From NCBI RefSeq assembly GCF_007990635.1, contig NZ_AP019846.1:992001-1056000 (forward strand): a stretch of 64,000 bases of DNA, given 5' to 3'. The translations under genes were made by a program, and so were the position numbers. This DNA is from Leptotrichia hongkongensis (lineage in GTDB: Bacteria; Fusobacteriota; Fusobacteriia; Fusobacteriales; Leptotrichiaceae). Below are positions 1 through 64,000 of this stretch, piece after piece (the first letter of the stretch is position 1; each line of letters begins with the position of its first letter). Below the pieces are notes generated by a model, which worked only from the letters and a program-made list of their open reading frames with translations, ran no database searches and had not been told where the DNA came from.

Positions 1-192
1 CACAGAAAAATGCTCCGACGGATTATTTATACTAGACTTTATTCAAAAAAAGAAAAAACATAATAATATGAAAAAATATTTATTATCAAGATATCTAAAA
101 AATAATAAAAATGCTTTAATTGAATGATTATGAATTAGCTATTAAATAACTTTATTATAAAGATTTTTAAATCAGATTTTAGTATTAGTATA

Positions 193-237
193 AATAAAAA
201 ACTGCACTTTAATCATATGTTAGATTTAAAATGCAGT
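193..237 (-). terminator. intrinsic terminator of the PerM-type gene
   Basis: Read on the minus strand, ACTGCATTTTAA pairs with TTAAAGTGCAGT around a 13-base loop and is followed by TTTTTTATTT. It lies 27 bases beyond the stop of the transporter gene. The 190 bases to the left show no gene that I can support. Confidence 0.8.
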
Positions 238-263
238 ATAAAATTATATTTTTTAATTAGTTC

Positions 264-1409
264 TTATTTTTGATTTTTTAAATCGGATTTAGATTCTGGT
301 TTATGGTTATCGGGAACATCGCCGAAAATATCCCTAAAAAATCCAACTTCCAGTTCTCTTGAAAATACATTTTTCAAAATAATCATTACAACAGGCCCAA
401 TCAGGAATCCCATTACACCAAAAATTTTGAATCCTGAGTACATTGAGATTAGTGTGATTAATGGATGGACTCCTAAATTTTGGCTTACCAGCTTTGGTTC
501 TAACATTTGCCTTACAGAAAGGACAAATAGGTAAATTATTATTAAGGCAATACCTAATGTTATGTCAGATAGTGCAAAAGAAATTACTGCCCATGGAATC
601 AAGATTGTTCCTGCTCCTAATATTGGGAGTGCATCGATTATACAGATTATGATTGACATTAATAGGGGATATGGTACATTTAGCCCTAAAAATGATAGTA
701 GATTTAAACATACTAGAAGTTCAAAAAAACATATTGTCATTAAAATAATCTGTGCCTTGATATAAGAGCCAAGAACTGTAAACATGTCAGTTTTTATATT
801 GAAAACCTTATCTAGCCAAGACTTTGGAAGCTGCTGCTCCAGAAAAGATACAATTTCATCCCTGTCAAGACTTATAAAGAAAGTTGCAAGAATCGTTATA
901 CAGATATATAGAATTACAGTCGGAATAGATGTAATAAAACTTATCAGCCCTTTTATAAATCCTCCAAGTTTTGAAGAGCCTGAGGAAATAAAACTGTTTA
1001 TCGTATCATTTACCTGCTTTGTGAATCCTGACGGAAAATTTCCAAGATAAGTATAAACTTTTGCCATGCTGTCAGTCCATAATTTTTGTGTTATTTCGCT
1101 ATAACTGTTAAGATTTTGCGATAATTTATAAATTTCACTTATTAATTTTAATGATCCCCAGCCGATAATTCCAAAGAATATCAATAAAAATGTTACAATA
1201 GAAATTATTGTAGACAGCTTTTTTGAAAGCTTTAACCTTTTTTGCAAAAATCGTGTAAACGGCCTTGTCAATATTGAAAAAAACAACGCTATCGTAAATG
1301 GAAACAAAAATATCCCAAGTTTAAATGCTAAAAATACGACTAGCAGAATTAAAGCAATATAAACGAGAAAATATAATTTTTTAAAGTCAAAATTTTTGTA
1401 ACTTGCCAT
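264..1409 (-). CDS. AI-2E/PerM family membrane transporter
   Basis: A polytopic inner-membrane protein of 381 residues. It shows the family layout: two N-terminal membrane helices, a long soluble segment (about residues 60-150), then a C-terminal block of helices ending in SGFKIFGVMGFLIGP, a typical AI-2E/UPF0118 signature. Family members have been proposed to export AI-2 or to act as Na+/H+ antiporters; the substrate cannot be read from sequence. The start at 1409 is chosen because AAAGGAG lies 8 bases before it; a start 12 codons upstream has no ribosome site. It is single-gene, with its own promoter and terminator. Confidence 0.88.
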   Translation of the reverse strand: MASYKNFDFKKLYFLVYIALILLVVFLAFKLGIFLFPFTIALFFSILTRPFTRFLQKRLKLSKKLSTIISIVTFLLIFFGIIGWGSLKLISEIYKLSQNLNSYSEITQKLWTDSMAKVYTYLGNFPSGFTKQVNDTINSFISSGSSKLGGFIKGLISFITSIPTVILYICITILATFFISLDRDEIVSFLEQQLPKSWLDKVFNIKTDMFTVLGSYIKAQIILMTICFFELLVCLNLLSFLGLNVPYPLLMSIIICIIDALPILGAGTILIPWAVISFALSDITLGIALIIIYLFVLSVRQMLEPKLVSQNLGVHPLITLISMYSGFKIFGVMGFLIGPVVMIILKNVFSRELEVGFFRDIFGDVPDNHKPESKSDLKNQK

Positions 1410-1455
1410 ATAATCTACTCCTTTTTTATTTATTGAATTTATCATTTTATAGATT

Positions 1456-1484
1456 ATTATATAATAAATACAGCAAATTGTAAA
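1456..1484 (-). promoter_or_regulatory. sigma70-type promoter of the PerM-type gene
   Basis: On the minus strand TTTACA and TATAAT are separated by 17 bases. The -10 box lies about 47 bases before the chosen start codon. Confidence 0.65.
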
Positions 1485-1578
1485 TCTGTAATTTTTTCCA
1501 ATTAGTTGTATTTTTTTTTAATGTATGTTAAAACATTCTAAAATTTGTTATATAAATAAAAGTGAAAGCAGGTATAAC

Positions 1579-1635
1579 ATGTACAGAAAAAGATTAAAGA
1601 GAACTAGAGAAATTGAAGATGTTTTAAAAAATTAA
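1579..1635 (+). CDS. possible 18-residue leader peptide
   Basis: A short frame reading MYRKRLKRTREIEDVLKN, with a weak GCAGG ribosome site, 21 bases ahead of the lipoprotein gene. It is very basic and would be co-transcribed with the lipoprotein from a possible TTAAAA-17-TATAAA promoter around 1532-1560. It may be a leader peptide or chance; I recognise no family. Confidence 0.25.
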   Translation: MYRKRLKRTREIEDVLKN

Positions 1636-1656
1636 AAGGAAGAGTAGGTAATTAAT

Positions 1657-2160
1657 ATGAGAAAGACAAAGTATTTTATTATGGCATTTATCTTTTTATT
1701 GTTTCTAAATTCATGCGGTTATTTTAAGTATGCTTATGATCAAATGACATTTGAAGCAAATGAACGATCAATAGCTAAAACGTTGCAGGAAAAAGATAAA
1801 ATTGATGCTATTAATAATCCCAAATATAGGAATGACATAGAGAATGTATTAATTGATATAGAAAAAAGAAAATCATCAAGTAAAATTATCTTTGAAGATT
1901 TAGAATTAAAAGTACCTGAAGGCGTTAATCTAAAAAGTGAAACATTTATAGATGAAAAAACAGGATATGGACTTCCATTAAGAATATATAGTTTAGATAA
2001 ATGTGAAGGATATTATAGGAACTATAGAGTTAAATATTTTAATAAAAAATATTATGTACTTAGATCAGATATAAGTCTAGATAATGACAAGTCTTATTCT
2101 TTATTTTTTAGAGTGTCTGACGAAAATGGTTTTAAAAATAATTGTGGCATGGGAAGATAA
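1657..2160 (+). CDS. small lipoprotein, function unknown
   Basis: This 167-residue protein begins with a basic stretch, a hydrophobic helix and the lipobox LNSC at residues 17-20, so it should be lipid-anchored after signal peptidase II cleavage. The mature part is mixed alpha/beta, charged, and has two cysteines in the last third. I recognise no domain. AGGAAGAGTAGG lies a few bases before the ATG. The gene stands alone, facing away from the transporter, with a terminator about 125 bases downstream. Confidence 0.75.
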   Translation: MRKTKYFIMAFIFLLFLNSCGYFKYAYDQMTFEANERSIAKTLQEKDKIDAINNPKYRNDIENVLIDIEKRKSSSKIIFEDLELKVPEGVNLKSETFIDEKTGYGLPLRIYSLDKCEGYYRNYRVKYFNKKYYVLRSDISLDNDKSYSLFFRVSDENGFKNNCGMGR

Positions 2161-2283
2161 TAAAAAAAATTAAAGAAAAAATGGATTTACTCATAATTGT
2201 GTTGACGGTAAATTTGAATAAATTATTTGAAATAAAATGTTTTTTGTACTAAATTTCATTTTTAAACTAAATTCAGGATTAGA

Positions 2284-2317
2284 TAATCGTTGTGAACTAC
2301 AGCGATTATTTTTATTT
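2284..2317 (+). terminator. intrinsic terminator after the lipoprotein gene
   Basis: TAATCGTTGT and ACAGCGATTA form a 10-bp stem with one G-T pair and a 5-base loop, followed by TTTTTATTT. Confidence 0.7.
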
Positions 2318-2440
2318 GTGTAAAAAATAGTTTAATACTAAGTCCTATTTAAATAATGAATTAATTACGACTTTTCAAATCAAAGGATAAAAATTTGGTA
2401 TTTCAAAATAATTAAAGTGTAATTTAATAAACTGACGGAG

Positions 2441-2514
2441 CTTTTATTTGTTCAGCTACGACTGTTTGACGACTGAAAGGAGGAGTTTCGGAGTTGGGCA
2501 AATAAAAGTCGTAG
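2441..2514. repeat. GC-richer block with overlapping inverted repeats
   Basis: CTTTTATTTG (2441-2450) is the reverse complement of CAAATAAAAG (2499-2508), and CTACGACT (2456-2463) of AGTCGTAG (2507-2514). The right arms overlap, so the two stems exclude each other. The block is less AT-rich than its surroundings. The rest of the 2161-2879 gap shows nothing else except the serA promoter. Confidence 0.5.
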
Positions 2515-2805
2515 TCTAGCCATAGGTGTTGCGTAGCAATCTTGCCATACATTTTGATTCTTAGGATAAATCTTTATTGCAAGATAAGGATTTGCGGCAA
2601 TGAGCAATCCTACAAAAAAGAAAAAAACTAATATTAAATAAAATAATCTAATACTAAATCTCATTATAAAATAGAAACTATATCAAGGATAAAAGTTTTA
2701 ATTATTTACTAAATATATTATATAATTCAAAATTTATTAAACATTCGCTATTTAAACGGGGAATAATGTAAAATTAATTTATTTTGATGTAAAAAAGTGA
2801 TGTTG

Positions 2806-2834
2806 TTGAATTGTACTGGAAATTATGGTAATAT
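2806..2834 (+). promoter_or_regulatory. serA promoter
   Basis: TTGAAT and TAATAT with a 17-base spacer; the spacer ends in TGG, giving an extended -10. It lies about 45 bases before the serA start. Confidence 0.6.
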
Positions 2835-2879
2835 ATTAATTAAATAAATATGTTGATTAGAATTGAGGAGGAGAAATAA

Positions 2880-4472
2880 ATGTATAAAGTATTAGTTGGG
2901 GAATATATTGATGATGAGGCAATTGCGGGACTGCAGGAAGCTAGAGATGTGAAAGTTGATGTGAAAGTTGGGATTTCACGTGAAGAAATTTTGGATATAA
3001 TTGGTGAATATGACGCTCTTATTGTGAGAAGTGTTATAAAAGTAGATAAGGAACTGCTGGATAAGGCAAAAAATCTGAAAATAGTTGGACGTGCGGGAAA
3101 CGGTACAGATAATATCAATATTCCTGAAGCGACTGCACATGGGGTAATTGTAGCGAATACTCCTGATAGCAATACGGTTTCGGCTTGTGAAATTGCAATT
3201 GGGCTAATGCTTGCTTCTGCGAGAAATATTGTTGCGGCAAATAATTTTATAAAAAGTGGAAAATGGGAAAGAGAAATATTTGTAGGAAGCGAGATGTTTG
3301 AAAAAACATTGGGTATTATCGGACTTGGAAGAATTGGTGGTTTGGTTGCTACGAGAATGAAAGCGTTTGGAATGAAGCTTGTTGCTTATGATCCGTATAT
3401 TTCAGATGAGCGTTTTAAGAGATATGGCTGTGAAAAGGTTAAAACATTGGATGAACTGCTGGAAAAAGCAGATGTGATAACTATTCATACACCTAAGACT
3501 AAAGAAACTGTGGATATGATAAATGCTGAAAATATTCATAAGTTAAAAGACGGTGTAAGGCTTGTAAATGCGGCACGTGGAGGATTATTTAACGAGGAGG
3601 CTGTGGCTGAAGGATTAAGAAGCGGGAAAATTGCGAGTTTTGGATATGATGTTCACACGGTTGAGCCACGTTCTGAATGTATTCTCTATGAATTTGAAAA
3701 TGTAATTACAACGCCACATATTGGGGCGACTACTTATGAAGCACAGCGAAATGTAGGGACTCAGGTTGTAAAACAGGTATTAAATGGACTTCGTGGGGAA
3801 ATAGTTGAAACGGCTGTGAATCTGCCTGCAATTGGAAGAGAAGAATTTTTAATTGTAAAACCATTTATAAATCTCGCTGAAAAATTAGGAAAAATTTATT
3901 TCCAAATTGAGAAAACTCCAATTACAAATGTTGTACTTAATTATTACGGAGAAATTGCCGAACAGGAAACTGCACTTGTAGATTCGACAGCAATAAAAGG
4001 GATTCTGGAGCCAGTTTTAAAAGAAGAAGTTAATTATATTAACTCAAAGCCTCTTGCTGAAAAAAGAGGGATTAATATTTCAATAAATAAAAAGGAACAT
4101 AAATATAAAAATTATTCTTCAGCAATAGAATTTGTAATAACAAATGAAGAAGGCAAGAAAATATATGTAGTCGGAACAATTGGAATGAATAACGAGGAAA
4201 GAATTATCAGCATAAAGAATCACGATGTGGATATGGCAATTTCTGACAATATGATTTACTTAGGAAATGAAGATGTGCCAGGAGTTATCGGAGCTGTGGG
4301 GGCAACTTTAGGAAAAGAAAATATAAATATTGCCACAATGAACGTAGGTAGACGTGAAAACAGTGCAATTATGCTGCTTACAGTTGACAGTGAAGTTGGT
4401 AAGAAATCATTGAAGGAACTTAGGGAACTGAGTCAGATAAAATGGGCTCATTATTTGGATTTGACAATATAG
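2880..4472 (+). CDS. serA: D-3-phosphoglycerate dehydrogenase
   Basis: SerA oxidises 3-phosphoglycerate to 3-phosphohydroxypyruvate with NAD+, the first step of serine synthesis. The 530-residue protein is the long form. The N-terminal substrate domain is followed by a Rossmann NAD domain with GLGRIG near residue 147, the catalytic arginine in NAARGG and histidine in TTPHIGATT, then an intervening domain and a C-terminal ACT domain (from about residue 455, DVPGVIGAVG) where serine feedback would act. GAGGAGG lies just before the ATG. It has its own promoter and no pathway neighbours in the window. Confidence 0.95.
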   Translation: MYKVLVGEYIDDEAIAGLQEARDVKVDVKVGISREEILDIIGEYDALIVRSVIKVDKELLDKAKNLKIVGRAGNGTDNINIPEATAHGVIVANTPDSNTVSACEIAIGLMLASARNIVAANNFIKSGKWEREIFVGSEMFEKTLGIIGLGRIGGLVATRMKAFGMKLVAYDPYISDERFKRYGCEKVKTLDELLEKADVITIHTPKTKETVDMINAENIHKLKDGVRLVNAARGGLFNEEAVAEGLRSGKIASFGYDVHTVEPRSECILYEFENVITTPHIGATTYEAQRNVGTQVVKQVLNGLRGEIVETAVNLPAIGREEFLIVKPFINLAEKLGKIYFQIEKTPITNVVLNYYGEIAEQETALVDSTAIKGILEPVLKEEVNYINSKPLAEKRGINISINKKEHKYKNYSSAIEFVITNEEGKKIYVVGTIGMNNEERIISIKNHDVDMAISDNMIYLGNEDVPGVIGAVGATLGKENINIATMNVGRRENSAIMLLTVDSEVGKKSLKELRELSQIKWAHYLDLTI

Positions 4473-4499
4473 TGTTTTGTGAAAGTTGATAAATTGTAG

Positions 4500-5174
4500 A
4501 TGAGTGTCAATGAATATTCTAAGAAATTGAAAAATTTAATAAAGAAAATAGATTTTTTAGGTTATTTAAAAATAATTTTTGTAGCAGTATCAATTGTATT
4601 ATCTAAAAATAATTTATTTTTTATAACAAATGCAGCTTTGATATTTTCTGTTTTAAATTCTTTTGTAAGAAAAGAAAATAGTAACTCTGAAAATAAGTTT
4701 AGTTTTGATTTTGAAATTTTCATTTTTCAATGTTTTACTTTATTTTATTTGAATAGACAGACATTATTAATGGGAATAAAATTGTTTGACATTGAATATT
4801 TTTCAAAAATTATATTAAATGCAAGGTATTTAAACGGCGAACTTCTGTTTTTGATACTATTTGGCTTGCTATATATATTTATAAGAAAGAAGAGCAGGGC
4901 ATATAAATCTTATGTTTGCATAATAGTCTTATATTTCTGTTTATTTGAAGACGTATTTTATACAGGATTTTCATTAATAGGAATAGATTATTTTATAGGT
5001 TTATTATTTATTTTTGTAAATACAATATTTTTACCGACATTTATTGATTTTGTAATTATTTTATTAGTTGTACTGTATTTTGTGAAAGAAAATAAAAATT
5101 ATAAATTGGTATATTTTTTGTTGGTATTTTGCTGTATTTTTAGATTAAGTCTTGCAACATGGTTCTTCTTGTAG
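4500..5174 (+). CDS. integral membrane protein, function unknown
   Basis: A 224-residue protein with about six hydrophobic helices, rich in Leu, Ile, Phe and Tyr, with a basic N-terminus (KKLKNLIKK) that should stay cytoplasmic. It starts 27 bases after serA without a clear ribosome site, so it may be read by coupling or from another start. It runs into the region just before thrB. I recognise no family. Confidence 0.6.
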   Translation: MSVNEYSKKLKNLIKKIDFLGYLKIIFVAVSIVLSKNNLFFITNAALIFSVLNSFVRKENSNSENKFSFDFEIFIFQCFTLFYLNRQTLLMGIKLFDIEYFSKIILNARYLNGELLFLILFGLLYIFIRKKSRAYKSYVCIIVLYFCLFEDVFYTGFSLIGIDYFIGLLFIFVNTIFLPTFIDFVIILLVVLYFVKENKNYKLVYFLLVFCCIFRLSLATWFFL

Positions 5175-5205
5175 AAATTATTATGATAAAATGAAAGGAA
5201 TAGAT

Positions 5206-6099
5206 ATGGGTTTAAAATTTAGAGTAAAAGTGCCGGGAACATCGGCTAATATTGGTGTAGGTTATGATTGTCTGGGAGTTGCGCTGGATTACTTTTTGGA
5301 GCTGGAAGTTGAGGAAAGTGATAAAATTGAATTTTTGGAAAATGGGGAGCCGTTTTCGATTCCGATTGAGGAAAATTTAATTTTTGAAGCGATAAAATAT
5401 ACGGAAAAGCATTTGGTAAAAAATATTCCAAGCTATAAGGTAAATATTGTGAAAAATGATATTCCAATTTCACGTGAGCTAGGAAGCAGTTCATCGGCCA
5501 TTGTTGCTGGGATTATGATTGCAAATAAATTTGCTGGTGATGTGCTGGATATTAATGAGGTGGCAAGACTGGCTGTAGAAATGGAAGGACATCCTGATAA
5601 TGTGGTACCCGCAATCTTTGGCGGAATGGTACTTACTGCACATGATAAGGAAAATCTTGTATACAGTTCATTAATAAATTCTGATGACTTATGTTTCTAC
5701 GTAATGATTCCAGATTTTAAATTATCGACAGAAAAAGCAAGAAGTGTCCTGCCAAAAACATATCTAGTTTCTGATGCAATAAATAACATCTCAAAACTAG
5801 GTTTACTTGTAAACGCCTTTAACAAAGGTGAGTATGACAACTTACGTTTTCTTTTAGGCGATAAAATCCACCAGCCTTATAGATTCGCATTAATAAACGA
5901 TTCAGAAAAAATCTTTGAAGCCTCTAAAAAACACGGTGCATTGGGAGAATATATAAGCGGTGCAGGGCCTACATTGATTTCGTTAAATTACGACAATGAT
6001 GAATTTTTGGAAAATATGAAAAAAGAACTTGCAGAATTATCAGATAACTGGACTATCGAAAAAAAGAAAATCAATTTGAAGGGTGCGGAGGTTTATTGA
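5206..6099 (+). CDS. thrB: homoserine kinase
   Basis: ThrB phosphorylates L-homoserine with ATP, giving O-phosphohomoserine for threonine synthesis. This is a GHMP-family kinase of 297 residues: an N-terminal beta region (KVPGTSANIGVGYDCLG), the ATP-binding motif PISRELGSSSSAIVAG near residue 90, and the C-terminal GAGPT motif. The start at 5206 follows AAAGGA at the right distance and matches the usual N-terminus; the upstream in-frame extension would overlap the preceding gene. No other threonine genes are nearby. Confidence 0.93.
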   Translation: MGLKFRVKVPGTSANIGVGYDCLGVALDYFLELEVEESDKIEFLENGEPFSIPIEENLIFEAIKYTEKHLVKNIPSYKVNIVKNDIPISRELGSSSSAIVAGIMIANKFAGDVLDINEVARLAVEMEGHPDNVVPAIFGGMVLTAHDKENLVYSSLINSDDLCFYVMIPDFKLSTEKARSVLPKTYLVSDAINNISKLGLLVNAFNKGEYDNLRFLLGDKIHQPYRFALINDSEKIFEASKKHGALGEYISGAGPTLISLNYDNDEFLENMKKELAELSDNWTIEKKKINLKGAEVY

Positions 6100-6129
6100 T
6101 TTTATAAAAAATTAATTTTTCAAAGTTTA

Positions 6130-6158
6130 TTTACATATTTAAAGATGTGTGCTAAAAT
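6130..6158 (+). promoter_or_regulatory. hicAB promoter
   Basis: TTTACA and TAAAAT with a 17-base spacer, 20 bases before the hicA start, whose ribosome site is TTAGGAGG. Confidence 0.55.
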
Positions 6159-6177
6159 AATTTTGTTAGGAGGATAA

Positions 6178-6360
6178 ATGTCTTCAAAGGAAATTATTAA
6201 AATGTTGGAAAAAGATGGCTGGGTATTAAGAAAAATAGTTGGTAGCCATCATCATTTCAAACATCCTAACAAAATTGGTAAAGTTACTGTTCCTCATCCT
6301 AAAAAGGATTTGACGACAGGAACAGTAAACAGTATCTTGAAACAGGCTGGCTTGAAATAG
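6178..6360 (+). CDS. hicA: HicA-type mRNA interferase toxin
   Basis: A 60-residue dsRBD-like toxin that would cleave mRNA when free of antitoxin. It has the whole family pattern: KDGWVLRK, the catalytic histidine in GSHHHFKHP, and a C-terminal TVPHPKKDLTTGTVNSILKQAG. The length is normal. It precedes the antitoxin gene hicB, as is usual for this family. Confidence 0.92.
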   Translation: MSSKEIIKMLEKDGWVLRKIVGSHHHFKHPNKIGKVTVPHPKKDLTTGTVNSILKQAGLK

Positions 6361-6403
6361 CCAGTTTGTTCCACTAAAATGGGTTAAAAGGAGTGATAAA
6401 TCT

Positions 6404-6685
6404 ATGAAATATAATTATTATGCAGTATTTGAAAAAGAAAAAGATGGGAAATACAGCATTTATTATCCTGATTTACCAGGTTGTTTTTCATGTGGAGATA
6501 ATATGGAAGAAGCATTATATATGGCAAAAGATGCTTTGGAAGGGTATTTATTAATTTCTGAAGAAGATAACGAATTTATAAGGGAGCCAAGCACATATTA
6601 TGAACTTGACAAAAATTTAAAAGAAAATGAAATATTACAATTAATAACAGCAGATACAGATTTTATAAAAAAGTTAAATATTTAG
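6404..6685 (+). CDS. hicB: HicB-family antitoxin
   Basis: A 93-residue antitoxin with the partial RNase-H-like HicB fold: YYAVFEKEKDGKYSIYYPDLPGCFSCGDN, then MEEALYMAKDALEGYLL. It should bind and block HicA. The C-terminus, after residue 65, is short and shows no clear DNA-binding domain, so autoregulation is uncertain. An AAAGGAGTG ribosome site precedes it, 43 bases after hicA. Confidence 0.9.
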   Translation: MKYNYYAVFEKEKDGKYSIYYPDLPGCFSCGDNMEEALYMAKDALEGYLLISEEDNEFIREPSTYYELDKNLKENEILQLITADTDFIKKLNI

Positions 6686-6704
6686 TGAAAATGGAGAAAT
6701 TATT

Positions 6705-6869
6705 ATGGCTATAATTGTAAAAAAAGGCGAATTAGCAAAAATAAATAAAGGAATGTCACAAAAGGGCTTGACTGAAAGACGTACTTATACAGTAAAAGAA
6801 TTTCCAGAAAGTAATCTTTCAAAAAAGGCTGAAGAAGCCTTGAATAAAATATTTTCATCTATGAAATAA
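6705..6869 (+). CDS. small basic protein in the hicAB operon
   Basis: A 54-residue frame, MAIIVKKGELAKINKGMSQK at the N-terminus and KKAEEALNKIFSSMK at the C-terminus, starting 19 bases after hicB with a GGAG ribosome site. Length, spacing and codon use look like a real third gene of the operon. I recognise no family. It could be a helper or an unrelated passenger. Confidence 0.5.
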   Translation: MAIIVKKGELAKINKGMSQKGLTERRTYTVKEFPESNLSKKAEEALNKIFSSMK

Positions 6870-6956
6870 GGTTGTTGAAAGTTAATTTAAACAAAGAGGC
6901 TGAATTTCGGAATTTACTCTTGGAATATTTATTTTCAATAAAGAAAAATAGAGGGG

Positions 6957-6985
6957 TTGAAAAAAAAGCGAAAATGTGTTATTAT
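6957..6985 (+). promoter_or_regulatory. promoter of the rimP-nusA-infB operon
   Basis: TTGAAA and TATTAT with a 17-base spacer. The transcript would start near 6992 and carry the hairpin at 7011-7030 in its leader. Confidence 0.65.
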
Positions 6986-7010
6986 AGTTATAGAAAATAA
7001 TTTTAGGTAG

Positions 7011-7030
7011 AGAGTGGGTTAGCCCACTCT
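7011..7030 (+). promoter_or_regulatory. rimP leader hairpin
   Basis: AGAGTGGG and CCCACTCT form a perfect 8-bp stem with a TTAG loop, followed by TTAGTTTT and ending 27 bases before rimP. It is GC-rich for this genome. It may be an attenuator or a protein-binding leader element for the operon; the tail is weak for a terminator. Confidence 0.6.
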
Positions 7031-7057
7031 TTAGTTTTAGATATGAGGTGTAATTTT

Positions 7058-7546
7058 ATGGAACAGATTTTAGATGAGTTTGAGAAGAAAATCGAACCGC
7101 ATTTAAAGAATCTGAATCTGGAATTGGCAGATTTGGAATATGTGAGGGATGGGGGATATAATTATTTGAGAGTATATGTGGAGAAACTAGATGGAACTAC
7201 TACACTTGATGATTGTATTGATTTTAGCCGTGAGATTGATGGGATTGCGGATGAATTGATTGAGGAGAAATTTTTTCTAGAGGTTTCGACACCTGGAGTT
7301 GAGCGTAGATTGAGAAAGCCTAAGGATTTTGTGAGATTTTTGGGAGAGAGAATTAACGTTCAGGCTAAGAGTAACATTGATGGGGTGAAGAGGTTTTTAG
7401 GAAAATTGGAAAAATTTGAGAATGATACGGTTTTTCTTTTAGATGATAAATTGGAAAAAATAGTGGAGATACCACTTTCTAAATTAAAGAAAGCAAATTT
7501 AATATATGAATTACCAAATGGCATATTAAATAGTGAGGAGGAATGA
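7058..7546 (+). CDS. rimP: ribosome maturation factor RimP
   Basis: RimP helps late assembly of the 30S subunit. The 162-residue protein has the family layout: N-terminal alpha/beta domain with LADLEYVRDGGYNYLRVYVE, the central VSTPGVERRLRKPKDF signature, and a C-terminal SH3-like barrel. The start at 7058 is preferred over an ATG 5 codons upstream because GAGGTG lies 7 bases before it. It overlaps the nusA start, so translation is probably coupled. Confidence 0.92.
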   Translation: MEQILDEFEKKIEPHLKNLNLELADLEYVRDGGYNYLRVYVEKLDGTTTLDDCIDFSREIDGIADELIEEKFFLEVSTPGVERRLRKPKDFVRFLGERINVQAKSNIDGVKRFLGKLEKFENDTVFLLDDKLEKIVEIPLSKLKKANLIYELPNGILNSEEE

Positions 7547-8748
7547 TGAAAGGGCGAGATCAAAAAATATTTTTGGAAGCACTTGATGAACTTGAAAAAG
7601 AAAAGGGAATTTTAAAGGAAGAATTGCTGGAAACAATAGAAACCGCATTGCTTGCGGCATACAAAAAAAATTATGGTGAAAAGGACAATGTAAAGGTAAC
7701 AATTAATAGAAATAGTGGAGATGTAAAGGTTTATTCACAAAGACTGATTGTAGAAAACGTAGAAAATCCTGAAGAGGAAATTAGTCTGCAAGATGCAATT
7801 TCTGTTAAAAAGCGTGCTAAGCTGGGAGATATTCTGGATTTGGAAATTAATGCGGAAAGTTTTAAGAGAAATGCTATTCAGAATGCAAAACAGATTGTTG
7901 TACAAAAAGTCAGAGAGTGTGAAAAAAGAAATATCTTTAATAAATTTAAGGAAATTGAAAATTCAATTGTTTCTGCAAATGTTAGAAAAACTGATGAAAA
8001 AGGAAATTTGTATGTGGATATAAATGGACTTGAAGCAATTGTGCCAGCAAAGGAATTATCGCCAGTAGATATATTCAGACAAGGAGATAGAATTAAAATT
8101 TATATCGGCGCTGTGGAAGAATCTACAAAATTTACAAAAACTTTTGTTTCAAGAAAATCTGAAGAATTACTTCGCGGACTGCTTGAATTAGAAGTTCCTG
8201 AAATTTATGAGGAAATTATTGAAATCAGAAACATCGCAAGGGAAGCGGGAAGCCGTTCTAAAGTGGCTGTTTACTCAAATGATGAGAATCTGGACGTTAA
8301 AGGTGCATGTATTGGACGTAATGGGATGAGAATCCAAAACATCATCGATGAACTTTGTGGAGAAAAAATCGACATTGTTCTTTGGAATGAGGATATAACA
8401 GAATTTGTAAAAAATGCCTTGAATCCTGCAGAAGTTCTGTCAGTGGAAATCATTGAAGAAGGCGAAGAAAATATGAAAGTTGCAAGAGTGCTTGTAGCAG
8501 AAAATCAATTATCACTTGCAATTGGTAAAAAAGGTCAAAATTCAAGGCTTGCAGCAAGACTGTGCGGTGTGAAAATTGATATTCATACAGAGCCATCTGA
8601 GGTAGAGGAAAATAGAGAATTTGAAGAAAAAAGTGCTTTCGGGGATTCGTTAGATGAAATAGAAAGCATTGAAAAATCTGATAATCTGCAAGATGATTAT
8701 GAAGTTGAAGAAAGTGCGTTTGCGGTACTTAACGAAGATGGTGAATAA
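7546..8748 (+). CDS. nusA: transcription termination/antitermination factor NusA
   Basis: NusA binds RNA polymerase and nascent RNA and tunes pausing and termination. About 400 residues in order: N-terminal polymerase-binding domain, S1 domain (about 135-200), KH1 with CIGRNGMRIQNI near 255, KH2 with AIGKKGQNSRLAARLCG near 325, and an acidic tail. It lacks the C-terminal acidic repeats of proteobacterial NusA, as is usual outside them. Two ATGs in a row overlap the rimP stop; the second is better spaced from AGGAGG. Confidence 0.95.
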   Translation: MKGRDQKIFLEALDELEKEKGILKEELLETIETALLAAYKKNYGEKDNVKVTINRNSGDVKVYSQRLIVENVENPEEEISLQDAISVKKRAKLGDILDLEINAESFKRNAIQNAKQIVVQKVRECEKRNIFNKFKEIENSIVSANVRKTDEKGNLYVDINGLEAIVPAKELSPVDIFRQGDRIKIYIGAVEESTKFTKTFVSRKSEELLRGLLELEVPEIYEEIIEIRNIAREAGSRSKVAVYSNDENLDVKGACIGRNGMRIQNIIDELCGEKIDIVLWNEDITEFVKNALNPAEVLSVEIIEEGEENMKVARVLVAENQLSLAIGKKGQNSRLAARLCGVKIDIHTEPSEVEENREFEEKSAFGDSLDEIESIEKSDNLQDDYEVEESAFAVLNEDGE

Positions 8749-8800
8749 AAAAGAGCAATTTTAAATTAAATTGTATCAAACAAGGAGATGAACGGATAGT

Positions 8801-9370
8801 TTGGATACATTGAATAAAAATGTAAAAGAAATAAATAAGCCTGAAAGAATGTGTATATGCTGCAGAAGAAAAGGTCAAAAAAATGAATTTTTTCGGATAA
8901 CTGAGCAGGATGGAAAATATATTTTTGATAAGGAAATGAAAGTTCAGGCAAGAGGATTTTATGTCTGTAAAACGAACGAATGCATTGAAAGACTTTCAAA
9001 ACATAAAAAATATAACATTGAAATTGAACAGCTAGTAAAAATGCTGGAACAAGTAAAGAATGAAAAGAAAAGCATAATCGACATTTTAAGGCCAATGAAA
9101 AATTCCGAATATTTTGTGTTTGGAATAGATGAAGTTTTTGATGGAATAAAACGTGATAAGATAAAACTTGTAATTATTCCGTCAGATATAAAGGCAAAAT
9201 ATATTGAAGAATTTGAAAAAATGAAGAAAAAATTTAATTTTGAAATTATATTTATTGAAAAGAAAGAAGAATTAATAAGACTTTTTTCAAGGGATGTAAA
9301 TGTCATAGGTATTTTTAACAAAAAAGTAATAAAAGGAATATTAAGCAAAGTGGAGGTGATGAATGGATGA
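8801..9370 (+). CDS. YlxR (DUF448) fused to an L7Ae-like YlxQ domain
   Basis: The 189-residue protein joins two RNA-binding modules that are often separate genes at this locus. Residues about 14-75 are YlxR: ERMCICCRRKGQKNEFFRI and RGFYVCKTNECIERLSK. Residues about 95-185 look like the L7Ae/YlxQ fold: NSEYFVFGIDEVFDGIKRDK, KLVIIPSDI, VIGIFNKKVIKGI. The start is TTG (8801), 13 bases after AAGGAG; no in-frame ATG precedes the first motif. It overlaps infB by four bases. Confidence 0.82.
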   Translation: MDTLNKNVKEINKPERMCICCRRKGQKNEFFRITEQDGKYIFDKEMKVQARGFYVCKTNECIERLSKHKKYNIEIEQLVKMLEQVKNEKKSIIDILRPMKNSEYFVFGIDEVFDGIKRDKIKLVIIPSDIKAKYIEEFEKMKKKFNFEIIFIEKKEELIRLFSRDVNVIGIFNKKVIKGILSKVEVMNG

Positions 9371-12300
9371 AAGTGCATGAATTAGCAAAGGAAAATGGTT
9401 TTACGGCAACAAAATTTATGGAGGAAATCAGAAAATTTGGGGTAGATAAAAAACACCACATGAATGTACTAAGTGATGAAGAAGTAAGCCTTATAAGGAA
9501 AAAACTTCAAAAAGGTGTCCAAAATAATCAAAATAACGGTAAAACGGAGAATCTGAATAAAAAAGAAATTAAAACAAATGAAAATATTGCAAAAACAGTA
9601 AATAGCCATTCAGACAATCAAAAAAACAATAGTATTGAACATAATAAAATTAATGAACAAGAAAACATTAATAAAAATTATGAGAAATCAAAACAGCCAT
9701 TGGAAAAAAATATTAAACTAAATGCAGAAAATAAATCAGATAATAGTAATAAAAATGATCTGAATAATGTAAAAGATTTAGATAATAATAAAAATCATAA
9801 ATTTGATAAAAAAGAAAATAAAAAGAAAATGGAGATGAAAGTTAATTTGAGTAGTCAGAGTAATAAAATGAATGAAGTAAATAAAGATAAGCAGAATTTT
9901 CAAAATAGAGAGAACAGAGAAAATGGAGGAAGAAACTTCCAAAATCGAGACAACCGAAATAGAGAAGATAGAAACAAAGACGGATTTAGAAGAGAAGGAA
10001 GAGATAATTTCAGAAAAGATAATAGAAACTTTAACAGAGATGGAAATTTTCAATCAAGAGATGGCCGTGATAACCGAAGTTTCCAAAATAAAGATAATCA
10101 AGACAATAGGGAAAATGGAGGAAGAAACTTCCAAAATCGAGACAACCGAAACAGAGAAGACAGAAACAAGGATGGATTTAGAAGAGAAGGAAGAGACAGT
10201 TTCAGAAAAGATAACCGAGGCTTTAATAGAGATGGAAATACTCAATCAAGAGATGGCCGTGATAACCGAAGTTTCCAAAATCGAGATAGAGATAATCAAA
10301 GTGGTTCAAGAAACTTTAGAGATAGACAGGACAATAGAGGATTTTCTGATAAAGGCGGATTTAATAAGGACAGAGATGACTTTAGAAGAGACAGCCGAAG
10401 TTTTTCTAATGCTAAAAAGGAGCCAGCATCTGAAATTCCTGCAGCAACAGTAGCTGAAAAAGGGAAAGCTGGTGGAAAAGGAAAAGGAAAATTTGAGAAG
10501 AAAAAATACGAAAAAAACAGAAGAGACAGAGAACATCAAGAAAAAGAACTTCGTTCAGACTTTAGAAAAGATGACAAAAAGAAAAAGAAAAACAAGAAAC
10601 AGGAAAAAGTTGTCAAGGATGAAATTGTCAGAATTGAAGGAGAGAGCATAGGAATGATAACAATTGGAGAAGAAATTGTTATTAAAGATTTAGCTGAAAA
10701 ACTAGGAATCAATGTTTCTGATATAATTAAAAAATTCTTTATGGAAGGAAAACTTCTTACTGCAAATGCAATTTTATCATTTGAAGAAGCCGAAGAAGTG
10801 GCTCTTGAATATGAAGTAATTGTAGAAAAAGAAGTAGTTGAAGAAGTTAGTTATGGTGAAAAATACCATCTTGAGCAGGAAGATACAGATGAAGAACTTG
10901 TAACAAGAGCACCTGTTATTACAATAATGGGACACGTTGACCACGGTAAGACATCATTATTAGATGCACTTAGACACACAAATGTAATGGGTGACGAAGC
11001 TGGAGGAATCACGCAAAAAATAGGAGCTTATCAAGTAAACTGGAAAGGTCAAAGAATTACATTTATTGATACTCCAGGACATGAGGCGTTTACTGAAATG
11101 AGGGCAAGAGGAGCGAACATTACAGATATTTCAATTCTAATTGTAGCAGCTGATGATGGAGTAAAACCTCAAACTGTAGAGGCAATTTCTCATGCTAAGG
11201 AAGCAGGAGTCCCAATAATCGTTGCAATTAACAAAATTGATAAGCCAGGTGCAGATCCTATGAAGGTTAGAACTGAATTGACTGAATATGGACTGATGTC
11301 ACCTGAATGGGGAGGAACTACTGAATTTGTTGAAATTTCTGCAAAACAGAAAATTAATTTGGAAGAACTTCTTGAAACAATACTAATTACAGCAGAACTT
11401 GAAGAATTGAAGGCCAATCCAAATAAACGTCCAAAAGCAGTTGTAGTAGAGTCAAGACTGGATCCAAAAATGGGAGCAGTTGCCGATGTGCTTGTACAGG
11501 AAGGGACACTTAAAATTGGAGATGTGTTCGTAGCAGGGGAAGCTCATGGTAGAGTCCGTTCAATGCTTGATGACAGAGGTAAAAAAATAAATAAAGCCAT
11601 TGTTTCACAGCCAGTAGAAATTACAGGATTTAATGTTGTGCCAAATGCAGGTGATGTTTTATACGGTGTAGAAAGCGATAAGCAAGCTAAAAAAATTGTA
11701 GAAGACTTTATTAGAGAGAAAAAAGTAAACGAGCAGAACAAGAAAAAACATATTTCACTAGAAAGCTTGTCTCAAGAATTAGAAGAACAAGAATTAAAAG
11801 AATTGAAATGTATTATAAGAGCCGACTCAAAAGGGTCTGTTGAAGCATTAAGAGAATCACTTGAAAAACTTAATACTGAAAAAGTTGTAATTAATGTAAT
11901 TCAAGGAAGTGCAGGAGCTGTAACTGAAGGAGACGTAAAACTTGCAGAAGCATCAAATGCGATTATAATTGCATTTAATGTACGGCCAACAACACCAGCT
12001 AGAATCATTTCTGAAAAAATTGGAGTAGAAATTAGAAATTATAACGTAATTTACCATGCAACTGAAGAAATTGAGAAAGCAATGAAAGGAATGCTTGATC
12101 CTGAATTTAAAGAAGTTTACTATGGAAGAATAGAAGTTAAGCAAGTGTTTAAAGTATCAAATGTTGGAAATATCGCTGGAGCAATCGTTGTTGACGGAAA
12201 AGTTACAAAAGACTCGAAAATACGTGTAATTCGTGATGGAATTATCATTTTTGATGGTGAATTAGGTTCATTGAAACGATTTAAAGACGATGTTAAGGAA

Positions 12301-12402
12301 GTTGTAATGGGACAAGAATGTGGAATTGGTATTCAAGACTTTAATGATATTAAAGCTGGAGATATTATTGAATCGTATATTATGGAAGAAATCCCAAGAT
12401 AA
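9367..12402 (+). CDS. infB: translation initiation factor IF-2
   Basis: IF-2 is the GTPase that brings initiator tRNA to the ribosome. This 1011-residue version has a short IF2_N helix domain (MKVHELAKENGFTATKFMEE), then about 370 residues of Asn/Arg/Asp/Lys-rich low complexity with a tandem repeat, a second IF2_N domain (about 430-480), the G domain with GHVDHGKT near 522, DTPGH and NKID, then domains II-IV. The linker is unusually long and basic/polar. It overlaps ylxR by 4 bases and is followed 22 bases later by rbfA. Confidence 0.96.
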   Translation: MKVHELAKENGFTATKFMEEIRKFGVDKKHHMNVLSDEEVSLIRKKLQKGVQNNQNNGKTENLNKKEIKTNENIAKTVNSHSDNQKNNSIEHNKINEQENINKNYEKSKQPLEKNIKLNAENKSDNSNKNDLNNVKDLDNNKNHKFDKKENKKKMEMKVNLSSQSNKMNEVNKDKQNFQNRENRENGGRNFQNRDNRNREDRNKDGFRREGRDNFRKDNRNFNRDGNFQSRDGRDNRSFQNKDNQDNRENGGRNFQNRDNRNREDRNKDGFRREGRDSFRKDNRGFNRDGNTQSRDGRDNRSFQNRDRDNQSGSRNFRDRQDNRGFSDKGGFNKDRDDFRRDSRSFSNAKKEPASEIPAATVAEKGKAGGKGKGKFEKKKYEKNRRDREHQEKELRSDFRKDDKKKKKNKKQEKVVKDEIVRIEGESIGMITIGEEIVIKDLAEKLGINVSDIIKKFFMEGKLLTANAILSFEEAEEVALEYEVIVEKEVVEEVSYGEKYHLEQEDTDEELVTRAPVITIMGHVDHGKTSLLDALRHTNVMGDEAGGITQKIGAYQVNWKGQRITFIDTPGHEAFTEMRARGANITDISILIVAADDGVKPQTVEAISHAKEAGVPIIVAINKIDKPGADPMKVRTELTEYGLMSPEWGGTTEFVEISAKQKINLEELLETILITAELEELKANPNKRPKAVVVESRLDPKMGAVADVLVQEGTLKIGDVFVAGEAHGRVRSMLDDRGKKINKAIVSQPVEITGFNVVPNAGDVLYGVESDKQAKKIVEDFIREKKVNEQNKKKHISLESLSQELEEQELKELKCIIRADSKGSVEALRESLEKLNTEKVVINVIQGSAGAVTEGDVKLAEASNAIIIAFNVRPTTPARIISEKIGVEIRNYNVIYHATEEIEKAMKGMLDPEFKEVYYGRIEVKQVFKVSNVGNIAGAIVVDGKVTKDSKIRVIRDGIIIFDGELGSLKRFKDDVKEVVMGQECGIGIQDFNDIKAGDIIESYIMEEIPR
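9919..10302 (+). repeat. 192-bp tandem duplication inside infB
   Basis: Two adjacent copies of 192 bp (64 codons), starting at 9919 and 10111, each beginning GAAAATGGAGGAAGAAACTT and encoding an NGGRNFQNRDNRNREDRNKD-type unit. The copies differ at scattered sites. A partial third set of NRDRDNQSGSRNF-type motifs follows. Confidence 0.8.
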
Positions 12403-12424
12403 CGAATAGATAGGTGATAATTGT

Positions 12425-12793
12425 ATGAATGATAGAAGAAAAAGAGGACTGGAAAAGGAAATATCAAGAATTATCGGAATGGCACTTTTAACAGAAATAA
12501 AAAATGACAAAATAAAAAATCTTGTATCAATTCACAAGGTTGAGCTGACAAAAGATGGACGATACCTTGATTTAACATTTTCGGTACTAGATTTGAAAGA
12601 TAAGGTAAATAAAGAAAAAATCGCCGAAGATTTGAATAAGTTAAAAGGTTTTTTTAGAAAAAAAATAGGTTCACAGCTGTCGATAAGATTTGTTCCAGAA
12701 GTGAGAATTCATTTGGATGACAGCGTTGAATATGGAGTAAAAATTGCTTCGATATTGAACGAAATAAAAAAGGATGATCACAATATTGAATAA
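12425..12793 (+). CDS. rbfA: 30S ribosome-binding factor RbfA
   Basis: RbfA is a cold-shock and 16S rRNA maturation factor. The 122-residue protein has the KH-like fold of the family: RKRGLEKEISRIIGMALLTEIKND, KVELTKDGRYLDLTFSV and the C-terminal RFVPEVRIHLDDSVEYG. The length is normal. It lies in the expected position after infB. Confidence 0.93.
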   Translation: MNDRRKRGLEKEISRIIGMALLTEIKNDKIKNLVSIHKVELTKDGRYLDLTFSVLDLKDKVNKEKIAEDLNKLKGFFRKKIGSQLSIRFVPEVRIHLDDSVEYGVKIASILNEIKKDDHNIE

Positions 12794-12880
12794 AACATGG
12801 GTCTGCTTTAAAAATATAGAACTAGTTTGATTTTGAAGCAGTCCTTCAACTAAACAAAAAAGGAAGCGATTAATCTTGTA

Positions 12881-14506
12881 ATGAAATGGGAATTAAAAAG
12901 CTATAATGAAGATTATTTGACAACAAAAAGTTCTGAATTTGGTGAAAGCAGATTAATTTCAAGGCTGCTTTTGAATCGAGGAATTGACACAAAGGAAAAA
13001 GTTTCTAAGTTTTTAAATTCAGATAAAAAAGATATTCATAATCCATTTTTATTTGAAAATATGGAAAAAGTTGTAGAAAGAATAAAAAAGGCTGGGAAAA
13101 ATAAAGAAAAAATTGTAATTTATGGAGATTATGACGTTGATGGTATATCTGGAGTAGCATATCTAGTAATAATGCTACGAAAATTGGGACTTAATGTTGA
13201 TTATTATATTCCAAATCGTGTTCACGAAGGGATAGGTATAAATAAAAACCTTTTAAATTTTTTGAAAAAACGGGATGCAAAATTATTTATAACAGTTGAT
13301 ATTTCAATAAATAACCATGAAGAGATATTAATGTTAAAAAATAGCGGTATCGATATAATTATAACAGATCATCATAGGCAGATTGGAGTTCTGGAAGATA
13401 AGAATCAGGAAAAAGAATTGGGGATTCTTACAATAAATCCAAAGACTAGTAAAACTTATCCAAATAAATCTCTGTCAGGTTCAGGAGTTGCCTTTAAACT
13501 TGCTGATGCTATTTATGAAAGATATGGTGCAAATAAAAAAATACTATATGATTATATGGATATTATAATGATCGGAACAGTTGCAGATGTTGTACCAATG
13601 ACTGATGAAAACAGGTTTATCATAAAAAAAGGACTAAATAATTTAAAAAAAACCAAAATAAAAGGTTTAAAGTATATTATTAACTATTTGAAGATAAATC
13701 CTAGAAATATAACAACCAGCGATATTGGATTTTTCATTGCACCAATTTTTAATGCACTTGGAAGAATTGATAATTCAAAAATTGTTGTAAATTTCTTTAT
13801 TCAGGAAGATGACTTTAAACTTTTCTCAATTATTGAGGAAATGAAACGAGCTAATAAAATCAGACGTTATTTAGAAAATGAGATTTATAATGAGCTGGAA
13901 GAAAAAATACAGCGTCTGGAACGTCCAAAATATATTTTTATGAAAAGCAGAAAATGGCATTCTGGCGTAATTGGGGTAGTTTGCTCAAGAATCTCAATAA
14001 AATACAATATTCCAGTAATTCTTATTTCAATAAAAAATGGATATGGAAAAGCATCATGCAGAAGTATCGAAGGAATTAACATTTTTGATATTTTAAAAAG
14101 TGTGTCAGATAAATTGGAGCGATTTGGAGGACATGACTTGGCAGCAGGATTTCTTGTTTCAGAAAAATATTTAGGCGAAATTGAAAAACATCTGCGGCAA
14201 AGACTTGCAAGAAAAAATAGGGAAAATGTGCAGAAAACTTTGTATGTTGACGCATGGCTGAACATTGAGTATCTAAACAAAAGAAAATTACATGAAATAA
14301 ATAGGCTGTCGCCTTTCGGACTAGATAATCAGGAACCGAACTTTATGGATTCAGACATTAATTTTCTAAATTTAACGAGATTTGGGATAAATAATAGACA
14401 TTTTAAAGGATTTGTCAGAAAAAATAACCGTATTATTTCAGTAATTGGATATAATTTGGGACATAAATTGAAAGCAAATAATTTTTATAAGAAAAATTTA
14501 AAATAG
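12881..14506 (+). CDS. recJ: single-stranded-DNA-specific exonuclease RecJ
   Basis: RecJ degrades single-stranded DNA 5'-3' in recombination and repair. The 541-residue protein has the DHH phosphoesterase motifs: IYGDYDVDGISG near residue 82, FITVDISI and TDHHRQ near 161, and the DHHA1 C-terminal part with KWHSGVIGVV and RFGGHDLAAGF. It is slightly shorter than the usual 560-570 residues. The start lies 25 bases after AAAGGAAG, so translation may begin weakly. No separate promoter is obvious; it probably continues the infB operon. Confidence 0.92.
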   Translation: MKWELKSYNEDYLTTKSSEFGESRLISRLLLNRGIDTKEKVSKFLNSDKKDIHNPFLFENMEKVVERIKKAGKNKEKIVIYGDYDVDGISGVAYLVIMLRKLGLNVDYYIPNRVHEGIGINKNLLNFLKKRDAKLFITVDISINNHEEILMLKNSGIDIIITDHHRQIGVLEDKNQEKELGILTINPKTSKTYPNKSLSGSGVAFKLADAIYERYGANKKILYDYMDIIMIGTVADVVPMTDENRFIIKKGLNNLKKTKIKGLKYIINYLKINPRNITTSDIGFFIAPIFNALGRIDNSKIVVNFFIQEDDFKLFSIIEEMKRANKIRRYLENEIYNELEEKIQRLERPKYIFMKSRKWHSGVIGVVCSRISIKYNIPVILISIKNGYGKASCRSIEGINIFDILKSVSDKLERFGGHDLAAGFLVSEKYLGEIEKHLRQRLARKNRENVQKTLYVDAWLNIEYLNKRKLHEINRLSPFGLDNQEPNFMDSDINFLNLTRFGINNRHFKGFVRKNNRIISVIGYNLGHKLKANNFYKKNLK

Positions 14507-14633
14507 TTTATACTCCGATATTTAAGTCTGGACATTCAGATTTATTTATCGAATTGAAAATAAAGGATTTTAAATAAAAATAAATTAATTAAAAAATTAT
14601 ATATAATAAAAAATTTTAGGAGGAATTAAAAAG

Positions 14634-15920
14634 ATGGCAGTAAAAAAATTAAATGAATCAACTTACGAAGTATCAGCAGTTAGAGAAGGAGAAGAGTTAA
14701 AACACTTAAAAGAGCATGTTTTAGTACACTTTAAAGATGCAAAAGTTGATGGATTCCGTCCAGGACACGTACCTGCAAAAGTGATTGAAGAAAAATTCAA
14801 GAAAGAAATTGAAGGAGAAATATTAAACCATATTATTTCTGATGAATACAGAAAAGCAGTTGCAGAAAATGAATTAAAACCAATTGCTGATATTAAACTT
14901 GAAAAATATGAGCTTAATGATGACAAAGTTGAAGTAGTATTTACAATACCTGTATTGCCTGCATTCGAATTAGGACAATATAAAGGTGTGGAAGTAGAAA
15001 AGGAAAAAGTAGAAATTACTGATGAAAAAGTAAACGAAGAAATCGAAAGATTAAGAGAAAATGCTGCAAAATTAAAAGAAGTTGCAGAAAATGAAGAAGC
15101 TAAAAATGATGACGTTGTAAATATCAACTTTGAAGGATTTATAGATGGTAAAGCATTTGATGGAGGAAAAGCTGAAGGATACGACTTGACATTAGGTTCT
15201 CACAGCTTTATTGACACTTTCGAAGATCAAATCGTAGGACATAAAAAAGGTGATGAATTTGACGTAAATGTTACATTCCCTGAAGAATATCACGCTGAAA
15301 GCCTAAAAGGAAAACCAGCTTTATTCAAAGTAAAAGTAAACTCAATCAAGAGAAAAGAAGAAGCTGAATTAAATGATGATTTAGCAAAAGAATTAGGATT
15401 TGATTCTGTTGAAGATATGACAGCTAAAACTAGAGAAAATATTACAAAAAGAGAAGAAGCAAGAGCTGAAAATGAATTTAAGAACAAAGTTATAGATGCT
15501 GTAGTAAACGGAACAGAAGTTGAAGTTCCAGAAGCATTAGTTCAAAGAGAAATTGACTATCAAATCAACAGATTTGCACAACAATTGCAAATGCAAGGAA
15601 TTAATCTTAACCAATACTTCCAAATGACAGGGCAAACAATGGAAGCAATGAGAGAAAGTTCAAAAGAAAATGCTGAAAAAGCAGTAAAAACAGAATTAGT
15701 ACTATCTGAAATCGCAAAAGCTGAAGGAATTAAAGCAACTGATGAAGAAGTATCAAAAGAAATCGAAACATTAGCTGCAATGTATGGACTTGAAAAAGAT
15801 GCATTAATCGCTGATGTAAGAAAAAATGGAAATTATGAAAGATTCATTGATGAAACAAACTATAGATTAGTAAATCAAAAAACAATTGATTTATTAGTAA
15901 AAGAAGCAAAAGTTAAATAG
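14634..15920 (+). CDS. tig: trigger factor chaperone
   Basis: Trigger factor binds ribosomes and folds nascent chains. The 428 residues give the ribosome-binding domain (1-115, with VDGFRPGHVPAKVIEEKF in place of the GFRxGKxP motif), an FKBP-type prolyl isomerase domain (about 150-235, NINFEGFIDGKAFDGG and TFPEEYHAESLKGK), and a helical C-terminal domain. AGGAGG precedes the ATG. It starts the folding/proteolysis block tig-clpP-clpX-lon. Confidence 0.95.
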   Translation: MAVKKLNESTYEVSAVREGEELKHLKEHVLVHFKDAKVDGFRPGHVPAKVIEEKFKKEIEGEILNHIISDEYRKAVAENELKPIADIKLEKYELNDDKVEVVFTIPVLPAFELGQYKGVEVEKEKVEITDEKVNEEIERLRENAAKLKEVAENEEAKNDDVVNINFEGFIDGKAFDGGKAEGYDLTLGSHSFIDTFEDQIVGHKKGDEFDVNVTFPEEYHAESLKGKPALFKVKVNSIKRKEEAELNDDLAKELGFDSVEDMTAKTRENITKREEARAENEFKNKVIDAVVNGTEVEVPEALVQREIDYQINRFAQQLQMQGINLNQYFQMTGQTMEAMRESSKENAEKAVKTELVLSEIAKAEGIKATDEEVSKEIETLAAMYGLEKDALIADVRKNGNYERFIDETNYRLVNQKTIDLLVKEAKVK

Positions 15921-15955
15921 TAATTTTGAGAAAATTGCTAAATAAAAAGAATATT

Positions 15956-15984
15956 TTGATTTTAGAAGAATTTTGTGATAAAAT
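15956..15984 (+). promoter_or_regulatory. clpP promoter
   Basis: TTGATT and TAAAAT with a 17-base spacer whose end carries TGTG, about 118 bases before the clpP ATG. No heat-shock operator (CIRCE-like repeat) is seen. Confidence 0.5.
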
Positions 15985-16101
15985 AGTTTATTGCGAAATT
16001 CTTTTTTCTCTATATTTAAATTGCAAAATGTTAAAACAATTTTGTAATAATGAGAGAAAATAAAAAATGAAAGAAAATTGACGGAAACAGGAGGAAATAA
16101 T

Positions 16102-16677
16102 ATGTCAGCATATAGTCCAGTAGTTATTGAAAATGATGGGCGTGGGGAAAGAAGCTATGATATTTATTCAAGACTTTTAAAGGATAGAATAATTTTTGTA
16201 AGTGGAGAAGTTGAAGATGGAATGGCAAATGCAATTGTCGCTCAATTATTATTTTTAGATGCACAGGATAATGAAAAAGATATAGTTATGTATATAAACA
16301 GTCCAGGAGGAGTAATTACCGCCGGGCTTGCGATTTACGACACAATGCGGCACATAAAAAGCGATGTTTCTACAGTATGTGTAGGGCAGGCAGCAAGTAT
16401 GGGAGCAGTGTTATTGGCGGCTGGAGCAAAAGGTAAAAGATACTCGTTGCCAAACTCAAGAATCATGATTCATCAGCCACTGGGCGGAGCAAGAGGTCAA
16501 GCAACAGACATTCAGATTCAGGCAAAAGAAATTGAAAGAATGAAGGAAATTACAAGCAAAATTTTATCAGAAGCAACTGGAAAATCAGTAGAAGAAATCT
16601 ATGCAGATACTGAAAGAGACAACTTTATGTCACCAGAAGAAGCTGTAAATTACGGATTAATTGATAAAATTTTATAA
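16102..16677 (+). CDS. clpP: ATP-dependent Clp protease, proteolytic subunit
   Basis: ClpP is the serine protease that partners ClpX. The 191-residue protein has the catalytic serine in [11 protein letters not shown] (near 99), the histidine in [14 protein letters not shown] (near 124) and the aspartate in [11 protein letters not shown]. The ATG at 16102 is chosen because AGGAGG precedes it by 6 bases; the frame extends upstream only to a TTG. Its neighbours tig and clpX fit the common bacterial order. Confidence 0.95.
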
Positions 16678-16778
16678 AAACTTTATTTAAAATATATTTT
16701 TAAAATTATAGAAAATTTTATTTATGATAGTTTCATTTTTAATTATCTAAACCTTTATTTAATTAAAATAAGTATTAA

Positions 16779-16910
16779 GCAAAATTTCGTTAAAAGAAAA
16801 ATAGCTGTCTGAGCTTTTAAAATAAATTTTAAATTGATATAAAATTATTTGTGTTGAAATAATTTATATTTAAAAGCGAGTTCTATTTTTCTTTTATAAG
16901 AAAGTTTTGC
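16779..16910. repeat. large imperfect inverted repeat, MITE-like
   Basis: A left arm of about 52 bases (16779-16830) and a right arm of about 51 bases (16860-16910) are reverse complements with a few mismatches and gaps. Matching blocks include AAAAGAAAAATAG with CTATTTTTCTTTT and GCTTTTAAA with TTTAAAAGC; the ends are GCAAAA and TTTTGC. It fills much of the 367-base clpP-clpX gap. It encodes no protein. Confidence 0.65.
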
Positions 16911-16923
16911 GTAAAGCGGGAGT

Positions 16924-16951
16924 GCAGAGGTATGGCGTTTGATACCTCTGC
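16924..16951 (+). promoter_or_regulatory. clpX leader hairpin
   Basis: GCAGAGGTAT and ATACCTCTGC form a perfect 10-bp stem with an 8-base loop, 94 bases before clpX. The sequence after it is A-rich, so it is not a plus-strand terminator. It may be a leader structure. Confidence 0.5.
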
Positions 16952-17044
16952 GTTAAAAAAATAATAAGTAAAATAATAAAATAGAAATTAATAATAAAAA
17001 TATATAAATAAGAATTATATAAAGAAAAAACGAGGTGAAAAATA

Positions 17045-18274
17045 TTGGCAAATAAGAAAAAAAATTACTGTTCATTCTGTGGCAGGGAAGAGCATGAAGT
17101 GGAACGGTTAATACAGAGTCCTGAAGAGGATGATGTGTTTATTTGTAATGAATGTATAGAAGACAGTGCTGAATTACTGGACAGTTTTAGGGAATATGAC
17201 GAAAATGAACATAACAGGGAAATTACATTGTTAAAGCCTAAAGAGATAAAGGCAAAACTTGATGAATATATTATCGGACAGGAACAGCCTAAAAAGGTAT
17301 TATCTGTGGCGGTTTATAATCATTTTAAGAGAATAATGCACAAACAGAAAAATGTAGATAATGATGTGGAGCTTCAAAAATCAAATGTACTGTTAGTAGG
17401 GCCTACTGGAAGCGGAAAAACTTTACTTGCACAGACACTAGCGAAAACATTGAATGTACCTTTGGCGATTGCAGATGCAACAACATTGACAGAAGCTGGA
17501 TATGTTGGGGATGATGTAGAGAATGTACTTTTAAAATTGATAAAAGCGGCTGATTATGATATTGAAGCAGCAGAGCATGGAATAATTTATATTGATGAAA
17601 TTGATAAAATCGCTAGAAAATCGGAAAATATGTCAATTACAAGGGATGTTTCTGGAGAAGGAGTACAGCAGGCGTTACTTAAGATTATTGAAGGGACTGT
17701 TGCGAGTGTGCCTCCACAAGGTGGAAGAAAGCATCCAAATCAGGAAATGATTGAAATTAACACAAAGGATATTTTATTTATCGTTGGCGGAGCATTTGAA
17801 GGACTGGAAGCGAAAGTTAAGGATAGAGTTAATGAAAAAAGAGTTGGATTTGGGCTTGAAACAAAAAATACAAAACTTGATGATTTGACTTTATTTGAAA
17901 ATGTATTGCCTGAAGATTTAATAAAATTTGGACTGATTCCTGAATTAATTGGGCGGTTACCAGTAATTACCGCACTTCATGGACTTGATGAAGAGGCTAT
18001 GATTAAGATACTGACAGAGCCTAAAAATTCGCTTGTTAAGCAATATAAAAAGTATTTTGAGATGGAAAATGTTGACTTGGAATTTGATAAGGATGCGATT
18101 GTTGAAATTGCACAGCTGGCACTTAAACGAAAAATTGGAGCGAGGGGGCTTCGTTCAATTATTGAAAGTGTTATGACTGATTTGATGTATGAAATTCCAT
18201 CGAAGGAAAATGTTAAGAAAGTGATAATTACAAAAGAAGCGGTTACAGATAAAGAAAAAGTGGTTATAGAGTAA
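17045..18274 (+). CDS. clpX: ATP-dependent Clp protease, ATP-binding subunit ClpX
   Basis: ClpX is the AAA+ unfoldase that feeds substrates to ClpP. The 409-residue protein has the N-terminal C4 zinc domain (YCSFCGREE and [10 protein letters not shown]), Walker [13 protein letters not shown] near 118, Walker [11 protein letters not shown], sensor residues in GRLPV, and the C-terminal [10 protein letters not shown]. The start codon is TTG, 7 bases after GAGGTG; the first in-frame ATG lies far inside the protein. Length is normal. Confidence 0.95.
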
Positions 18275-18404
18275 TCGAGATTTAAAATTATTTATAATAA
18301 ACTTGAAAATTATTAAATAATAATGGAATTTTAGTTCTTAAGTCTGATTTTAAAGCAATTTTATTGTATTAAAGAGCAGATTTTAAAGTATGAAAGGAGA
18401 AATT

Positions 18405-20795
18405 ATGCAAAATAAACCATTTATAGCAACAAGAGAATTAGTTGTATTTCCAGGTGTTGTAACTCCGATTTTTATCGGTAGGCAGTCAAGTCTGAAAAGT
18501 CTTGAAGAAGCAATAGCAAGATTTGACAGCAAACTAATTCTTTCGGCACAAAAAGATGCAAATGTAGAAGAGCCCAAATTTCCAGAAGATATTTATGAAA
18601 CAGGAGTTTTAGTTCACGTTATACAGACGGTAAAAATGCCAAATGGAAATGTAAAGGTACTAGTTGAAGCTAAACATAGAGTTTTAATCAACCAATTTCC
18701 AAAAGATGATAACGGTGTTGTTTATGCTGAATATGAAGAAATTTTTTCAAAGCCTATCGACGAAAGTAAAGCTGAAGCCTTGAAACGTAGAGTAATTGAT
18801 GAATTTTCAAATTATGCACAGAAAACTAATAAAGTATTGCCTGACATTATTTATAATATAAAAGAGATTAGCAATATTGACAAGGTATTTGATTTGATTT
18901 GTACAAATCTGATGGTAGCAGTTGAAACAAAACAAGAATTATTGGAAATATTGGATGTAGAAGCAAGAGCATATAAAATTTTGAGTATTCTTGAGAGAGA
19001 AATTGAGATTTTTATGCTTGAACGTGAGATTGAAAATCGTGTGAAGGAACAAATGGCAGAAGTTCAAAAAAACTATTATTTACGTGAAAAAATTAAGGTA
19101 ATGCGTGAAGAAATGGGAGAAGTAACTGATTCTGACGAGGAACTGGAGGAACTTGACCAAAGAGTTAGAGATGCAAAAATTCCTCAGGAACTAAAAGATA
19201 AACTGGCAAAAGAGCTTTCAAGAATGAAGAAAATGCCAGATTTTTCTGCTGAGTCTTCAGTAATTAGAACGTATCTTGAAACTGTACTTGAATTACCGTG
19301 GGAAGTTTCAACTAATGATGAAATTAATATTGAAAAAGCTGAAAAAATTCTGAATGAAGATCATTATGGATTGGAAGAAGTTAAGGAAAGAATATTAGAA
19401 TTCTTGGCAATTAAAAAATTGAATAACACATTAAAAGGTTCAATTATCTGTCTTGTAGGACCTCCAGGTGTAGGGAAAACATCGCTTGCACATTCGGTAG
19501 CACGTTCAATGAACAGAAAATTCACAAGAATCTCACTTGGTGGAGTAAGAGATGAAGCTGAAATTCGTGGGCACAGAAGAACTTATGTGGGAGCAATGCC
19601 AGGAAGAATTATAAATTCGTTGAAACAAGTTGGTGTAAATAATCCAGTAATGCTGTTTGATGAAATTGATAAAATGGCTTCTGACTTTAGAGGAGATCCC
19701 GCTTCAGCAATGCTGGAAGTTTTAGATCCCGCACAAAACAACTCATTTGAAGATCATTATATTGACCATACTTTTGACTTGTCAAACGTATTCTTCATTT
19801 GTACAGCAAATGATTTGGGCGGAATTCCAGGACCGCTTCGTGACAGAATGGAAATTATTTCAATTGAATCGTACACAGAATTTGAAAAATTAAATATTGC
19901 AAAAAAATATTTAATACCTCAAACACAAGAAGAAAATGGATTAAAGGATTATAAAGTTTCGTTTTCTGATAAAGCAATCATGAAGATTATAAATGAATAC
20001 ACAAGAGAAGCTGGGGTAAGAAATTTACGAAGAGAAATCAGTAAATTATTCAGAAAAATAGCAAAAGAAATACTTGTATCAAAATCTAAGAGTAAAAAAA
20101 TCTCTGTTTCTGAAACAAAAATCAAGAAATATTTAGGAAATGCAAAATTCAGAGCAGATAAAGTCAAGGAAAAAGAAGGAAAAATTGGTGTTGTCAATGG
20201 ACTTGCATGGACAGCAGTCGGAGGGACAACTTTAGAAGTGCAGGCAGTAAAAATGGAAGGAAAAGGTGTATTGCAGCTTACAGGAAAACTAGGAGACGTA
20301 ATGCAGGAATCAGCTAGAGTGGCTTATTCGTATGTAAGACATATAAAAAATGAACTTGGTATCAAGGAAAAATTTAACGAAACAACAGATGTTCATTTAC
20401 ACTTCCCAGAAGGAGCAGTACCGAAAGACGGGCCATCAGCAGGTATCACAATTACAACAGCAATTATTTCAGTATTGACGGATAAAGAAGTTAGACAGGA
20501 TGTCGCAATGACTGGAGAGATTACAATTACTGGAGAGGTTTTAGCAGTTGGCGGAATCAAGGAGAAGGTAATTGGAGCTCATAGGGTTGGAATAAGAGAT
20601 GTTGTACTTCCTTATGACAATAAAGTTGATACAGAGGAACTGCCAAAGGAAATTGCAGACCAGATGAAATTCTATTTTGCGAAAACTTACGATGATGTGA
20701 AAAAGATTGTTTTTACTGATGAAAAGCCAGTTTCAAGAGATAGAAAAACTGTAAAAAAAGTTATTAAAAAACAAGAAAAAGAAATTGAGAAGTAA
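18405..20795 (+). CDS. lon: ATP-dependent protease Lon
   Basis: Lon degrades misfolded and regulatory proteins. About 796 residues: N-terminal LON substrate domain (RELVVFPGVVTPIFIGR), coiled-coil linker, AAA+ module with GPPGVGKTSLAHSVAR near 352 and MLFDEIDKM, and the C-terminal protease with the catalytic serine in PKDGPSAGITI near 675 and the lysine in GGIKEKVIGAHR. The ATG at 18405 follows AAAGGAG; the ATG 5 codons earlier contains that ribosome site. It is the last host gene before the mobile element. Confidence 0.96.
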   Translation: MQNKPFIATRELVVFPGVVTPIFIGRQSSLKSLEEAIARFDSKLILSAQKDANVEEPKFPEDIYETGVLVHVIQTVKMPNGNVKVLVEAKHRVLINQFPKDDNGVVYAEYEEIFSKPIDESKAEALKRRVIDEFSNYAQKTNKVLPDIIYNIKEISNIDKVFDLICTNLMVAVETKQELLEILDVEARAYKILSILEREIEIFMLEREIENRVKEQMAEVQKNYYLREKIKVMREEMGEVTDSDEELEELDQRVRDAKIPQELKDKLAKELSRMKKMPDFSAESSVIRTYLETVLELPWEVSTNDEINIEKAEKILNEDHYGLEEVKERILEFLAIKKLNNTLKGSIICLVGPPGVGKTSLAHSVARSMNRKFTRISLGGVRDEAEIRGHRRTYVGAMPGRIINSLKQVGVNNPVMLFDEIDKMASDFRGDPASAMLEVLDPAQNNSFEDHYIDHTFDLSNVFFICTANDLGGIPGPLRDRMEIISIESYTEFEKLNIAKKYLIPQTQEENGLKDYKVSFSDKAIMKIINEYTREAGVRNLRREISKLFRKIAKEILVSKSKSKKISVSETKIKKYLGNAKFRADKVKEKEGKIGVVNGLAWTAVGGTTLEVQAVKMEGKGVLQLTGKLGDVMQESARVAYSYVRHIKNELGIKEKFNETTDVHLHFPEGAVPKDGPSAGITITTAIISVLTDKEVRQDVAMTGEITITGEVLAVGGIKEKVIGAHRVGIRDVVLPYDNKVDTEELPKEIADQMKFYFAKTYDDVKKIVFTDEKPVSRDRKTVKKVIKKQEKEIEK

Positions 20796-20813
20796 TTTAA
20801 AAAGCAAAAAAAT

Positions 20814-20853
20814 AAAAAAAGACTGCGACTTATAATTTTCAGTCTTTTTTATT
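20814..20853 (+). terminator. lon terminator
   Basis: AAAAAAAGACTG pairs with CAGTCTTTTTT around a 14-base loop. The A and T runs on both sides would let it work in both directions, also ending the minus-strand integrase transcript. Confidence 0.75.
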
Positions 20854-20854
20854 T

Positions 20855-20874
20855 TGGGGACAATTTGGAGACAA
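20855..20874. repeat. direct repeat at the element's left edge, possible integrase arm or att site
   Basis: TGGGGACAA and TGGAGACAA are repeated 11 bases apart between the lon terminator and the integrase stop codon. Tandem repeats in this position are common next to tyrosine integrases. The partner site would lie beyond the window, so the att core cannot be defined here. Confidence 0.4.
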
Positions 20875-20878
20875 AACT

Positions 20879-21935
20879 TTATACATCAATACTGTTTAAA
20901 ATATTAACTAAAAAATTTTGAGATTCAGGTAGTAAATGAGAATACGTATTTAAAGTTGTTTTTATATTTTCATGTCCTAAACGTTTTGAAATAGCAACAA
21001 TATTTACATTTTTATAAAGTAGATAAGAAGTATGAGAATGCCTAATATCGTGTAGTCTTATTTTTTCTACTCCTGCTTTAAGATAATAATTTTTTATATA
21101 TCTAGATAAACCATGTCTTCCAATAGTAATAATTTTCTGATTTTTATCAAAATAATATAAATTCTCTTCTATGTATAACTTTAAATCATTTATTAGAAAG
21201 TCTGGACAATCAATATTTCTTACAGAGTTTGGAGTCTTAGGAGAGGTTATTATTTCTTTCCCATTTATCTTTTGATAGGATTTTGTTATCTTTATAATTT
21301 TTTTTTCAAAATCAATATCACTAAACGTTAAGGCAAATAATTCCCCTATTCTAATTCCAGTAAAAAATAGGATTTCAAAGACTAATTTAGGCATAGGTTT
21401 TTTTATGAAAGTAATAAAATTTTTAAAATCTTCAAGACTCCATATTTTCATTTCTTTTTGTGGTTTTCTATTGCCTATGCTTCCTGCAATATAACAAGGA
21501 TTTTCTTTTAAATGATAAAATTTTTAGCAAAATTAAAAAAGACGATAGATTACGATGTAAAATAGACAAATAAGATTGAGAAAATTTTTTTTCAATCATT
21601 TTATTTTGCCAATTTCTAATCATTAGAGGAGTAATATTTTTTATTTTTATATCACTAAAATATGGGAGAATATTATTTTTAAAGACACTCTCCCTTCTTA
21701 TAAGTGTATTTAATTTACATCTTGTTTTAAGATCTTCGTGATATTTCACATATAAATTTTCGAAAGTTATTTCAGGATCAGAATATAGAGAATTTAAAAA
21801 TTTGACTTCCCATTTTTTTGCATCTGATTGTTTTTTAAAACCTCTCTTTTTTTTCTTTTTAGATTCTCCATAAACATTCTTGTATCTTAATTCCACAAAC
21901 CAAGTACCTCGTTCAGTATCTTTATAAACTCCCAT
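20879..21935 (-). pseudogene. tyrosine integrase of the ICE, frameshifted
   Basis: The gene is in two frames. The N-terminal part (21935-21468) has an arm-binding-like segment (GVYKDTERGTWFVELRYKN) and a core-binding domain. The C-terminal part (about 21525-20879) has the catalytic set: Arg in FTGIRIGELFAL, HDIRHSHTSYLL (His-x-x-Arg), LGHENIKTTLNTYSHL (His and Tyr). The break falls near 21515-21545; the lower frame resumes at FYHLKENPCYIAGSIG, typical of the join between the two domains. All catalytic residues remain. GAGGTG precedes the ATG at 21935. It would drive integration next to lon. Confidence 0.85.
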
Positions 21936-21964
21936 TTTTAACACCTCATTATGATGTTGTGATT

Positions 21965-21984
21965 TTTTCTCACGCGTGAGAAAA
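21965..21984. promoter_or_regulatory. ICE palindrome, site 1
   Basis: A perfect palindrome TTTTCTCACGCGTGAGAAAA, followed by TCAAATTTTA, in the space between the integrase and the ImmA remnant. It is the first of at least four clear copies in the element (others at 28801, 29610, 56292; a degenerate one at 30488). Confidence 0.7.
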
Positions 21985-21994
21985 TCAAATTTTA

Positions 21995-22328
21995 TTATTT
22001 TAATTTATAATTTTTAAAATATTTTACAAATAATTTAGCTTCTTTTTCCATTAAGTGATTATATTTATCAGCCTCTCCGATTTAATAAATATTGTCTATG
22101 CAATATAAAATGTCCAAACTCATGTATTAAAATATCAATTTCTTCTTGAGAAGAAAGTCCTTTTTTCAAAAAAATAAAATTCGTGTTGTTTTTATCAATG
22201 AAAAAAGCCTTTTAAAATAAAATTATTATATAGTATATGAATTTTATAGTATTCACATAAAAATAAATATCTTTTGTATTATGAAGAAGCATTAAAATTT
22301 TTATTTGTTCTTTTATGTAGTTTTCCAT
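21995..22328 (-). pseudogene. ImmA/IrrE-type metallopeptidase remnant
   Basis: Joining three frames on the minus strand gives MENYIKEQIKILMLLHNT, then KGFF and DKNNTNF, then KKGLSSQEEIDILIHEFGH and FILHRQYLLN, then HLMEKEANLFVKYFKNYKLK. The HEFGH zinc motif and the later MEKEAN helix are the hallmarks of ImmA/IrrE (peptidase M78), which cleaves phage- and ICE-type repressors. Several stops and shifts make it non-functional. It lies between the integrase and the repressor, the usual place in this module. No other gene is seen in 21945-22421. Confidence 0.65.
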
Positions 22329-22421
22329 AAATAGAATAATACAATAGTTTATTTTTATTTCATATAGTTTTTACTTATATAAATATTTATATTAAAGTTT
22401 AAAAAGATTTGATTTTATTTA

Positions 22422-23471
22422 TCAAAAATCTTCAAATTTAGGTTTATTATTGATTTGACTATTATCATTTGAATTATGGGAATTAATACTTGAATCAGGA
22501 GTTTCCAAAGATTCTTTTATATCATCTTCCAATAATTTAAATATTTCAGATTCTTTTTCAATATTTTTCTTTGGAAATTTTTTCAAAGAATTCAATAAGT
22601 TCTTCAATTAATTTCCGATTGTTTTCACTTTTATTTTTATCAATAAAAATAAAGTTTCAAAATTACTACTAAGTCCTTTTTCTGTTAAGTTTGCGGAGCC
22701 AATAAAGGCATATTGATTATTTATTAAGTAAAATTTTGAATGTAAATTAAAATAATTTGGTGAATTTTCGTTTTCATCTTCAGGATTTGTTTTGTACTTA
22801 AAAGGATAAATCATCAAATTATCTTCAAAATGCTGTTCTCTTTTCTCGTGGCCGTTTCCATATGTAATTTTGCTATAATAAGTTATTCCTTCTAAGAAAT
22901 CTCTATTCCTTTTTTTTCTAATTTTACTATCTTCACCAGAAACTTCATCGGAAGAAATCACAAAAATTTTTTCGACATTGCTGTGTAATTCTAAATTTTT
23001 TATGATACTTTCTATATTAACATAAGGCGAAGAGGCTTTAAAAGAATGAATTTCTATATTTTTTAGTTTTTCAAGAATAAATCTTTTAGTTCCTTTTCCT
23101 ATATGAATATCTGCATTAATATTGTTTAAATCTATCGCATATTTTTTTTGAATATAGTATTTTTGTGATGAATTGAATACTGTTTTTTTATTGGGAATTT
23201 TTTTAAGAGATACTTCCTTTTCTTGAATATTAAGTTCAAAAGCTGCATTATAAGGCTTTCCTTCTTTATTTTTTATTTTAAAGTTTACAGATTCTCCATT
23301 AATCAACTTTTGAGCATATTCTTTCCCAATAGATAAAGATTGTCCAAAATAATTATGTTCTTTTTTCAAATTAAAATTACATCCTTGTTGGTATGCACTG
23401 CAATAATAGCTATATCCTATGTAAACATCTGCACCACATTTAGGACATTTTCCTACATTTTCTTTTGCCAT
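22422..23471 (-). pseudogene. PLD-family nuclease with a topoisomerase-type zinc ribbon, frameshifted
   Basis: The N-terminal 75 residues hold a four-cysteine ribbon (CPKCGADVYIGYSYYCSAY, QQGCNF) and a following domain (YFGQSLSIGKEYAQKLINGE, KIKNKEGKPYNAAFEL) that closely resemble the C-terminus of the element's topoisomerase III. Then comes a phospholipase-D-like domain with HSKFYLINNQYAFIGSANLT and NFE, the HxK...N...E signature. After NFETLFLL the frame shifts twice (near 22670 and 22570) before an acidic tail ending NNKPKFEDF. ATG at 23471 follows AAGGAGG. It was probably a nuclease, for defence or DNA processing. Confidence 0.65.
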
Positions 23472-23598
23472 AAAATTATGCCTCCTTAGTAAACTTTCTT
23501 TATCCAATTAGTTTCTTTAACTTATCGGACATATATTTATTATTTAATTTATATATTATACCATTTAAATAAAAAATAAATATATTCCTATTAAAGAA

Positions 23599-23972
23599 TT
23601 ATTCATCATCTTTCTCATATTTTTGTTTATAATAAAATTCTTGTATTGATTCAATCATTTTCTTCTTATCCTCATCACTAATATCTTTGGCTTTGAAGAA
23701 AGCCATATTGTGTTTAGTTAGTTTCTCTTGAGAAATGACAATATCTTCATTTTCATTATCATTATCATCTAAACCTAAAAGATATTCAGGAGTAGTATTA
23801 AAAATTTTAGCTAATTTTACGATAGTTTCATATTTTATATTTTTAATAATATTATTTTCATACTTATGTATGGTTTGTCTTTTAATATTTAATTTTTTAG
23901 CCAGTTCTTCTTGTGTTATATTAAATTTAAGTCTTAAACTTAATATTCTTTCTCCAATATTTTTTTATTCAT
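23599..23972 (-). pseudogene. XRE-family repressor, frameshift after codon 4
   Basis: ATG at 23972 (ribosome site AAAGGAG) reads MNKK then goes out of frame in a run of A; one extra A restores IGERILSLRLKFNITQEELA, KKLNIKRQTIHKYENNII, KYETIVKLAKIFNTTPEYLL, GLDDNDNENED and a C-terminal tail ending KYEKDDE. This is a classic helix-turn-helix repressor of phages and ICEs, read divergently from the Cro-like gene across the operator at 24043-24081. Confidence 0.75.
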
Positions 23973-24042
23973 AACGAAGCTCCTTTAAATTAATAAATTA
24001 TACCATATATTAACAAAAAGTACAATAAGATGAAAAAAGCAC

Positions 24043-24081
24043 TTGACAAGTTACAAAAATGTGGTATAATATGTGTAACTT
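24043..24081 (+). promoter_or_regulatory. divergent control region: promoter overlapped by an operator
   Basis: A consensus promoter TTGACA-16-TATAAT is embedded in an inverted repeat whose arms AAGTTACA (24048-24055) and TGTAACTT (24074-24081) flank the -10 box. The layout suits repression by the adjacent XRE regulator. Confidence 0.75.
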
Positions 24082-24103
24082 AAAAAGTTCTATGGAGGAA
24101 AAT

Positions 24104-24317
24104 TATGAAGAATAAAAGTGAATTAGAAATAATAATGTATAAAAATAATGATACTATTAAAAAACTATCAAAAGAATTAAAAATCCACTCGAAAACATTA
24201 TCAGAAAAGATAAAAAAGTAGTAAATTTAAGGCAAATGAGATAAAAAAATTGCAGATTATTATAATCTTTCAAATGATGAAATTGTATGTTTTTTTGATT
24301 TGAAAAGCACTTTATAA
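24104..24317 (+). pseudogene. Cro-like regulator, frameshifted
   Basis: Reads MKNKSELEIIMYKNNDTIKK, LSKELKIHSKTLSEKIKK and stops at 24220; the rest (KFKANEIKK, IADYYNLSNDEIVCFFDLKS) lies in other frames through 24317, with shifts near 24217 and in the A-run at 24243. The pattern matches short Cro/DUF739-like helix-turn-helix proteins of prophages. Ribosome site ATGGAGGAAAATT. It follows the consensus promoter and would have opposed the XRE repressor. Confidence 0.6.
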
Positions 24318-24372
24318 GTTCAAAATTATTGTTTATAGTATTTTAATTAATACAATAAAGAAAGGTGGATAG

Positions 24373-25179
24373 ATGTCTACATTTAGAATAAATAAAAATA
24401 AAAATTTTACAGTTATTTCAAACATTCATCTAAAAGAAAGGAAAATGTCTTTAAAAGCAAAAGGATTATTGACACTAATGTTAAGTTTACCAGAAGATTG
24501 GGATTATTCAATTAAAGGATTAATTTCTATTTGTGTTGAAAACAGGTTGGCTATTAGGAATACTTTGGATGAATTAAAAGAATTTGGATATTTGAGAATA
24601 GAAAAACTTTATCCAGATTCAGACAGAAAAAAAATAGAATATGAATACAATATATACGAAGTTCCTATTAGTGTTGAAAAAAGGCAAAAAAAGCAAGATA
24701 GCAAAAATCAAGGTGTTGAAAATCAACATCTTGAAAATGAAGATGTTGAAAACCAAAGTGTTGAAAATCAACCACAATTAAATACTAATACATTAAGTAC
24801 TAAAAAATTAAATACTAAGTTATTAAATACTTATTATCTCTTTATGGAAAAGTGGAATGAATTAGCAAAAGAATGTGAATTAAGTTTAATTAAATCTTTT
24901 ACGGAGAACAGAAAGAAAAAATTGTCTGAATTACTTGGGAAATATACTCAAGAGGAAATTTTAGAAACGATGTTTAAAATAAAGAATATAAATTTTTTGC
25001 TTGGAAGAACTGACAAATCAAATTGGAAAATATCGTTTGATGATTTTCTGAATGAAGAGAAATTTATAAAAATATTAGAAGGAGCTTATTATGATGAAGT
25101 TAAGCCAACTGGCAGAAAACAGGATAAAAGAATTGCAAGACAAAAATCAGCAGGAGCAAAAAAAGAGTACGGATTCTGA
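24373..25179 (+). CDS. replication initiator-like helix-turn-helix protein
   Basis: A 268-residue protein. Residues 1-95 (FRINKNKNFTVISNIHLKER, LSLPEDWDYSIKGLISICVE, LDELKEFGYLRIEKLY) form a winged-helix domain common in plasmid, phage and ICE replication proteins of Firmicutes and Fusobacteria. A linker with short repeats VENQHLENEDVENQSVENQP follows, and then a DnaD-like C-terminal part. The gene overlaps the DnaC-like gene, so the pair probably recruits the host helicase for ICE replication. The precise family is not certain. Confidence 0.7.
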   Translation: MSTFRINKNKNFTVISNIHLKERKMSLKAKGLLTLMLSLPEDWDYSIKGLISICVENRLAIRNTLDELKEFGYLRIEKLYPDSDRKKIEYEYNIYEVPISVEKRQKKQDSKNQGVENQHLENEDVENQSVENQPQLNTNTLSTKKLNTKLLNTYYLFMEKWNELAKECELSLIKSFTENRKKKLSELLGKYTQEEILETMFKIKNINFLLGRTDKSNWKISFDDFLNEEKFIKILEGAYYDEVKPTGRKQDKRIARQKSAGAKKEYGF

Positions 25180-25870
25180 TAATAAGTTAAAAGAGGCAAG
25201 AGAAGCTACTCGACAACTTAGACAACAAGAATTACAGAAAAAAATTGAATATTTTCTTAATATTTCAAGTTTGCCAGTAAGATGGGAAGAGTATACTTTT
25301 GAAAATTCTGAAATATTATTTAGAGAAGAAAATCTAATTAAAAAGAAACTTGAGTATTATTGTGAACATTTTAAAGAAGCTAAAGATAAGGGACTAGGTT
25401 TGTATTTATGCGGAGAGATAGGAACTGGAAAAAGTTTTTATAGTTTATGTGTTTTCAATGAGTTGCTAAAAAATAACTATAAAGTATACAGAACGACTTT
25501 AAATGGAATTTATCAAAAGATTCAATCAACGTTTAGTAATTTTAACAATTTAACCGAAGAACAAGTTTTTAAGGACCTGCTTGAAGCAGATTTAATAATA
25601 TTAGATGATTTAGGAAAAGAAAATATATCTGAAACTTGGGGAAAATCAAAGTTATATTCAATATTTAATTTTTTCTATGAAAAAGAAAAATGTATTATTA
25701 TATCAACAAATTTAAATAAGGAAGAAATTGCTGATTTTATGGACACACAGGGAAATGATGCATTGCTGGACAGATTTCGTGAGAGACTAGATACTTTGGA
25801 ATTTGTGTGGGATAGCAGAAGAAAGGAAATAGGAAAGAAATTATTTAGAGAATTTTGGAATGAGAGATGA
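25091..25870 (+). CDS. DnaC/IstB-like replication ATPase (helicase loader)
   Basis: A 259-residue AAA+ ATPase with Walker A GEIGTGKS near residue 110, Walker B LIILDDLG near 175, and the ISTNL sensor and DRFRERL motifs typical of DnaC/DnaI loaders. It overlaps the previous gene by 89 bases in another frame and has its own AAGGAG site; the ATGA overlap with the next gene implies coupling. It likely loads the replicative helicase onto the element's origin. Confidence 0.88.
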   Translation: MMKLSQLAENRIKELQDKNQQEQKKSTDSDNKLKEAREATRQLRQQELQKKIEYFLNISSLPVRWEEYTFENSEILFREENLIKKKLEYYCEHFKEAKDKGLGLYLCGEIGTGKSFYSLCVFNELLKNNYKVYRTTLNGIYQKIQSTFSNFNNLTEEQVFKDLLEADLIILDDLGKENISETWGKSKLYSIFNFFYEKEKCIIISTNLNKEEIADFMDTQGNDALLDRFRERLDTLEFVWDSRRKEIGKKLFREFWNER

Positions 25871-26292
25871 TAAAAATGCATAAAACAACATATTCAGATG
25901 TAGTTTTTTCTCCTGAAGATTTAATTGTAGTTGCGAGAATATCATTACAGACAGCGTATAAAATTATAAAAGAGTTAAATCAGGAACTTGAAGAAATTAA
26001 TAAAAAAGAGAAAAAGAGTTATATTATTTTTCGTGCAAAAATTTGGAGAAAATTTTTTAGAGAAAGATATTATGATGAAAAATTTTTAACAATTAATGAT
26101 TTGGAGAAAAAATTTAAAATAAAAGAATGGGAAGCCAAAGAAATTCATTCAGTAATAAAAAAAGAACTATTAGAAAGAGGATTTAGATTTATAAAGGGAA
26201 GAATACCAGAAAAAGCAGTATTAGAAAAAATTTACGATTATTCAGAAGAGAGGGTAAAAAATGAAAATACATCTAAAACGCTTAAATTTTGA
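25867..26292 (+). CDS. helix-turn-helix-like protein, function unknown
   Basis: A 141-residue basic protein with two possible helix-turn-helix segments: SPEDLIVVARISLQTAYKII and TINDLEKKFKIKEWEAKEIH. It overlaps the loader gene by four bases. Excisionase or replication accessory protein are possible roles; no family is recognised with confidence. Confidence 0.6.
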   Translation: MIKMHKTTYSDVVFSPEDLIVVARISLQTAYKIIKELNQELEEINKKEKKSYIIFRAKIWRKFFRERYYDEKFLTINDLEKKFKIKEWEAKEIHSVIKKELLERGFRFIKGRIPEKAVLEKIYDYSEERVKNENTSKTLKF

Positions 26293-26365
26293 TTTTAAGA
26301 GAATTTTATGTAATAGGCAACCATTTATGCCAAAAATTGATTTGAGAGTAAAATTACCCCCTTAA
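26261..26365 (+). CDS. possible 34-residue basic peptide
   Basis: ATG at 26261 follows GAGGG by 5 bases and reads MKIHLKRLNFDFKRILCNRQ, ending VKLPP. It overlaps the end of the preceding gene by 32 bases. The ribosome site argues for translation; there is no known family. Confidence 0.3.
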   Translation: MKIHLKRLNFDFKRILCNRQPFMPKIDLRVKLPP

Positions 26366-26417
26366 AATTACTCTGAAAACAATTTAAAGAATAAAGTTAG
26401 AAAGGAAAAGAATAGCA

Positions 26418-26651
26418 ATGAGTGAAAGTTTAAGAGATGCTATAGAAAAAGCAATTTGTGAGGAGGAAAATATGGGAACAGCATACAGTGAAGTTATTTC
26501 ATTAAATGAAAGAATAAAAGAAAGAATAGAGGAACTTAGAAATATAGGAGGATATGAGGATGAGATAGAGGAAGCGGAAATTGCATTGGAAGATGAAGAA
26601 ATTACGTGTGATGAACTTAGAATAGTACTTGAGAACTTGGAAGAACTATAA
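26418..26651 (+). CDS. small acidic protein
   Basis: A 77-residue, strongly acidic, helical protein (EEAEIALEDEEITCDELRIV) without recognised family. AAAGGAAAAG precedes the first ATG; a second in-frame ATG at 26472 has a stronger GAGGAGG, so a 59-residue form is possible. Confidence 0.5.
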   Translation: MSESLRDAIEKAICEEENMGTAYSEVISLNERIKERIEELRNIGGYEDEIEEAEIALEDEEITCDELRIVLENLEEL

Positions 26652-26671
26652 AATAAAAGGAAGTGGTAGGA

Positions 26672-26908
26672 ATGAAAATGAGAAAATTAATTTATTGGAT
26701 ACTTGCCTTAATGTCGATTACCTTGAAGCAATTGGATGCGTATAATTATGAAGTTGCAATAAAGATTATATGTGGATTTATAGATTTGATTGTAGTTTTA
26801 AGAATATTAAGTTATCTAATGTCAATAGATTGTTTTGAAAAAGAGTATTTAATAATAAAAAAAGTTGTTATCATAGAGACAACAACAAATTATAGAAAAT
26901 TATTTTAA
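26672..26908 (+). CDS. small membrane protein
   Basis: A 78-residue protein with two hydrophobic segments (LIYWILALMSITL and IICGFIDLIVVLRILSYLM) and a basic N-terminus. ATG at 26672 is preferred to a GTG three codons upstream. No family is recognised. Confidence 0.5.
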   Translation: MKMRKLIYWILALMSITLKQLDAYNYEVAIKIICGFIDLIVVLRILSYLMSIDCFEKEYLIIKKVVIIETTTNYRKLF

Positions 26909-26984
26909 ATGTAGTATACCAGTAATCTTGAATAAAATCAAGGAAAAAATGAAAAAAATTATAGAAAATTATTTGGAGGATAAA

Positions 26985-27389
26985 ATGATAAAAGAAAAAA
27001 AAGCAAAAACAACAGGGAAAACAAAAAAATGGTATGAAAATTTAAGAAAGATAACAAAAGAGCATATTGAAGTTGCAAATTCAATTGAAGAATTTAAAGA
27101 AAACTTTCTTAAAAATGGATATAATATTAAATTTTCAGAGAAAAATATTACTGTGACTGATAAAGAAAATAGAAGTGTCAGATTAAAAACTTTAGATAAA
27201 ACTTATACAAATGAATATATTTTTGATTTTTTTGAAAGAAAAAAGAAAACAATAATAAAAAATGAACAAGTGAGTAAAAGAATTGGTAATAAAAAATACC
27301 ATAAGAATAATTTAATGAGTTTAATTAGTTTACGGAGAGTAAAAAGAGAATTTGGCTCAGCAAGATTTGCAACAAGAAGATTTAAATAA
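26985..27389 (+). CDS. small basic ICE protein resembling a relaxase accessory segment
   Basis: A 134-residue basic protein. The start at 26985 follows TTGGAGGA; the frame extends upstream without a ribosome site. The stretch NSIEEFKENFLKNGYNIKFS and ITVTDKENRSVRLKTLDKTY resembles a segment found in Firmicutes relaxases (a one-domain unit ending in a RLxSLGxxYT-type motif). The C-terminus is very basic. This could be a relaxase-derived accessory protein; the evidence is a loose similarity. Confidence 0.45.
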   Translation: MIKEKKAKTTGKTKKWYENLRKITKEHIEVANSIEEFKENFLKNGYNIKFSEKNITVTDKENRSVRLKTLDKTYTNEYIFDFFERKKKTIIKNEQVSKRIGNKKYHKNNLMSLISLRRVKREFGSARFATRRFK

Positions 27390-27406
27390 TTTAGGGGGGA
27401 ATGGTA

Positions 27407-28198
27407 ATGAAAATAATTAGTGTAATTAATCCAAAAGGTGGAGCAGGAAAAACAGTAACAGGAATAAATATTGCTTATGCCTTAAAAAATAAAGGAAAAA
27501 AAGTTTTATTGATTGATACAGATCCGAGAGGGGCAATAGCTTCTTATCTTGATATAAGAAATGAAAACACTATTTTTGAAGCATTAAAAGAATGCTATGA
27601 TAATTTGGGAATGGTAGATAAGGAAAAATATATAAACGAAAAAAATGGAGTGGATATAATAATCAGCAATATTTATTTTAATCAGATTGATGAATTTTTC
27701 AAAAAGGAAGGAGATGAAAGCGGACAGGAGCAACTGAAAATATTTAAGGATTTTTTTGAAAACTTTAGTGAATATGACTTTGTAGTCATTGATACGGAAG
27801 GTACTGTAAACAATACAGTCAGAGGAATTTTAAATGTGACGGATTATATCTTTGCACCGTCAAAAGTTTCATTTATAGACACTAATGGACTTAGGGATTT
27901 GCTTGAAATGATGGAAATTGCAAAAGTTGACAATCCGAAAATTAAACTTTATAAAATATTTTTTGTACAAGTAAAGGAAAATACAAAAGTTTTTAAAAAA
28001 GCACATATGGAAATGAAGAATATTTTAAAAGAAATGTATTCAGATATTTATGTGAGAGAAGATTCAAATATATTAAATTCAATGGAAAAGCATAAGGATA
28101 TATTTAGTTTTAAGAAGAGCAGTAATGCGGCTATTGATTATAAAAATTTAGTGAATGAATTTTTGTACAATGAAATATATCCGAATGAAAAAAGATAA
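27407..28198 (+). CDS. ParA-family partition ATPase
   Basis: A 263-residue Walker-type ATPase: NPKGGAGKTVTGINIAYALK at residues 8-27, LLIDTDPRGAIASYL, and EYDFVVIDTEGTVNNTVRG. Such proteins segregate plasmids and excised ICEs, using ATP-driven binding to DNA and a ParB-type partner. The second of two close ATGs (27407) fits the AGGGGGGA ribosome site better. Neighbours downstream, a tiny basic protein and a DUF3102-like protein, are candidate partners. Confidence 0.88.
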   Translation: MKIISVINPKGGAGKTVTGINIAYALKNKGKKVLLIDTDPRGAIASYLDIRNENTIFEALKECYDNLGMVDKEKYINEKNGVDIIISNIYFNQIDEFFKKEGDESGQEQLKIFKDFFENFSEYDFVVIDTEGTVNNTVRGILNVTDYIFAPSKVSFIDTNGLRDLLEMMEIAKVDNPKIKLYKIFFVQVKENTKVFKKAHMEMKNILKEMYSDIYVREDSNILNSMEKHKDIFSFKKSSNAAIDYKNLVNEFLYNEIYPNEKR

Positions 28199-28322
28199 GA
28201 AGATTAAATTGGATATTCGCTGTTATGAAACTTTAATAGTTAACGAGAAACAAAAAGAATACATCATAAAAGAAATTAGAAAAAGAAAAAATATCAAAAT
28301 AACTGATACAGGAAGGGGTTGA
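28185..28322 (+). CDS. tiny basic protein overlapping parA, possible partition partner
   Basis: A 45-residue frame (MKKDKKIKLDIRCYETLIVN, KQKEYIIKEIRKRKNIK) that overlaps the parA stop by 14 bases and ends 3 bases before the next ATG. Tight packing supports a real gene. Its size, charge and position suit a small ParG/ParR-like DNA-binding partner of ParA, but this is inference. Confidence 0.45.
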   Translation: MKKDKKIKLDIRCYETLIVNEKQKEYIIKEIRKRKNIKITDTGRG

Positions 28323-28325
28323 AAA

Positions 28326-28607
28326 ATGGATGATTTTTTTGAAAGATTTGGTTTGCTAGGAGCCGCATTAATGATGTGTATACTTATGTTACTATACTCA
28401 ATTTTAATGATTTTTTTTCACCAAGAGTCAAAAAGAAAAGAAAAAGAACAGCAAGAAATATTGAATTTATGCAAAACAAATAAAGTTTTAAAAACATATA
28501 CAGCAGATAATGGGACAGAGTTTTATGTAACACTTGAAAACAATCAGATTTATAAGGTTGATAAGGATAAATTTGGATATTACATAGTTGGTGAATATTG
28601 CAAATAA
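28326..28607 (+). CDS. membrane-anchored small protein, paralogue A
   Basis: A 93-residue protein with one membrane helix (residues 9-31) and an extracytoplasmic or cytoplasmic tail with two cysteines: KEQQEILNLCKTNKVLKTY, GTEFYVTLENNQIYKVDKDK, and the end VGEYCK. The tail is closely paralogous to the protein at 30183-30467. AGGAAGGGG precedes the ATG. Function unknown. Confidence 0.65.
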   Translation: MDDFFERFGLLGAALMMCILMLLYSILMIFFHQESKRKEKEQQEILNLCKTNKVLKTYTADNGTEFYVTLENNQIYKVDKDKFGYYIVGEYCK

Positions 28608-28634
28608 AAAAATTGAACGGATTTATTATATATT

Positions 28635-28775
28635 ATGATTTTAAGTATTGCTGCAATTATATTAGTAATATTTATAATATTAATTGCTATATTAATAACA
28701 GTTGAAATAATGATAACAATGATATATGTACATTTATTATTTTTTTCAAAATGTTTTAAAGCATTAAAAAAATAA
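28635..28775 (+). CDS. possible single-helix membrane peptide
   Basis: A 46-residue frame that is almost entirely hydrophobic (MILSIAAIILVIFIILIAIL) and ends FKALKK. No clear ribosome site; AT-rich DNA easily yields such frames. Confidence 0.25.
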   Translation: MILSIAAIILVIFIILIAILITVEIMITMIYVHLLFFSKCFKALKK

Positions 28776-28800
28776 ATTGAAAATTAAAGATAAAAATAGT

Positions 28801-28820
28801 TTTTCTCACGCGTGGGAAAA
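28801..28820. promoter_or_regulatory. ICE palindrome, site 2
   Basis: TTTTCTCACGCGTGGGAAAA, one mismatch from the site at 21965. It lies just before the 18-bp inverted repeat in the leader of the DUF3102-like gene. Confidence 0.65.
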
Positions 28821-28833
28821 TTAAAAAGACAAT

Positions 28834-28881
28834 GACAATTAAATAACTGTGATTCAATTTTTACACAGTTATTTAATTGTC
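28834..28881 (+). promoter_or_regulatory. 18-bp perfect inverted repeat, attenuator-like
   Basis: GACAATTAAATAACTGTG (28834-28851) and CACAGTTATTTAATTGTC (28864-28881) are exact reverse complements with a 12-base loop. TATAATTTTTTAG follows, so it could act as a terminator; the DUF3102-like gene starts 25 bases later. It may also end transcription from upstream. Confidence 0.7.
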
Positions 28882-28905
28882 TATAATTTTTTAGTAGGAG
28901 GTATT

Positions 28906-29514
28906 ATGGATAGACAAGAATTGTTAAGTATTAATAAGGACAGAAAAATGGAAGTTGAAAGTTATCATAGCAATTTTGATTTTTATAAATATGAGATAAC
29001 TGATGAAAGTGTAATAAGGGAAGTAACTCAGACTGAAGAAGATATACAGCAGATTGGAAAGTTTATGGCAAAAAAGGCTCTTGAAATGGGAAGAAAGTTG
29101 AAAAGAGTCCAAGAAATTTTATCAAGTCACGGAACAGGAACATTTGTAGCCTGGTTTACTTCATTAGGGCTTGATAAAAATATGGTTTATCGTGAAATTA
29201 ACAGGTGGGAACAGTTTGAAAAATACAGAAATCCTGCAATTGCGGAAGCAAGTGTTAGGACATTGGAATATATAAAGAAAAACAATAATAAACTCGAAGA
29301 AGCAGAGATTGTAGAAATTCTTGAAGATCCAGTTGAAGCGGCTAAAAAGATTAAGGAAATAGAGAAAAAAGGCAAGAAAGAAGCAGAAATTGGCTTTGAT
29401 GAAAAAATAAAGAAATTAAATGAGAAAATTGAGAAAGCATATAAAAATATTGAAAAATGGGAGATGGAAATTAATAAACTGAAAGGTAGGAATGATGATT
29501 TTGAAGAAGATTGA
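28906..29514 (+). CDS. DUF3102-like DNA-binding protein
   Basis: A 202-residue protein. Residues about 50-100 (GKFMAKKALEMGRKLKRVQE, HGTGTFVAWFTSLGLDKNMV, YREINRWEQF) match the layout of DUF3102 proteins from plasmids and ICEs: an HG(x)F-W segment followed by a helix-turn-helix. The rest is a charged coiled coil (about 140-195). The start at 28906 follows AGGAGG. A ParB-like or regulatory role is plausible because it sits by parA and between two palindromes. Confidence 0.65.
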   Translation: MDRQELLSINKDRKMEVESYHSNFDFYKYEITDESVIREVTQTEEDIQQIGKFMAKKALEMGRKLKRVQEILSSHGTGTFVAWFTSLGLDKNMVYREINRWEQFEKYRNPAIAEASVRTLEYIKKNNNKLEEAEIVEILEDPVEAAKKIKEIEKKGKKEAEIGFDEKIKKLNEKIEKAYKNIEKWEMEINKLKGRNDDFEED

Positions 29515-29599
29515 TAAAAGTAAAATACATTCAATAAAGATTGATGACAAAAGTCGATTATTAATTACTGGGGATGTTATTTTGATGAATATAAATTGA
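29492..29599 (+). CDS. possible 35-residue protein overlapping the DUF3102-like gene
   Basis: ATG at 29492 follows GGTAGG and reads MMILKKIDKSKIHSIKIDDK, ending GDVILMNIN. It overlaps the previous gene by 23 bases. It has no known family. Confidence 0.3.
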   Translation: MMILKKIDKSKIHSIKIDDKSRLLITGDVILMNIN

Positions 29600-29609
29600 T
29601 TTAAATGGT

Positions 29610-29629
29610 TTTTCTCACGCGTGAGAAAA
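29610..29629. promoter_or_regulatory. ICE palindrome, site 3
   Basis: TTTTCTCACGCGTGAGAAAA, identical to site 1 and also followed by TCAAAATTA. It precedes the small genes at 29664 and 29725. Confidence 0.7.
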
Positions 29630-29663
29630 TCAAAATTATTTAAGGGAGGATAAAAAACAGAAT

Positions 29664-29738
29664 ATGAAAGAAAAAGAATTAAAAAAATTTTTTAAAGAAA
29701 TAGAAGAGGAGAATAAGTCAGAAGATGAAAAATATTAA
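29664..29738 (+). CDS. possible 24-residue acidic peptide
   Basis: ATG at 29664, 14 bases after GGGAGGA, reads MKEKELKKFFKEIEEENKSE and ends DEKY. It overlaps the next gene by 14 bases. Weak evidence. Confidence 0.25.
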   Translation: MKEKELKKFFKEIEEENKSEDEKY

Positions 29739-30027
29739 AAAAAAATGGAGAGAGAAATTAATTATGAAAAGTAGAAGTTTTAAAGAGGTGCTTACAGAGT
29801 TTAAAGACAGATTAATGAAAGTAATTTTATTAATATTTTCTTGGAAAATTTTTTTTGAAAGATTGAAACCAATATCAACAATGTCTTCATTAGAAATGAC
29901 TTTTTTGTTTGCAGGGTTATTAGGAATTGTTTATTTTGGCATTCTTCTTATAATATCGTTTATATCAATAATCATATTAATAATCATTAAAATTTTGAAA
30001 ATAAAGAAAAAAGGAGAATACAAATAA
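29725..30027 (+). CDS. small two-helix membrane protein
   Basis: A 100-residue protein with a basic N-terminal half and two hydrophobic helices (MTFLFAGLLGIVYFGILLII and FISIIILIIIKILK) ending KIKKKGEYK. It has no recognised family. An internal ATG at 29764 is an alternative start. Confidence 0.5.
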   Translation: MKNIKKKWREKLIMKSRSFKEVLTEFKDRLMKVILLIFSWKIFFERLKPISTMSSLEMTFLFAGLLGIVYFGILLIISFISIIILIIIKILKIKKKGEYK

Positions 30028-30182
30028 ATATAGAATCACAGAAAAAAAATGATAAGTCAAATTTATGGTTAATCTGTTTAATGTTCCTTATTTTTATAAA
30101 TAATGGGATTTAAGACAATAGAAGAAATTGATTATAAATAATGACGTTTATAATTTACAAAAAGAAATCGTTAGGAGGAAAA

Positions 30183-30467
30183 ATGAAACATTTTGTTAAA
30201 GTATCGATGATTTTAGGAACATTCATAATTGTTATGGGTATAATAAAATTTCAAGAAAATAATTTAAAAAATAAAACAAAAGAAAATAAAGATGTTCAGG
30301 AAAAGCGGCAACAGGAAATCTTAGATATATGCAGAACAAATAAAGTTATGAAGATATATAGTCAAAATGATGGTGAAAATTTTTATGTTGTTCTTGAGAA
30401 TAAAAATATTTATAAAGTTGATGAAGATAAATTGGGAAATTATGCAATTGGAGAATATTGTAAATAA
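30183..30467 (+). CDS. membrane-anchored small protein, paralogue B
   Basis: A 94-residue protein with one membrane helix (VSMILGTFIIVMGII) and a tail RQQEILDICRTNKVMKIYSQ, FYVVLENKNIYKVDEDKLGN, ending IGEYCK, paralogous to the protein at 28326. TTAGGAGGAAAA precedes the ATG, the same leader sequence that precedes ssb at 31913. Function unknown. Confidence 0.65.
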   Translation: MKHFVKVSMILGTFIIVMGIIKFQENNLKNKTKENKDVQEKRQQEILDICRTNKVMKIYSQNDGENFYVVLENKNIYKVDEDKLGNYAIGEYCK

Positions 30468-30487
30468 ATATAATTATCAAAAGTATA

Positions 30488-30511
30488 ATTTTTATTACAC
30501 GCGATAAAATT
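30488..30511. promoter_or_regulatory. degenerate ICE palindrome, site 4
   Basis: ATTTTTATTACACGCGATAAAA keeps the CACGCG core and the following TTCAAAATTA found at the other sites, but the arms are degraded. It lies in front of the gene at 30541. Confidence 0.35.
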
Positions 30512-30540
30512 CAAAATTAAAAGGAGAGCAGTATAAATAT

Positions 30541-31059
30541 ATGAATATAATAAATGATGTATTAAATAATAAAATTCAGATTCAGATTGATGAAAGGACA
30601 ATAGATATAAATGATATTGAAAAAGTGGAAAGAAAGCCATTTTCATTTAAGGAATTTAGATTAAATATAAAATTGAAAACAGGAGAAGTGATTCAGAAAA
30701 ATTTTAAATCGCTTGCTGAAATGCATAAAAATTATGAAAAATTTATAACAGAAGCTGGATTTGATTTTTCAGGAAAACTAAGAAAAGAAAGGTTGAAGTA
30801 TATAAATGGAAATATATATTTAAAAAATTTAATAATTCTTTCCAATGAACTGATAGGTATAAGGCGAATAGAAGAATTAAGAAAAGGATTAAAATTAGTG
30901 ATGTATCATGGAATAAAAGGAGCATATGATATAAAAATAGAATTATTTTTGAAAGGTGGAGGTACTGTTATTTTAGAAATGGCAAATGAACAATATGCTC
31001 AATATGATTTTAATCAGTTAAGAGAAATATTTGAATCAAGAAAAAATATAATAGAATAA
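30541..31059 (+). CDS. hypothetical ICE protein
   Basis: A 172-residue soluble alpha/beta protein (IDERTIDINDIEKVERKPF and GTVILEMANEQYAQYDFNQL) with AAAGGAGAGC upstream. It may be two PH-like repeats, since both halves alternate strands and end in a helix. No family is recognised. Confidence 0.55.
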   Translation: MNIINDVLNNKIQIQIDERTIDINDIEKVERKPFSFKEFRLNIKLKTGEVIQKNFKSLAEMHKNYEKFITEAGFDFSGKLRKERLKYINGNIYLKNLIILSNELIGIRRIEELRKGLKLVMYHGIKGAYDIKIELFLKGGGTVILEMANEQYAQYDFNQLREIFESRKNIIE

Positions 31060-31074
31060 GAGGATGTGAGTGAT

Positions 31075-31557
31075 ATGAAAAAAATTTTAGTTATGATAGT
31101 GGCAGTTGCTTTATTGTCATGTGATAAGAATAATTATAAAGAAATGACAAATGATATGGAAAAAATTGTAAATGAAGAGAAGAAAACGATTAAAGTGGTA
31201 GAGCCTATTTATAATGGTCTATCAAGCATATCCGTAGGTAAATTGGCAGCAAAAACAGAAAATCAATATTTGGAGGAACTAAAAATAGTTGATGTTGAAA
31301 ATATAAAAAAGTTAAATGAGAAATTTAAAAATAAATACAGTAGTGTAAAATTAGATCCAAAAACAGGTTATGAGGAATCTTGTGCAAAAGCACGAGAAGA
31401 TTATGTTGAATATGTAGATGTTTTTTTAAAAATGTTTGAAGAATATAAAGCAGGAGCTATTGCTAAGGAAAAACAATTTTCATGGCCAGTAGTAAATTTA
31501 AGAAGTAATGTAAATAGTCAGGAAGGGCTTTTAAGGTCTTGTAGATTGGTAAAATAA
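31075..31557 (+). CDS. lipoprotein, function unknown
   Basis: A 160-residue protein with a signal ending VALLSC (lipobox, cysteine near residue 18), followed by a helical, lysine-rich mature part with two further cysteines. It may be a VirB7-like stabiliser or an entry-exclusion lipoprotein; size fits the latter better. GAGGATGTG precedes ATG 31075. Confidence 0.6.
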   Translation: MKKILVMIVAVALLSCDKNNYKEMTNDMEKIVNEEKKTIKVVEPIYNGLSSISVGKLAAKTENQYLEELKIVDVENIKKLNEKFKNKYSSVKLDPKTGYEESCAKAREDYVEYVDVFLKMFEEYKAGAIAKEKQFSWPVVNLRSNVNSQEGLLRSCRLVK

Positions 31558-31598
31558 TAGAAATTGAAAAAACAAATATAATTAAACAGGAGTAAAAA

Positions 31599-31847
31599 AT
31601 GTTTGTAAGGCTAGTGGATAAAAAATCAAAACAAGGTGTGGCAATAAATATAAATACGATATTATATGTATCAGAGAGGAAGGAAGAGAATAGAAATTTT
31701 TTATGTATTGAAACAATAAAAGGAGTATACAAGATTTATTTTGAAAGTGAAGAGGCTAGAAGTAAAGCATTTGAAGCCTTAATCAGAAAAAAAGGTATTT
31801 TAAATTTAGAAGGTGTTGAACAGAGTTTTTTTAGAAGTATAAAGTAA
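31599..31847 (+). CDS. small hypothetical protein
   Basis: An 82-residue soluble protein (MFVRLVDKKSKQGVAININT, KGVYKIYFESEEARSKAFEA) that reads like a short beta domain closed by a helix. Ribosome site AGGAG. No family is recognised. A terminator follows. Confidence 0.5.
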   Translation: MFVRLVDKKSKQGVAININTILYVSERKEENRNFLCIETIKGVYKIYFESEEARSKAFEALIRKKGILNLEGVEQSFFRSIK

Positions 31848-31855
31848 AATAAAAT

Positions 31856-31896
31856 AAAACTAATCATAAATTTAAATACATTTATGATTAGTTTTT
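31856..31896 (+). terminator. intrinsic terminator ahead of ssb
   Basis: AAACTAATCATAAA pairs with TTTATGATTAGTTT (14 bp) followed by TTG. It ends only 17 bases before the ssb ATG, so ssb expression may depend on readthrough. Confidence 0.7.
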
Positions 31897-31912
31897 GTCG
31901 TTAGGAGGAAAA

Positions 31913-32230
31913 ATGAATACACTTATTTTTAGTGGAAGAGTAACATTTAATCCTGAAATGATTTCAATTTCAGAAAAAAATGTTTGTAATTTTAGAATAG
32001 CCGCAAAAAAGAAATTTAAGGAAGAAACACAATTTTTATTATGTGTTGCTTTTGGTAATGTAGCAACATTAATACATCAGTATGTAAAAAAGGGAGCAAA
32101 AATAATTGTAAATGGTTATCTAGAATTACAAGAGTATGAAGATGAGAATGGAAAAAGAATAATACCTAAATGTATAGTTAAAGAGTTTAAATTAATGGAT
32201 TTTGTAGAAGAAGAGTATGAATATTTTTAA
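31913..32230 (+). CDS. ssb: single-stranded DNA-binding protein
   Basis: A 105-residue OB-fold protein: NTLIFSGRVTFNPEM, VCNFRIAAKKKFKEETQFLL, KKGAKIIVNGYLELQEYEDE. It lacks the long acidic C-terminal tail of housekeeping SSB but ends EEEYEYF, an aromatic-tipped acidic end. It would protect single-stranded ICE DNA during transfer. ATG 31913 follows TTAGGAGGAAAA. Confidence 0.82.
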   Translation: MNTLIFSGRVTFNPEMISISEKNVCNFRIAAKKKFKEETQFLLCVAFGNVATLIHQYVKKGAKIIVNGYLELQEYEDENGKRIIPKCIVKEFKLMDFVEEEYEYF

Positions 32231-32248
32231 ATTATTTTGGAGGAAAAT

Positions 32249-32653
32249 ATGAAAATATACGATATAAGATTATTGAAAACAACAACAGGAAAAAAACATA
32301 TAAAATTTTTTTATAAAACGTTACTTAAAGGAAAAGTAAGAGAATCAACAAAAATTTTTGCACAAAATGTAAAATTATTAGAAAATAAAAAGATAGATGA
32401 TACAAAAATAAAGGAATACATAAGTGAAAAGAAATTTATTAAAATTATGAAAATGGCAAAAATAAGCGATAATAAAATGGGAGGATACAGTATGAAATTA
32501 TATAAAAATAATGAGATATGGTTTTATAAAATTGAAAATACTTCAGATGTTGATATAAACTTTAAAGATTGTGATATTTTATTAGACAGAAATTTTTTTA
32601 TAAATGATAGATATATAAAATATGTGATTATAAAAAATAATACGGGGGTATAA
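32249..32653 (+). CDS. hypothetical protein upstream of the relaxase
   Basis: A 134-residue basic protein (MKIYDIRLLKTTTGKKHIKF, FYKIENTSDVDINFKDCDIL) with TTGGAGGAA as ribosome site. It ends 2 bases before the relaxase start codon, so it is probably co-translated and may be an auxiliary relaxosome protein. No family is recognised. Confidence 0.5.
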   Translation: MKIYDIRLLKTTTGKKHIKFFYKTLLKGKVRESTKIFAQNVKLLENKKIDDTKIKEYISEKKFIKIMKMAKISDNKMGGYSMKLYKNNEIWFYKIENTSDVDINFKDCDILLDRNFFINDRYIKYVIIKNNTGV

Positions 32654-32655
32654 TC

Positions 32656-34389
32656 GTGGCAATATTTCATCTTAGAATGAAAAAAAGTAAAAGAGGAAGT
32701 AGCTATATTCCGCCTGCTGCACATTTGGATTATATAAACAGAGATGAAAAATATGGTAAAAAAGAGGACTTACTTTTTAAGGAAGTAAGGAATCTTCCTG
32801 AAGAGTTTAGCGATATTAAAGATTTTTGGAAATGTGCAGAAACCTATGAGAGAAAAAACTCTAATCTGTACAGGGAACTTGAAATTTCATTACCGAGAGA
32901 GTTTACTCCTGAAGAAAATAAAAAGATGGTGGATAATTTTTGTGAAAATCTTTTTGGAAAAGAATATGTGTATAACTATGCAATTCACAATCCAAAAAGT
33001 TTTGATGGAGATATGCAGCCACACGTGCATATAATGTTTTTTGAAAGAAAAATTGATGATATTAAAAGGGATAAGGATAAGTATTTTAAGAGATATAATA
33101 CTAAAAATATAGAAAAAGGCGGATGGGAAAAGGATAAAAAATGGAGAGAAAGAAGCACGTTAAAAAATATAAGAAAAGAGTGGGAAACATTTTTAAATTT
33201 TGAACTTGAAAAAAAAGGAATAGAGAAAGTAAGTGCAAAATCGTTAAAGGATCAGAAAAGGGATGCGGAAAATAATAATGACTATAAGAAAGTTTATGAG
33301 TTAAATCGTGAAGCAATAAATATTGATGGAAAGATTTTGTATAGAAAAGAAAGTGAGCTAAGTGATAAGGAAAAAGTTAAGAAGAGAATATTTATTAAAA
33401 GCAGAATTTTAAAAGCTGGAACAGATTTAATGAAAAAACTGCTTGAAAAATTGAAAAAACTGGAAAGGGAATATGAAGATTTAAAAAGAGATAAAATAGG
33501 AGATTTAGAAAATTTGGAAAAACTGAGGGGGTTAGAAGAGAGTATAAGAGATATAAAAAAGAAGATGTCAAAAGATAAAATTGAGAATACTGTGTACAAC
33601 TTGATGACGGATAAAAAGTACTATAAATTTCTGAATGAGAACAAAAAAATTGACAAGGAACTAAAAAATATAAAAGATAAAAATAGAATAAAATATTTAA
33701 AAATTACAAAAGAAAAGAATTTAAAAAATTTAGAAAGTTTAAGAAATGAAATTCAGAACGACTGGAAAAAGAAGTATATTTTTGATAAAAGAGTTGGAAA
33801 TATTAGGGAAAAATATTTAAGGAAAATTGCAAATTTTGAAGATGAAAAAGACACGATATATGAAAATTTAAAAGAGAAAAACATTAAATACAATAATGAA
33901 AAAAATGGACTGTATAATATAAATCATTTGCAATTTATTTATGAAAAAAATGGACTGAAAGAGATAAATAGAATTGAAAAAGAACTAAAAAAATTAGTAA
34001 AAGAGTTAGATAAAAATGAGGAAATAGTCAGTCAGGAAACTTTGATAAAAGATAAATATTCAAATTATGAATTTTCAAAATTGGAGAAAAATATTGCGGA
34101 GAGTAAGATTAAAATAGAAGGACTGCAAAAAGAACTTAACAAAAATTTGGATATAAGTGAACAAAAATATTACTTGGACTGGTTAAAAAGAGAAGTAAAA
34201 ATAAAGGAAGATTATGAGGCAAGAAAAGAAAATATTGAAATAAAAATTCAAAAAAAATTGCAGGATGAACTTTTAAAAAATGGTAATTCCAAAGTTCAGG
34301 AAAGGGAAAAAGTTAAAAAAATTATCAAGAATATAGAAGCCATAAAAGTATTGGATAAGAAAAAAGATTGTCTGAAAAACGACAAGTAA
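32656..34389 (+). CDS. MobA/MobL-family relaxase
   Basis: The relaxase nicks the ICE at oriT and stays bound to the 5' end. The 577-residue protein starts with GTG after GGGGG. It has the MobQ-type signature: the N-terminal AIFHLRMKKSKRGSSYIPPA, RELEISLPREF, and the metal site DMQPHVHIMFFER. After residue 230 it is a long lysine/glutamate coiled coil. Two in-frame stops separate it from a readable 40-codon tail (34396-34518). It is the likely initiator of transfer. Confidence 0.88.
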   Translation: MAIFHLRMKKSKRGSSYIPPAAHLDYINRDEKYGKKEDLLFKEVRNLPEEFSDIKDFWKCAETYERKNSNLYRELEISLPREFTPEENKKMVDNFCENLFGKEYVYNYAIHNPKSFDGDMQPHVHIMFFERKIDDIKRDKDKYFKRYNTKNIEKGGWEKDKKWRERSTLKNIRKEWETFLNFELEKKGIEKVSAKSLKDQKRDAENNNDYKKVYELNREAINIDGKILYRKESELSDKEKVKKRIFIKSRILKAGTDLMKKLLEKLKKLEREYEDLKRDKIGDLENLEKLRGLEESIRDIKKKMSKDKIENTVYNLMTDKKYYKFLNENKKIDKELKNIKDKNRIKYLKITKEKNLKNLESLRNEIQNDWKKKYIFDKRVGNIREKYLRKIANFEDEKDTIYENLKEKNIKYNNEKNGLYNINHLQFIYEKNGLKEINRIEKELKKLVKELDKNEEIVSQETLIKDKYSNYEFSKLEKNIAESKIKIEGLQKELNKNLDISEQKYYLDWLKREVKIKEDYEARKENIEIKIQKKLQDELLKNGNSKVQEREKVKKIIKNIEAIKVLDKKKDCLKNDK

Positions 34390-34518
34390 GTATAAAAATG
34401 TAACAGGAAAAAGAAAAGTAAAAATTTAAACGGTGCAAATTATGATAAAAATTTAGGAGGTATAAGTGGTGATTTTAGAATGGAAGATATGGAAGTTTTA
34501 GATGAGCTGGAAAGATAA
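34390..34518 (+). other. detached in-frame tail of the relaxase
   Basis: The same frame as the relaxase continues through TAA-GTA-TAA and then stays open for 40 codons (NLNGANYDKNLGGISGDFRM, EDMEVLDELER, stop at 34518). Such a Gly/Asp-rich end with an acidic helix looks like a former relaxase C-terminus. It could also be translated from the ATG at 34480 as a 12-residue peptide. Confidence 0.45.
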
Positions 34519-34584
34519 AAAAATTATATATTTAAAAATTTTTGTGGTATAATTAAAATAAAGAATGAATGGAAGTGATTAATT

Positions 34585-34827
34585 ATGATAAAGGATCCAA
34601 GAAATCCAATGCCAGAACCTCAAGATATAATAAAATCTATAATAGGAGTTATTATACTGATGTATTCAATTTTTAAAATTGCAATAGACTTAACATTAAT
34701 TTTTTTAATATACAGGTTATTTAATCCTTCTGGAAAGATTACTATGGGATTTTTAGTAAAAGGCTGGCTTGTATTATACCTGATAAAAACTTTTGTAAAA
34801 ACTGTTAATGAGAGTAAATATAAATAA
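34585..34827 (+). CDS. small membrane protein
   Basis: An 80-residue protein with two to three hydrophobic helices (SIIGVIILMYSIFKIAIDLT, MGFLVKGWLVLYLIKTFVKT). It lies between the relaxase and the transfer operon and is followed by a terminator. No family is recognised. Confidence 0.5.
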   Translation: MIKDPRNPMPEPQDIIKSIIGVIILMYSIFKIAIDLTLIFLIYRLFNPSGKITMGFLVKGWLVLYLIKTFVKTVNESKYK

Positions 34828-34831
34828 ATTT

Positions 34832-34860
34832 AGGGGCAGTAAAAAACTGTCCTTTTTTTT
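34832..34860 (+). terminator. intrinsic terminator
   Basis: GGGCAGT and ACTGTCC (7 bp with one G-T) followed by eight T. It ends the left ICE operon. Confidence 0.7.
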
Positions 34861-34910
34861 AAAAATAAGTTTTTGAAGGTATAAATATTATTAATTTCTT
34901 AGAAATTAAA

Positions 34911-35060
34911 CACGAACGAAGTGAGTTTTTGAGTGTAAACGAAAGCCATTTTTTCACAATTTTTTGTGGCAAAAAAATCACGGTAAGTTTCTAAAAATTT
35001 TTAAATTTGAGAAACTGGTAAGCGTGCTTTCCAAAATTTAGAAAAATTTAGGAAAGTTTA
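34911..35060. repeat. multi-hairpin non-coding block, oriT or RNA candidate
   Basis: This non-coding stretch holds several inverted repeats: GTTTCT with AGAAAC around 34986-35014, CTTTCC with GGAAAG around 35029-35058, and CACAATTTTTTGTG (34957-34970). The first 40 bases (ACGAACGAAGTGAGTTTTTG) are GC-richer than the flanks. Its position between relaxase and transfer operon suits an origin of transfer, but no nick site is recognised. Confidence 0.4.
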
Positions 35061-35085
35061 TGGGGAAAAAATTTTAAAAAAGAAC

Positions 35086-35114
35086 TTGACTTTTTGAAAA
35101 AATTGAAGTAATAT
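35086..35114 (+). promoter_or_regulatory. promoter of the transfer operon leader
   Basis: TTGACT and TAATAT with a 17-base spacer. Transcription would start near 35121, at the head of the structured leader. Confidence 0.65.
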
Positions 35115-35120
35115 TAGTAT

Positions 35121-35320
35121 AAGAATAAAACAGCGTAAAAAATGAGAGTCCAGTTATGGAGGTGGATGGACAGTTTAACAAAGGTGATTTTACTTCAACT
35201 CATTTTAAAATAATAAAAGAAAATTTAATAAAATAAAAAATTAAATATCATAAGCCATTAGAGCTAGGTACAGTATTATCGGAAAAAACATTTCTGAGAT
35301 ATTGTACTAGCTCTTTTTTT
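35121..35320 (+). ncRNA. structured leader RNA ending in an intrinsic terminator
   Basis: Between promoter and VirB2 lies a 200-base region with no long frame but clear pairing. AAAATGAG (about 35138-35145) pairs with CTCATTTT (about 35199-35206), enclosing GTCC/GGAC and AAGGT/ACTT stems. At the end AGAGCTAG-G-TACAGTAT pairs with ATATTGTACTAGCTCT, followed by seven T (35260-35320). This is a small RNA or an attenuator that controls the transfer operon. It matches no riboswitch class that I know. Confidence 0.55.
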
Positions 35321-35340
35321 CAAAAATTTAGGAGGAAAGT

Positions 35341-35373
35341 ATGAAATTAAGTTTAAATAATAGAAGTCCTTAA
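35341..35373 (+). CDS. possible 10-residue leader peptide
   Basis: ATG at 35341 has a strong AGGAGG site 6 bases upstream and reads MKLSLNNRSP. It lies between the leader terminator and VirB2. It may be a leader peptide or the stub of a lost gene. Confidence 0.3.
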   Translation: MKLSLNNRSP

Positions 35374-35430
35374 GTAAATCAAAAGAAGAAAATGAATATT
35401 AAAAATAACAGAATGAAAGGATGATAAATA

Positions 35431-35796
35431 ATGAAAAAAATAAAAATTAAGAATGTATTGTTAAATAAAAAATTTCAAATGTTGTGCCTGATGATTTTGT
35501 TTTTGACAACAACTGTGATAAGTCAGGCAACTACAAGTGGAAATGCAGGAATATTTGCAACGCTTGTAACTTTTCTTACAAATATGAATAATGGACTGAA
35601 AATAGTTTTTTCACTTGGTGCTATTGGGTGCATAGGATTTGGAGTATTTAAGATGTTGACTGATCCAAACATGACAGCAATAATAACTTTGTTAATAGGA
35701 GTGGCTTTGGCACTTGCACTTATTTTTGGTTCAGAGGATATAGTAAAAGGACTTGGTGGAACTATGATTGATACAGCTCTTTTGAAAGGGGTATAG
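35431..35796 (+). CDS. virB2: VirB2/TrbC-type pilin
   Basis: A 121-residue protein with a long signal (MLCLMILFLTTTVISQA) and two membrane helices (IVFSLGAIGCIGFGVFKML and IITLLIGVALALALIFG) separated by a short loop, the classic VirB2/TrbC layout. Monomers would build the conjugative pilus. AAAGGATG precedes the ATG. It heads the transfer operon in the usual order. Confidence 0.8.
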   Translation: MKKIKIKNVLLNKKFQMLCLMILFLTTTVISQATTSGNAGIFATLVTFLTNMNNGLKIVFSLGAIGCIGFGVFKMLTDPNMTAIITLLIGVALALALIFGSEDIVKGLGGTMIDTALLKGV

Positions 35797-35798
35797 AC

Positions 35799-36506
35799 TT
35801 GGATTTAAAAAGAATAAGTAGAAAAAGAGATATTTTTAAATTAAGGACTGATGTCAAAAGGGAAAAGGCAAGTTTTGAAAAAAGGGCTCAAACTTTGTTT
35901 GAACTTGCAGAAACGAATGCAAAGTTAAAAAAGGGATTAGGAATAAGCATAGTTATCAACCATATATTAATTTTAGCATTAATATTCTTTGTTTTGAGAA
36001 CGAATATAAAGGTATTTCTTGTTCAGGTTGATAAAACGACAGGAGCTCCAATGGAGGTGAATGTGTTGACAAAATCCAATTTAAAAGTTGGGGAGAAGGA
36101 AACAAAATATTTTATATCAAAATTCATTTTGGATGTAAGAACTCTTCCAAAGGACACGACATATTATGATAACAAGTTAAAGGAAAATGCCTTTTTCTTA
36201 ACACAAAATTCACAAAAAAAATTGGATGCGATGATTCAGGAAACAGGAACGATACAAATGCTTGCAGATAAAATTACAACGAATGTAAATATAGTTTCAG
36301 CTAACAAACTTACAAATACTTCAAATACTTATCAAGTCAGATGGAAGGAAAAGCAGTTTTCTGAAACAGGGATGGAAATGCAGGATACAAGTTATCTTGG
36401 AGTATTTACTGTGGAATATGTAAATGAAAAAAATGAGGAACTGTTAGCTAAAAATCCATTAGGGATAATAATAAAGGATTTTACAATTTCGAGGGAAAAT
36501 AATTAG
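35799..36506 (+). CDS. virB8: VirB8/TrbF-type channel protein
   Basis: A 235-residue bitopic inner-membrane protein: cytoplasmic N-terminus, one helix (ISIVINHILILALIFFVL, about 50-67), then a periplasmic domain with VRTLP and the TrbF-like end NPLGIIIKDFTISRE. VirB8 nucleates assembly of the channel. The start is TTG, two bases after virB2, with AAAGGGG upstream. Confidence 0.85.
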   Translation: MDLKRISRKRDIFKLRTDVKREKASFEKRAQTLFELAETNAKLKKGLGISIVINHILILALIFFVLRTNIKVFLVQVDKTTGAPMEVNVLTKSNLKVGEKETKYFISKFILDVRTLPKDTTYYDNKLKENAFFLTQNSQKKLDAMIQETGTIQMLADKITTNVNIVSANKLTNTSNTYQVRWKEKQFSETGMEMQDTSYLGVFTVEYVNEKNEELLAKNPLGIIIKDFTISRENN

Positions 36507-36523
36507 AAAAATGAGGGAGATGT

Positions 36524-37348
36524 ATGACAAAGAACAAGTTAACAAAATTTAATAGAAAAATATTATCAATGCTACTTTTGATATTGATGTCGGTTAATGT
36601 TTTTGCAAATGATGGAAATACAAAAGACAATATTAGAGTAGACGTAGTAAAGAATAGTCAGAAAATATTTGATGATGACGGAATATTAAGTGGAAAAAAG
36701 GATGCAATAAAAAAGACAGCCGTTATATTTAATTATGCGGAAAACAGCATATATGAAGTTTATTCCAAGCCAGACTATTTAACGACTTTAAGGCTTGCTC
36801 CAAATGAAAAAGTGGTATTTAAGGCTGGCGGAGATACAGAACGTTGGATGATTGAAGAGGCGACAGGTGGAAAAGAGAACAGAACATACATATACATAAA
36901 GCCACTTGAAGAAGATATAAAAACTAACATAAATATAGTTACAGACAAGCATAGTTACTTTATTAATATTGAATCCACAAATGGAGAATACAATCCTTTA
37001 GTTGAGTGGCAATATCCAAATGAGAGAAAAATATTAATGGATGAATATGAGGCTAATACGGAAAGTATTGGTACAACGGACTTAATGAAACTGAATTACA
37101 GATATTCGTGGAACAAGAACTCAAAACTTTCTCCAGTTCAAGTGTTTGACAACGGAGAAAAGACATTCATAGTATTAAAGTCAAATTTGCAGGAAATGCC
37201 AGCTTTTTATGTAAAAGGTTTGGATAACCAATTATCCTTAGTTAATACAAAAATTGAAGGACGCAATGTTATGATTAACAATGTTGTAAAGGAAATATAT
37301 ATGACGCTTGGAAAAAATACATTGAAGATATATAACCAGAAAAAATAG
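36524..37348 (+). CDS. virB9: VirB9/TrbG-type outer-membrane complex protein
   Basis: A 274-residue secreted protein with a signal ending VNVFA (about residue 28). The beta-rich body contains FNYAENSIYEVYSKPDYLTT, RTYIYIKPLEEDIKTNINIV and a C-terminal VirB9 domain (LNYRYSW, SPVQVFDNGEKTFI). With VirB10 it forms the core complex across the periplasm; its presence shows a diderm envelope. Confidence 0.87.
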   Translation: MTKNKLTKFNRKILSMLLLILMSVNVFANDGNTKDNIRVDVVKNSQKIFDDDGILSGKKDAIKKTAVIFNYAENSIYEVYSKPDYLTTLRLAPNEKVVFKAGGDTERWMIEEATGGKENRTYIYIKPLEEDIKTNINIVTDKHSYFINIESTNGEYNPLVEWQYPNERKILMDEYEANTESIGTTDLMKLNYRYSWNKNSKLSPVQVFDNGEKTFIVLKSNLQEMPAFYVKGLDNQLSLVNTKIEGRNVMINNVVKEIYMTLGKNTLKIYNQKK

Positions 37349-37366
37349 AAAAGGGGGGTGTCTTAA

Positions 37367-38704
37367 TTGGTAAATAAGAATGACTATTTTGAAACTTCTG
37401 AAGATGATTTTACGGAACAGAAGGAAGAGGAAATATCGCTTGAGGATGAGGGGACAGGAACGATAAAAAATTCAAAGATAAAAATAGAAGAATTTTTTGA
37501 TAAGAAAAAAGTTGCTATCCTAGTCTGCATAATTTCGGCTTTAATTTTTGTAAGCATATATTTTGCAAATCAGGCTAAAAAGAATGAGAAGCCGAAGGAA
37601 CAAGAAAAAATGGAATCAATATCAACTGGAACAGGACTGGATATAAAGGATGCAGTAGATACTCAAAATCAAAATGCCCAAACTCCTGAAGGTGTAACGC
37701 AGGATGGAGTGGCCAATATAAATACGACTACTGATGGAACTGGAACGCCTAACTTATCACAGTATGATTCTCAGCTAGGTTCAGAATACAATAACGACAA
37801 TCTTGATTCAAATTATGGTTCAAGCTCATCATCGTTTTCAGATATTTCAGAAGATAAAAATTCCAATAGTTCAACAGTCTCGGAAGAAAAAAGCAAGGAG
37901 TGGAGAAAATCTGCAATAGGATTTAATAAGGGAGTTTCAGCACAAATTCCGCAAACAACAGAACAGTATCAGGAACAACAACAGCAACAAGTTCCTCAGA
38001 ATGTGCAACAGCAAAATGAAAATGACACAGATCAGAATAAACAGAAGTCAAAGTCCTTATTCCTGAAGCAAAAGCAGGACAGCTTCTATTCGACTAATTT
38101 AAAAAATCCTGCGATAGGGAAATATGAGTTGAAGACAGGGAGCTTTATTCCAGCTGTTCTTGTAACGGCAATCAACTCTGATTTGCCGGGAGATGTGATT
38201 GCTCAGGTTAGAGAAAATGTCTATGACTACCGTACTGGAAAGTATATTTTAATTCCTATGGGTACAAAAATAGTTGGAAAATATGACAGCAGTATAACGT
38301 ATGGACAGAACAGGGTTTTGTTGATATGGCAAAGACTGGTATTTCCAAACGGATCAACTCTTGTGCTTGACAATATGCAGGGAGTGGATTTATTGGGGAA
38401 TGCTGGCTTAAAAGGAAAAACCAACAACCATTTCTGGAAACTTATGAGAAGTGTGCTGTTATCTTCCGCCATAAATATGGCTTCAGGTTCGCTTGAAAGT
38501 CTTGATGTAAATATTGAAGCTGGAAGCAGGTCAAGAGTGAATATTGGTACAGGAGCTTCAGATGCGGCACAGAATATTAGAAGCATTGGGGAAAGACTGG
38601 TTGAAAAGGATTTGAATAGACAGCCTACGATTGAGATAAAAAGAGGTAAAAAATTTAATATCTTTGTAAGCAGGGATATAATTTTATCTCCATATAGGAA
38701 ATAA
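37367..38704 (+). CDS. virB10: VirB10/TrbI-type core channel protein
   Basis: A 445-residue protein with a cytoplasmic acidic N-terminus, one helix (VAILVCIISALIFVSIYFA, about 45-63), a long Gln/Ser/Asn-rich periplasmic linker (to about 235), and the C-terminal VirB10 barrel: GSFIPAVLVTAINSDLPGDV, ILIPMGTKIVGKYDSSI, LRFPNGS-like LVFPNGSTLVLDNMQGVDLL. It spans both membranes. TTG start after AAGGGGGG. Confidence 0.92.
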   Translation: MVNKNDYFETSEDDFTEQKEEEISLEDEGTGTIKNSKIKIEEFFDKKKVAILVCIISALIFVSIYFANQAKKNEKPKEQEKMESISTGTGLDIKDAVDTQNQNAQTPEGVTQDGVANINTTTDGTGTPNLSQYDSQLGSEYNNDNLDSNYGSSSSSFSDISEDKNSNSSTVSEEKSKEWRKSAIGFNKGVSAQIPQTTEQYQEQQQQQVPQNVQQQNENDTDQNKQKSKSLFLKQKQDSFYSTNLKNPAIGKYELKTGSFIPAVLVTAINSDLPGDVIAQVRENVYDYRTGKYILIPMGTKIVGKYDSSITYGQNRVLLIWQRLVFPNGSTLVLDNMQGVDLLGNAGLKGKTNNHFWKLMRSVLLSSAINMASGSLESLDVNIEAGSRSRVNIGTGASDAAQNIRSIGERLVEKDLNRQPTIEIKRGKKFNIFVSRDIILSPYRK

Positions 38705-38706
38705 TT

Positions 38707-40743
38707 ATGGACAAGAAATATAAGCCGCTCAGAAATACGAAGCCTGTAAAATGGATTTTTGCAATAATAATGTTTATTTCAGTAAATATAACAGGTTTAA
38801 TGATAGTATCAACAAACTATATGGAAGAATTGGAAAAAGTTAATAATTATACTACTTTTGCAAAAATACGTAGATTAATAAAACCTGTAATTATTGGTAA
38901 AAAGAATCAGTATATGTATTTTCCATCTGAAAACTGGGAAATGGTAATGGAAAAGACTCCTAAATTAACTTCGCAGTTTCAATTAGGTATGTGCTTTATA
39001 TTTGTTAGCTCGTTAATTATTTTAACAATGCCGTACTGGAAAAAAAAGAAACTGAAATCACACGGAGATGCTGAATTTGGAACATATGATGATTTAAAGA
39101 AAGATAAGAAAAAGCCGTCAGATGTAGACTTTTTAAGCGGCAATGAAAATGGTTTTGTTATTGGATATGTAAAAACTTTATCAGGAAAATTAAAATTACT
39201 CTATGATACGTCAATGATACATATTGCCCTGTTCTTGCCAACAAGAGGAGGAAAAGGTGTGGGATATATTATTCCAAGCCTTATATCAGGACTGAAAAGA
39301 ATATCAACCTTTATTTCTGACATAAAGAAGGAAAACTATGAGCTTACGAGCTGGTACAGAGCAAAGATATTGAAGCACAGGATATTAAAGTTTGAGCCAA
39401 TGAGTGAACTTTCAAACGGCTATAACTTTTTATCGGAAGTACGGTATGGAACAAATTACGAGATTGAAGATTGCAGAATAATTGGAACAATGATTGTTGG
39501 GGAAGATGAAAGCAAGGATCCGTTCTGGGGAGACAGTGCAAAAGATACAATTTCCACTTTAACTGGCTATGTTCATTACAGGGAAGTAAGCAGCCGTCCT
39601 GAAGAAGATCCTGATATAACGGATGTTAGAGTTTCACTAAACGATGTAATATCAATAATCACTAATACTGAAAATTCTTTGTACAGAATGTTTGCAAAAT
39701 ATCTTGGAAAGCCTATGGAAGAAGATGAATACGAGGATGAAATGCCAAAAGATTTTATTTTGAAGGAAAAAACAATTGAAAGGCTTAGAAAAATATATAC
39801 TGATGAAGAATCAATTAAAGCATTAAACAAAGGATTGCACCCCTTTGTTGCAAAACAGTTCGGATATTTATTGCAAAATACAGGAGAAAATACGTTCAAG
39901 TCTATTACTTCAACGGCAAAGACTAAATTGCAGGTATTTGAAATTCCTTCAGTTGTAAAAAATATAGAAAAGTCTGATTTTAGGGCAATGGACTTGGTTA
40001 ATGGAGATAATCCTGTAGATTTATACTTTGTAATAAAACCAAAAGATATAGATTTGTTAGCTCCGTTAGTAAGGATAATGTATATTCAGCTGACAAATTT
40101 ATTAATGGAAAGTTTAAGCAAGAAAAATTTTAACATAACATTTTTAATGGATGAACTAAATGCTTATGGCAAGATGAAGGCTCTTGTAAAAGGGCTTGGG
40201 TACTATGCAGGATTTGGAATAAAGATGGTTGGAATATTTCAAGGGCTTGATCAGTTAAATTCGACATACGATAAACAGGGGAAAGAGGTTTTAAATGGAT
40301 GCCAGATTCAAATATTTGGTAGACCAAACGATGAGGCTGCACCTGACTACATTTCAAAGACGCTTGGTAAAGAAACAATCAGGGTAAAAAGTAGAAATAT
40401 TGGGCTAAAAGGGGGAGGAAATGTTTCAGAGCAGGGAAAGGATTTATTAAGTCCTTCAGAAACAAGACTGCTGCCTGACAGAAAGGCAGTTGTAATTACA
40501 GGATATAAAAAACCTTTATTATTAGATAAGCTCTATTACTACGAATATCCTGAACTGCTAAAAAGGACACAGCACCAGCCAGTATTCTTTAAGGATGGAT
40601 ATGTAATATTTGAAGCAATGAAGGGAATGTATGAATACAAGCATACATTTAAGATGAAAGAGGAAGATTTTTATGATGATATAAAATATGAAAAAATTAT
40701 TGAAAAGGTAAGAAAAAAGTATAAATCAGAAAAAATAGGATAG
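38707..40743 (+). CDS. virD4: VirD4/TraG-type coupling protein
   Basis: The coupling ATPase delivers the relaxase-DNA complex to the channel. 678 residues: two N-terminal membrane helices (12-32 and about 95-112), Walker A LPTRGGKGVGYIIPS near 177, Walker B FLMDELNAYG near 478, and the GIFQGLDQL and PDYISKTLG-type C-terminal motifs. An insertion at about 290-350 replaces part of the all-alpha domain. It starts 2 bases after virB10. Confidence 0.93.
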   Translation: MDKKYKPLRNTKPVKWIFAIIMFISVNITGLMIVSTNYMEELEKVNNYTTFAKIRRLIKPVIIGKKNQYMYFPSENWEMVMEKTPKLTSQFQLGMCFIFVSSLIILTMPYWKKKKLKSHGDAEFGTYDDLKKDKKKPSDVDFLSGNENGFVIGYVKTLSGKLKLLYDTSMIHIALFLPTRGGKGVGYIIPSLISGLKRISTFISDIKKENYELTSWYRAKILKHRILKFEPMSELSNGYNFLSEVRYGTNYEIEDCRIIGTMIVGEDESKDPFWGDSAKDTISTLTGYVHYREVSSRPEEDPDITDVRVSLNDVISIITNTENSLYRMFAKYLGKPMEEDEYEDEMPKDFILKEKTIERLRKIYTDEESIKALNKGLHPFVAKQFGYLLQNTGENTFKSITSTAKTKLQVFEIPSVVKNIEKSDFRAMDLVNGDNPVDLYFVIKPKDIDLLAPLVRIMYIQLTNLLMESLSKKNFNITFLMDELNAYGKMKALVKGLGYYAGFGIKMVGIFQGLDQLNSTYDKQGKEVLNGCQIQIFGRPNDEAAPDYISKTLGKETIRVKSRNIGLKGGGNVSEQGKDLLSPSETRLLPDRKAVVITGYKKPLLLDKLYYYEYPELLKRTQHQPVFFKDGYVIFEAMKGMYEYKHTFKMKEEDFYDDIKYEKIIEKVRKKYKSEKIG

Positions 40744-40751
40744 GGAGATAT

Positions 40752-41051
40752 ATGGAAAATATTGAAGAGACAATTAATGGTTCAGATGAAATAGTAAAGA
40801 AAAAGAGAAAAGCTAGAGAAAAAAATTATACTGAAAGAATAAAAAGAAATAAAGAAAAGATTGCCAAACTTGAGAAAATAATGGCTGATTCCCAAAAGGA
40901 AATTGAAAAGGTTGAACAGGAAAATGCAGACATTTTAAAAGAGATTTTAGAAAAATCTGGTGTCGGAAACAAACTTTTAAAAATCATAATTGAAAGTCCA
41001 AGCAATGATGAAATTGCTAAAAAAATGAAGGAACTGGCAGAAATATTATGA
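40752..41051 (+). CDS. coiled-coil accessory protein
   Basis: A 99-residue protein, mostly a charged coiled coil (KRNKEKIAKLEKIMADSQKE), followed by a short helical end (NEIAKKMKELAEIL-like). It overlaps virB11 by four bases and may be a small DNA-binding relaxosome or coupling-protein partner. No family is recognised. Confidence 0.55.
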   Translation: MENIEETINGSDEIVKKKRKAREKNYTERIKRNKEKIAKLEKIMADSQKEIEKVEQENADILKEILEKSGVGNKLLKIIIESPSNDEIAKKMKELAEIL

Positions 41052-42037
41052 CGGAAAGTGAAAAATATGAACTTCAGAAGCAGGCACAAATAGATTTTGT
41101 AAATGAAAGGCTGTCAGCATTGAAGGAATATATCGAAGATGACGACATTACGGAAATAATGCTAAATCCTGATGGGTATGTATGGGTGGAATCATATGAA
41201 AGGGGAATGTATAAGACAAATACATACCTGAATGAAATGGAAGGATACAAAATTATTCAGGTGCTTGCTTCATATAACTCAAAGATAATTTCTGAAAAAA
41301 ATCCAAGACTTTCTGGAAATTTGCCAAATTCTGACAGATTTCAAGGAGCCGCAAAAGGAATTACTAAAGGGATTCCAGTATTTACAATAAGGAAAAGGCC
41401 TAAAAAAATATTTACACTCGATGATTATTTAGCAATGGGTTCAATTACAGAATTTCAGAAAAATTTTCTTACAGAAGCCATTTTAAATAAGAAGAATATA
41501 GTTGTGTCGGGTGGAACTGGTACAGGAAAGACAACATTTACTAATGCTCTTGTTGATTATTTAAAGGAAGTGGACAGAATCAGGAATACTGTTGAAAGAA
41601 TATACATTATTGAGGAAGTTGAGGAAATTATTTGCAATAAGGAAAACGTGTTAAGAGTTTTTGTAACTGAGGATGTTTCTGCACTGGAATTATCAAAGGA
41701 TGCACTTAGACACAGGCCAGACAGAATTATTCAGGGAGAACTCAGATATGGTGCGGAAGCAGTGGAAATACTTAAAAACTGGAATACTGGGCATAGTGGA
41801 GGATTTACAACAGTCCATTCAGATGGGGCGGAAGAAACTTTGGAAAGACTGGAAGAACTATTAATGGAAGTTGACAGAAATCCAAGACAGCCACTTATAG
41901 GACGTTCAGTTGATGTGATTGTAAATATCATAAGGACAACTGAAAATGGTAAAACTGTAAGAAAAGTGAATAAGATAATCAAAGTAAATGGCTTTAACAA
42001 AAAGACAAAGGAATATGAAATTGAGGAGGTAGGATAA
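41048..42037 (+). CDS. virB11: VirB11/TrbB-type secretion ATPase
   Basis: A 329-residue hexameric ATPase of the VirB11/PilT family. The N-terminal domain has DITEIMLNPDGYVWVE, and the ATPase core has Walker A VSGGTGTGKTTFTNAL near 155, an Asp-box in ALRHRPDRIIQGELR, and the His-box GHSGGFTTVHSDGAEETLER. It powers pilus assembly and substrate transfer with VirB4 and VirD4. Overlaps virB3 by 1 base. Confidence 0.94.
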   Translation: MTESEKYELQKQAQIDFVNERLSALKEYIEDDDITEIMLNPDGYVWVESYERGMYKTNTYLNEMEGYKIIQVLASYNSKIISEKNPRLSGNLPNSDRFQGAAKGITKGIPVFTIRKRPKKIFTLDDYLAMGSITEFQKNFLTEAILNKKNIVVSGGTGTGKTTFTNALVDYLKEVDRIRNTVERIYIIEEVEEIICNKENVLRVFVTEDVSALELSKDALRHRPDRIIQGELRYGAEAVEILKNWNTGHSGGFTTVHSDGAEETLERLEELLMEVDRNPRQPLIGRSVDVIVNIIRTTENGKTVRKVNKIIKVNGFNKKTKEYEIEEVG

Positions 42038-42276
42038 TGAAATTAAAAGTGTATAAATCTTTGCTGGATGTGAAGATGGTAATGGGGTTGCCATATAAGG
42101 TTTTTATATCGCTAGTATTATTAACAGGAATCATATTTTTAATATTCAGGCACTGGGTAATTTTTATACCGGCAGGGGCAATATATATTCTATGTGCAGT
42201 TATGTCAGTAAAGGATCCGATGACGTTGGAACTGATAATAGAGCATTACAAGACTGAAAGATATTTAAATCCTTAA
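42037..42276 (+). CDS. virB3: VirB3/TrbD-type membrane protein
   Basis: A 79-residue inner-membrane protein: a short cytoplasmic start (KVYKSLLDVKMVMGLPYKVF), two adjacent helices (VLLTGIIFLIF and WVIFIPAGAIYILCAVM) and a soluble end. Length and position next to virB11 and just before virB4 fit VirB3/TrbD. Confidence 0.78.
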   Translation: MKLKVYKSLLDVKMVMGLPYKVFISLVLLTGIIFLIFRHWVIFIPAGAIYILCAVMSVKDPMTLELIIEHYKTERYLNP

Positions 42277-42331
42277 GCGAATATTAAAAATGGAAGCGAA
42301 AAGAAAAAATATTGAAAGGGGAATAATTGAA

Positions 42332-42955
42332 ATGAAAGAAAAAATTATGAATTTTTTAGAAGAAAGAACAAAAAATGAAGTTGGATATACTACATTAAGC
42401 AGAAATCAGATAATGGAAAAACTGGGAATAAAAGAGGAAGAAAAGTTTAATGAAGCATTTAAGGAGTTAGTACAAGATAATAAAGTATTCTTTCATAATT
42501 CATCAGAAGAAAAAATAAATTATGATGGTTCTATATTTGAAGTAAATAAAATAAAATATTTTACCAATAAAGATAAATCAATTGAATTTAAAAATAACTA
42601 TGAAAAAAAATTGGAAGAAATAGCAGATAAAATAAAAGAAACAGAAAAAGTGAAGGGAGAAAAGCTTTCAACATTATCAGATAATGCAAAATTAATTTAC
42701 AATACATACAAAGAAAATGTAGGAAACTTAGTTTATCTTGACTCAAAATCAGTTAGAGAAAAAACAGGACTAGAATTTAAAGACTTTGTAGCCGCACAAA
42801 AAGAATTATCATCAAATAAAGTGTTATTTATGACAAAAATATCTAAAAGCAACGAAGAAAAATTCGTATTAATAGATAGAGGAGACATTTTAAGTAAAGT
42901 TCTAAAAAGAGAAGAAATTAAGGAAAATATTAAAAATAAAGAAAAGGAAAGATAG
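42332..42955 (+). CDS. duplicated winged-helix-like protein in the transfer operon
   Basis: A 207-residue protein of unknown family. Two similar segments read like helix-turn-helix units: TLSRNQIMEKLGIKEEEKFN-EAFKELVQDNKVFFHNS near residues 23-60, and LDSKSVREKTGLEFKDFVAA-QKELSSNKVLFMTK near 133-170. The core is a charged coiled coil. It lies between virB3 and virB4, an unusual place for a regulator. AAAGGGG precedes the chosen ATG. Confidence 0.55.
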   Translation: MKEKIMNFLEERTKNEVGYTTLSRNQIMEKLGIKEEEKFNEAFKELVQDNKVFFHNSSEEKINYDGSIFEVNKIKYFTNKDKSIEFKNNYEKKLEEIADKIKETEKVKGEKLSTLSDNAKLIYNTYKENVGNLVYLDSKSVREKTGLEFKDFVAAQKELSSNKVLFMTKISKSNEEKFVLIDRGDILSKVLKREEIKENIKNKEKER

Positions 42956-42956
42956 A

Positions 42957-45440
42957 ATGGGAAAAACACTTGATAACTACAAAAATTCATTTATCTATCA
43001 TATTCCTTGGGATTTCCTTCTCAATGACTTTATTCTTGTTAATAAAAATATGGGGTTTCAGGTAACTCTCAAAGTGAGAAATCACGACTTGGATTTTTTT
43101 ACTGAGGAAGAAGTGAACTTGAAAATATTGCAGTATAACAATGCGATAAAAAAATTGCCTGACAATTTTATTGTTCATTATGAAGTTCAAAGAAAGAAGT
43201 CAAGAGGATATATTGAAACAGAAATTAATGATGACTTTATACCGACAGTTCTTATAGAAAATGAAAGAAAGGATTTATTTTCAAAAGGGGAATATTTTAA
43301 ATGTGACTACTATATAACATTGACATATTTAATAGCAGAAGATGCTGAAAATAAGATAAACTCATTGCTGGCTAGTAAAAAGGAAGATGATTCAGAAGAA
43401 AAAATGGCTGAGGAAGCAGAAAGGGAATTAAAAATATTTAGACAAAAAGTAGCTTCATTTATTGCGTTATTAAAATATGCTACAACAAGCATTGAAGTCT
43501 TGCAGGGAGATGAACTTATGGCATATATGTATTCCACAGTGAATGCTGAATTTCCTGAAAAGAAGAAAATGCCTACATCTCCTCTATATCCAATTGATCA
43601 ATATTTGTCAAACTCAAGTTTTGAAAATGGAAAAGACACGAAAATACAAAGACTGACAAAGGCAAAGCATTTAAGGACAATCTCGGTTAATCTGTTTCCT
43701 GATGAGATAGAGTCAAGAGTTTTGAAAAAACTTGAAAGCCTGGACTTTGAATTTAGAATGTCGGCAAGATACATTATACTTTCACAAAATGAATCAAAAA
43801 AGATGTTAAAAAACTTCTTTATTTTTCATCAGGGAAAGCAGAAGAATTTTGGACAGTATATAACGGAAGCTATAACTAAAAAGCCTTCATTTAACATTGA
43901 TGAGCTGGAATTGGCAAAAACAGAAGAAGCCAAAATGGCTTTAAATGAATTTAAGGAAGGCGGAATGAGTTATGGATATTACACATTTACCATAATACTT
44001 GCTGATGAAGATATAAAAAGGCTTGAAGATAATGCACTTAAAATAGTAACAATATTTGATGAGCAGGATTTTACTTGCTCGATTGACAAGTACAATATTT
44101 TCCCTTCATATTTAGGGGCTATTCCAGGAAATGTGAAGGCGAATATAAGAAAATATCCAATAAACTCAATGCTTTTAAGCTGTCTTTTCCCTACTTCATC
44201 GCTGTATCGTGGAGAGGAAGTAAATGAATTTTTTAGGGATAAGAAAAATATTACAGGTGTTCCGCTTATGATGACTAAAACAGATTTGAACGATATATTT
44301 TACTTTAATCTTCATATAAAGGATGCGGCACATACGCTTATAGCGGGTCCAACAAGGTCAGGAAAATCAGTATTATTGGGAATGCTGGTGGCTGAACTTA
44401 AAAAATATCCTAATGCACAGGTATTCTTTTTTGATAAAGGTGGCTCAATACGTGTTTTAACTGCCTGTATGGGTGGAAAATTTTATGACTTGGGAAAAGG
44501 TGGAGATAATGATTTGGCATTTCAGCCACTAGCAAATATTCATATCGAAACAGAAAGAGCATTTGCAAGCAACTGGATAATTTCCCTTCTTCAGCAGGAA
44601 AATGTAATTGTAACACCTGATATGAAAAGCACAATCTGGGAAACGCTTACGACTCTTGCAAATGATCCGCCTAACAGGAGAACAATGACAAATTTTGCAT
44701 TTACAGTTATGAACAAGGAAATTCAGCAGGCACTTGAGCCATACACAAATACAGGTTCATATGGAAAATATTTCGATAATAATGAGGATAATTTTTCAGA
44801 CTCAAACTGGCAGGTATTTGAAATGGGAAGAATAATAGAAGATCCAAAAGCAACAGCTCCGATATTAAGCTATCTGTTTCATAGAATAGAAGTGGAAAAA
44901 TTAACAAAGGACTATCTAACTGCAATCGTAGTTGATGAGGCTTGGTTTGCAATGGAAAACGAAAGTTTCAGGCTTAAATTCAATGACTGGCTTAGAACTC
45001 TTGCAAAACTGAATGCCTTTATAACCTTTGCGACACAGTCGCTTGATGAAATTTCAAAATCTGAAATAACACCTGCAATAGTTGACGGATGCAAGACAAA
45101 AATACTTCTTCCTTCTCCACAAGCACAGAATTACTGGAAGGAACTTTATTCAAAATTTGGATTAAATGCAATAGAAATTGAAAGAGTTGCACGTGGACAA
45201 ATGCAGAAACAATACTTTTACAAAAGTGAGCTTGGAGCAAGGGAGTTTGAAATGGACTTAGGTAAAATTGAACTGGCTTATGTAGGCTCGGCAAGTTCAA
45301 CAGATCAGATGAAAATACAGGAAATATGTGCAGAAACAAATGATTTAAAGGAAATTAACTTAAAATGGCTAGAATACAAATTGGGTAGAAATAGTCAGGA
45401 ATTTAGAAGATGTAAGGAAATTATAAAGGGAGGTAACTAA
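42957..45440 (+). CDS. virB4: VirB4/TrbE-type conjugation ATPase
   Basis: The largest ATPase of the machine, 827 residues, drives pilus assembly and transfer. The N-terminal half is the TrbE/CagE domain, followed by the ATPase with Walker A AGPTRSGKSVLLGMLV near 463 and Walker B AIVVDEAWFAMENE near 657, with FATQSLDEI and the CKTKILLPSP motif. It starts 1 base after the previous gene. Confidence 0.94.
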   Translation: MGKTLDNYKNSFIYHIPWDFLLNDFILVNKNMGFQVTLKVRNHDLDFFTEEEVNLKILQYNNAIKKLPDNFIVHYEVQRKKSRGYIETEINDDFIPTVLIENERKDLFSKGEYFKCDYYITLTYLIAEDAENKINSLLASKKEDDSEEKMAEEAERELKIFRQKVASFIALLKYATTSIEVLQGDELMAYMYSTVNAEFPEKKKMPTSPLYPIDQYLSNSSFENGKDTKIQRLTKAKHLRTISVNLFPDEIESRVLKKLESLDFEFRMSARYIILSQNESKKMLKNFFIFHQGKQKNFGQYITEAITKKPSFNIDELELAKTEEAKMALNEFKEGGMSYGYYTFTIILADEDIKRLEDNALKIVTIFDEQDFTCSIDKYNIFPSYLGAIPGNVKANIRKYPINSMLLSCLFPTSSLYRGEEVNEFFRDKKNITGVPLMMTKTDLNDIFYFNLHIKDAAHTLIAGPTRSGKSVLLGMLVAELKKYPNAQVFFFDKGGSIRVLTACMGGKFYDLGKGGDNDLAFQPLANIHIETERAFASNWIISLLQQENVIVTPDMKSTIWETLTTLANDPPNRRTMTNFAFTVMNKEIQQALEPYTNTGSYGKYFDNNEDNFSDSNWQVFEMGRIIEDPKATAPILSYLFHRIEVEKLTKDYLTAIVVDEAWFAMENESFRLKFNDWLRTLAKLNAFITFATQSLDEISKSEITPAIVDGCKTKILLPSPQAQNYWKELYSKFGLNAIEIERVARGQMQKQYFYKSELGAREFEMDLGKIELAYVGSASSTDQMKIQEICAETNDLKEINLKWLEYKLGRNSQEFRRCKEIIKGGN

Positions 45441-45441
45441 A

Positions 45442-46173
45442 ATGAAAAAAATAATATTCTTCTTAATGGCAATAACAGTTATATCGGTAAATTCGTTTTC
45501 AGGAATACTTGGAGGAGGCAGCGGGGCTTCTGATTACTGGCAGATGAAAACATATTTTGAAAGTGTGGCAATCAATGCACAGACACTAAAAAGCCTGAAT
45601 GCACAGTTAAAGGAGATAGAAAGACAGATTGAGCTTTCAAAGAAACTGCCTGAAGCCTATCTAAAAAAATATATAAGCCAATATGATGACACGATAAAGA
45701 CATTAGTTAGAATAACAAATACCACAAAATCAACATTAAGGGACGCAAAAAGAGCTGAACTATGGTTTAAAGATGTTTATGCCGATGCTAATAACAGACA
45801 GTATATGGCTCTTCTTGACAGATTTACAAACACGCTTGACAGTCTTTCAAGGGATGCAATGAAGTCAGGCTCTATGAATGAAGTGGCAATGAAAAAAACA
45901 TCGGATAATGCAAGGATACTTATAAGAAAAACTCACGAAGCAAAAAATCCACAGCAAGTATTGGAAGTGCTATCACAATGGAGTGCCAACCTGTCAGTAC
46001 AGATGAATGCAATAGCCGATATGATTTCAACTACAAACAGACTTGACGCATTAAAGGCGGCTGAAGAAGTGCAGGCAAGGAGGGAAGCTCAAAAAAGAAG
46101 CGAATATACAAAAAACAGTTTAAACAATCATATAAAGGCAATGGAAAATGAAGTGAAGAAACATAAGAAATAA
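45442..46173 (+). CDS. virB5: VirB5/TrbJ-type minor pilin
   Basis: A 243-residue secreted protein: signal MKKIIFFLMAITVISVNSFS, a Gly-rich start (GILGGGSGASDYWQMKTYFE), then long helices (SLNAQLKEIERQIELSKKLP and SANLSVQMNAIADMISTTNR). This is TrbJ/VirB5-like, a pilus-tip or adhesion component. GGGAGG precedes the ATG. Confidence 0.8.
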   Translation: MKKIIFFLMAITVISVNSFSGILGGGSGASDYWQMKTYFESVAINAQTLKSLNAQLKEIERQIELSKKLPEAYLKKYISQYDDTIKTLVRITNTTKSTLRDAKRAELWFKDVYADANNRQYMALLDRFTNTLDSLSRDAMKSGSMNEVAMKKTSDNARILIRKTHEAKNPQQVLEVLSQWSANLSVQMNAIADMISTTNRLDALKAAEEVQARREAQKRSEYTKNSLNNHIKAMENEVKKHKK

Positions 46174-46186
46174 GGAGGAGAAATAA

Positions 46187-47656
46187 TTGGCGGCGGCAAA
46201 TTTTCAATTTGATACGGCACTGATTGAACCAATAATCAGTATGCTTGATACAGGAATGATAACTTTAATGGTTGTAATATTGACACTTGCCTCATCATTT
46301 GCTGTGCTGGATTTATCATTTACAGCCTTCTTTAACTGGTCGGAGAACATAGGCAATACACTTGTTGAAACTATAAAAAAACTTGTAAGATATGCACTTA
46401 CTTTTGGGCTTATAAAAATGTATAAGGAACTGCTGGATATGGCATACAAACTATTTTCTGACATAGGAAATTTATTTGGAGAAGGGCTTGGAAGTCCGTT
46501 AAAAGTGCAGGGCATTTGGGATAAGTTATGGGAGGAATTAAGCAAGTTTTTAAGTATAGGCTTAAAGTTTCAAGATTTTTGGGCTATTCTGTATTTTATT
46601 CTCTTTATTATTGGATTCATATTTTTAGTGTTTATAATATCCACAATAACAATAGCGATAATACAGTTCCATGTAGTTGGAAAATTGGCAATAATATATC
46701 TTGCTTGTCTACCGCTTGACGCTTTGAGCGATATAGGTAGAAAAACTTTAGGAGCAATAGTTGGTTCAGGTACTCAGCTGATGGTTGCGGTTGCACTTTC
46801 ATCTATGGGAATAAAAATATTAAAATCTTATCCTATTCCTGAAAACATAGGGGCAGAAAATAACGAGCCTCATACGATAATTATGTGGCTTGCAGTATTC
46901 ATAGCAATTTCATTTTTAATAAAGAACTATCAGAGCATAGCTTCCCTAATTTTATATGGACAAGGCGGATTAAATGGCTCACAGTTTGGTAATTTTACTG
47001 GAAATGTTGTTAGTGCAGGAGGCTCGGCTGTAGGAGGAGTTACATCTTTATTAGGAAGTGCGGCAGTTGGTGGACTAGGTGCCGCAGTTGGTGCAGTTGT
47101 TGGTGGGGTGTCTACTGGAGGAGCAGGAGCATTGGCAGGTATGAAGACAGGAGCAAAGATAGGCTCTAAAATAGGAAAATATCCTGGAAATCTGACTGCT
47201 TCGGCTGCTGAAAATGCAGGAAAAGCAATAAAAGTAATGACAATGGACTTTGATCCGATTGCTTCAGGCAGAAAAGTAAAAAATATGGCCAGCGATGGAA
47301 TTAAAAAATTTATGGGCAATAAAAAAGATGACAAGAAGGATACCGGAGAAAATAAATCACAAGAAACAGAAAATACAAACAGTAAAAATCAAAATTCTCA
47401 AAATGCAAATAAAGTAAATGAAGAAAATAAATCAGGAAATGCGGATAGAACAGCCGATACAAAAGAGGCTGAAGAAAAGATGAGAAGTGATAACAGCAAG
47501 ACAGCTTCGAATAAGGATTCTCAAAAACAGACAAATGAGAGAAATAAAGACACGCAAAAACATTCAGAAAATACAAAAACAAAAGAAACTAAGAATAGTA
47601 ACAGCGAGACTTTTGCAGAATCTGAAATGAGGAGAGAAAAGGACAGCGAGGAATAA
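46187..47656 (+). CDS. virB6: VirB6/TrbL-type inner-membrane channel protein
   Basis: A 489-residue protein with about seven membrane helices (MITLMVVILTLASSFAVLDL to VAVALSSMGIKIL), the VirB6/TrbL core. After residue 270 a Gly/Ala-rich segment (AAVGGLGAAVGAVVGGVSTG) leads into a hydrophilic tail rich in Asn, Lys and Asp (KDSQKQTNERNKDTQKHSEN). It starts with TTG. Two further VirB6-like domains occur downstream in hydrolase fusions. Confidence 0.87.
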   Translation: MAAANFQFDTALIEPIISMLDTGMITLMVVILTLASSFAVLDLSFTAFFNWSENIGNTLVETIKKLVRYALTFGLIKMYKELLDMAYKLFSDIGNLFGEGLGSPLKVQGIWDKLWEELSKFLSIGLKFQDFWAILYFILFIIGFIFLVFIISTITIAIIQFHVVGKLAIIYLACLPLDALSDIGRKTLGAIVGSGTQLMVAVALSSMGIKILKSYPIPENIGAENNEPHTIIMWLAVFIAISFLIKNYQSIASLILYGQGGLNGSQFGNFTGNVVSAGGSAVGGVTSLLGSAAVGGLGAAVGAVVGGVSTGGAGALAGMKTGAKIGSKIGKYPGNLTASAAENAGKAIKVMTMDFDPIASGRKVKNMASDGIKKFMGNKKDDKKDTGENKSQETENTNSKNQNSQNANKVNEENKSGNADRTADTKEAEEKMRSDNSKTASNKDSQKQTNERNKDTQKHSENTKTKETKNSNSETFAESEMRREKDSEE

Positions 47657-47721
47657 AATATGTAAGGACAATGACAATAGAATATTAATCTAGTCTTTAG
47701 AGAAAGAATTTTAAATAAAAT

Positions 47722-47749
47722 TTGAAAAAAATCTTAAATATGGTATACT
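47722..47749 (+). promoter_or_regulatory. promoter of the AbiE-like toxin-antitoxin pair
   Basis: TTGAAA and TATACT with a 16-base spacer ending TGG (extended -10). The long leader (about 200 bases) shows no other feature. Confidence 0.5.
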
Positions 47750-47950
47750 TACATTAGAGAAATAACTAAAAATTTGTTCAAAATAATACTAAAATTATAA
47801 AATCAATTTTAAAGCGGTTAAGAGTTCCATATACGCAATTTGATTTTTTTTGGTATAAAACTTCAAACATTACATAAAAACTGTTTTAAATCAAAGATAT
47901 GAAGGACATTTTTTTAGAAAAAGTTTAAAAAATTTAAATGAGGTGGGAAG

Positions 47951-48427
47951 ATGGAATTATATGAAAGAATAATACCAAAAACTTCTTCAACAAGTTATAT
48001 ATCCGGATGGGAAGCATTGAATATTCCTGATGAAAATAGAAATACTGCTGATTGGCATCCAAGAACTTATTTATTTTCTTATGATAAAGACAAGGCAATA
48101 AATCTGTATAACACGACAAATATTTTAGGAAATTCTGGAATAAAGAAAAGAACAATAGATTATCCAAGTAAAAGGGAAGTATATATTGCTAATTTTCCAA
48201 GAGCGATTGCAGATTTGGTATTAACAATGAAGGATTATCAGTTACCTTCGCTTCATAACTGCTGCAGTGATTTTTTAAATGAAGATGAAACGGAACAGCT
48301 TTATCAGTATCTGAGAAGTATAAAGGATAATCCAAGAGTGGATGAGTTTCTTAAATATGAATTTACTGTAAGATATTTTAATGATAAGGAGCTTTATGAT
48401 GAAAGAGTGGCAGAAGGACAGAATTGA
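47951..48427 (+). CDS. antitoxin-like partner of an AbiEii toxin
   Basis: A 158-residue protein of unknown family (SGWEALNIPDENRNTADWHP, DYPSKREVYIANFPRAIADL). It overlaps the toxin-type nucleotidyltransferase gene and carries its ribosome site, the arrangement of type IV toxin-antitoxin pairs. GAGGTGGG precedes its ATG. It may be the antitoxin or an adaptor. Confidence 0.6.
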   Translation: MELYERIIPKTSSTSYISGWEALNIPDENRNTADWHPRTYLFSYDKDKAINLYNTTNILGNSGIKKRTIDYPSKREVYIANFPRAIADLVLTMKDYQLPSLHNCCSDFLNEDETEQLYQYLRSIKDNPRVDEFLKYEFTVRYFNDKELYDERVAEGQN

Positions 48428-49109
48428 TATAATAAAAAAAATTTTACCAAAATTAGGTGAAAATTATGTTTTAAAAGGTGGAACAGCTTTATTATTATAT
48501 TACGGATTAGATCGTTTTTCAGAAGATGTTGATTTGGATTCAATTAGTGGAAATATGAATATACTGAATAAATTAAAAACTATTGGACAGAATAAATGGA
48601 ATATGAGCATAAAAAAAGATACAGGAACAGTTTTTAGAGTAATGGTTGATTACGGAGCAACGAATAACTATGGAGATTATCCTTTAAAAATTGAAATTTC
48701 TTCCCGAAATAAAAAATTTTTACAATCTAAAATTTATGATTATAAAAATATTGCAGGAGTTAATGTCTATTCATTAGATGAAATTTTAAAGATGAAAATA
48801 AGAGCATTTAATGATAGGGATAAAATAAGAGATTTTTATGATTTGTCCTATTTTTTGAAAAAACAGCCTGAAAAATTTACAAAAGATATGCTGTTAGACT
48901 TTAAAGAGCGTATGGATTATAAAAATTTGGATACCTTATCATATTTATTAAAGGAAGAATTTGAAAAAAATGAATTAAAGGATATTTCAAAAAATTCAGA
49001 AGAAATAGTTTTAGAAACATATGATAAGATTGAAAATTTAGTTATCAATTATTCTAAAAATAAAAATTTGGAATTAAATTCTGAAAAGAATAAAGAAATG
49101 GAAAGATAA
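48396..49109 (+). CDS. AbiEii/AbiGii-type nucleotidyltransferase toxin
   Basis: A 237-residue nucleotidyltransferase with LKGGTALLLYYGLDRFSEDV followed by DLDS, the polymerase-beta-like GG-(x)n-DxD motif, then YPLKIEISSRN and MKIRAFNDRDKIRDFYDLSY, typical of AbiEii. These toxins modify tRNA or block growth, giving phage abortive infection or element maintenance. ATG 48396 (or 48399) follows AAGGAG inside the partner gene; 32 bases overlap. Confidence 0.82.
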   Translation: MMKEWQKDRIDIIKKILPKLGENYVLKGGTALLLYYGLDRFSEDVDLDSISGNMNILNKLKTIGQNKWNMSIKKDTGTVFRVMVDYGATNNYGDYPLKIEISSRNKKFLQSKIYDYKNIAGVNVYSLDEILKMKIRAFNDRDKIRDFYDLSYFLKKQPEKFTKDMLLDFKERMDYKNLDTLSYLLKEEFEKNELKDISKNSEEIVLETYDKIENLVINYSKNKNLELNSEKNKEMER

Positions 49110-49147
49110 ATAAATTTTAAATATGAACGATATAAGGAGTGGTAATA

Positions 49148-49204
49148 ATGAAAATATTTAGACAAGAAGTAAAAGAGATATTGAATATAAGGAAAACAAG
49201 GTGA
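49148..49204 (+). CDS. possible 18-residue basic peptide
   Basis: ATG at 49148 after AAGGAG reads MKIFRQEVKEILNIRKTR and ends 7 bases before the secreted protein gene. Leader peptide or chance. Confidence 0.3.
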   Translation: MKIFRQEVKEILNIRKTR

Positions 49205-49211
49205 TGGCGAA

Positions 49212-49577
49212 ATGAAAAAATCTATTTTTTTATTAATGTTATTGTCTAGTATGATTGCTTTTTCTGAAAAATTAACGACGAATGGAAAAGATAATTTAGA
49301 TAAATTGAAAGGTAACTGGGATTCGATACAAGCAACTATTTCGAATACTCCAAAAGGCTGGTATATTTTATCTTATGATGAACCAGATTATAAGTTATAT
49401 AGATTTAAACCTGGAGTTTTATATTTTAATCCAAGTGATAAATATAATAAAGCTAGTAATATTTATATTGCGTGGGATACAAAATATAAAACGCTTGTTA
49501 CAGTCGATAAAAACTTAAATATAATAAAAAGAGAAAAAAGGCATGTAGATTGTTTGCACAATAATACTTGTAACTAA
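49212..49577 (+). CDS. small secreted protein, cassette copy 1
   Basis: A 121-residue protein with a signal peptide (MKKSIFLLMLLSSMIAFSEK) and a beta-rich mature part. Its end, IYIAWDTKYKTLVTVDKNLN, is paralogous to the protein at 51119. It is the first gene of a duplicated two-gene cassette with a VirB6-hydrolase fusion. It may be secreted to the periplasm as an inhibitor, immunity or channel accessory protein; none is shown. Confidence 0.7.
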   Translation: MKKSIFLLMLLSSMIAFSEKLTTNGKDNLDKLKGNWDSIQATISNTPKGWYILSYDEPDYKLYRFKPGVLYFNPSDKYNKASNIYIAWDTKYKTLVTVDKNLNIIKREKRHVDCLHNNTCN

Positions 49578-49592
49578 ATTGTAAAATATATA

Positions 49593-49627
49593 AGGGCTAG
49601 AAAAATATTCTAGTTCTTTTTTTTTTT
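49593..49627 (+). terminator. intrinsic terminator within the cassette
   Basis: AGGGCTAGAA and TTCTAGTTCT (10 bp with two G-T) followed by eleven T. It separates the small secreted gene from the first fusion gene. Confidence 0.7.
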
Positions 49628-49648
49628 GCAATTTTTGAAAGGAGAATT

Positions 49649-51097
49649 ATGAAAAAATTTATATTTTCAATATTCTTGCTAGTTGGAACCTTAATATTTG
49701 CTAATAAAGGAACATATGATGTAACAAAGTATAGACAAGATGTTGTAAATTATGCGATGTCTAATTTAGGAAGACCTTATAGCAATGATCGTAGAATGAA
49801 TAATGGATGGTTTGACTGTTCAAGTTATATTAACAGGGGAGCAGTTTCAGCAGGAATGAAAGGAGGAGTAGATGGAAAATCTGGAAGTTCTGGAACTACA
49901 GCTACGATAAGAGCTTCAGGCTCTGTTTCTAAAATTTCGTTTGACAAATTAAAATCAGGAGATACTTTGAATTTTGCACCACGTGGTGCTAAAGGTATGG
50001 GGCATGTAGGATATATAATTGAAAATTTAGGAAATGGAAAATTTAAAATGGCACATGCCTCCAGTAGCAGAGGAACAGTTGTAGATATTATTGATTTGAG
50101 TGGTTCAGGATATTGGGCAAAAAGATATATTGGTGCAACAAGTGCTGAACAGGTATTAATAAATAATGGATATACACCAGTAAATTCAGATGGTACAGTT
50201 GCAATACCTCCAGCTGGTTCAGCAGTAGGAGCAGGTGCAGGATATTCAGGAAATAATATTTCGTCTGCCGCTACAAAATCGTCTTTAATGGTGGACTGGG
50301 ATACAATTCAAAATGATTTTGTACAAATGATAGATGAAGGGTTGGGAAAATTGACTCCTGGATTGCTAGTTCTTTTAAGTGTATTGACAGTACTTGAAAT
50401 AATGTGGGTTTTGTATGGCTATATAGCTAAAAATTCAATAGAAAATGTATGGCTGTCATTAATAAGAATCGCTATAAGATTCTCTGTATTAGCATATTTT
50501 ATACCAAATGCAATTAAGTTAATTAATATGGGATATGAAATATTTTCAGGAATTGGCTCATATTTTATGGGAAATAGCGGAACTGTAACTTTAAACAGTA
50601 TATGGGCGGTAGCAGGGAGAGAGGCTGCGAAAGTTTTAAAAATTATAGGAGAATCAAATTTTAATTTTTGGAATTTGGTTACTAATCAACAATTATTCTT
50701 TGAAGAACTGGCTAAAATAGTACTGCTATTTGGAATAATATTGTTAATATACTATTTTGTAATTAGAATACTGTTTCATATGTTAATGGCAGTATTGCAA
50801 TTTAGAATGGCATTAGGGCTATCGTGGATATTTTTGCCTTTTGATGTAAATTCGATTACAAAAAGGGATTTAGGAAATAAGGCTTTAACAACATTTTTTC
50901 TTGCAGGAACTAAAATTGTCGTAGTAATGGCAATGTCAGGAATAATATTTAAGAATCTAGATACAACAAGTTTTGGGGAAATAACTTTTAAGGAACTTGA
51001 ATTTCAGTCAATATTTCTTTATATAACAGTAGGAATGGTAATGGCTTTTGTAATGAATAAAGTTGATGATATAGTAATAACTCTTGCAAGAAATTAA
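49649..51097 (+). CDS. NlpC/P60 hydrolase fused to a VirB6/TrbL-like membrane domain
   Basis: A 482-residue fusion. Residues 1-18 are a signal or anchor (FIFSIFLLVGTLIFA). Residues about 25-165 are an NlpC/P60 peptidase with Cys in GWFDCSSYINRG, His in GMGHVGYIIE and a third polar site in MAHASSS. After a short linker, residues about 205-482 form five to six helices related to VirB6 (TPGLLVLLSVLTVLEIMWVL, RMALGLSWIFLPFDVNSITK). It would hold a peptide-cross-link hydrolase at the channel. Confidence 0.8.
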   Translation: MKKFIFSIFLLVGTLIFANKGTYDVTKYRQDVVNYAMSNLGRPYSNDRRMNNGWFDCSSYINRGAVSAGMKGGVDGKSGSSGTTATIRASGSVSKISFDKLKSGDTLNFAPRGAKGMGHVGYIIENLGNGKFKMAHASSSRGTVVDIIDLSGSGYWAKRYIGATSAEQVLINNGYTPVNSDGTVAIPPAGSAVGAGAGYSGNNISSAATKSSLMVDWDTIQNDFVQMIDEGLGKLTPGLLVLLSVLTVLEIMWVLYGYIAKNSIENVWLSLIRIAIRFSVLAYFIPNAIKLINMGYEIFSGIGSYFMGNSGTVTLNSIWAVAGREAAKVLKIIGESNFNFWNLVTNQQLFFEELAKIVLLFGIILLIYYFVIRILFHMLMAVLQFRMALGLSWIFLPFDVNSITKRDLGNKALTTFFLAGTKIVVVMAMSGIIFKNLDTTSFGEITFKELEFQSIFLYITVGMVMAFVMNKVDDIVITLARN

Positions 51098-51118
51098 AAT
51101 TTAATGGAGGTAAAATTT

Positions 51119-51469
51119 ATGAAGAAAATAATTTTAGTAATGATATTTGTTTTTGGGATATTGGGATTTTCAGAAAAACTTCATACTGATGGAAAATTTC
51201 ATGAAAAGGAACTTATAGGTGAATATAAAGGTATGCTTGAAATAAAATGGAAAAATGGGGAACTGTATCTTTATCATAATTGGGATACCCCTAAATTATT
51301 GGCAAAATTAGTAAAATTAAAAAATGGAGTTTTCAGAGTGGATTATTATAATAAAAGGGCTTATCCACAAAAGGTATATTATACAGCTTGGGATATAAAG
51401 TACAAGACAATGGTTGATGTAGATGATAAATTAAATATCATTTATAATAATTACCAAAAATTTAAGTAG
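51119..51469 (+). CDS. small secreted protein, cassette copy 2
   Basis: A 116-residue protein with signal MKKIILVMIFVFGILGFSEK and the end VYYTAWDIKYKTMVDVDDKL, paralogous to the protein at 49212 (FSEKL-T-G at the start of both mature parts). ATG 51119 follows GGAGGTAAAATTT. It precedes the second VirB6 fusion exactly as copy 1 precedes the first. Function unknown. Confidence 0.7.
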   Translation: MKKIILVMIFVFGILGFSEKLHTDGKFHEKELIGEYKGMLEIKWKNGELYLYHNWDTPKLLAKLVKLKNGVFRVDYYNKRAYPQKVYYTAWDIKYKTMVDVDDKLNIIYNNYQKFK

Positions 51470-51484
51470 AAAGTGATGATTAGG

Positions 51485-52921
51485 ATGAAAAAAATAGTGA
51501 TAATTTTACTTTTTCTTCTGTCTTTTTTAACTTTTTCTGCAAATAATGAGGCAATGATAAACTACATAATAAAGTCTTCAGGTGGAAAAACAAGTAGAAG
51601 CGATGCTCAGAAAATAGTGAATACAGTAAATCGGGTATCTTCTCAGTATAATTTCCCTCCAGCATATATATATGGAATTATTGAAGCGGAATCTAATTTT
51701 AGAAATTTACCTGCAAATAGGGCAGATGCACGTGGCGTAATGCAGGTAACTCCAGGTACTTCAGCTGCACAAGTGGGATGTACAGGAAATTTATACAATA
51801 TTGAATACAACATTGAGTGTGGTGTAAAATATTTTGACTGGATGAGAAAAAATGCTTCGCATTATGGAATAAAAAATTTATCTGATTTGGCGGCCGCATA
51901 TAACTGTGGACCAGGATGTTTTAAGTCAGGCAGATGGAAAAATGTCAGTGAAACAACAAACTATATTAAAAAAGTTCCTGCTTATGGAAATAAGATTGCA
52001 AGCACCGCAGGGCTATCTCCACTTGATATGACACAATTTCCTGCTGGAACAGGAGGAACAGTATCAGGAAATAATATTAAAACAGCTTCAGCAAATTCTT
52101 CATTGATGGTAGATTGGGATGCGGTTCAGTCAGAAATTGCAGGAATGATAAATGATGGAATCAGTAAACTTGCTCCTGGATTATTAGTTCTGTTAAGTGT
52201 ACTCACAGTTCTTGAAATAATGTGGATTCTATATGGCTATATAGTAAAAAATGTATTGGAAAATTTATGGATGTCCTTACTCAGAATAATGATAAGATTT
52301 TCAATACTGGCATATGTTATACCTAACGCAATTTCATTAATTGATATGGGATATGGAATATTTTCTGGAATTGGCTCATATTTTATGGGAAACAGTGGAG
52401 GAACTGTAACTTTAAACAGCATATGGGCAATAGCTGGAAGGGAAATAGGGAAAATCTTAAAGATTATTAATGAATCAAACTTTAATTTTTTCAATATTGT
52501 TACTGATTCAAGGCTATTTTTTGAAGAACTTGGGAAAATGTTATTGTTAATAGGGGTTATTATTCTTGTATATTATTTCGTGGTAAGAATAATATTTGAA
52601 ATGATGATGGCAGTATTGCAGTTTAGAATGGCATTGGGATTATCCTGGATATTTTTGCCTTTTGATGTAAATTCGATTACAAAAAGGGACTTAGGAAATA
52701 AATCATTGACAACACTGTTTCTCACAGGAACTAAAATAGTTGTAATAATGGCACTGGGAGGAATAGTATTTAAAAACTTGGATGCGGCAGGATTTGGGGA
52801 AGTTACTTTTAAGGAATTGAAATATGAAACTATATTTTTGTTTATCACAGTAGGAATGGTAATGGCTTTTGTAATGAATGAAGCAGATAAGATAACAACA
52901 ACACTTGCCAAAGGAAATTAA
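51485..52921 (+). CDS. lytic transglycosylase fused to a VirB6/TrbL-like membrane domain
   Basis: A 478-residue fusion. A signal (IVIILLFLLSFLTFSA) precedes a VirB1/SLT-type transglycosylase: catalytic Glu in YGIIEAESNFRNLP, ARGVMQVTPGTSA and DLAAAYNCGPGCF. Residues about 200-478 are the same VirB6-like domain as in the gene at 49649, almost identical in stretches (RMALGLSWIFLPFDVNSITK). It would cut glycan strands at the channel. ATG 51485 is preferred; an ATG at 51476 and a GTG at 51473 are alternatives. Confidence 0.8.
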   Translation: MKKIVIILLFLLSFLTFSANNEAMINYIIKSSGGKTSRSDAQKIVNTVNRVSSQYNFPPAYIYGIIEAESNFRNLPANRADARGVMQVTPGTSAAQVGCTGNLYNIEYNIECGVKYFDWMRKNASHYGIKNLSDLAAAYNCGPGCFKSGRWKNVSETTNYIKKVPAYGNKIASTAGLSPLDMTQFPAGTGGTVSGNNIKTASANSSLMVDWDAVQSEIAGMINDGISKLAPGLLVLLSVLTVLEIMWILYGYIVKNVLENLWMSLLRIMIRFSILAYVIPNAISLIDMGYGIFSGIGSYFMGNSGGTVTLNSIWAIAGREIGKILKIINESNFNFFNIVTDSRLFFEELGKMLLLIGVIILVYYFVVRIIFEMMMAVLQFRMALGLSWIFLPFDVNSITKRDLGNKSLTTLFLTGTKIVVIMALGGIVFKNLDAAGFGEVTFKELKYETIFLFITVGMVMAFVMNEADKITTTLAKGN

Positions 52922-52937
52922 AAAGAGGGAGGAAATT

Positions 52938-53429
52938 ATGGATATACGAACTAAAAAGTTTAACTTGATAATGCTTTCTGTATCAATATTTCTTGCCATA
53001 ACATTTACAGGACTACATCTGTTGTCAAAAATTTATGTAATAAATGTAACACCGTCAATTCCATTAGGAATATATAAACTGGAAAAATTTGATGGAGTAT
53101 TGAAAAAGGGGGATTTAGTTGTTTATGAGGTGGATGATAAATATAAAAATTTGACAAGTATAAAAGGGACAATGTTTAAATCAGTAAAACCTGTTGCGGC
53201 ATTTTATGAGGATAAAGTTGAGATAAAAGATAATCGGATATATGTAAATGATGAAGATTATGGAGAAATATTTCCTAAAATATCGTCTAATTTCAATGGG
53301 AAAGTAAAGGAAGATGAAGTTTTGACATTATCTAAAATCAGGGGGACGTTTGATGGAAGATATTACGGTGCAATAAAGAAGTCAAGAATAGAGAAAAAAG
53401 CAAGGTTGATATATGAGTTTAGAATATGA
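52938..53429 (+). CDS. traF: TraF-like S26 signal peptidase
   Basis: A 163-residue membrane protease with one N-terminal helix (LIMLSVSIFLAITFTGLHLL) and an S26 catalytic pair: Ser in VTPSIPLGIYKL, Lys in GTMFKSVKPVAAFYE, and the later GTFDGRYYG. Conjugative TraF enzymes mature or cyclise the VirB2/TrbC pilin, so the gene fits the virB2 gene of this operon. ATG 52938 follows GGGAGG. Overlaps the next gene by 17 bases. Confidence 0.82.
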   Translation: MDIRTKKFNLIMLSVSIFLAITFTGLHLLSKIYVINVTPSIPLGIYKLEKFDGVLKKGDLVVYEVDDKYKNLTSIKGTMFKSVKPVAAFYEDKVEIKDNRIYVNDEDYGEIFPKISSNFNGKVKEDEVLTLSKIRGTFDGRYYGAIKKSRIEKKARLIYEFRI

Positions 53430-53805
53430 AAATAAGATGATTAAGCTGAAATCAAATGAAAAAAAGAAACTTGAAATACATAAGAAAATAGTCAAGACGG
53501 ATGAAAAAATAAGGGAAATCAGGCGAGAAATAGCAAATGATGCAAGAAGGTTAAACACATCAGAAAAAAATGAGAAATGGAAGCAAAGGACAAGAAAACT
53601 TATTGAAATGGGAGTTTTGCTTGAAATTGCGGATATTTTAAATGAAGATAAGGCAACGTTGCTGGGATATTTTATGAAGTTTCAGTTTTTAAGTAAAGAT
53701 GAAATTAAAGACTGTAAAATTATGGGTGGTGAAGAGTTTCAGATGAGAGAAGAAAAGAAAAAGATGTTGAAACGAAGATTGGAGAAAAAAGATGAGTTTA
53801 GATAA
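53413..53805 (+). CDS. TraD-like conjugation accessory protein
   Basis: A 130-residue basic, helical protein. The motif RRLNTSEKNEKWKQRTRKLI-EMGVLLEIADILNEDKATLLGY resembles TraD of IncQ/Ti-type systems (short basic proteins with an RK..R.LIELGAL block and a xLLGxL end). It would help process oriT DNA. It overlaps both neighbours. Confidence 0.65.
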   Translation: MSLEYENKMIKLKSNEKKKLEIHKKIVKTDEKIREIRREIANDARRLNTSEKNEKWKQRTRKLIEMGVLLEIADILNEDKATLLGYFMKFQFLSKDEIKDCKIMGGEEFQMREEKKKMLKRRLEKKDEFR

Positions 53806-54463
53806 TTTGAAAGAAATGATGAAAAATGAAGGATTTTCTCCTTTAGAAAGTGATGATTTCGAAGAAATAGAGCGAGAAGAGACTGATAAATTAACAGAAC
53901 TTCAAGATGATAAATTAAAAGAAAGAGTAAAATTAGAAAAGTCAGAAATAAAAGATGAACTTTCTGAGGAACTTAAGCAGTTCAGACACGACGAGGAAAG
54001 GAAATATAATCAGGAAAAGAGGATAATTGAGAGTGAATACGATGAAAAAATTTATCAGTTGGAGCAGCAGCAGAAAAAAATTTATCGAGATAGGAGAGAA
54101 AAACTATATGAAGCAGAAGATGCTCTAAAAATTAGAGAAAATGAAATTGAAGCGGAAATGCAGAAATTGGATGAAAAAGTAGTTGAAAAAGAAAATGAAT
54201 TAAAAAAGTTGAGTGAAGAAATAGATAGAAAGTTGGGATTTAAAGAATATCTAAGTGAAAACGACTTTATATACAGAAACAAGTTAGAAGCTGTGTTGAT
54301 ACTAAGAAAATTGAAAAATAAAAGAATAAAGATACTGAGCAGAATAGAATACGACACTGTTTTTAAAAATATTATTGGAGGAGTGAATGAACTGATAAAA
54401 ATGAATAATTTAATAATAGATTACAAAAAAATTTTAAAGGGGCAGGAAACAAGAAAGAGATAA
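53792..54463 (+). CDS. long coiled-coil protein
   Basis: A 223-residue, highly charged protein with coiled coil over about residues 30-150 (YQLEQQQKKIYRDRREKLYE). No catalytic motif is seen. It overlaps the TraD-like gene by 14 bases. It may be a structural relaxosome or channel component. Confidence 0.55.
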   Translation: MSLDNLKEMMKNEGFSPLESDDFEEIEREETDKLTELQDDKLKERVKLEKSEIKDELSEELKQFRHDEERKYNQEKRIIESEYDEKIYQLEQQQKKIYRDRREKLYEAEDALKIRENEIEAEMQKLDEKVVEKENELKKLSEEIDRKLGFKEYLSENDFIYRNKLEAVLILRKLKNKRIKILSRIEYDTVFKNIIGGVNELIKMNNLIIDYKKILKGQETRKR

Positions 54464-54492
54464 AAATTTAATTAATAAGAAAGGGTAGAATA

Positions 54493-55560
54493 ATGTTGCT
54501 GAGTGTATTTCAAAAAAATGAGAAAAAAGACTATTTAAAAAGGATAGGAGTAAAATTTTCTAAAGATGAAAAACAGGAAATAAAGAAAATGATAAAATCA
54601 AATTTGACTCTTGAACAGTTTAAATTATGTGTAACACCTGTACTTAATGAGGAAATATTGCAAAAAAGAGCTGAAAATAACTTGGATGATAGCAAATGGG
54701 AAAAACTTGTAATGAAAAAACTGGATGTAAATCAGATGAAGGAAATAAGGAAAGGATTTGAAAAAGGATTATCTGAAGAGGATGTTGAGCTGTATGTAAA
54801 AAGTGGATATGACAGCAAAACAATGGAAAAAATCAGGAATATGCTTGAAAAAGATAAAAATAACGAGTATCTTCGAGAATATTTGATGTTAAAGGATAAA
54901 AAGGAAATAAAATCAATTACTAATGAAAAATTGGAAAAATACATTGAGGAAAACAAAATGAATGAACTTAGAAATAAGGCTGATAAAATGGAAAAATGGT
55001 ATGAAGCCTCAATATATGCAGGTAAAAATACATTTAAATATTATTCTTCAGAAAAAATAAGAGATGATGAAAAATATGTTATGAAAAAAGTCAAAGAAAA
55101 TGGGAAAAATCTTGAATATGCAAGTGAAAGGCTTAAAAATAACAGGGATTTAGTTTTGGAAGCAGTAAAACAGGATGGACGTGCTTTACAATTTGCAAGC
55201 GAGGAATTAAAAAATGATAAGGAAATAGTGATGGAATCTGTAAAAAACTACCCTAATTCCTATCAATATGCAAGTTCTGAAATGCAAAAGGATGAAGATG
55301 TCGTAACGGAAGTTTTAAAAAGAAATGAAGACGCTCTAAGTTATGGAGATGAAAATATTAAACAGGAAATAGAGGAAATTAAGGAAAAATACAAGGACAG
55401 TGATTTTGATGGGCTGACAGATAGGGAAGAAAAATTTGTGTATGGAACAAATCCTTATTCAAAAGATACTGATTTGGATAGAAAGAGTGATTATGAGGAA
55501 ATAAAGATAAATTATACAAATCCGAAAATAAAAAGCAAGGACATTGAAATTGAAAGATAG
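54493..55560 (+). CDS. repeat protein with DUF4116-like and TSP3/EF-type calcium segments
   Basis: A 355-residue cytoplasmic-looking protein. The N-terminal part has helix repeats (NQMKEIRKGFEKGLSEEDVE, KTMEKIRNMLEK). Residues about 195-295 hold at least three DUF4116-like repeats (GKNLEYASERLKNNRDLVLE, AVKQDGRALQFASEELKNDK, SYQYASSEMQKDEDVV). Residues about 297-330 (DSDFDGLTDREEKFVYGTNP, SKDTDLD) look like a thrombospondin-3/dockerin-type calcium loop. No signal peptide is visible. Confidence 0.6.
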   Translation: MLLSVFQKNEKKDYLKRIGVKFSKDEKQEIKKMIKSNLTLEQFKLCVTPVLNEEILQKRAENNLDDSKWEKLVMKKLDVNQMKEIRKGFEKGLSEEDVELYVKSGYDSKTMEKIRNMLEKDKNNEYLREYLMLKDKKEIKSITNEKLEKYIEENKMNELRNKADKMEKWYEASIYAGKNTFKYYSSEKIRDDEKYVMKKVKENGKNLEYASERLKNNRDLVLEAVKQDGRALQFASEELKNDKEIVMESVKNYPNSYQYASSEMQKDEDVVTEVLKRNEDALSYGDENIKQEIEEIKEKYKDSDFDGLTDREEKFVYGTNPYSKDTDLDRKSDYEEIKINYTNPKIKSKDIEIER

Positions 55561-55578
55561 CAAAGGAGATGGTTATAA

Positions 55579-56286
55579 ATGAAAAAATGTATATTGTTTC
55601 TTATGATAGTTTCAAAAATTTCCTTTTCTGGGGGAGAGATAAGTTTTCAGAAACAGAAGGAAAAAGTTGAGCAGGAAAGAATTGAGAAATTAAAAACACA
55701 AAAGGATAATGAGGCTGACAAAAATAAAGAATTAAACGATTCGCCTAAAGAAGATACAAGTAATATTCAATCGCAAAGCAACAGATTATTTTATGATGAT
55801 AAGGCTGTAACAAATGTTAATAATGCTTCTCATATTAAAAAAAATATTGGGAGTAGAAAACTTATTGAATATATTAAAACACAGAACAGCAGACTGAATG
55901 AAAATGAAATACGAAATATACTTGGCTATGTTTTCAAATATAGCAAGGAATATAACTTTAATCCATATTTAGTTTTAGCAGTTATGAATACTGAAAGCCA
56001 TTTTAATCATTCAACAGTATCAAGTGCTGGAGCAAGAGGACTTATGCAGTTAATGCCTTTTAATTTTAAGGAATTTGGAGTGAATAACAGCATATCAGGA
56101 AATATAAAGGGAGGTGTGCTGCATTTAAAAAGAGATTATGAAAAAACTGGGAGTGTTTCAAAAATGCTGGTCTGCTATAACGCTGGCTGTGGAAGATTAG
56201 CAAATAATGCTTGGAAAGGGATAAAGGAAACAAGGGAATATATACCAAAAGTAATTCAGAAATACAATAAAATAATAAACTTGTAA
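55579..56286 (+). CDS. secreted lytic transglycosylase
   Basis: A 235-residue protein with signal (MKKCILFLMIVSKISFS), a charged linker, and a C-terminal SLT domain: catalytic Glu in LAVMNTESHFNHST, GARGLMQLMPFNF and LVCYNAGCGRLAN. It is a VirB1-type wall hydrolase. Its leader FSGGEISFQKQKEK is shared with the NlpC/P60 protein at 56419. AAAGGAG precedes the ATG. Confidence 0.85.
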   Translation: MKKCILFLMIVSKISFSGGEISFQKQKEKVEQERIEKLKTQKDNEADKNKELNDSPKEDTSNIQSQSNRLFYDDKAVTNVNNASHIKKNIGSRKLIEYIKTQNSRLNENEIRNILGYVFKYSKEYNFNPYLVLAVMNTESHFNHSTVSSAGARGLMQLMPFNFKEFGVNNSISGNIKGGVLHLKRDYEKTGSVSKMLVCYNAGCGRLANNAWKGIKETREYIPKVIQKYNKIINL

Positions 56287-56291
56287 CTATA

Positions 56292-56311
56292 TTTTCTCAC
56301 ACGTGAGAAAA
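56292..56311. promoter_or_regulatory. ICE palindrome, site 5
   Basis: TTTTCTCACACGTGAGAAAA, with AC instead of GC in the centre, again followed by TCAAAATTA. It lies just before the secreted NlpC/P60 gene. Confidence 0.7.
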
Positions 56312-56418
56312 TCAAAATTAGGTCAGTGGATTTTTTTCATTACAAAAGTTTTGAAAAAAAACGCTGAGCAGTGAAAATAATAAGAATTATGGAACAAGAT
56401 TTGAAGGAGGAGTGAAAA

Positions 56419-56952
56419 ATGTTTAATAATACTGCAAAAATTTTAATAGGAATATCAGTTATTTCTTCGTTATCTTTTTCAAAAGGGGAAATTAATTTTC
56501 AGAAACAATTAATAAATGAAAATAGTAAAAAGATAGAAACATTTGAAAATAATGCAATTAAGAGTAATAAGGACAGAGAAGAAAAAATAAGATATAAAAT
56601 TGTGGAATTTGCAAAAACTCAAATTGGGAAGCCTTATGTGTATGGTGCGACTGGAAATAGCAGTTTTGACTGTTCCAGCTTTGTACAGTATGTGTTCAAA
56701 AAAACATTGGGAATTACAATTCCACGTGTTTCGGCAGAACAGTCAGTATTTAAGCCAAAATTGCATAATAATATTAAGAAGGGGGACTTGCTATTTTTTG
56801 AAACTTTGGAAAAGGGCAGAATTTCACATGTGGGGATGTATATTGGAAATAGACAGTTTATACATGCCAGCTCAAAAAGTAAAAAAGTAACTGTTTCTGA
56901 TTTTAGTGGATTTTATCAAGAAAAATTTAGATGGGCAGTATCAGTATTATAA
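56419..56952 (+). CDS. secreted NlpC/P60 hydrolase
   Basis: A 177-residue protein: signal (ILIGISVISSLSFS), shared leader SKGEINFQKQL, then an NlpC/P60 domain with Cys in SSFDCSSFVQYVF, His in ISHVGMYIG and His in QFIHASSKS. It cleaves peptide bonds in peptidoglycan. The catalytic domain is unrelated to that of the neighbour at 55579, although the leader is alike. GGAGGAG precedes the ATG. Confidence 0.88.
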   Translation: MFNNTAKILIGISVISSLSFSKGEINFQKQLINENSKKIETFENNAIKSNKDREEKIRYKIVEFAKTQIGKPYVYGATGNSSFDCSSFVQYVFKKTLGITIPRVSAEQSVFKPKLHNNIKKGDLLFFETLEKGRISHVGMYIGNRQFIHASSKSKKVTVSDFSGFYQEKFRWAVSVL

Positions 56953-56992
56953 GAAAAGATAATATGAAAAATTATTGAACATAGGAGGAAAT

Positions 56993-59161
56993 ATGAAAAA
57001 ATTAATAATAGCAGAAAAACCCGAATTAGCTAGAGCAATTGCGGCAATTATTCCTGGAAACAGAAAAGATGGAAGAAATAATATAATGATTGGAAATTAT
57101 ATAATTACTTGGGCAGTAGGGCATATTTTAAGACATAAAAAACCTGAAGAAATTGATGAAAAGTACAGAAAATGGAATATTGAAGATTTGCCTATTTTTT
57201 TTAGAAAATGGCCAAAAGTTCCTATAAAAGGAAAAGAAGAAATATTAAAAAATATAAAGCTGCTACTTGAAGAAACTGAAGAAGTTATTCATGCAGGAGA
57301 TCCAGATGATGAAGGACAATATTTGATTGATGAGATATTAGAATACTGTAATTACAAAGGAACAGTAAAAAGACTTTTAATAAATAATAACAGTATGGAA
57401 GCAGTTAAAAAATCTTTTGAAAAAATAGAACATAATCATAAATATGTAAATCTGGGAAAAGCTGCAGAAGCGAGAGCTATTTCAGATATGATAGTAGGTT
57501 TCAATTTAAGTAGATTCTTTACTTTGTACAATAATGCAAGAGAAGCCTTGACAATAGGAAGAGTTCAGACACCAACTCTTGCATTAGTAGTAAATAGAGA
57601 TTATGAGATAAAGAATCACATAAAGGAAAAATATTATGAATTATATTTTAATATGGAAATCAAAAATAGTATTGTACGGATGAAATATATTGTTCCTAAA
57701 AATTTTGAAGAAAAAATAATTAAAGATAGAAGTAAAATAGAAAGCATAATAAATAAATTAAATAATGAAGAAGGAATCTTTACAGTTAGGAGGAAAGAGG
57801 GGTATATTTCAGCTCCGTTACCTTTTAATTTGGCAAAATTACAAACAGAAGCTAGCAGTAAATTTGGATATTCAGCACAAAAGACGCAAGATATAACACA
57901 AATTTTAAGAGATAAACATTCTGCAATAACATATAACAGATCTGATTGTGAGTATTTGTCAGATGAACATTTTAATGAAGCTCCTGACTTGATTCCTGTA
58001 ATAATTAAAAAATTAGGATTATCAGAGCTTAAGATTAACATTGTTAAGGAAAATAAACCTAGATGTTTTAATAATAACATAACAGATTCTTCTGCTCATC
58101 ACGGTATAATTCCAACTCTAAGTGGAGATATTTCGAAATTTAGCATAGAGGAAAAAAATATATACGAACTTATAGCAAAAAGATACCTCATCCAGTTTAT
58201 GGATGATGAGAAAATAGAAAAGACAGAAGCAATTTTAACTGTATCAAATGAGATTTTTAGAACATCTTCTATTAAAGTTTTAGAAAAAGGATATAAAAAT
58301 TTTTATATAGAAGATAATGGAGATAATAGTGAAAAAAGTAAGGATAGTTATTCTGAAAGCTTACAGAATATTCCAAATGGTGAGTACAGGATAATTTTAA
58401 AAAATAAAAATTTAGAAATTGAAGAAAAAGAAACAAAAGCTAAAAAACCATATACAGAATCAGCTTTAATTTCAGATATGACAAGTATATCTAAATATGT
58501 TAAAAATGAAAAAATAAGATTAATCTTAAAAGAGAAAGATAAAGAAAAAAAAGGAGAAAATGGGAGCATAGGAACACCAGCAACGAGGGCTTCTATAATA
58601 GAAGGATTATTTAAGAGAAAATACCTGGAAAGAAAAGGAAAAACAATAATATCTACAGAATTGGCAAGAGAGTATTTATCAACGCTTCCAGAAAATTTAA
58701 AAAGTGCTGATATGACTGCATTATGGTGGTCTATGCAGGAAGAAATAAAAGAAGGTAAATCTGAGAAAGAAAAATTAACTGATTTTGTTCTACATCAAAC
58801 GATAAAAATAATGGAAGAAAAGTATAAAAAAATTGAAAATTCAGAAATTATTGGGAAATACGAAGTTTTATGTAAGTGTCCTAAATGTGGGATTGGAAAT
58901 ATTATTGAAGGAAAAAAAGCATTTTATTGTTCAGAATATAAAAATGCGTGTAAATTTAGTATATGGAAAGAAAGTAAATATTTTAATCAGAAATTGAAAA
59001 TTAGTAAATCAAGTGCAAAAAAATTAATAAAAGGTGATAAAGTACCATTAAAATTAAAAAATAAGGAAGGAAAGGAATACGAGGCATATTTCACAATGAA
59101 AATAAATGGAGATTATGGAAATTTGGAAAAAGGGGATTTTGTAAATAGAAAGAAAAAGTAG
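56993..59161 (+). CDS. topB: topoisomerase III (ICE type)
   Basis: A type IA topoisomerase of 722 residues that would separate ICE strands. It has the Toprim domain (LIIAEKPELARAIAAII and the acidic HAGDPDDEGQYLIDEI near 100), ALTIGRVQTPTLALVV near 190, and the catalytic Tyr in ITYNRSDCEYLSDEHF near 313. A C-terminal zinc ribbon (CPKCGIGNIIEGKKAFYCSE) and a following domain (SKSSAKKLIKGDKVPLKLKN) recur in the degraded nuclease at 22.4-23.5 kb. ATG 56993 follows AGGAGG. Confidence 0.92.
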   Translation: MKKLIIAEKPELARAIAAIIPGNRKDGRNNIMIGNYIITWAVGHILRHKKPEEIDEKYRKWNIEDLPIFFRKWPKVPIKGKEEILKNIKLLLEETEEVIHAGDPDDEGQYLIDEILEYCNYKGTVKRLLINNNSMEAVKKSFEKIEHNHKYVNLGKAAEARAISDMIVGFNLSRFFTLYNNAREALTIGRVQTPTLALVVNRDYEIKNHIKEKYYELYFNMEIKNSIVRMKYIVPKNFEEKIIKDRSKIESIINKLNNEEGIFTVRRKEGYISAPLPFNLAKLQTEASSKFGYSAQKTQDITQILRDKHSAITYNRSDCEYLSDEHFNEAPDLIPVIIKKLGLSELKINIVKENKPRCFNNNITDSSAHHGIIPTLSGDISKFSIEEKNIYELIAKRYLIQFMDDEKIEKTEAILTVSNEIFRTSSIKVLEKGYKNFYIEDNGDNSEKSKDSYSESLQNIPNGEYRIILKNKNLEIEEKETKAKKPYTESALISDMTSISKYVKNEKIRLILKEKDKEKKGENGSIGTPATRASIIEGLFKRKYLERKGKTIISTELAREYLSTLPENLKSADMTALWWSMQEEIKEGKSEKEKLTDFVLHQTIKIMEEKYKKIENSEIIGKYEVLCKCPKCGIGNIIEGKKAFYCSEYKNACKFSIWKESKYFNQKLKISKSSAKKLIKGDKVPLKLKNKEGKEYEAYFTMKINGDYGNLEKGDFVNRKKK

Positions 59162-59203
59162 TAAGAATTAAAGTTGTTTAAAGATAAAAGATAGGTGGTA
59201 ATT

Positions 59204-61915
59204 ATGGAAAAACATAAAATTGACTGGATAATAAAAACTGGAAATGAAAAAGTAAAAAACAGTATTGAAGAATATAAAAAATTTTTAAAAGTAATGGGAA
59301 ATAACTATAAGTATTCTGTTTCAGCTCAGCTTAACATATATTGTATAAATCCGAATGCAAAAGCCTGTGCTGAATTTAGTTTTTGGAAAGATAAAATAGG
59401 TAGAGTTGTCAAGTATAAAGAAAAAGGAATTCCTTTGTATATTCAAGAAAAAGGTAAAAGAGTATTGACATACGTTTTTGATGTGTCGCAAACAAAACAG
59501 GTTTCTGAAAAGGATAAGTTCAGACTGTGGAAATTTGAAACGGAGCATAGAGAGATTTTTCAAAAATTATCAGGAATATCTGAATTTGATAAAGGAAAAA
59601 ATCAAGTTGTAAAGGATTTTTCTAAAAATTTATATTTGAAAAAATATGATATTGATAATAAAGGAGTTTTAAGAAATTTCATTGAAAAATCAATAACGAT
59701 AGCTATAAATGAAAGACTTGGAATATCCGAAAACCTTGAGTTTTCTGAAAATGAAAAAGAAGTGTTAAAAGATATTTTTGATAAAGATTACTTTAATAAA
59801 ATATCAAATGAAATATCAATCTGCACAAAAAATATATTAACTGAAATTAATAGGGAAATTAAAAAATTTTCACTTGAAAAACCTTTCAATGTACGGTATA
59901 TTGATAGTAGAGAAACAGAAGGCGAAAACGACGATAATAAGGAGATTGGCAATGAAAACGAAAGAGATAATCAGCGACAAGGAATATTGGGTAGAGAACG
60001 GGATTTATATTCCGATAGTGAAAGAAACACCATACGAGGAAGCAGGGGGAACTTACAAAGTGGAGATGATAAACAATCAGTTCGAGATATTAGTGCCGAA
60101 CTTGGAAACTCCAGAGGAGATAGACAGAGGGAAACTCGACACTTGGGGGAGAGCAAGACTTCGTTATTTGGAGGAAGAGAATCCGATGGAATTGGAAAAC
60201 TTGATGAACAGCAACCAATTGATGAGACACTTAATGGAAATACAGGAACAAATAGAAGAGTTCAAGGAGAAAGAAATGCCAAAAATGATGGAAGTTTGGG
60301 GAATAACAGAAGAACTGAAAAGAAAAGATCAAATGGAATGGGTAGGGCTTTACAACAACCTTCGCTCTTCGATGAGAGAAATAATTCAGAAACAATTCAT
60401 AGAAGTATAAATCAAAACGAAAAAGGAGCATTGCAAACTCCTTTTTTGAATTTTAGGATAAAAAAGGAAAATCAATTAGAAAAATTAACGCCTAATCAAA
60501 GATTGGAAAACAATATCAATGCAATCCGAGTCTTAAAAAATCTTAATGAAAATCAGGCAAATGAGCAGGAAAAAGAAATATTGTCAAAATATGTGGGATG
60601 GGGTGGATTAGCGGATGTTTTTGATGAAAATAAAAAAGGGCAGTGGGAAAATGCTAGGAATTATTTAAAAGAAGTTTTAACATCTGAAGAATACAGTAAT
60701 GCTCGTGAAAGTACATTAACTGCTTTTTATACTCCAAAAATTGTAATTGATACAATGTATAAGGGTCTTAAAAATCTAGGATTTGAAAAAGGAAATATTT
60801 TAGAGCCAAGTTGTGGGATTGGGAATTTTATTGGAAATTTGCCAGAAGAATTTTCTAATTCAAAAGTTTATGGAGTTGAACTGGACAGTTTAAGTGGTAA
60901 TATTGCAAAAAAACTTTATCCTGAAAGCAATATACAAATAAAAGGGTTTGAAAAAACTGTTTTTTCCAATAATAGTTTCGACATAGCAATAGGAAATGTA
61001 CCTTTTGGAGATTTTAAAGTTATAGACAGAGATTATAATAGAAATAATTTTATGATACACGACTATTTTTTTGCTAAATCTATTGATAAAGTAAAAAGTG
61101 GTGGTATTATTGCTTTTGTAACATCTTCAGGAACATTGGATAAAAAAGATGCTTCTGTAAGAAAATATATTGGTGAAAGAACTGAATTTCTCGGAGCAAT
61201 AAGACTTCCTAACAATATTTTTAAGGGGATTGCAGGAACAGAAGTAACTTCAGATATAATTTTTTTAAAAAAAAGAACTGAATTGAAACAGGAAAATCAG
61301 GATTGGTATGAGTTATCAAAAGATAAAAATGGCTTAACATACAATAAATATTTTGTAGACAATCCACAAATGATAATAGGAGAAATGAAAGAAATATCAG
61401 GAAGATTTGGAAAGACTGTAGCCTGTATTTATGATAGTGATAATGACCTTAAAATAAGTTTGGATAATGCTATTCAAAATATTAAAGGAAGTTATGAGAA
61501 AACCGAAGGGGAAAAAGAAACAATACTTAATGAAATTGAAAATGTTGAGAGAAATTTTTCCTTTGTAAAAAGAGAGAATGAAGTATTTTTTAAAGAAAAT
61601 AATGAATTAATTTCAAAAGACTTTTCTGAAAAAGATAAAAATAGAGTTTTAAAATATATTGATTTATCTAAGAAATTAAGAGATGTAATTCAAGTTCAAA
61701 AAGAGAACTGTACGGACGAAGAACTGAAACAAAGACAGGCGATTTTGGATAGGATTTATAATGATTTTACTGAAAAATTTGGTTATTTGAATAGCAAACA
61801 GAATGCTAAAATTTTAGGAGAGGATTCAACTTATCCATTACTAGCTTCAGTAGAATTATTAGATGAAGAGAAAAATTTTATTGGAAAAAGTAATATTTTT
61901 CAAAAGGACAATTAA
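59204..61915 (+). CDS. ArdC-like / N6-adenine methylase / helicase giant protein, N-terminal part
   Basis: 903 codons of a long ICE protein of the SNF2/DEAD-methylase type. Residues about 1-100 resemble ArdC-like antirestriction domains (VMGNNYKYSVSAQLNIYCIN, GIPLYIQEKGKRVLTYVFDV). Residues 240-415 are a polar Gly/Asn/Arg-rich linker. Residues 450-700 are an N6-adenine methylase: ILEPSCGIGNFIGNLPEEF near 532 and AIGNVPFGDFKV near 596. The frame stops at 61915, and the helicase part continues in another frame (next entry). This looks like a frameshift. Confidence 0.82.
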   Translation: MEKHKIDWIIKTGNEKVKNSIEEYKKFLKVMGNNYKYSVSAQLNIYCINPNAKACAEFSFWKDKIGRVVKYKEKGIPLYIQEKGKRVLTYVFDVSQTKQVSEKDKFRLWKFETEHREIFQKLSGISEFDKGKNQVVKDFSKNLYLKKYDIDNKGVLRNFIEKSITIAINERLGISENLEFSENEKEVLKDIFDKDYFNKISNEISICTKNILTEINREIKKFSLEKPFNVRYIDSRETEGENDDNKEIGNENERDNQRQGILGRERDLYSDSERNTIRGSRGNLQSGDDKQSVRDISAELGNSRGDRQRETRHLGESKTSLFGGRESDGIGKLDEQQPIDETLNGNTGTNRRVQGERNAKNDGSLGNNRRTEKKRSNGMGRALQQPSLFDERNNSETIHRSINQNEKGALQTPFLNFRIKKENQLEKLTPNQRLENNINAIRVLKNLNENQANEQEKEILSKYVGWGGLADVFDENKKGQWENARNYLKEVLTSEEYSNARESTLTAFYTPKIVIDTMYKGLKNLGFEKGNILEPSCGIGNFIGNLPEEFSNSKVYGVELDSLSGNIAKKLYPESNIQIKGFEKTVFSNNSFDIAIGNVPFGDFKVIDRDYNRNNFMIHDYFFAKSIDKVKSGGIIAFVTSSGTLDKKDASVRKYIGERTEFLGAIRLPNNIFKGIAGTEVTSDIIFLKKRTELKQENQDWYELSKDKNGLTYNKYFVDNPQMIIGEMKEISGRFGKTVACIYDSDNDLKISLDNAIQNIKGSYEKTEGEKETILNEIENVERNFSFVKRENEVFFKENNELISKDFSEKDKNRVLKYIDLSKKLRDVIQVQKENCTDEELKQRQAILDRIYNDFTEKFGYLNSKQNAKILGEDSTYPLLASVELLDEEKNFIGKSNIFQKDN
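59952..60410 (+). CDS. tnpV: TnpV-like protein encoded in another frame inside the giant gene
   Basis: A 152-residue frame lying wholly within the linker of the giant protein. ATG 59952 has AAGGAG exactly 7 bases before it. The sequence (RGKLDTWGRARLRYLEEENP, MELENLMNSNQLMRHLMEIQ, WGITEELKRKDQMEWVGLYN, SMREIIQKQFIEV) matches the TnpV family: a YG-x-RLRYL-type start, helical middle and a W-x-x-xNxxR-x-x-x-E-I-x-end. TnpV is common on Firmicutes ICEs, with no known function. The frame extends upstream without a ribosome site. Confidence 0.75.
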   Translation: MKTKEIISDKEYWVENGIYIPIVKETPYEEAGGTYKVEMINNQFEILVPNLETPEEIDRGKLDTWGRARLRYLEEENPMELENLMNSNQLMRHLMEIQEQIEEFKEKEMPKMMEVWGITEELKRKDQMEWVGLYNNLRSSMREIIQKQFIEV

Positions 61916-64000
61916 ATATTCAAAAGCGATTGAAAAAGTCGATAAACCTGAAGAAGCCTTGATTTTATCAATTTCACAAAAGGGAAAAGTAGATTTTGAA
62001 TATATGGAAAAATTATCAAATATTTCTGAAAAAGAATTAAAGAAATATTTAAAAGGACAAATATTTTATGATTTAAAAAAATTTGAATACGTGCCACAGG
62101 ATGAATATTTAAGTGGGAATATACGAGAGAAAATTACATTAGTTGACAAATTTTTAAACTATAAAGAACAAAATACAGAATATGATTTGAAATTAGATAT
62201 TGGTATTGACGAATTAAAGTATCAGAAAGAAAAATTGCAGGAAGTAATGCCTAAACCACTTGAAGCAAGTGAAATAAATATAAGAATCGGAGCAACTTGG
62301 ATACCAGCAAAACATATAGAAAAATTTATATCTGAAACTTTACAGACAAATCTTTGGGTTATAGATATGAAAGTAGAGTATTCGGATTTTACGTCTGAAT
62401 GGCATATAAGTAATAAAAATCTAGATAAAAGTAATCCGTTAGTGAATATGACATACGGAACTTCAAGGGCTAATGCCTTCAAATTGATTGAAGATGCCTT
62501 GAATTTAAAAGATACAAAAATTTTTGATTATGTTACTGACGGAGATGGAAAAAAGAAGGCTGTATTGAATAAAAAAGAAACTTTGTTAGTGCAGCAAAAA
62601 CAAGATATATTAAAACAGAAATTTAAGGACTGGGTATTTGAAAACCCTGTAAGAAGAGAAGAATTAACAAAAATATACAACGAAAAATTCAATTCAATTA
62701 GGCTTCGTGAATTTGATGGAAGCAATCTAACTTTTGATGGAATTAATCCTGAAATTAAATTGCGAAAACATCAGTTAAATGCGGTTGCTAGAACTTTATA
62801 TGGTGGAAATACGTTATTGGCTCATGTGGTTGGAGCAGGAAAAACATTTGAAATGGTAGCAAGCTGTATGGAGTCTAAAAAACTTGGGATGTCTTCAAAA
62901 TCGCTCTTTGTAGTGCCTAATCATTTAACTGAACAAATGGGACGTGAATTTATGGAACTGTACCCAGGAGCAAATATTTTGGTTGCAACTAAAAAAGATT
63001 TTGAAACTAAAAATAGAAAAAAGTTTATTGGAAGAATTGCAACTGGAGAATACGATGCTGTAATAATAGGACATTCACAATATGAAAAAATTCCTATGAG
63101 CAAGGATTATCAGCAAAAACATATACAAGATGAAATTAATGAAATTGTAAAAAATATTCTAAAATTAAAGGAAGAAAATAACCAAAATTTTACAGTAAAA
63201 CAACTTGAAACAACTAAGAAAAAGTTGGAAACAAGATTACAAAAGTTAAATGATGACTTTAAAAAGGATGATGTTATAACTTTTGAAGAATTAGGCATTG
63301 ATAAATTGTATGTGGACGAGGCACATGCATTTAAAAATTTATATATTTATACAAAAATGAGAAATGTTGCAGGAATTGGACAGACTGAAGCATTAAGATC
63401 TTCAGATATGTTTATGAAATGTCAATACATGGATGAAATAACAGGTGGAAAAGGAATTGTTTTTGCAACAGGAACACCAGTCAGTAACTCAATGTCAGAA
63501 CTTTATACAATGCAACGATATTTACAATATGAAGAATTAAAAAGTCGTGGAGAAAATAATTTTGATTCATGGGCAAGTACATTTGGAGAAACCGTTACAG
63601 CTATAGAATTATCACCTGAAGGTAATGGATATCAATCAAAAACTAGATTTTCTAAATTCTATAATTTGCCTGAGTTAATGACAAACATTAAACAATTTGC
63701 AGATATTCAAACTGCAGATATGCTAAATTTGCCAACACCTGAAGTAGAATATAAAAAAATTCTGACAAAACCAACGGAGCATCAGAAAAAAATATTGGAA
63801 AGTTTTTCCGAAAGAGCAGAGGCAGTTAGAAATCAAAAAGTAGAATCAACTGAAGATAATATGCTAAAAATAACAAACGACGGTAAAAAATTAGCATTAG
63901 ATCAGCGTCTGATAAATGAAATGCTACCTGATGATCCAAATAGTAAAGTAAATAACTGTGTACAAAATATTTTTGATATTTGGGAAAATAGCAAAGAAAA
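61863..64000 (+). CDS. helicase part of the giant protein, truncated by the window end
   Basis: The frame runs open from about 61863 to 64000. From 61899 it reads FKRTIKYSKAIEKVDKPEEA, the usual continuation of this family. It then has KLRKHQLNAVARTLYGGN, Walker A HVVGAGKTFEMVA near 62830, LYVDEAHAFKNLY near 63308 (DEAH-box) and FATGTPVSNSMSELYTM near 63468. It is a superfamily-2 helicase. The join to the part at 59204-61915 needs a +1-equivalent shift in the run TTTTTCAAAAGG at 61896-61907. The gene continues beyond the window. Confidence 0.8.
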   Translation, partial: MKRKILLEKVIFFKRTIKYSKAIEKVDKPEEALILSISQKGKVDFEYMEKLSNISEKELKKYLKGQIFYDLKKFEYVPQDEYLSGNIREKITLVDKFLNYKEQNTEYDLKLDIGIDELKYQKEKLQEVMPKPLEASEINIRIGATWIPAKHIEKFISETLQTNLWVIDMKVEYSDFTSEWHISNKNLDKSNPLVNMTYGTSRANAFKLIEDALNLKDTKIFDYVTDGDGKKKAVLNKKETLLVQQKQDILKQKFKDWVFENPVRREELTKIYNEKFNSIRLREFDGSNLTFDGINPEIKLRKHQLNAVARTLYGGNTLLAHVVGAGKTFEMVASCMESKKLGMSSKSLFVVPNHLTEQMGREFMELYPGANILVATKKDFETKNRKKFIGRIATGEYDAVIIGHSQYEKIPMSKDYQQKHIQDEINEIVKNILKLKEENNQNFTVKQLETTKKKLETRLQKLNDDFKKDDVITFEELGIDKLYVDEAHAFKNLYIYTKMRNVAGIGQTEALRSSDMFMKCQYMDEITGGKGIVFATGTPVSNSMSELYTMQRYLQYEELKSRGENNFDSWASTFGETVTAIELSPEGNGYQSKTRFSKFYNLPELMTNIKQFADIQTADMLNLPTPEVEYKKILTKPTEHQKKILESFSERAEAVRNQKVESTEDNMLKITNDGKKLALDQRLINEMLPDDPNSKVNNCVQNIFDIWENSKE

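Follow-up and report, generated by a model that had tools for sequence, protein, structure and literature searches.

A conserved structured RNA beside a putative MOBQ-type oriT in Leptotrichia: candidate attenuated leader of ICE virB operons and stand-alone RNA on plasmids

Analysis of a 64,000-nucleotide stretch of the genome of Leptotrichia hongkongensis, from a genus of oral bacteria (hereafter the window), revealed a structured RNA unit of about 200 nt lying directly 3′ of a transfer origin and ahead of the virB-type transfer operon of an ICE. From sequence comparisons we slightly favour, at barely better than an even chance, a double role for this unit: in ICEs it would serve as the attenuated leader of the virB operon, and on plasmids that lack cognate transfer genes it would be an RNA in its own right, linked to oriT. 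The ~200-nt RNA would have a promoter of its own, placed within the leading region of a MOBQ-type oriT. In ICEs, RNA polymerase would halt by default at a terminator, T1 (and at a second one, T2, in copies that have it), so that a short, stable RNA results and the T4SS stays off, and the transfer genes would be expressed solely via read-through. On plasmids, the promoter, core and terminator travel with oriT. Since the module accompanies oriT on plasmids that lack cognate transfer genes, the RNA probably also acts by itself within the transfer-origin module.

The complete oriT and RNA module occupies positions 34911–35320 (window coordinates; the parts of the module, the relaxase gene, the ten-codon ORF and virB2 are all on the + strand), and its 5′ part, through 35248, shares 80–86% identity with Leptotrichia plasmids. 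A sigma-70-type promoter, TTGACT-17-TAATAT, lies at 35086–35114. It was called a good promoter in an earlier note on this DNA, a description weakened by its match score of just 9/12 in the window copy but strengthened by its presence in 15 of 16 homologous copies, the sixteenth being truncated. Downstream is a three-stem core (35139–35206) made up of helices P1 (35139–35146/35199–35206), P2 (35148–35152/35167–35171) and P3 (35172–35174/35192–35194). The P2 loop contains GGAGGUG (35158–35164), a perfect complement of the anti-Shine-Dalgarno sequence of 16S rRNA; the loop reads GGAAGUG in three of the 16 copies. An A/T-rich linker (35207–35259) joins the core to the intrinsic terminator T1 (35260–35320), a bulged stem of 24 bp with a folding energy of −26.7 kcal/mol, followed by seven T. 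A simple terminator scanner did not list T1, whose long stem has bulges.

Folding of the whole 202-nt unit gave −41.8 kcal/mol (z = −3.9), a value equalled by none of 200 shuffled sequences. The succession of promoter, nested stems and terminator described in the earlier note is thus borne out, and its placing of the terminator 110 bases before virB2 agrees with the measured distance of 110 nt from the T1 T-run to the virB2 start. The z score of the unit comes mainly from T1. Folded by itself, the three-stem core has z = −1.2 in the window and −0.6 to +0.2 in the homologues, and the minimum-energy fold differs from the core structure in two homologues. The core alone is not unusually stable; its structure is supported by conservation and covariation.

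That support comes from the covariation check proposed in the earlier note, which the structure passed with compensatory pairs in P2, P3 and the terminator. Among 14 distinct sequences, 100% of the pairing cells of the core are paired, and sliding the core arms against each other as a control left no comparable pairing signal. Compensatory pairs occur in P2 (two of five) and in P3 (one of three). The P2 variants are GTCCA/TGGAC, GCCCA/TGGGC and GCCTA/TAGGC, with G-U intermediates, and those of P3 are AGT/ACT and AGG/CCT. P1 is invariant in the 16 copies; in a Leptotrichia trevisanii copy one P1 pair has changed from A-U to G-U with pairing retained. The terminator shows six compensated pairs across homologues. 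Doubly changed core pairs were not above those in shuffles (157/500), few independent lineages having been sampled. These compensatory changes point to a conserved RNA structure, although through few independent events.

Searches with BLAST and with a covariance model derived from 16 sequences gave 16 homologous copies, spread over nine of the 13 Leptotrichia genomes; the 85 genomes of other Fusobacteriota had none. Low-score BLAST matches in other genera resemble A/T-rich chance matches, and the covariance model finds nothing there. Seven copies precede virB2 in ICEs and nine are in plasmids, plasmid remnants or plasmid-like loci, including those of L. wadei, L. shahii and L. hofstadii; one plasmid-type copy is chromosomal, in the window's own genome (G000:C1:389429-389505). 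PLSDB contributes further L. wadei and L. trevisanii plasmids with the module. A pattern scan of 84,980 species, from which near genomes were left out, returned only two Leptotrichia contigs, and searches of phages and IMG/VR found no module copies; a search of IMG/VR for the VirB9 protein likewise gave no match. The earlier note knew of no riboswitch class that fits, and Rfam indeed yielded no family at the gathering threshold or even at E ≤ 5. Because of this lack of an Rfam match, we regard the unit as a predicted new RNA family whose function is of a known kind and whose attachment to oriT is unusual.

Comparison of ICE with plasmid copies shows which parts the two groups share. The post-nic repeat and the promoter are each 86% identical and the core 82%, against 44% in the promoter-to-core stretch, 58% in the linker and 39% downstream, and therefore the common module consists of oriT, promoter, core and terminator. 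The T-run of the terminator is kept in all copies. Plasmid copies compared with one another are 96% identical in the core, 98% in the linker and 89% downstream.

The putative oriT (34987–35056) lies directly upstream of the RNA unit and reads GTTTCT...GAGAAACTGGTAAGCGTG/CTTTCC, the stroke standing for the presumed nic. Its first part (34987–35026) comprises the inverted repeat GTTTCT...GAGAAAC followed by TGGTAAGCGTG, and a second inverted repeat, CTTTCCAAAATTT...ATTTAGGAAAG (35027–35056), begins at the presumed nic, which by analogy with IncQ would fall between 35026 and 35027. An inverted repeat and nic core near a gene for a MobA/MobL (MobQ-type) relaxase (32656–34389, upstream of oriT) suggest an origin of the IncQ/MOBQ kind. 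As in the IncQ/R1162-type oriT, the inverted repeat GTTTCTC/GAGAAAC is followed by GGTAAG-G-G-C; the Leptotrichia site differs in its core, TAAGCGTGC instead of TAAGTGCGC, and in having an additional hairpin 3′ of nic as well as the RNA unit. The IncQ oriT letters used as the query are present in 197 plasmid records, 192 of which are typed mobilizable. The oriT pattern occurs in 16 of 98 genomes, as compared with one for a reversed control pattern, and the RNA is directly 3′ of oriT in 15 of its 16 copies, the exception being the truncated one. If the analogy holds, the strand transferred would be the + strand, and the RNA region would be the first part to enter the recipient. In other Fusobacteriota ICE loci a similar oriT is found either close to a divergent relaxase gene, at a distance of up to about 150 nt (L134, L137, L138, L139), or between the relaxase and virB genes (L129, L130, L141), and in other genera a hairpin likewise occupies the post-nic position. 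The site offers an oriT signature for Fusobacteriota. Relative to the relaxase and virB genes, oriT is inverted in L129, L130, L133 and L141 as compared with the window (34987–35032), so that in those genera the other side leads.

On the 3′ side of the unit, a virB2/trbC-like pilin gene (35431–35796) is the first gene of the transfer operon. Its Pfam TrbC match (E = 7e-4) is below the curated cut-off, and the assignment also draws on its position ahead of VirB8, VirB9 and VirB10; genes for a coupling protein and VirB11-like, VirB4 and VirB6 proteins are also present. Elsewhere in the element, an SSB gene (31895–32230) is upstream of the relaxase gene and an AbiEii-type toxin gene (48381–49109) is 3′ of the virB genes. 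In the ICE copy at G001:C1:1065006-1066728 the relaxase gene is broken by several stops and the leader is intact. Between T1 and virB2 lies an ORF of ten codons (35341–35373, MKLSLNNRSP) with AGGAGG upstream. It is kept in all seven ICE copies, reading MKLDLNIRSP in five, and its significance is uncertain.

The arrangement fits an attenuated leader: a promoter comes first, then an intrinsic terminator, and only then the operon's first gene. Furthermore, five of the seven ICE copies possess a second, near-identical 24-bp terminator (T2) 3′ of the ten-codon ORF. Only 22 nt separate the end of T2 from the virB2 start codon, space for a ribosome-binding site and nothing more, and because this leaves no room for a promoter, transcription of virB must read through T2. 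Across the ICE copies, the highest score of a promoter match in the interval from T1 to virB2 is 9/12, and in the window a weak match within the 110 nt overlaps the virB2 start codon. A promoter between terminator and operon thus appears to be absent from the five T2 copies; for the window this is less certain. Folding of truncated leaders predicted neither a cis antiterminator nor an alternative fold, and for this reason regulated read-through, the putative control point, is an assumption of the model. With no mutually exclusive antiterminator found, the reading of the core as a junction RNA that senses a ligand is also unsupported, and no recognisable RNA-binding antiterminator is present among the element proteins checked.

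ICEs of other genera (L127, L129, L130, L137, L141) likewise have a terminator (−17 to −33 kcal/mol) 28–105 nt before virB2. In L129, L130 and L141 promoter-like sites precede it and a leader hairpin shows compensatory changes, although the leader sequence differs from that of Leptotrichia; some of these terminators could merely close upstream transcription units. In the same three loci, which belong to another Leptotrichiaceae genus, a ribosome-binding site, an ATG and an immediate stop (ATGTGA/ATGTAA; ~3990–4010, +, in L129) lie between terminator and virB2, where Leptotrichia has the ten-codon ORF. In addition, L141 and L130 carry degenerate extra leader hairpins (GTTAGnCnGCGAGCTAAC) 100–200 nt upstream of the virB2 terminator, which suggests repeated duplication of the attenuator hairpin, as for T1 and T2 in Leptotrichia.

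The earlier note had proposed an attenuator or a standalone small RNA, having overlooked the upstream oriT, the homologues, the plasmid copies without relaxase, the ten-codon ORF and the duplicate terminator. Attenuation is well supported in ICEs by T2, 22 nt before virB2, and by the analogous terminators elsewhere, but relaxase-less plasmids have no transfer operon to attenuate. Three genomes with plasmid copies (G002, G004, G008) lack both a cognate relaxase and a VirB9 homologue; the L. hofstadii plasmid encodes a 'plasmid recombination protein' and the L. shahii plasmid encodes MobC. On plasmids the next gene, relB, is about 400–500 nt 3′ of the unit, so that no obvious target of attenuation is present there. 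A role in the control of plasmid replication is unlikely, as the ICE copies precede virB2 and the plasmid rep gene is ~1 kb away on the other strand. The module could explain how Leptotrichia plasmids typed 'non-mobilizable' may spread.

We considered several other explanations. To the possibility that the unit encodes a trans-acting sRNA that modulates, or is required for, the mobilization of whatever DNA carries this oriT, T1 being merely its end and the proximity of virB2 incidental, we give a modest minority chance. It accounts well for the constant position beside oriT, for the nine copies in plasmid-type contexts without a virB operon and for the conservation of the core among plasmids, and it has a precedent in sgm-sRNA of SGI1, which adjoins oriT and is essential for transfer (PMC9299015). 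However, it leaves unexplained both the duplicated terminator before virB2 and the terminators that other genera have in the corresponding position, and neither a target nor a partner was found: CACCTCC, which would pair with the P2 loop, is absent from the + strand of the window, and the best duplexes fall at scattered positions with no evident pattern. Conversely, plasmids may simply have captured the ICE leader along with oriT, the RNA being idle there, and we see a small chance of this. The close relationship among the plasmid copies, seen in linker and downstream sequence too, means that conservation need not reflect selection, and one copy (L043) is truncated, with oriT and promoter lost. 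Yet plasmid copies retain promoter, core pairing and T-run while the promoter-to-core stretch varies (60%), and changes in P2 on plasmids pass through G-U and are always paired, as in P1 of L. trevisanii.

There is a slim chance that the folded element functions as DNA, in single-stranded form on the transferred strand; entering the recipient first, it would be a single-strand origin or a priming signal. Its place in the leading region downstream of oriT recalls sso1 of ICEBs1, a folded element that works as single-stranded DNA (PMC4595007), and the promoter arm can pair with the 3′ arm of the core (35091–35114 with 35187–35210). This promoter-forming hairpin, expected in the transferred strand of an sso, is not kept in the homologues, where 14–19 of its 24 pairs can form, whereas all 13 core pairs form in every copy. 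Moreover, the conserved promoter and T-run point to an RNA whose sense is that of the presumed transferred strand, on which it cannot prime, and G-U intermediates fit RNA better. That the unit encodes a small regulatory peptide and no structured RNA is barely credible. GGAGGTGGATG resembles a ribosome-binding site and start, and a 21-codon frame is open in plasmid copies, but in ICEs this frame is absent or different (the L037 group lacks the ATG and the window has a 5-nt insertion) and pairing alone is conserved across both groups.

The favoured reading, attenuated leader in ICEs and stand-alone RNA on plasmids, has partial parallels elsewhere. The prgQ leader of the Enterococcus plasmid pCF10 gives short terminated RNAs at the IRS1/IRS2 terminators as well as a full-length read-through transcript, and shares with the Leptotrichia unit a promoter, an untranslated leader and tandem terminators before a conjugation operon (PMC8265641). 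The sequences are unrelated, however; pCF10 has the antisense RNA anti-Q and pheromone control whereas here neither an antisense transcript nor a pheromone gene was identified, and the Leptotrichia leader is fused to an oriT module that is also found on plasmids without cognate transfer genes. The sgm-sRNA of SGI1, too, is a structured RNA encoded next to the oriT of a mobile element, but it derives by processing from a longer mRNA, at the 3′ end, and its partner is the tyrosine-recombinase-type MpsA (PMC9299015), whereas the Leptotrichia RNA comes with a promoter and terminator of its own and with a relaxase of MobQ type. In the pWBG749 family of Staphylococcus aureus, non-conjugative plasmids without a cognate relaxase of their own bear an oriT belonging to a conjugative element, which can mobilise them (PMC4652767); the Leptotrichia module adds promoter, RNA core and terminator, and its mobilization would follow by analogy.

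A bolder proposal, to which we give a minority chance on the low side, is that this genus-specific RNA belongs functionally to the transfer origin itself: produced in cis next to nic, it would be required for efficient transfer and would for that reason be carried with oriT by plasmids without a cognate relaxase, the ICE having also built the same RNA into a T4SS attenuator. If true, one RNA couples origin activity with transfer-gene expression. The module makes a role of RNA in transfer initiation testable, SGI1 being the closest precedent found. Among the open-literature titles searched for Leptotrichia with ICE or oriT none concerned this subject, and the control of fusobacterial conjugation appears little studied.

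Finally, several plasmid loci show further features. The L. wadei plasmid pJCM16777-1 (L036) bears two modules in opposite orientation, at 6868 (+) and 10322 (−), about 3.3 kb apart. In the L. shahii plasmid L043, the second copy, at 1038 (+), has core and terminator without oriT and promoter and adjoins a transposase-like ORF. Filamentous haemagglutinin/two-partner secretion genes or their C-terminal fragments, with small genes alongside, are present on several module-bearing plasmids, namely L145 (20714–32144), L035, L036 and L044.
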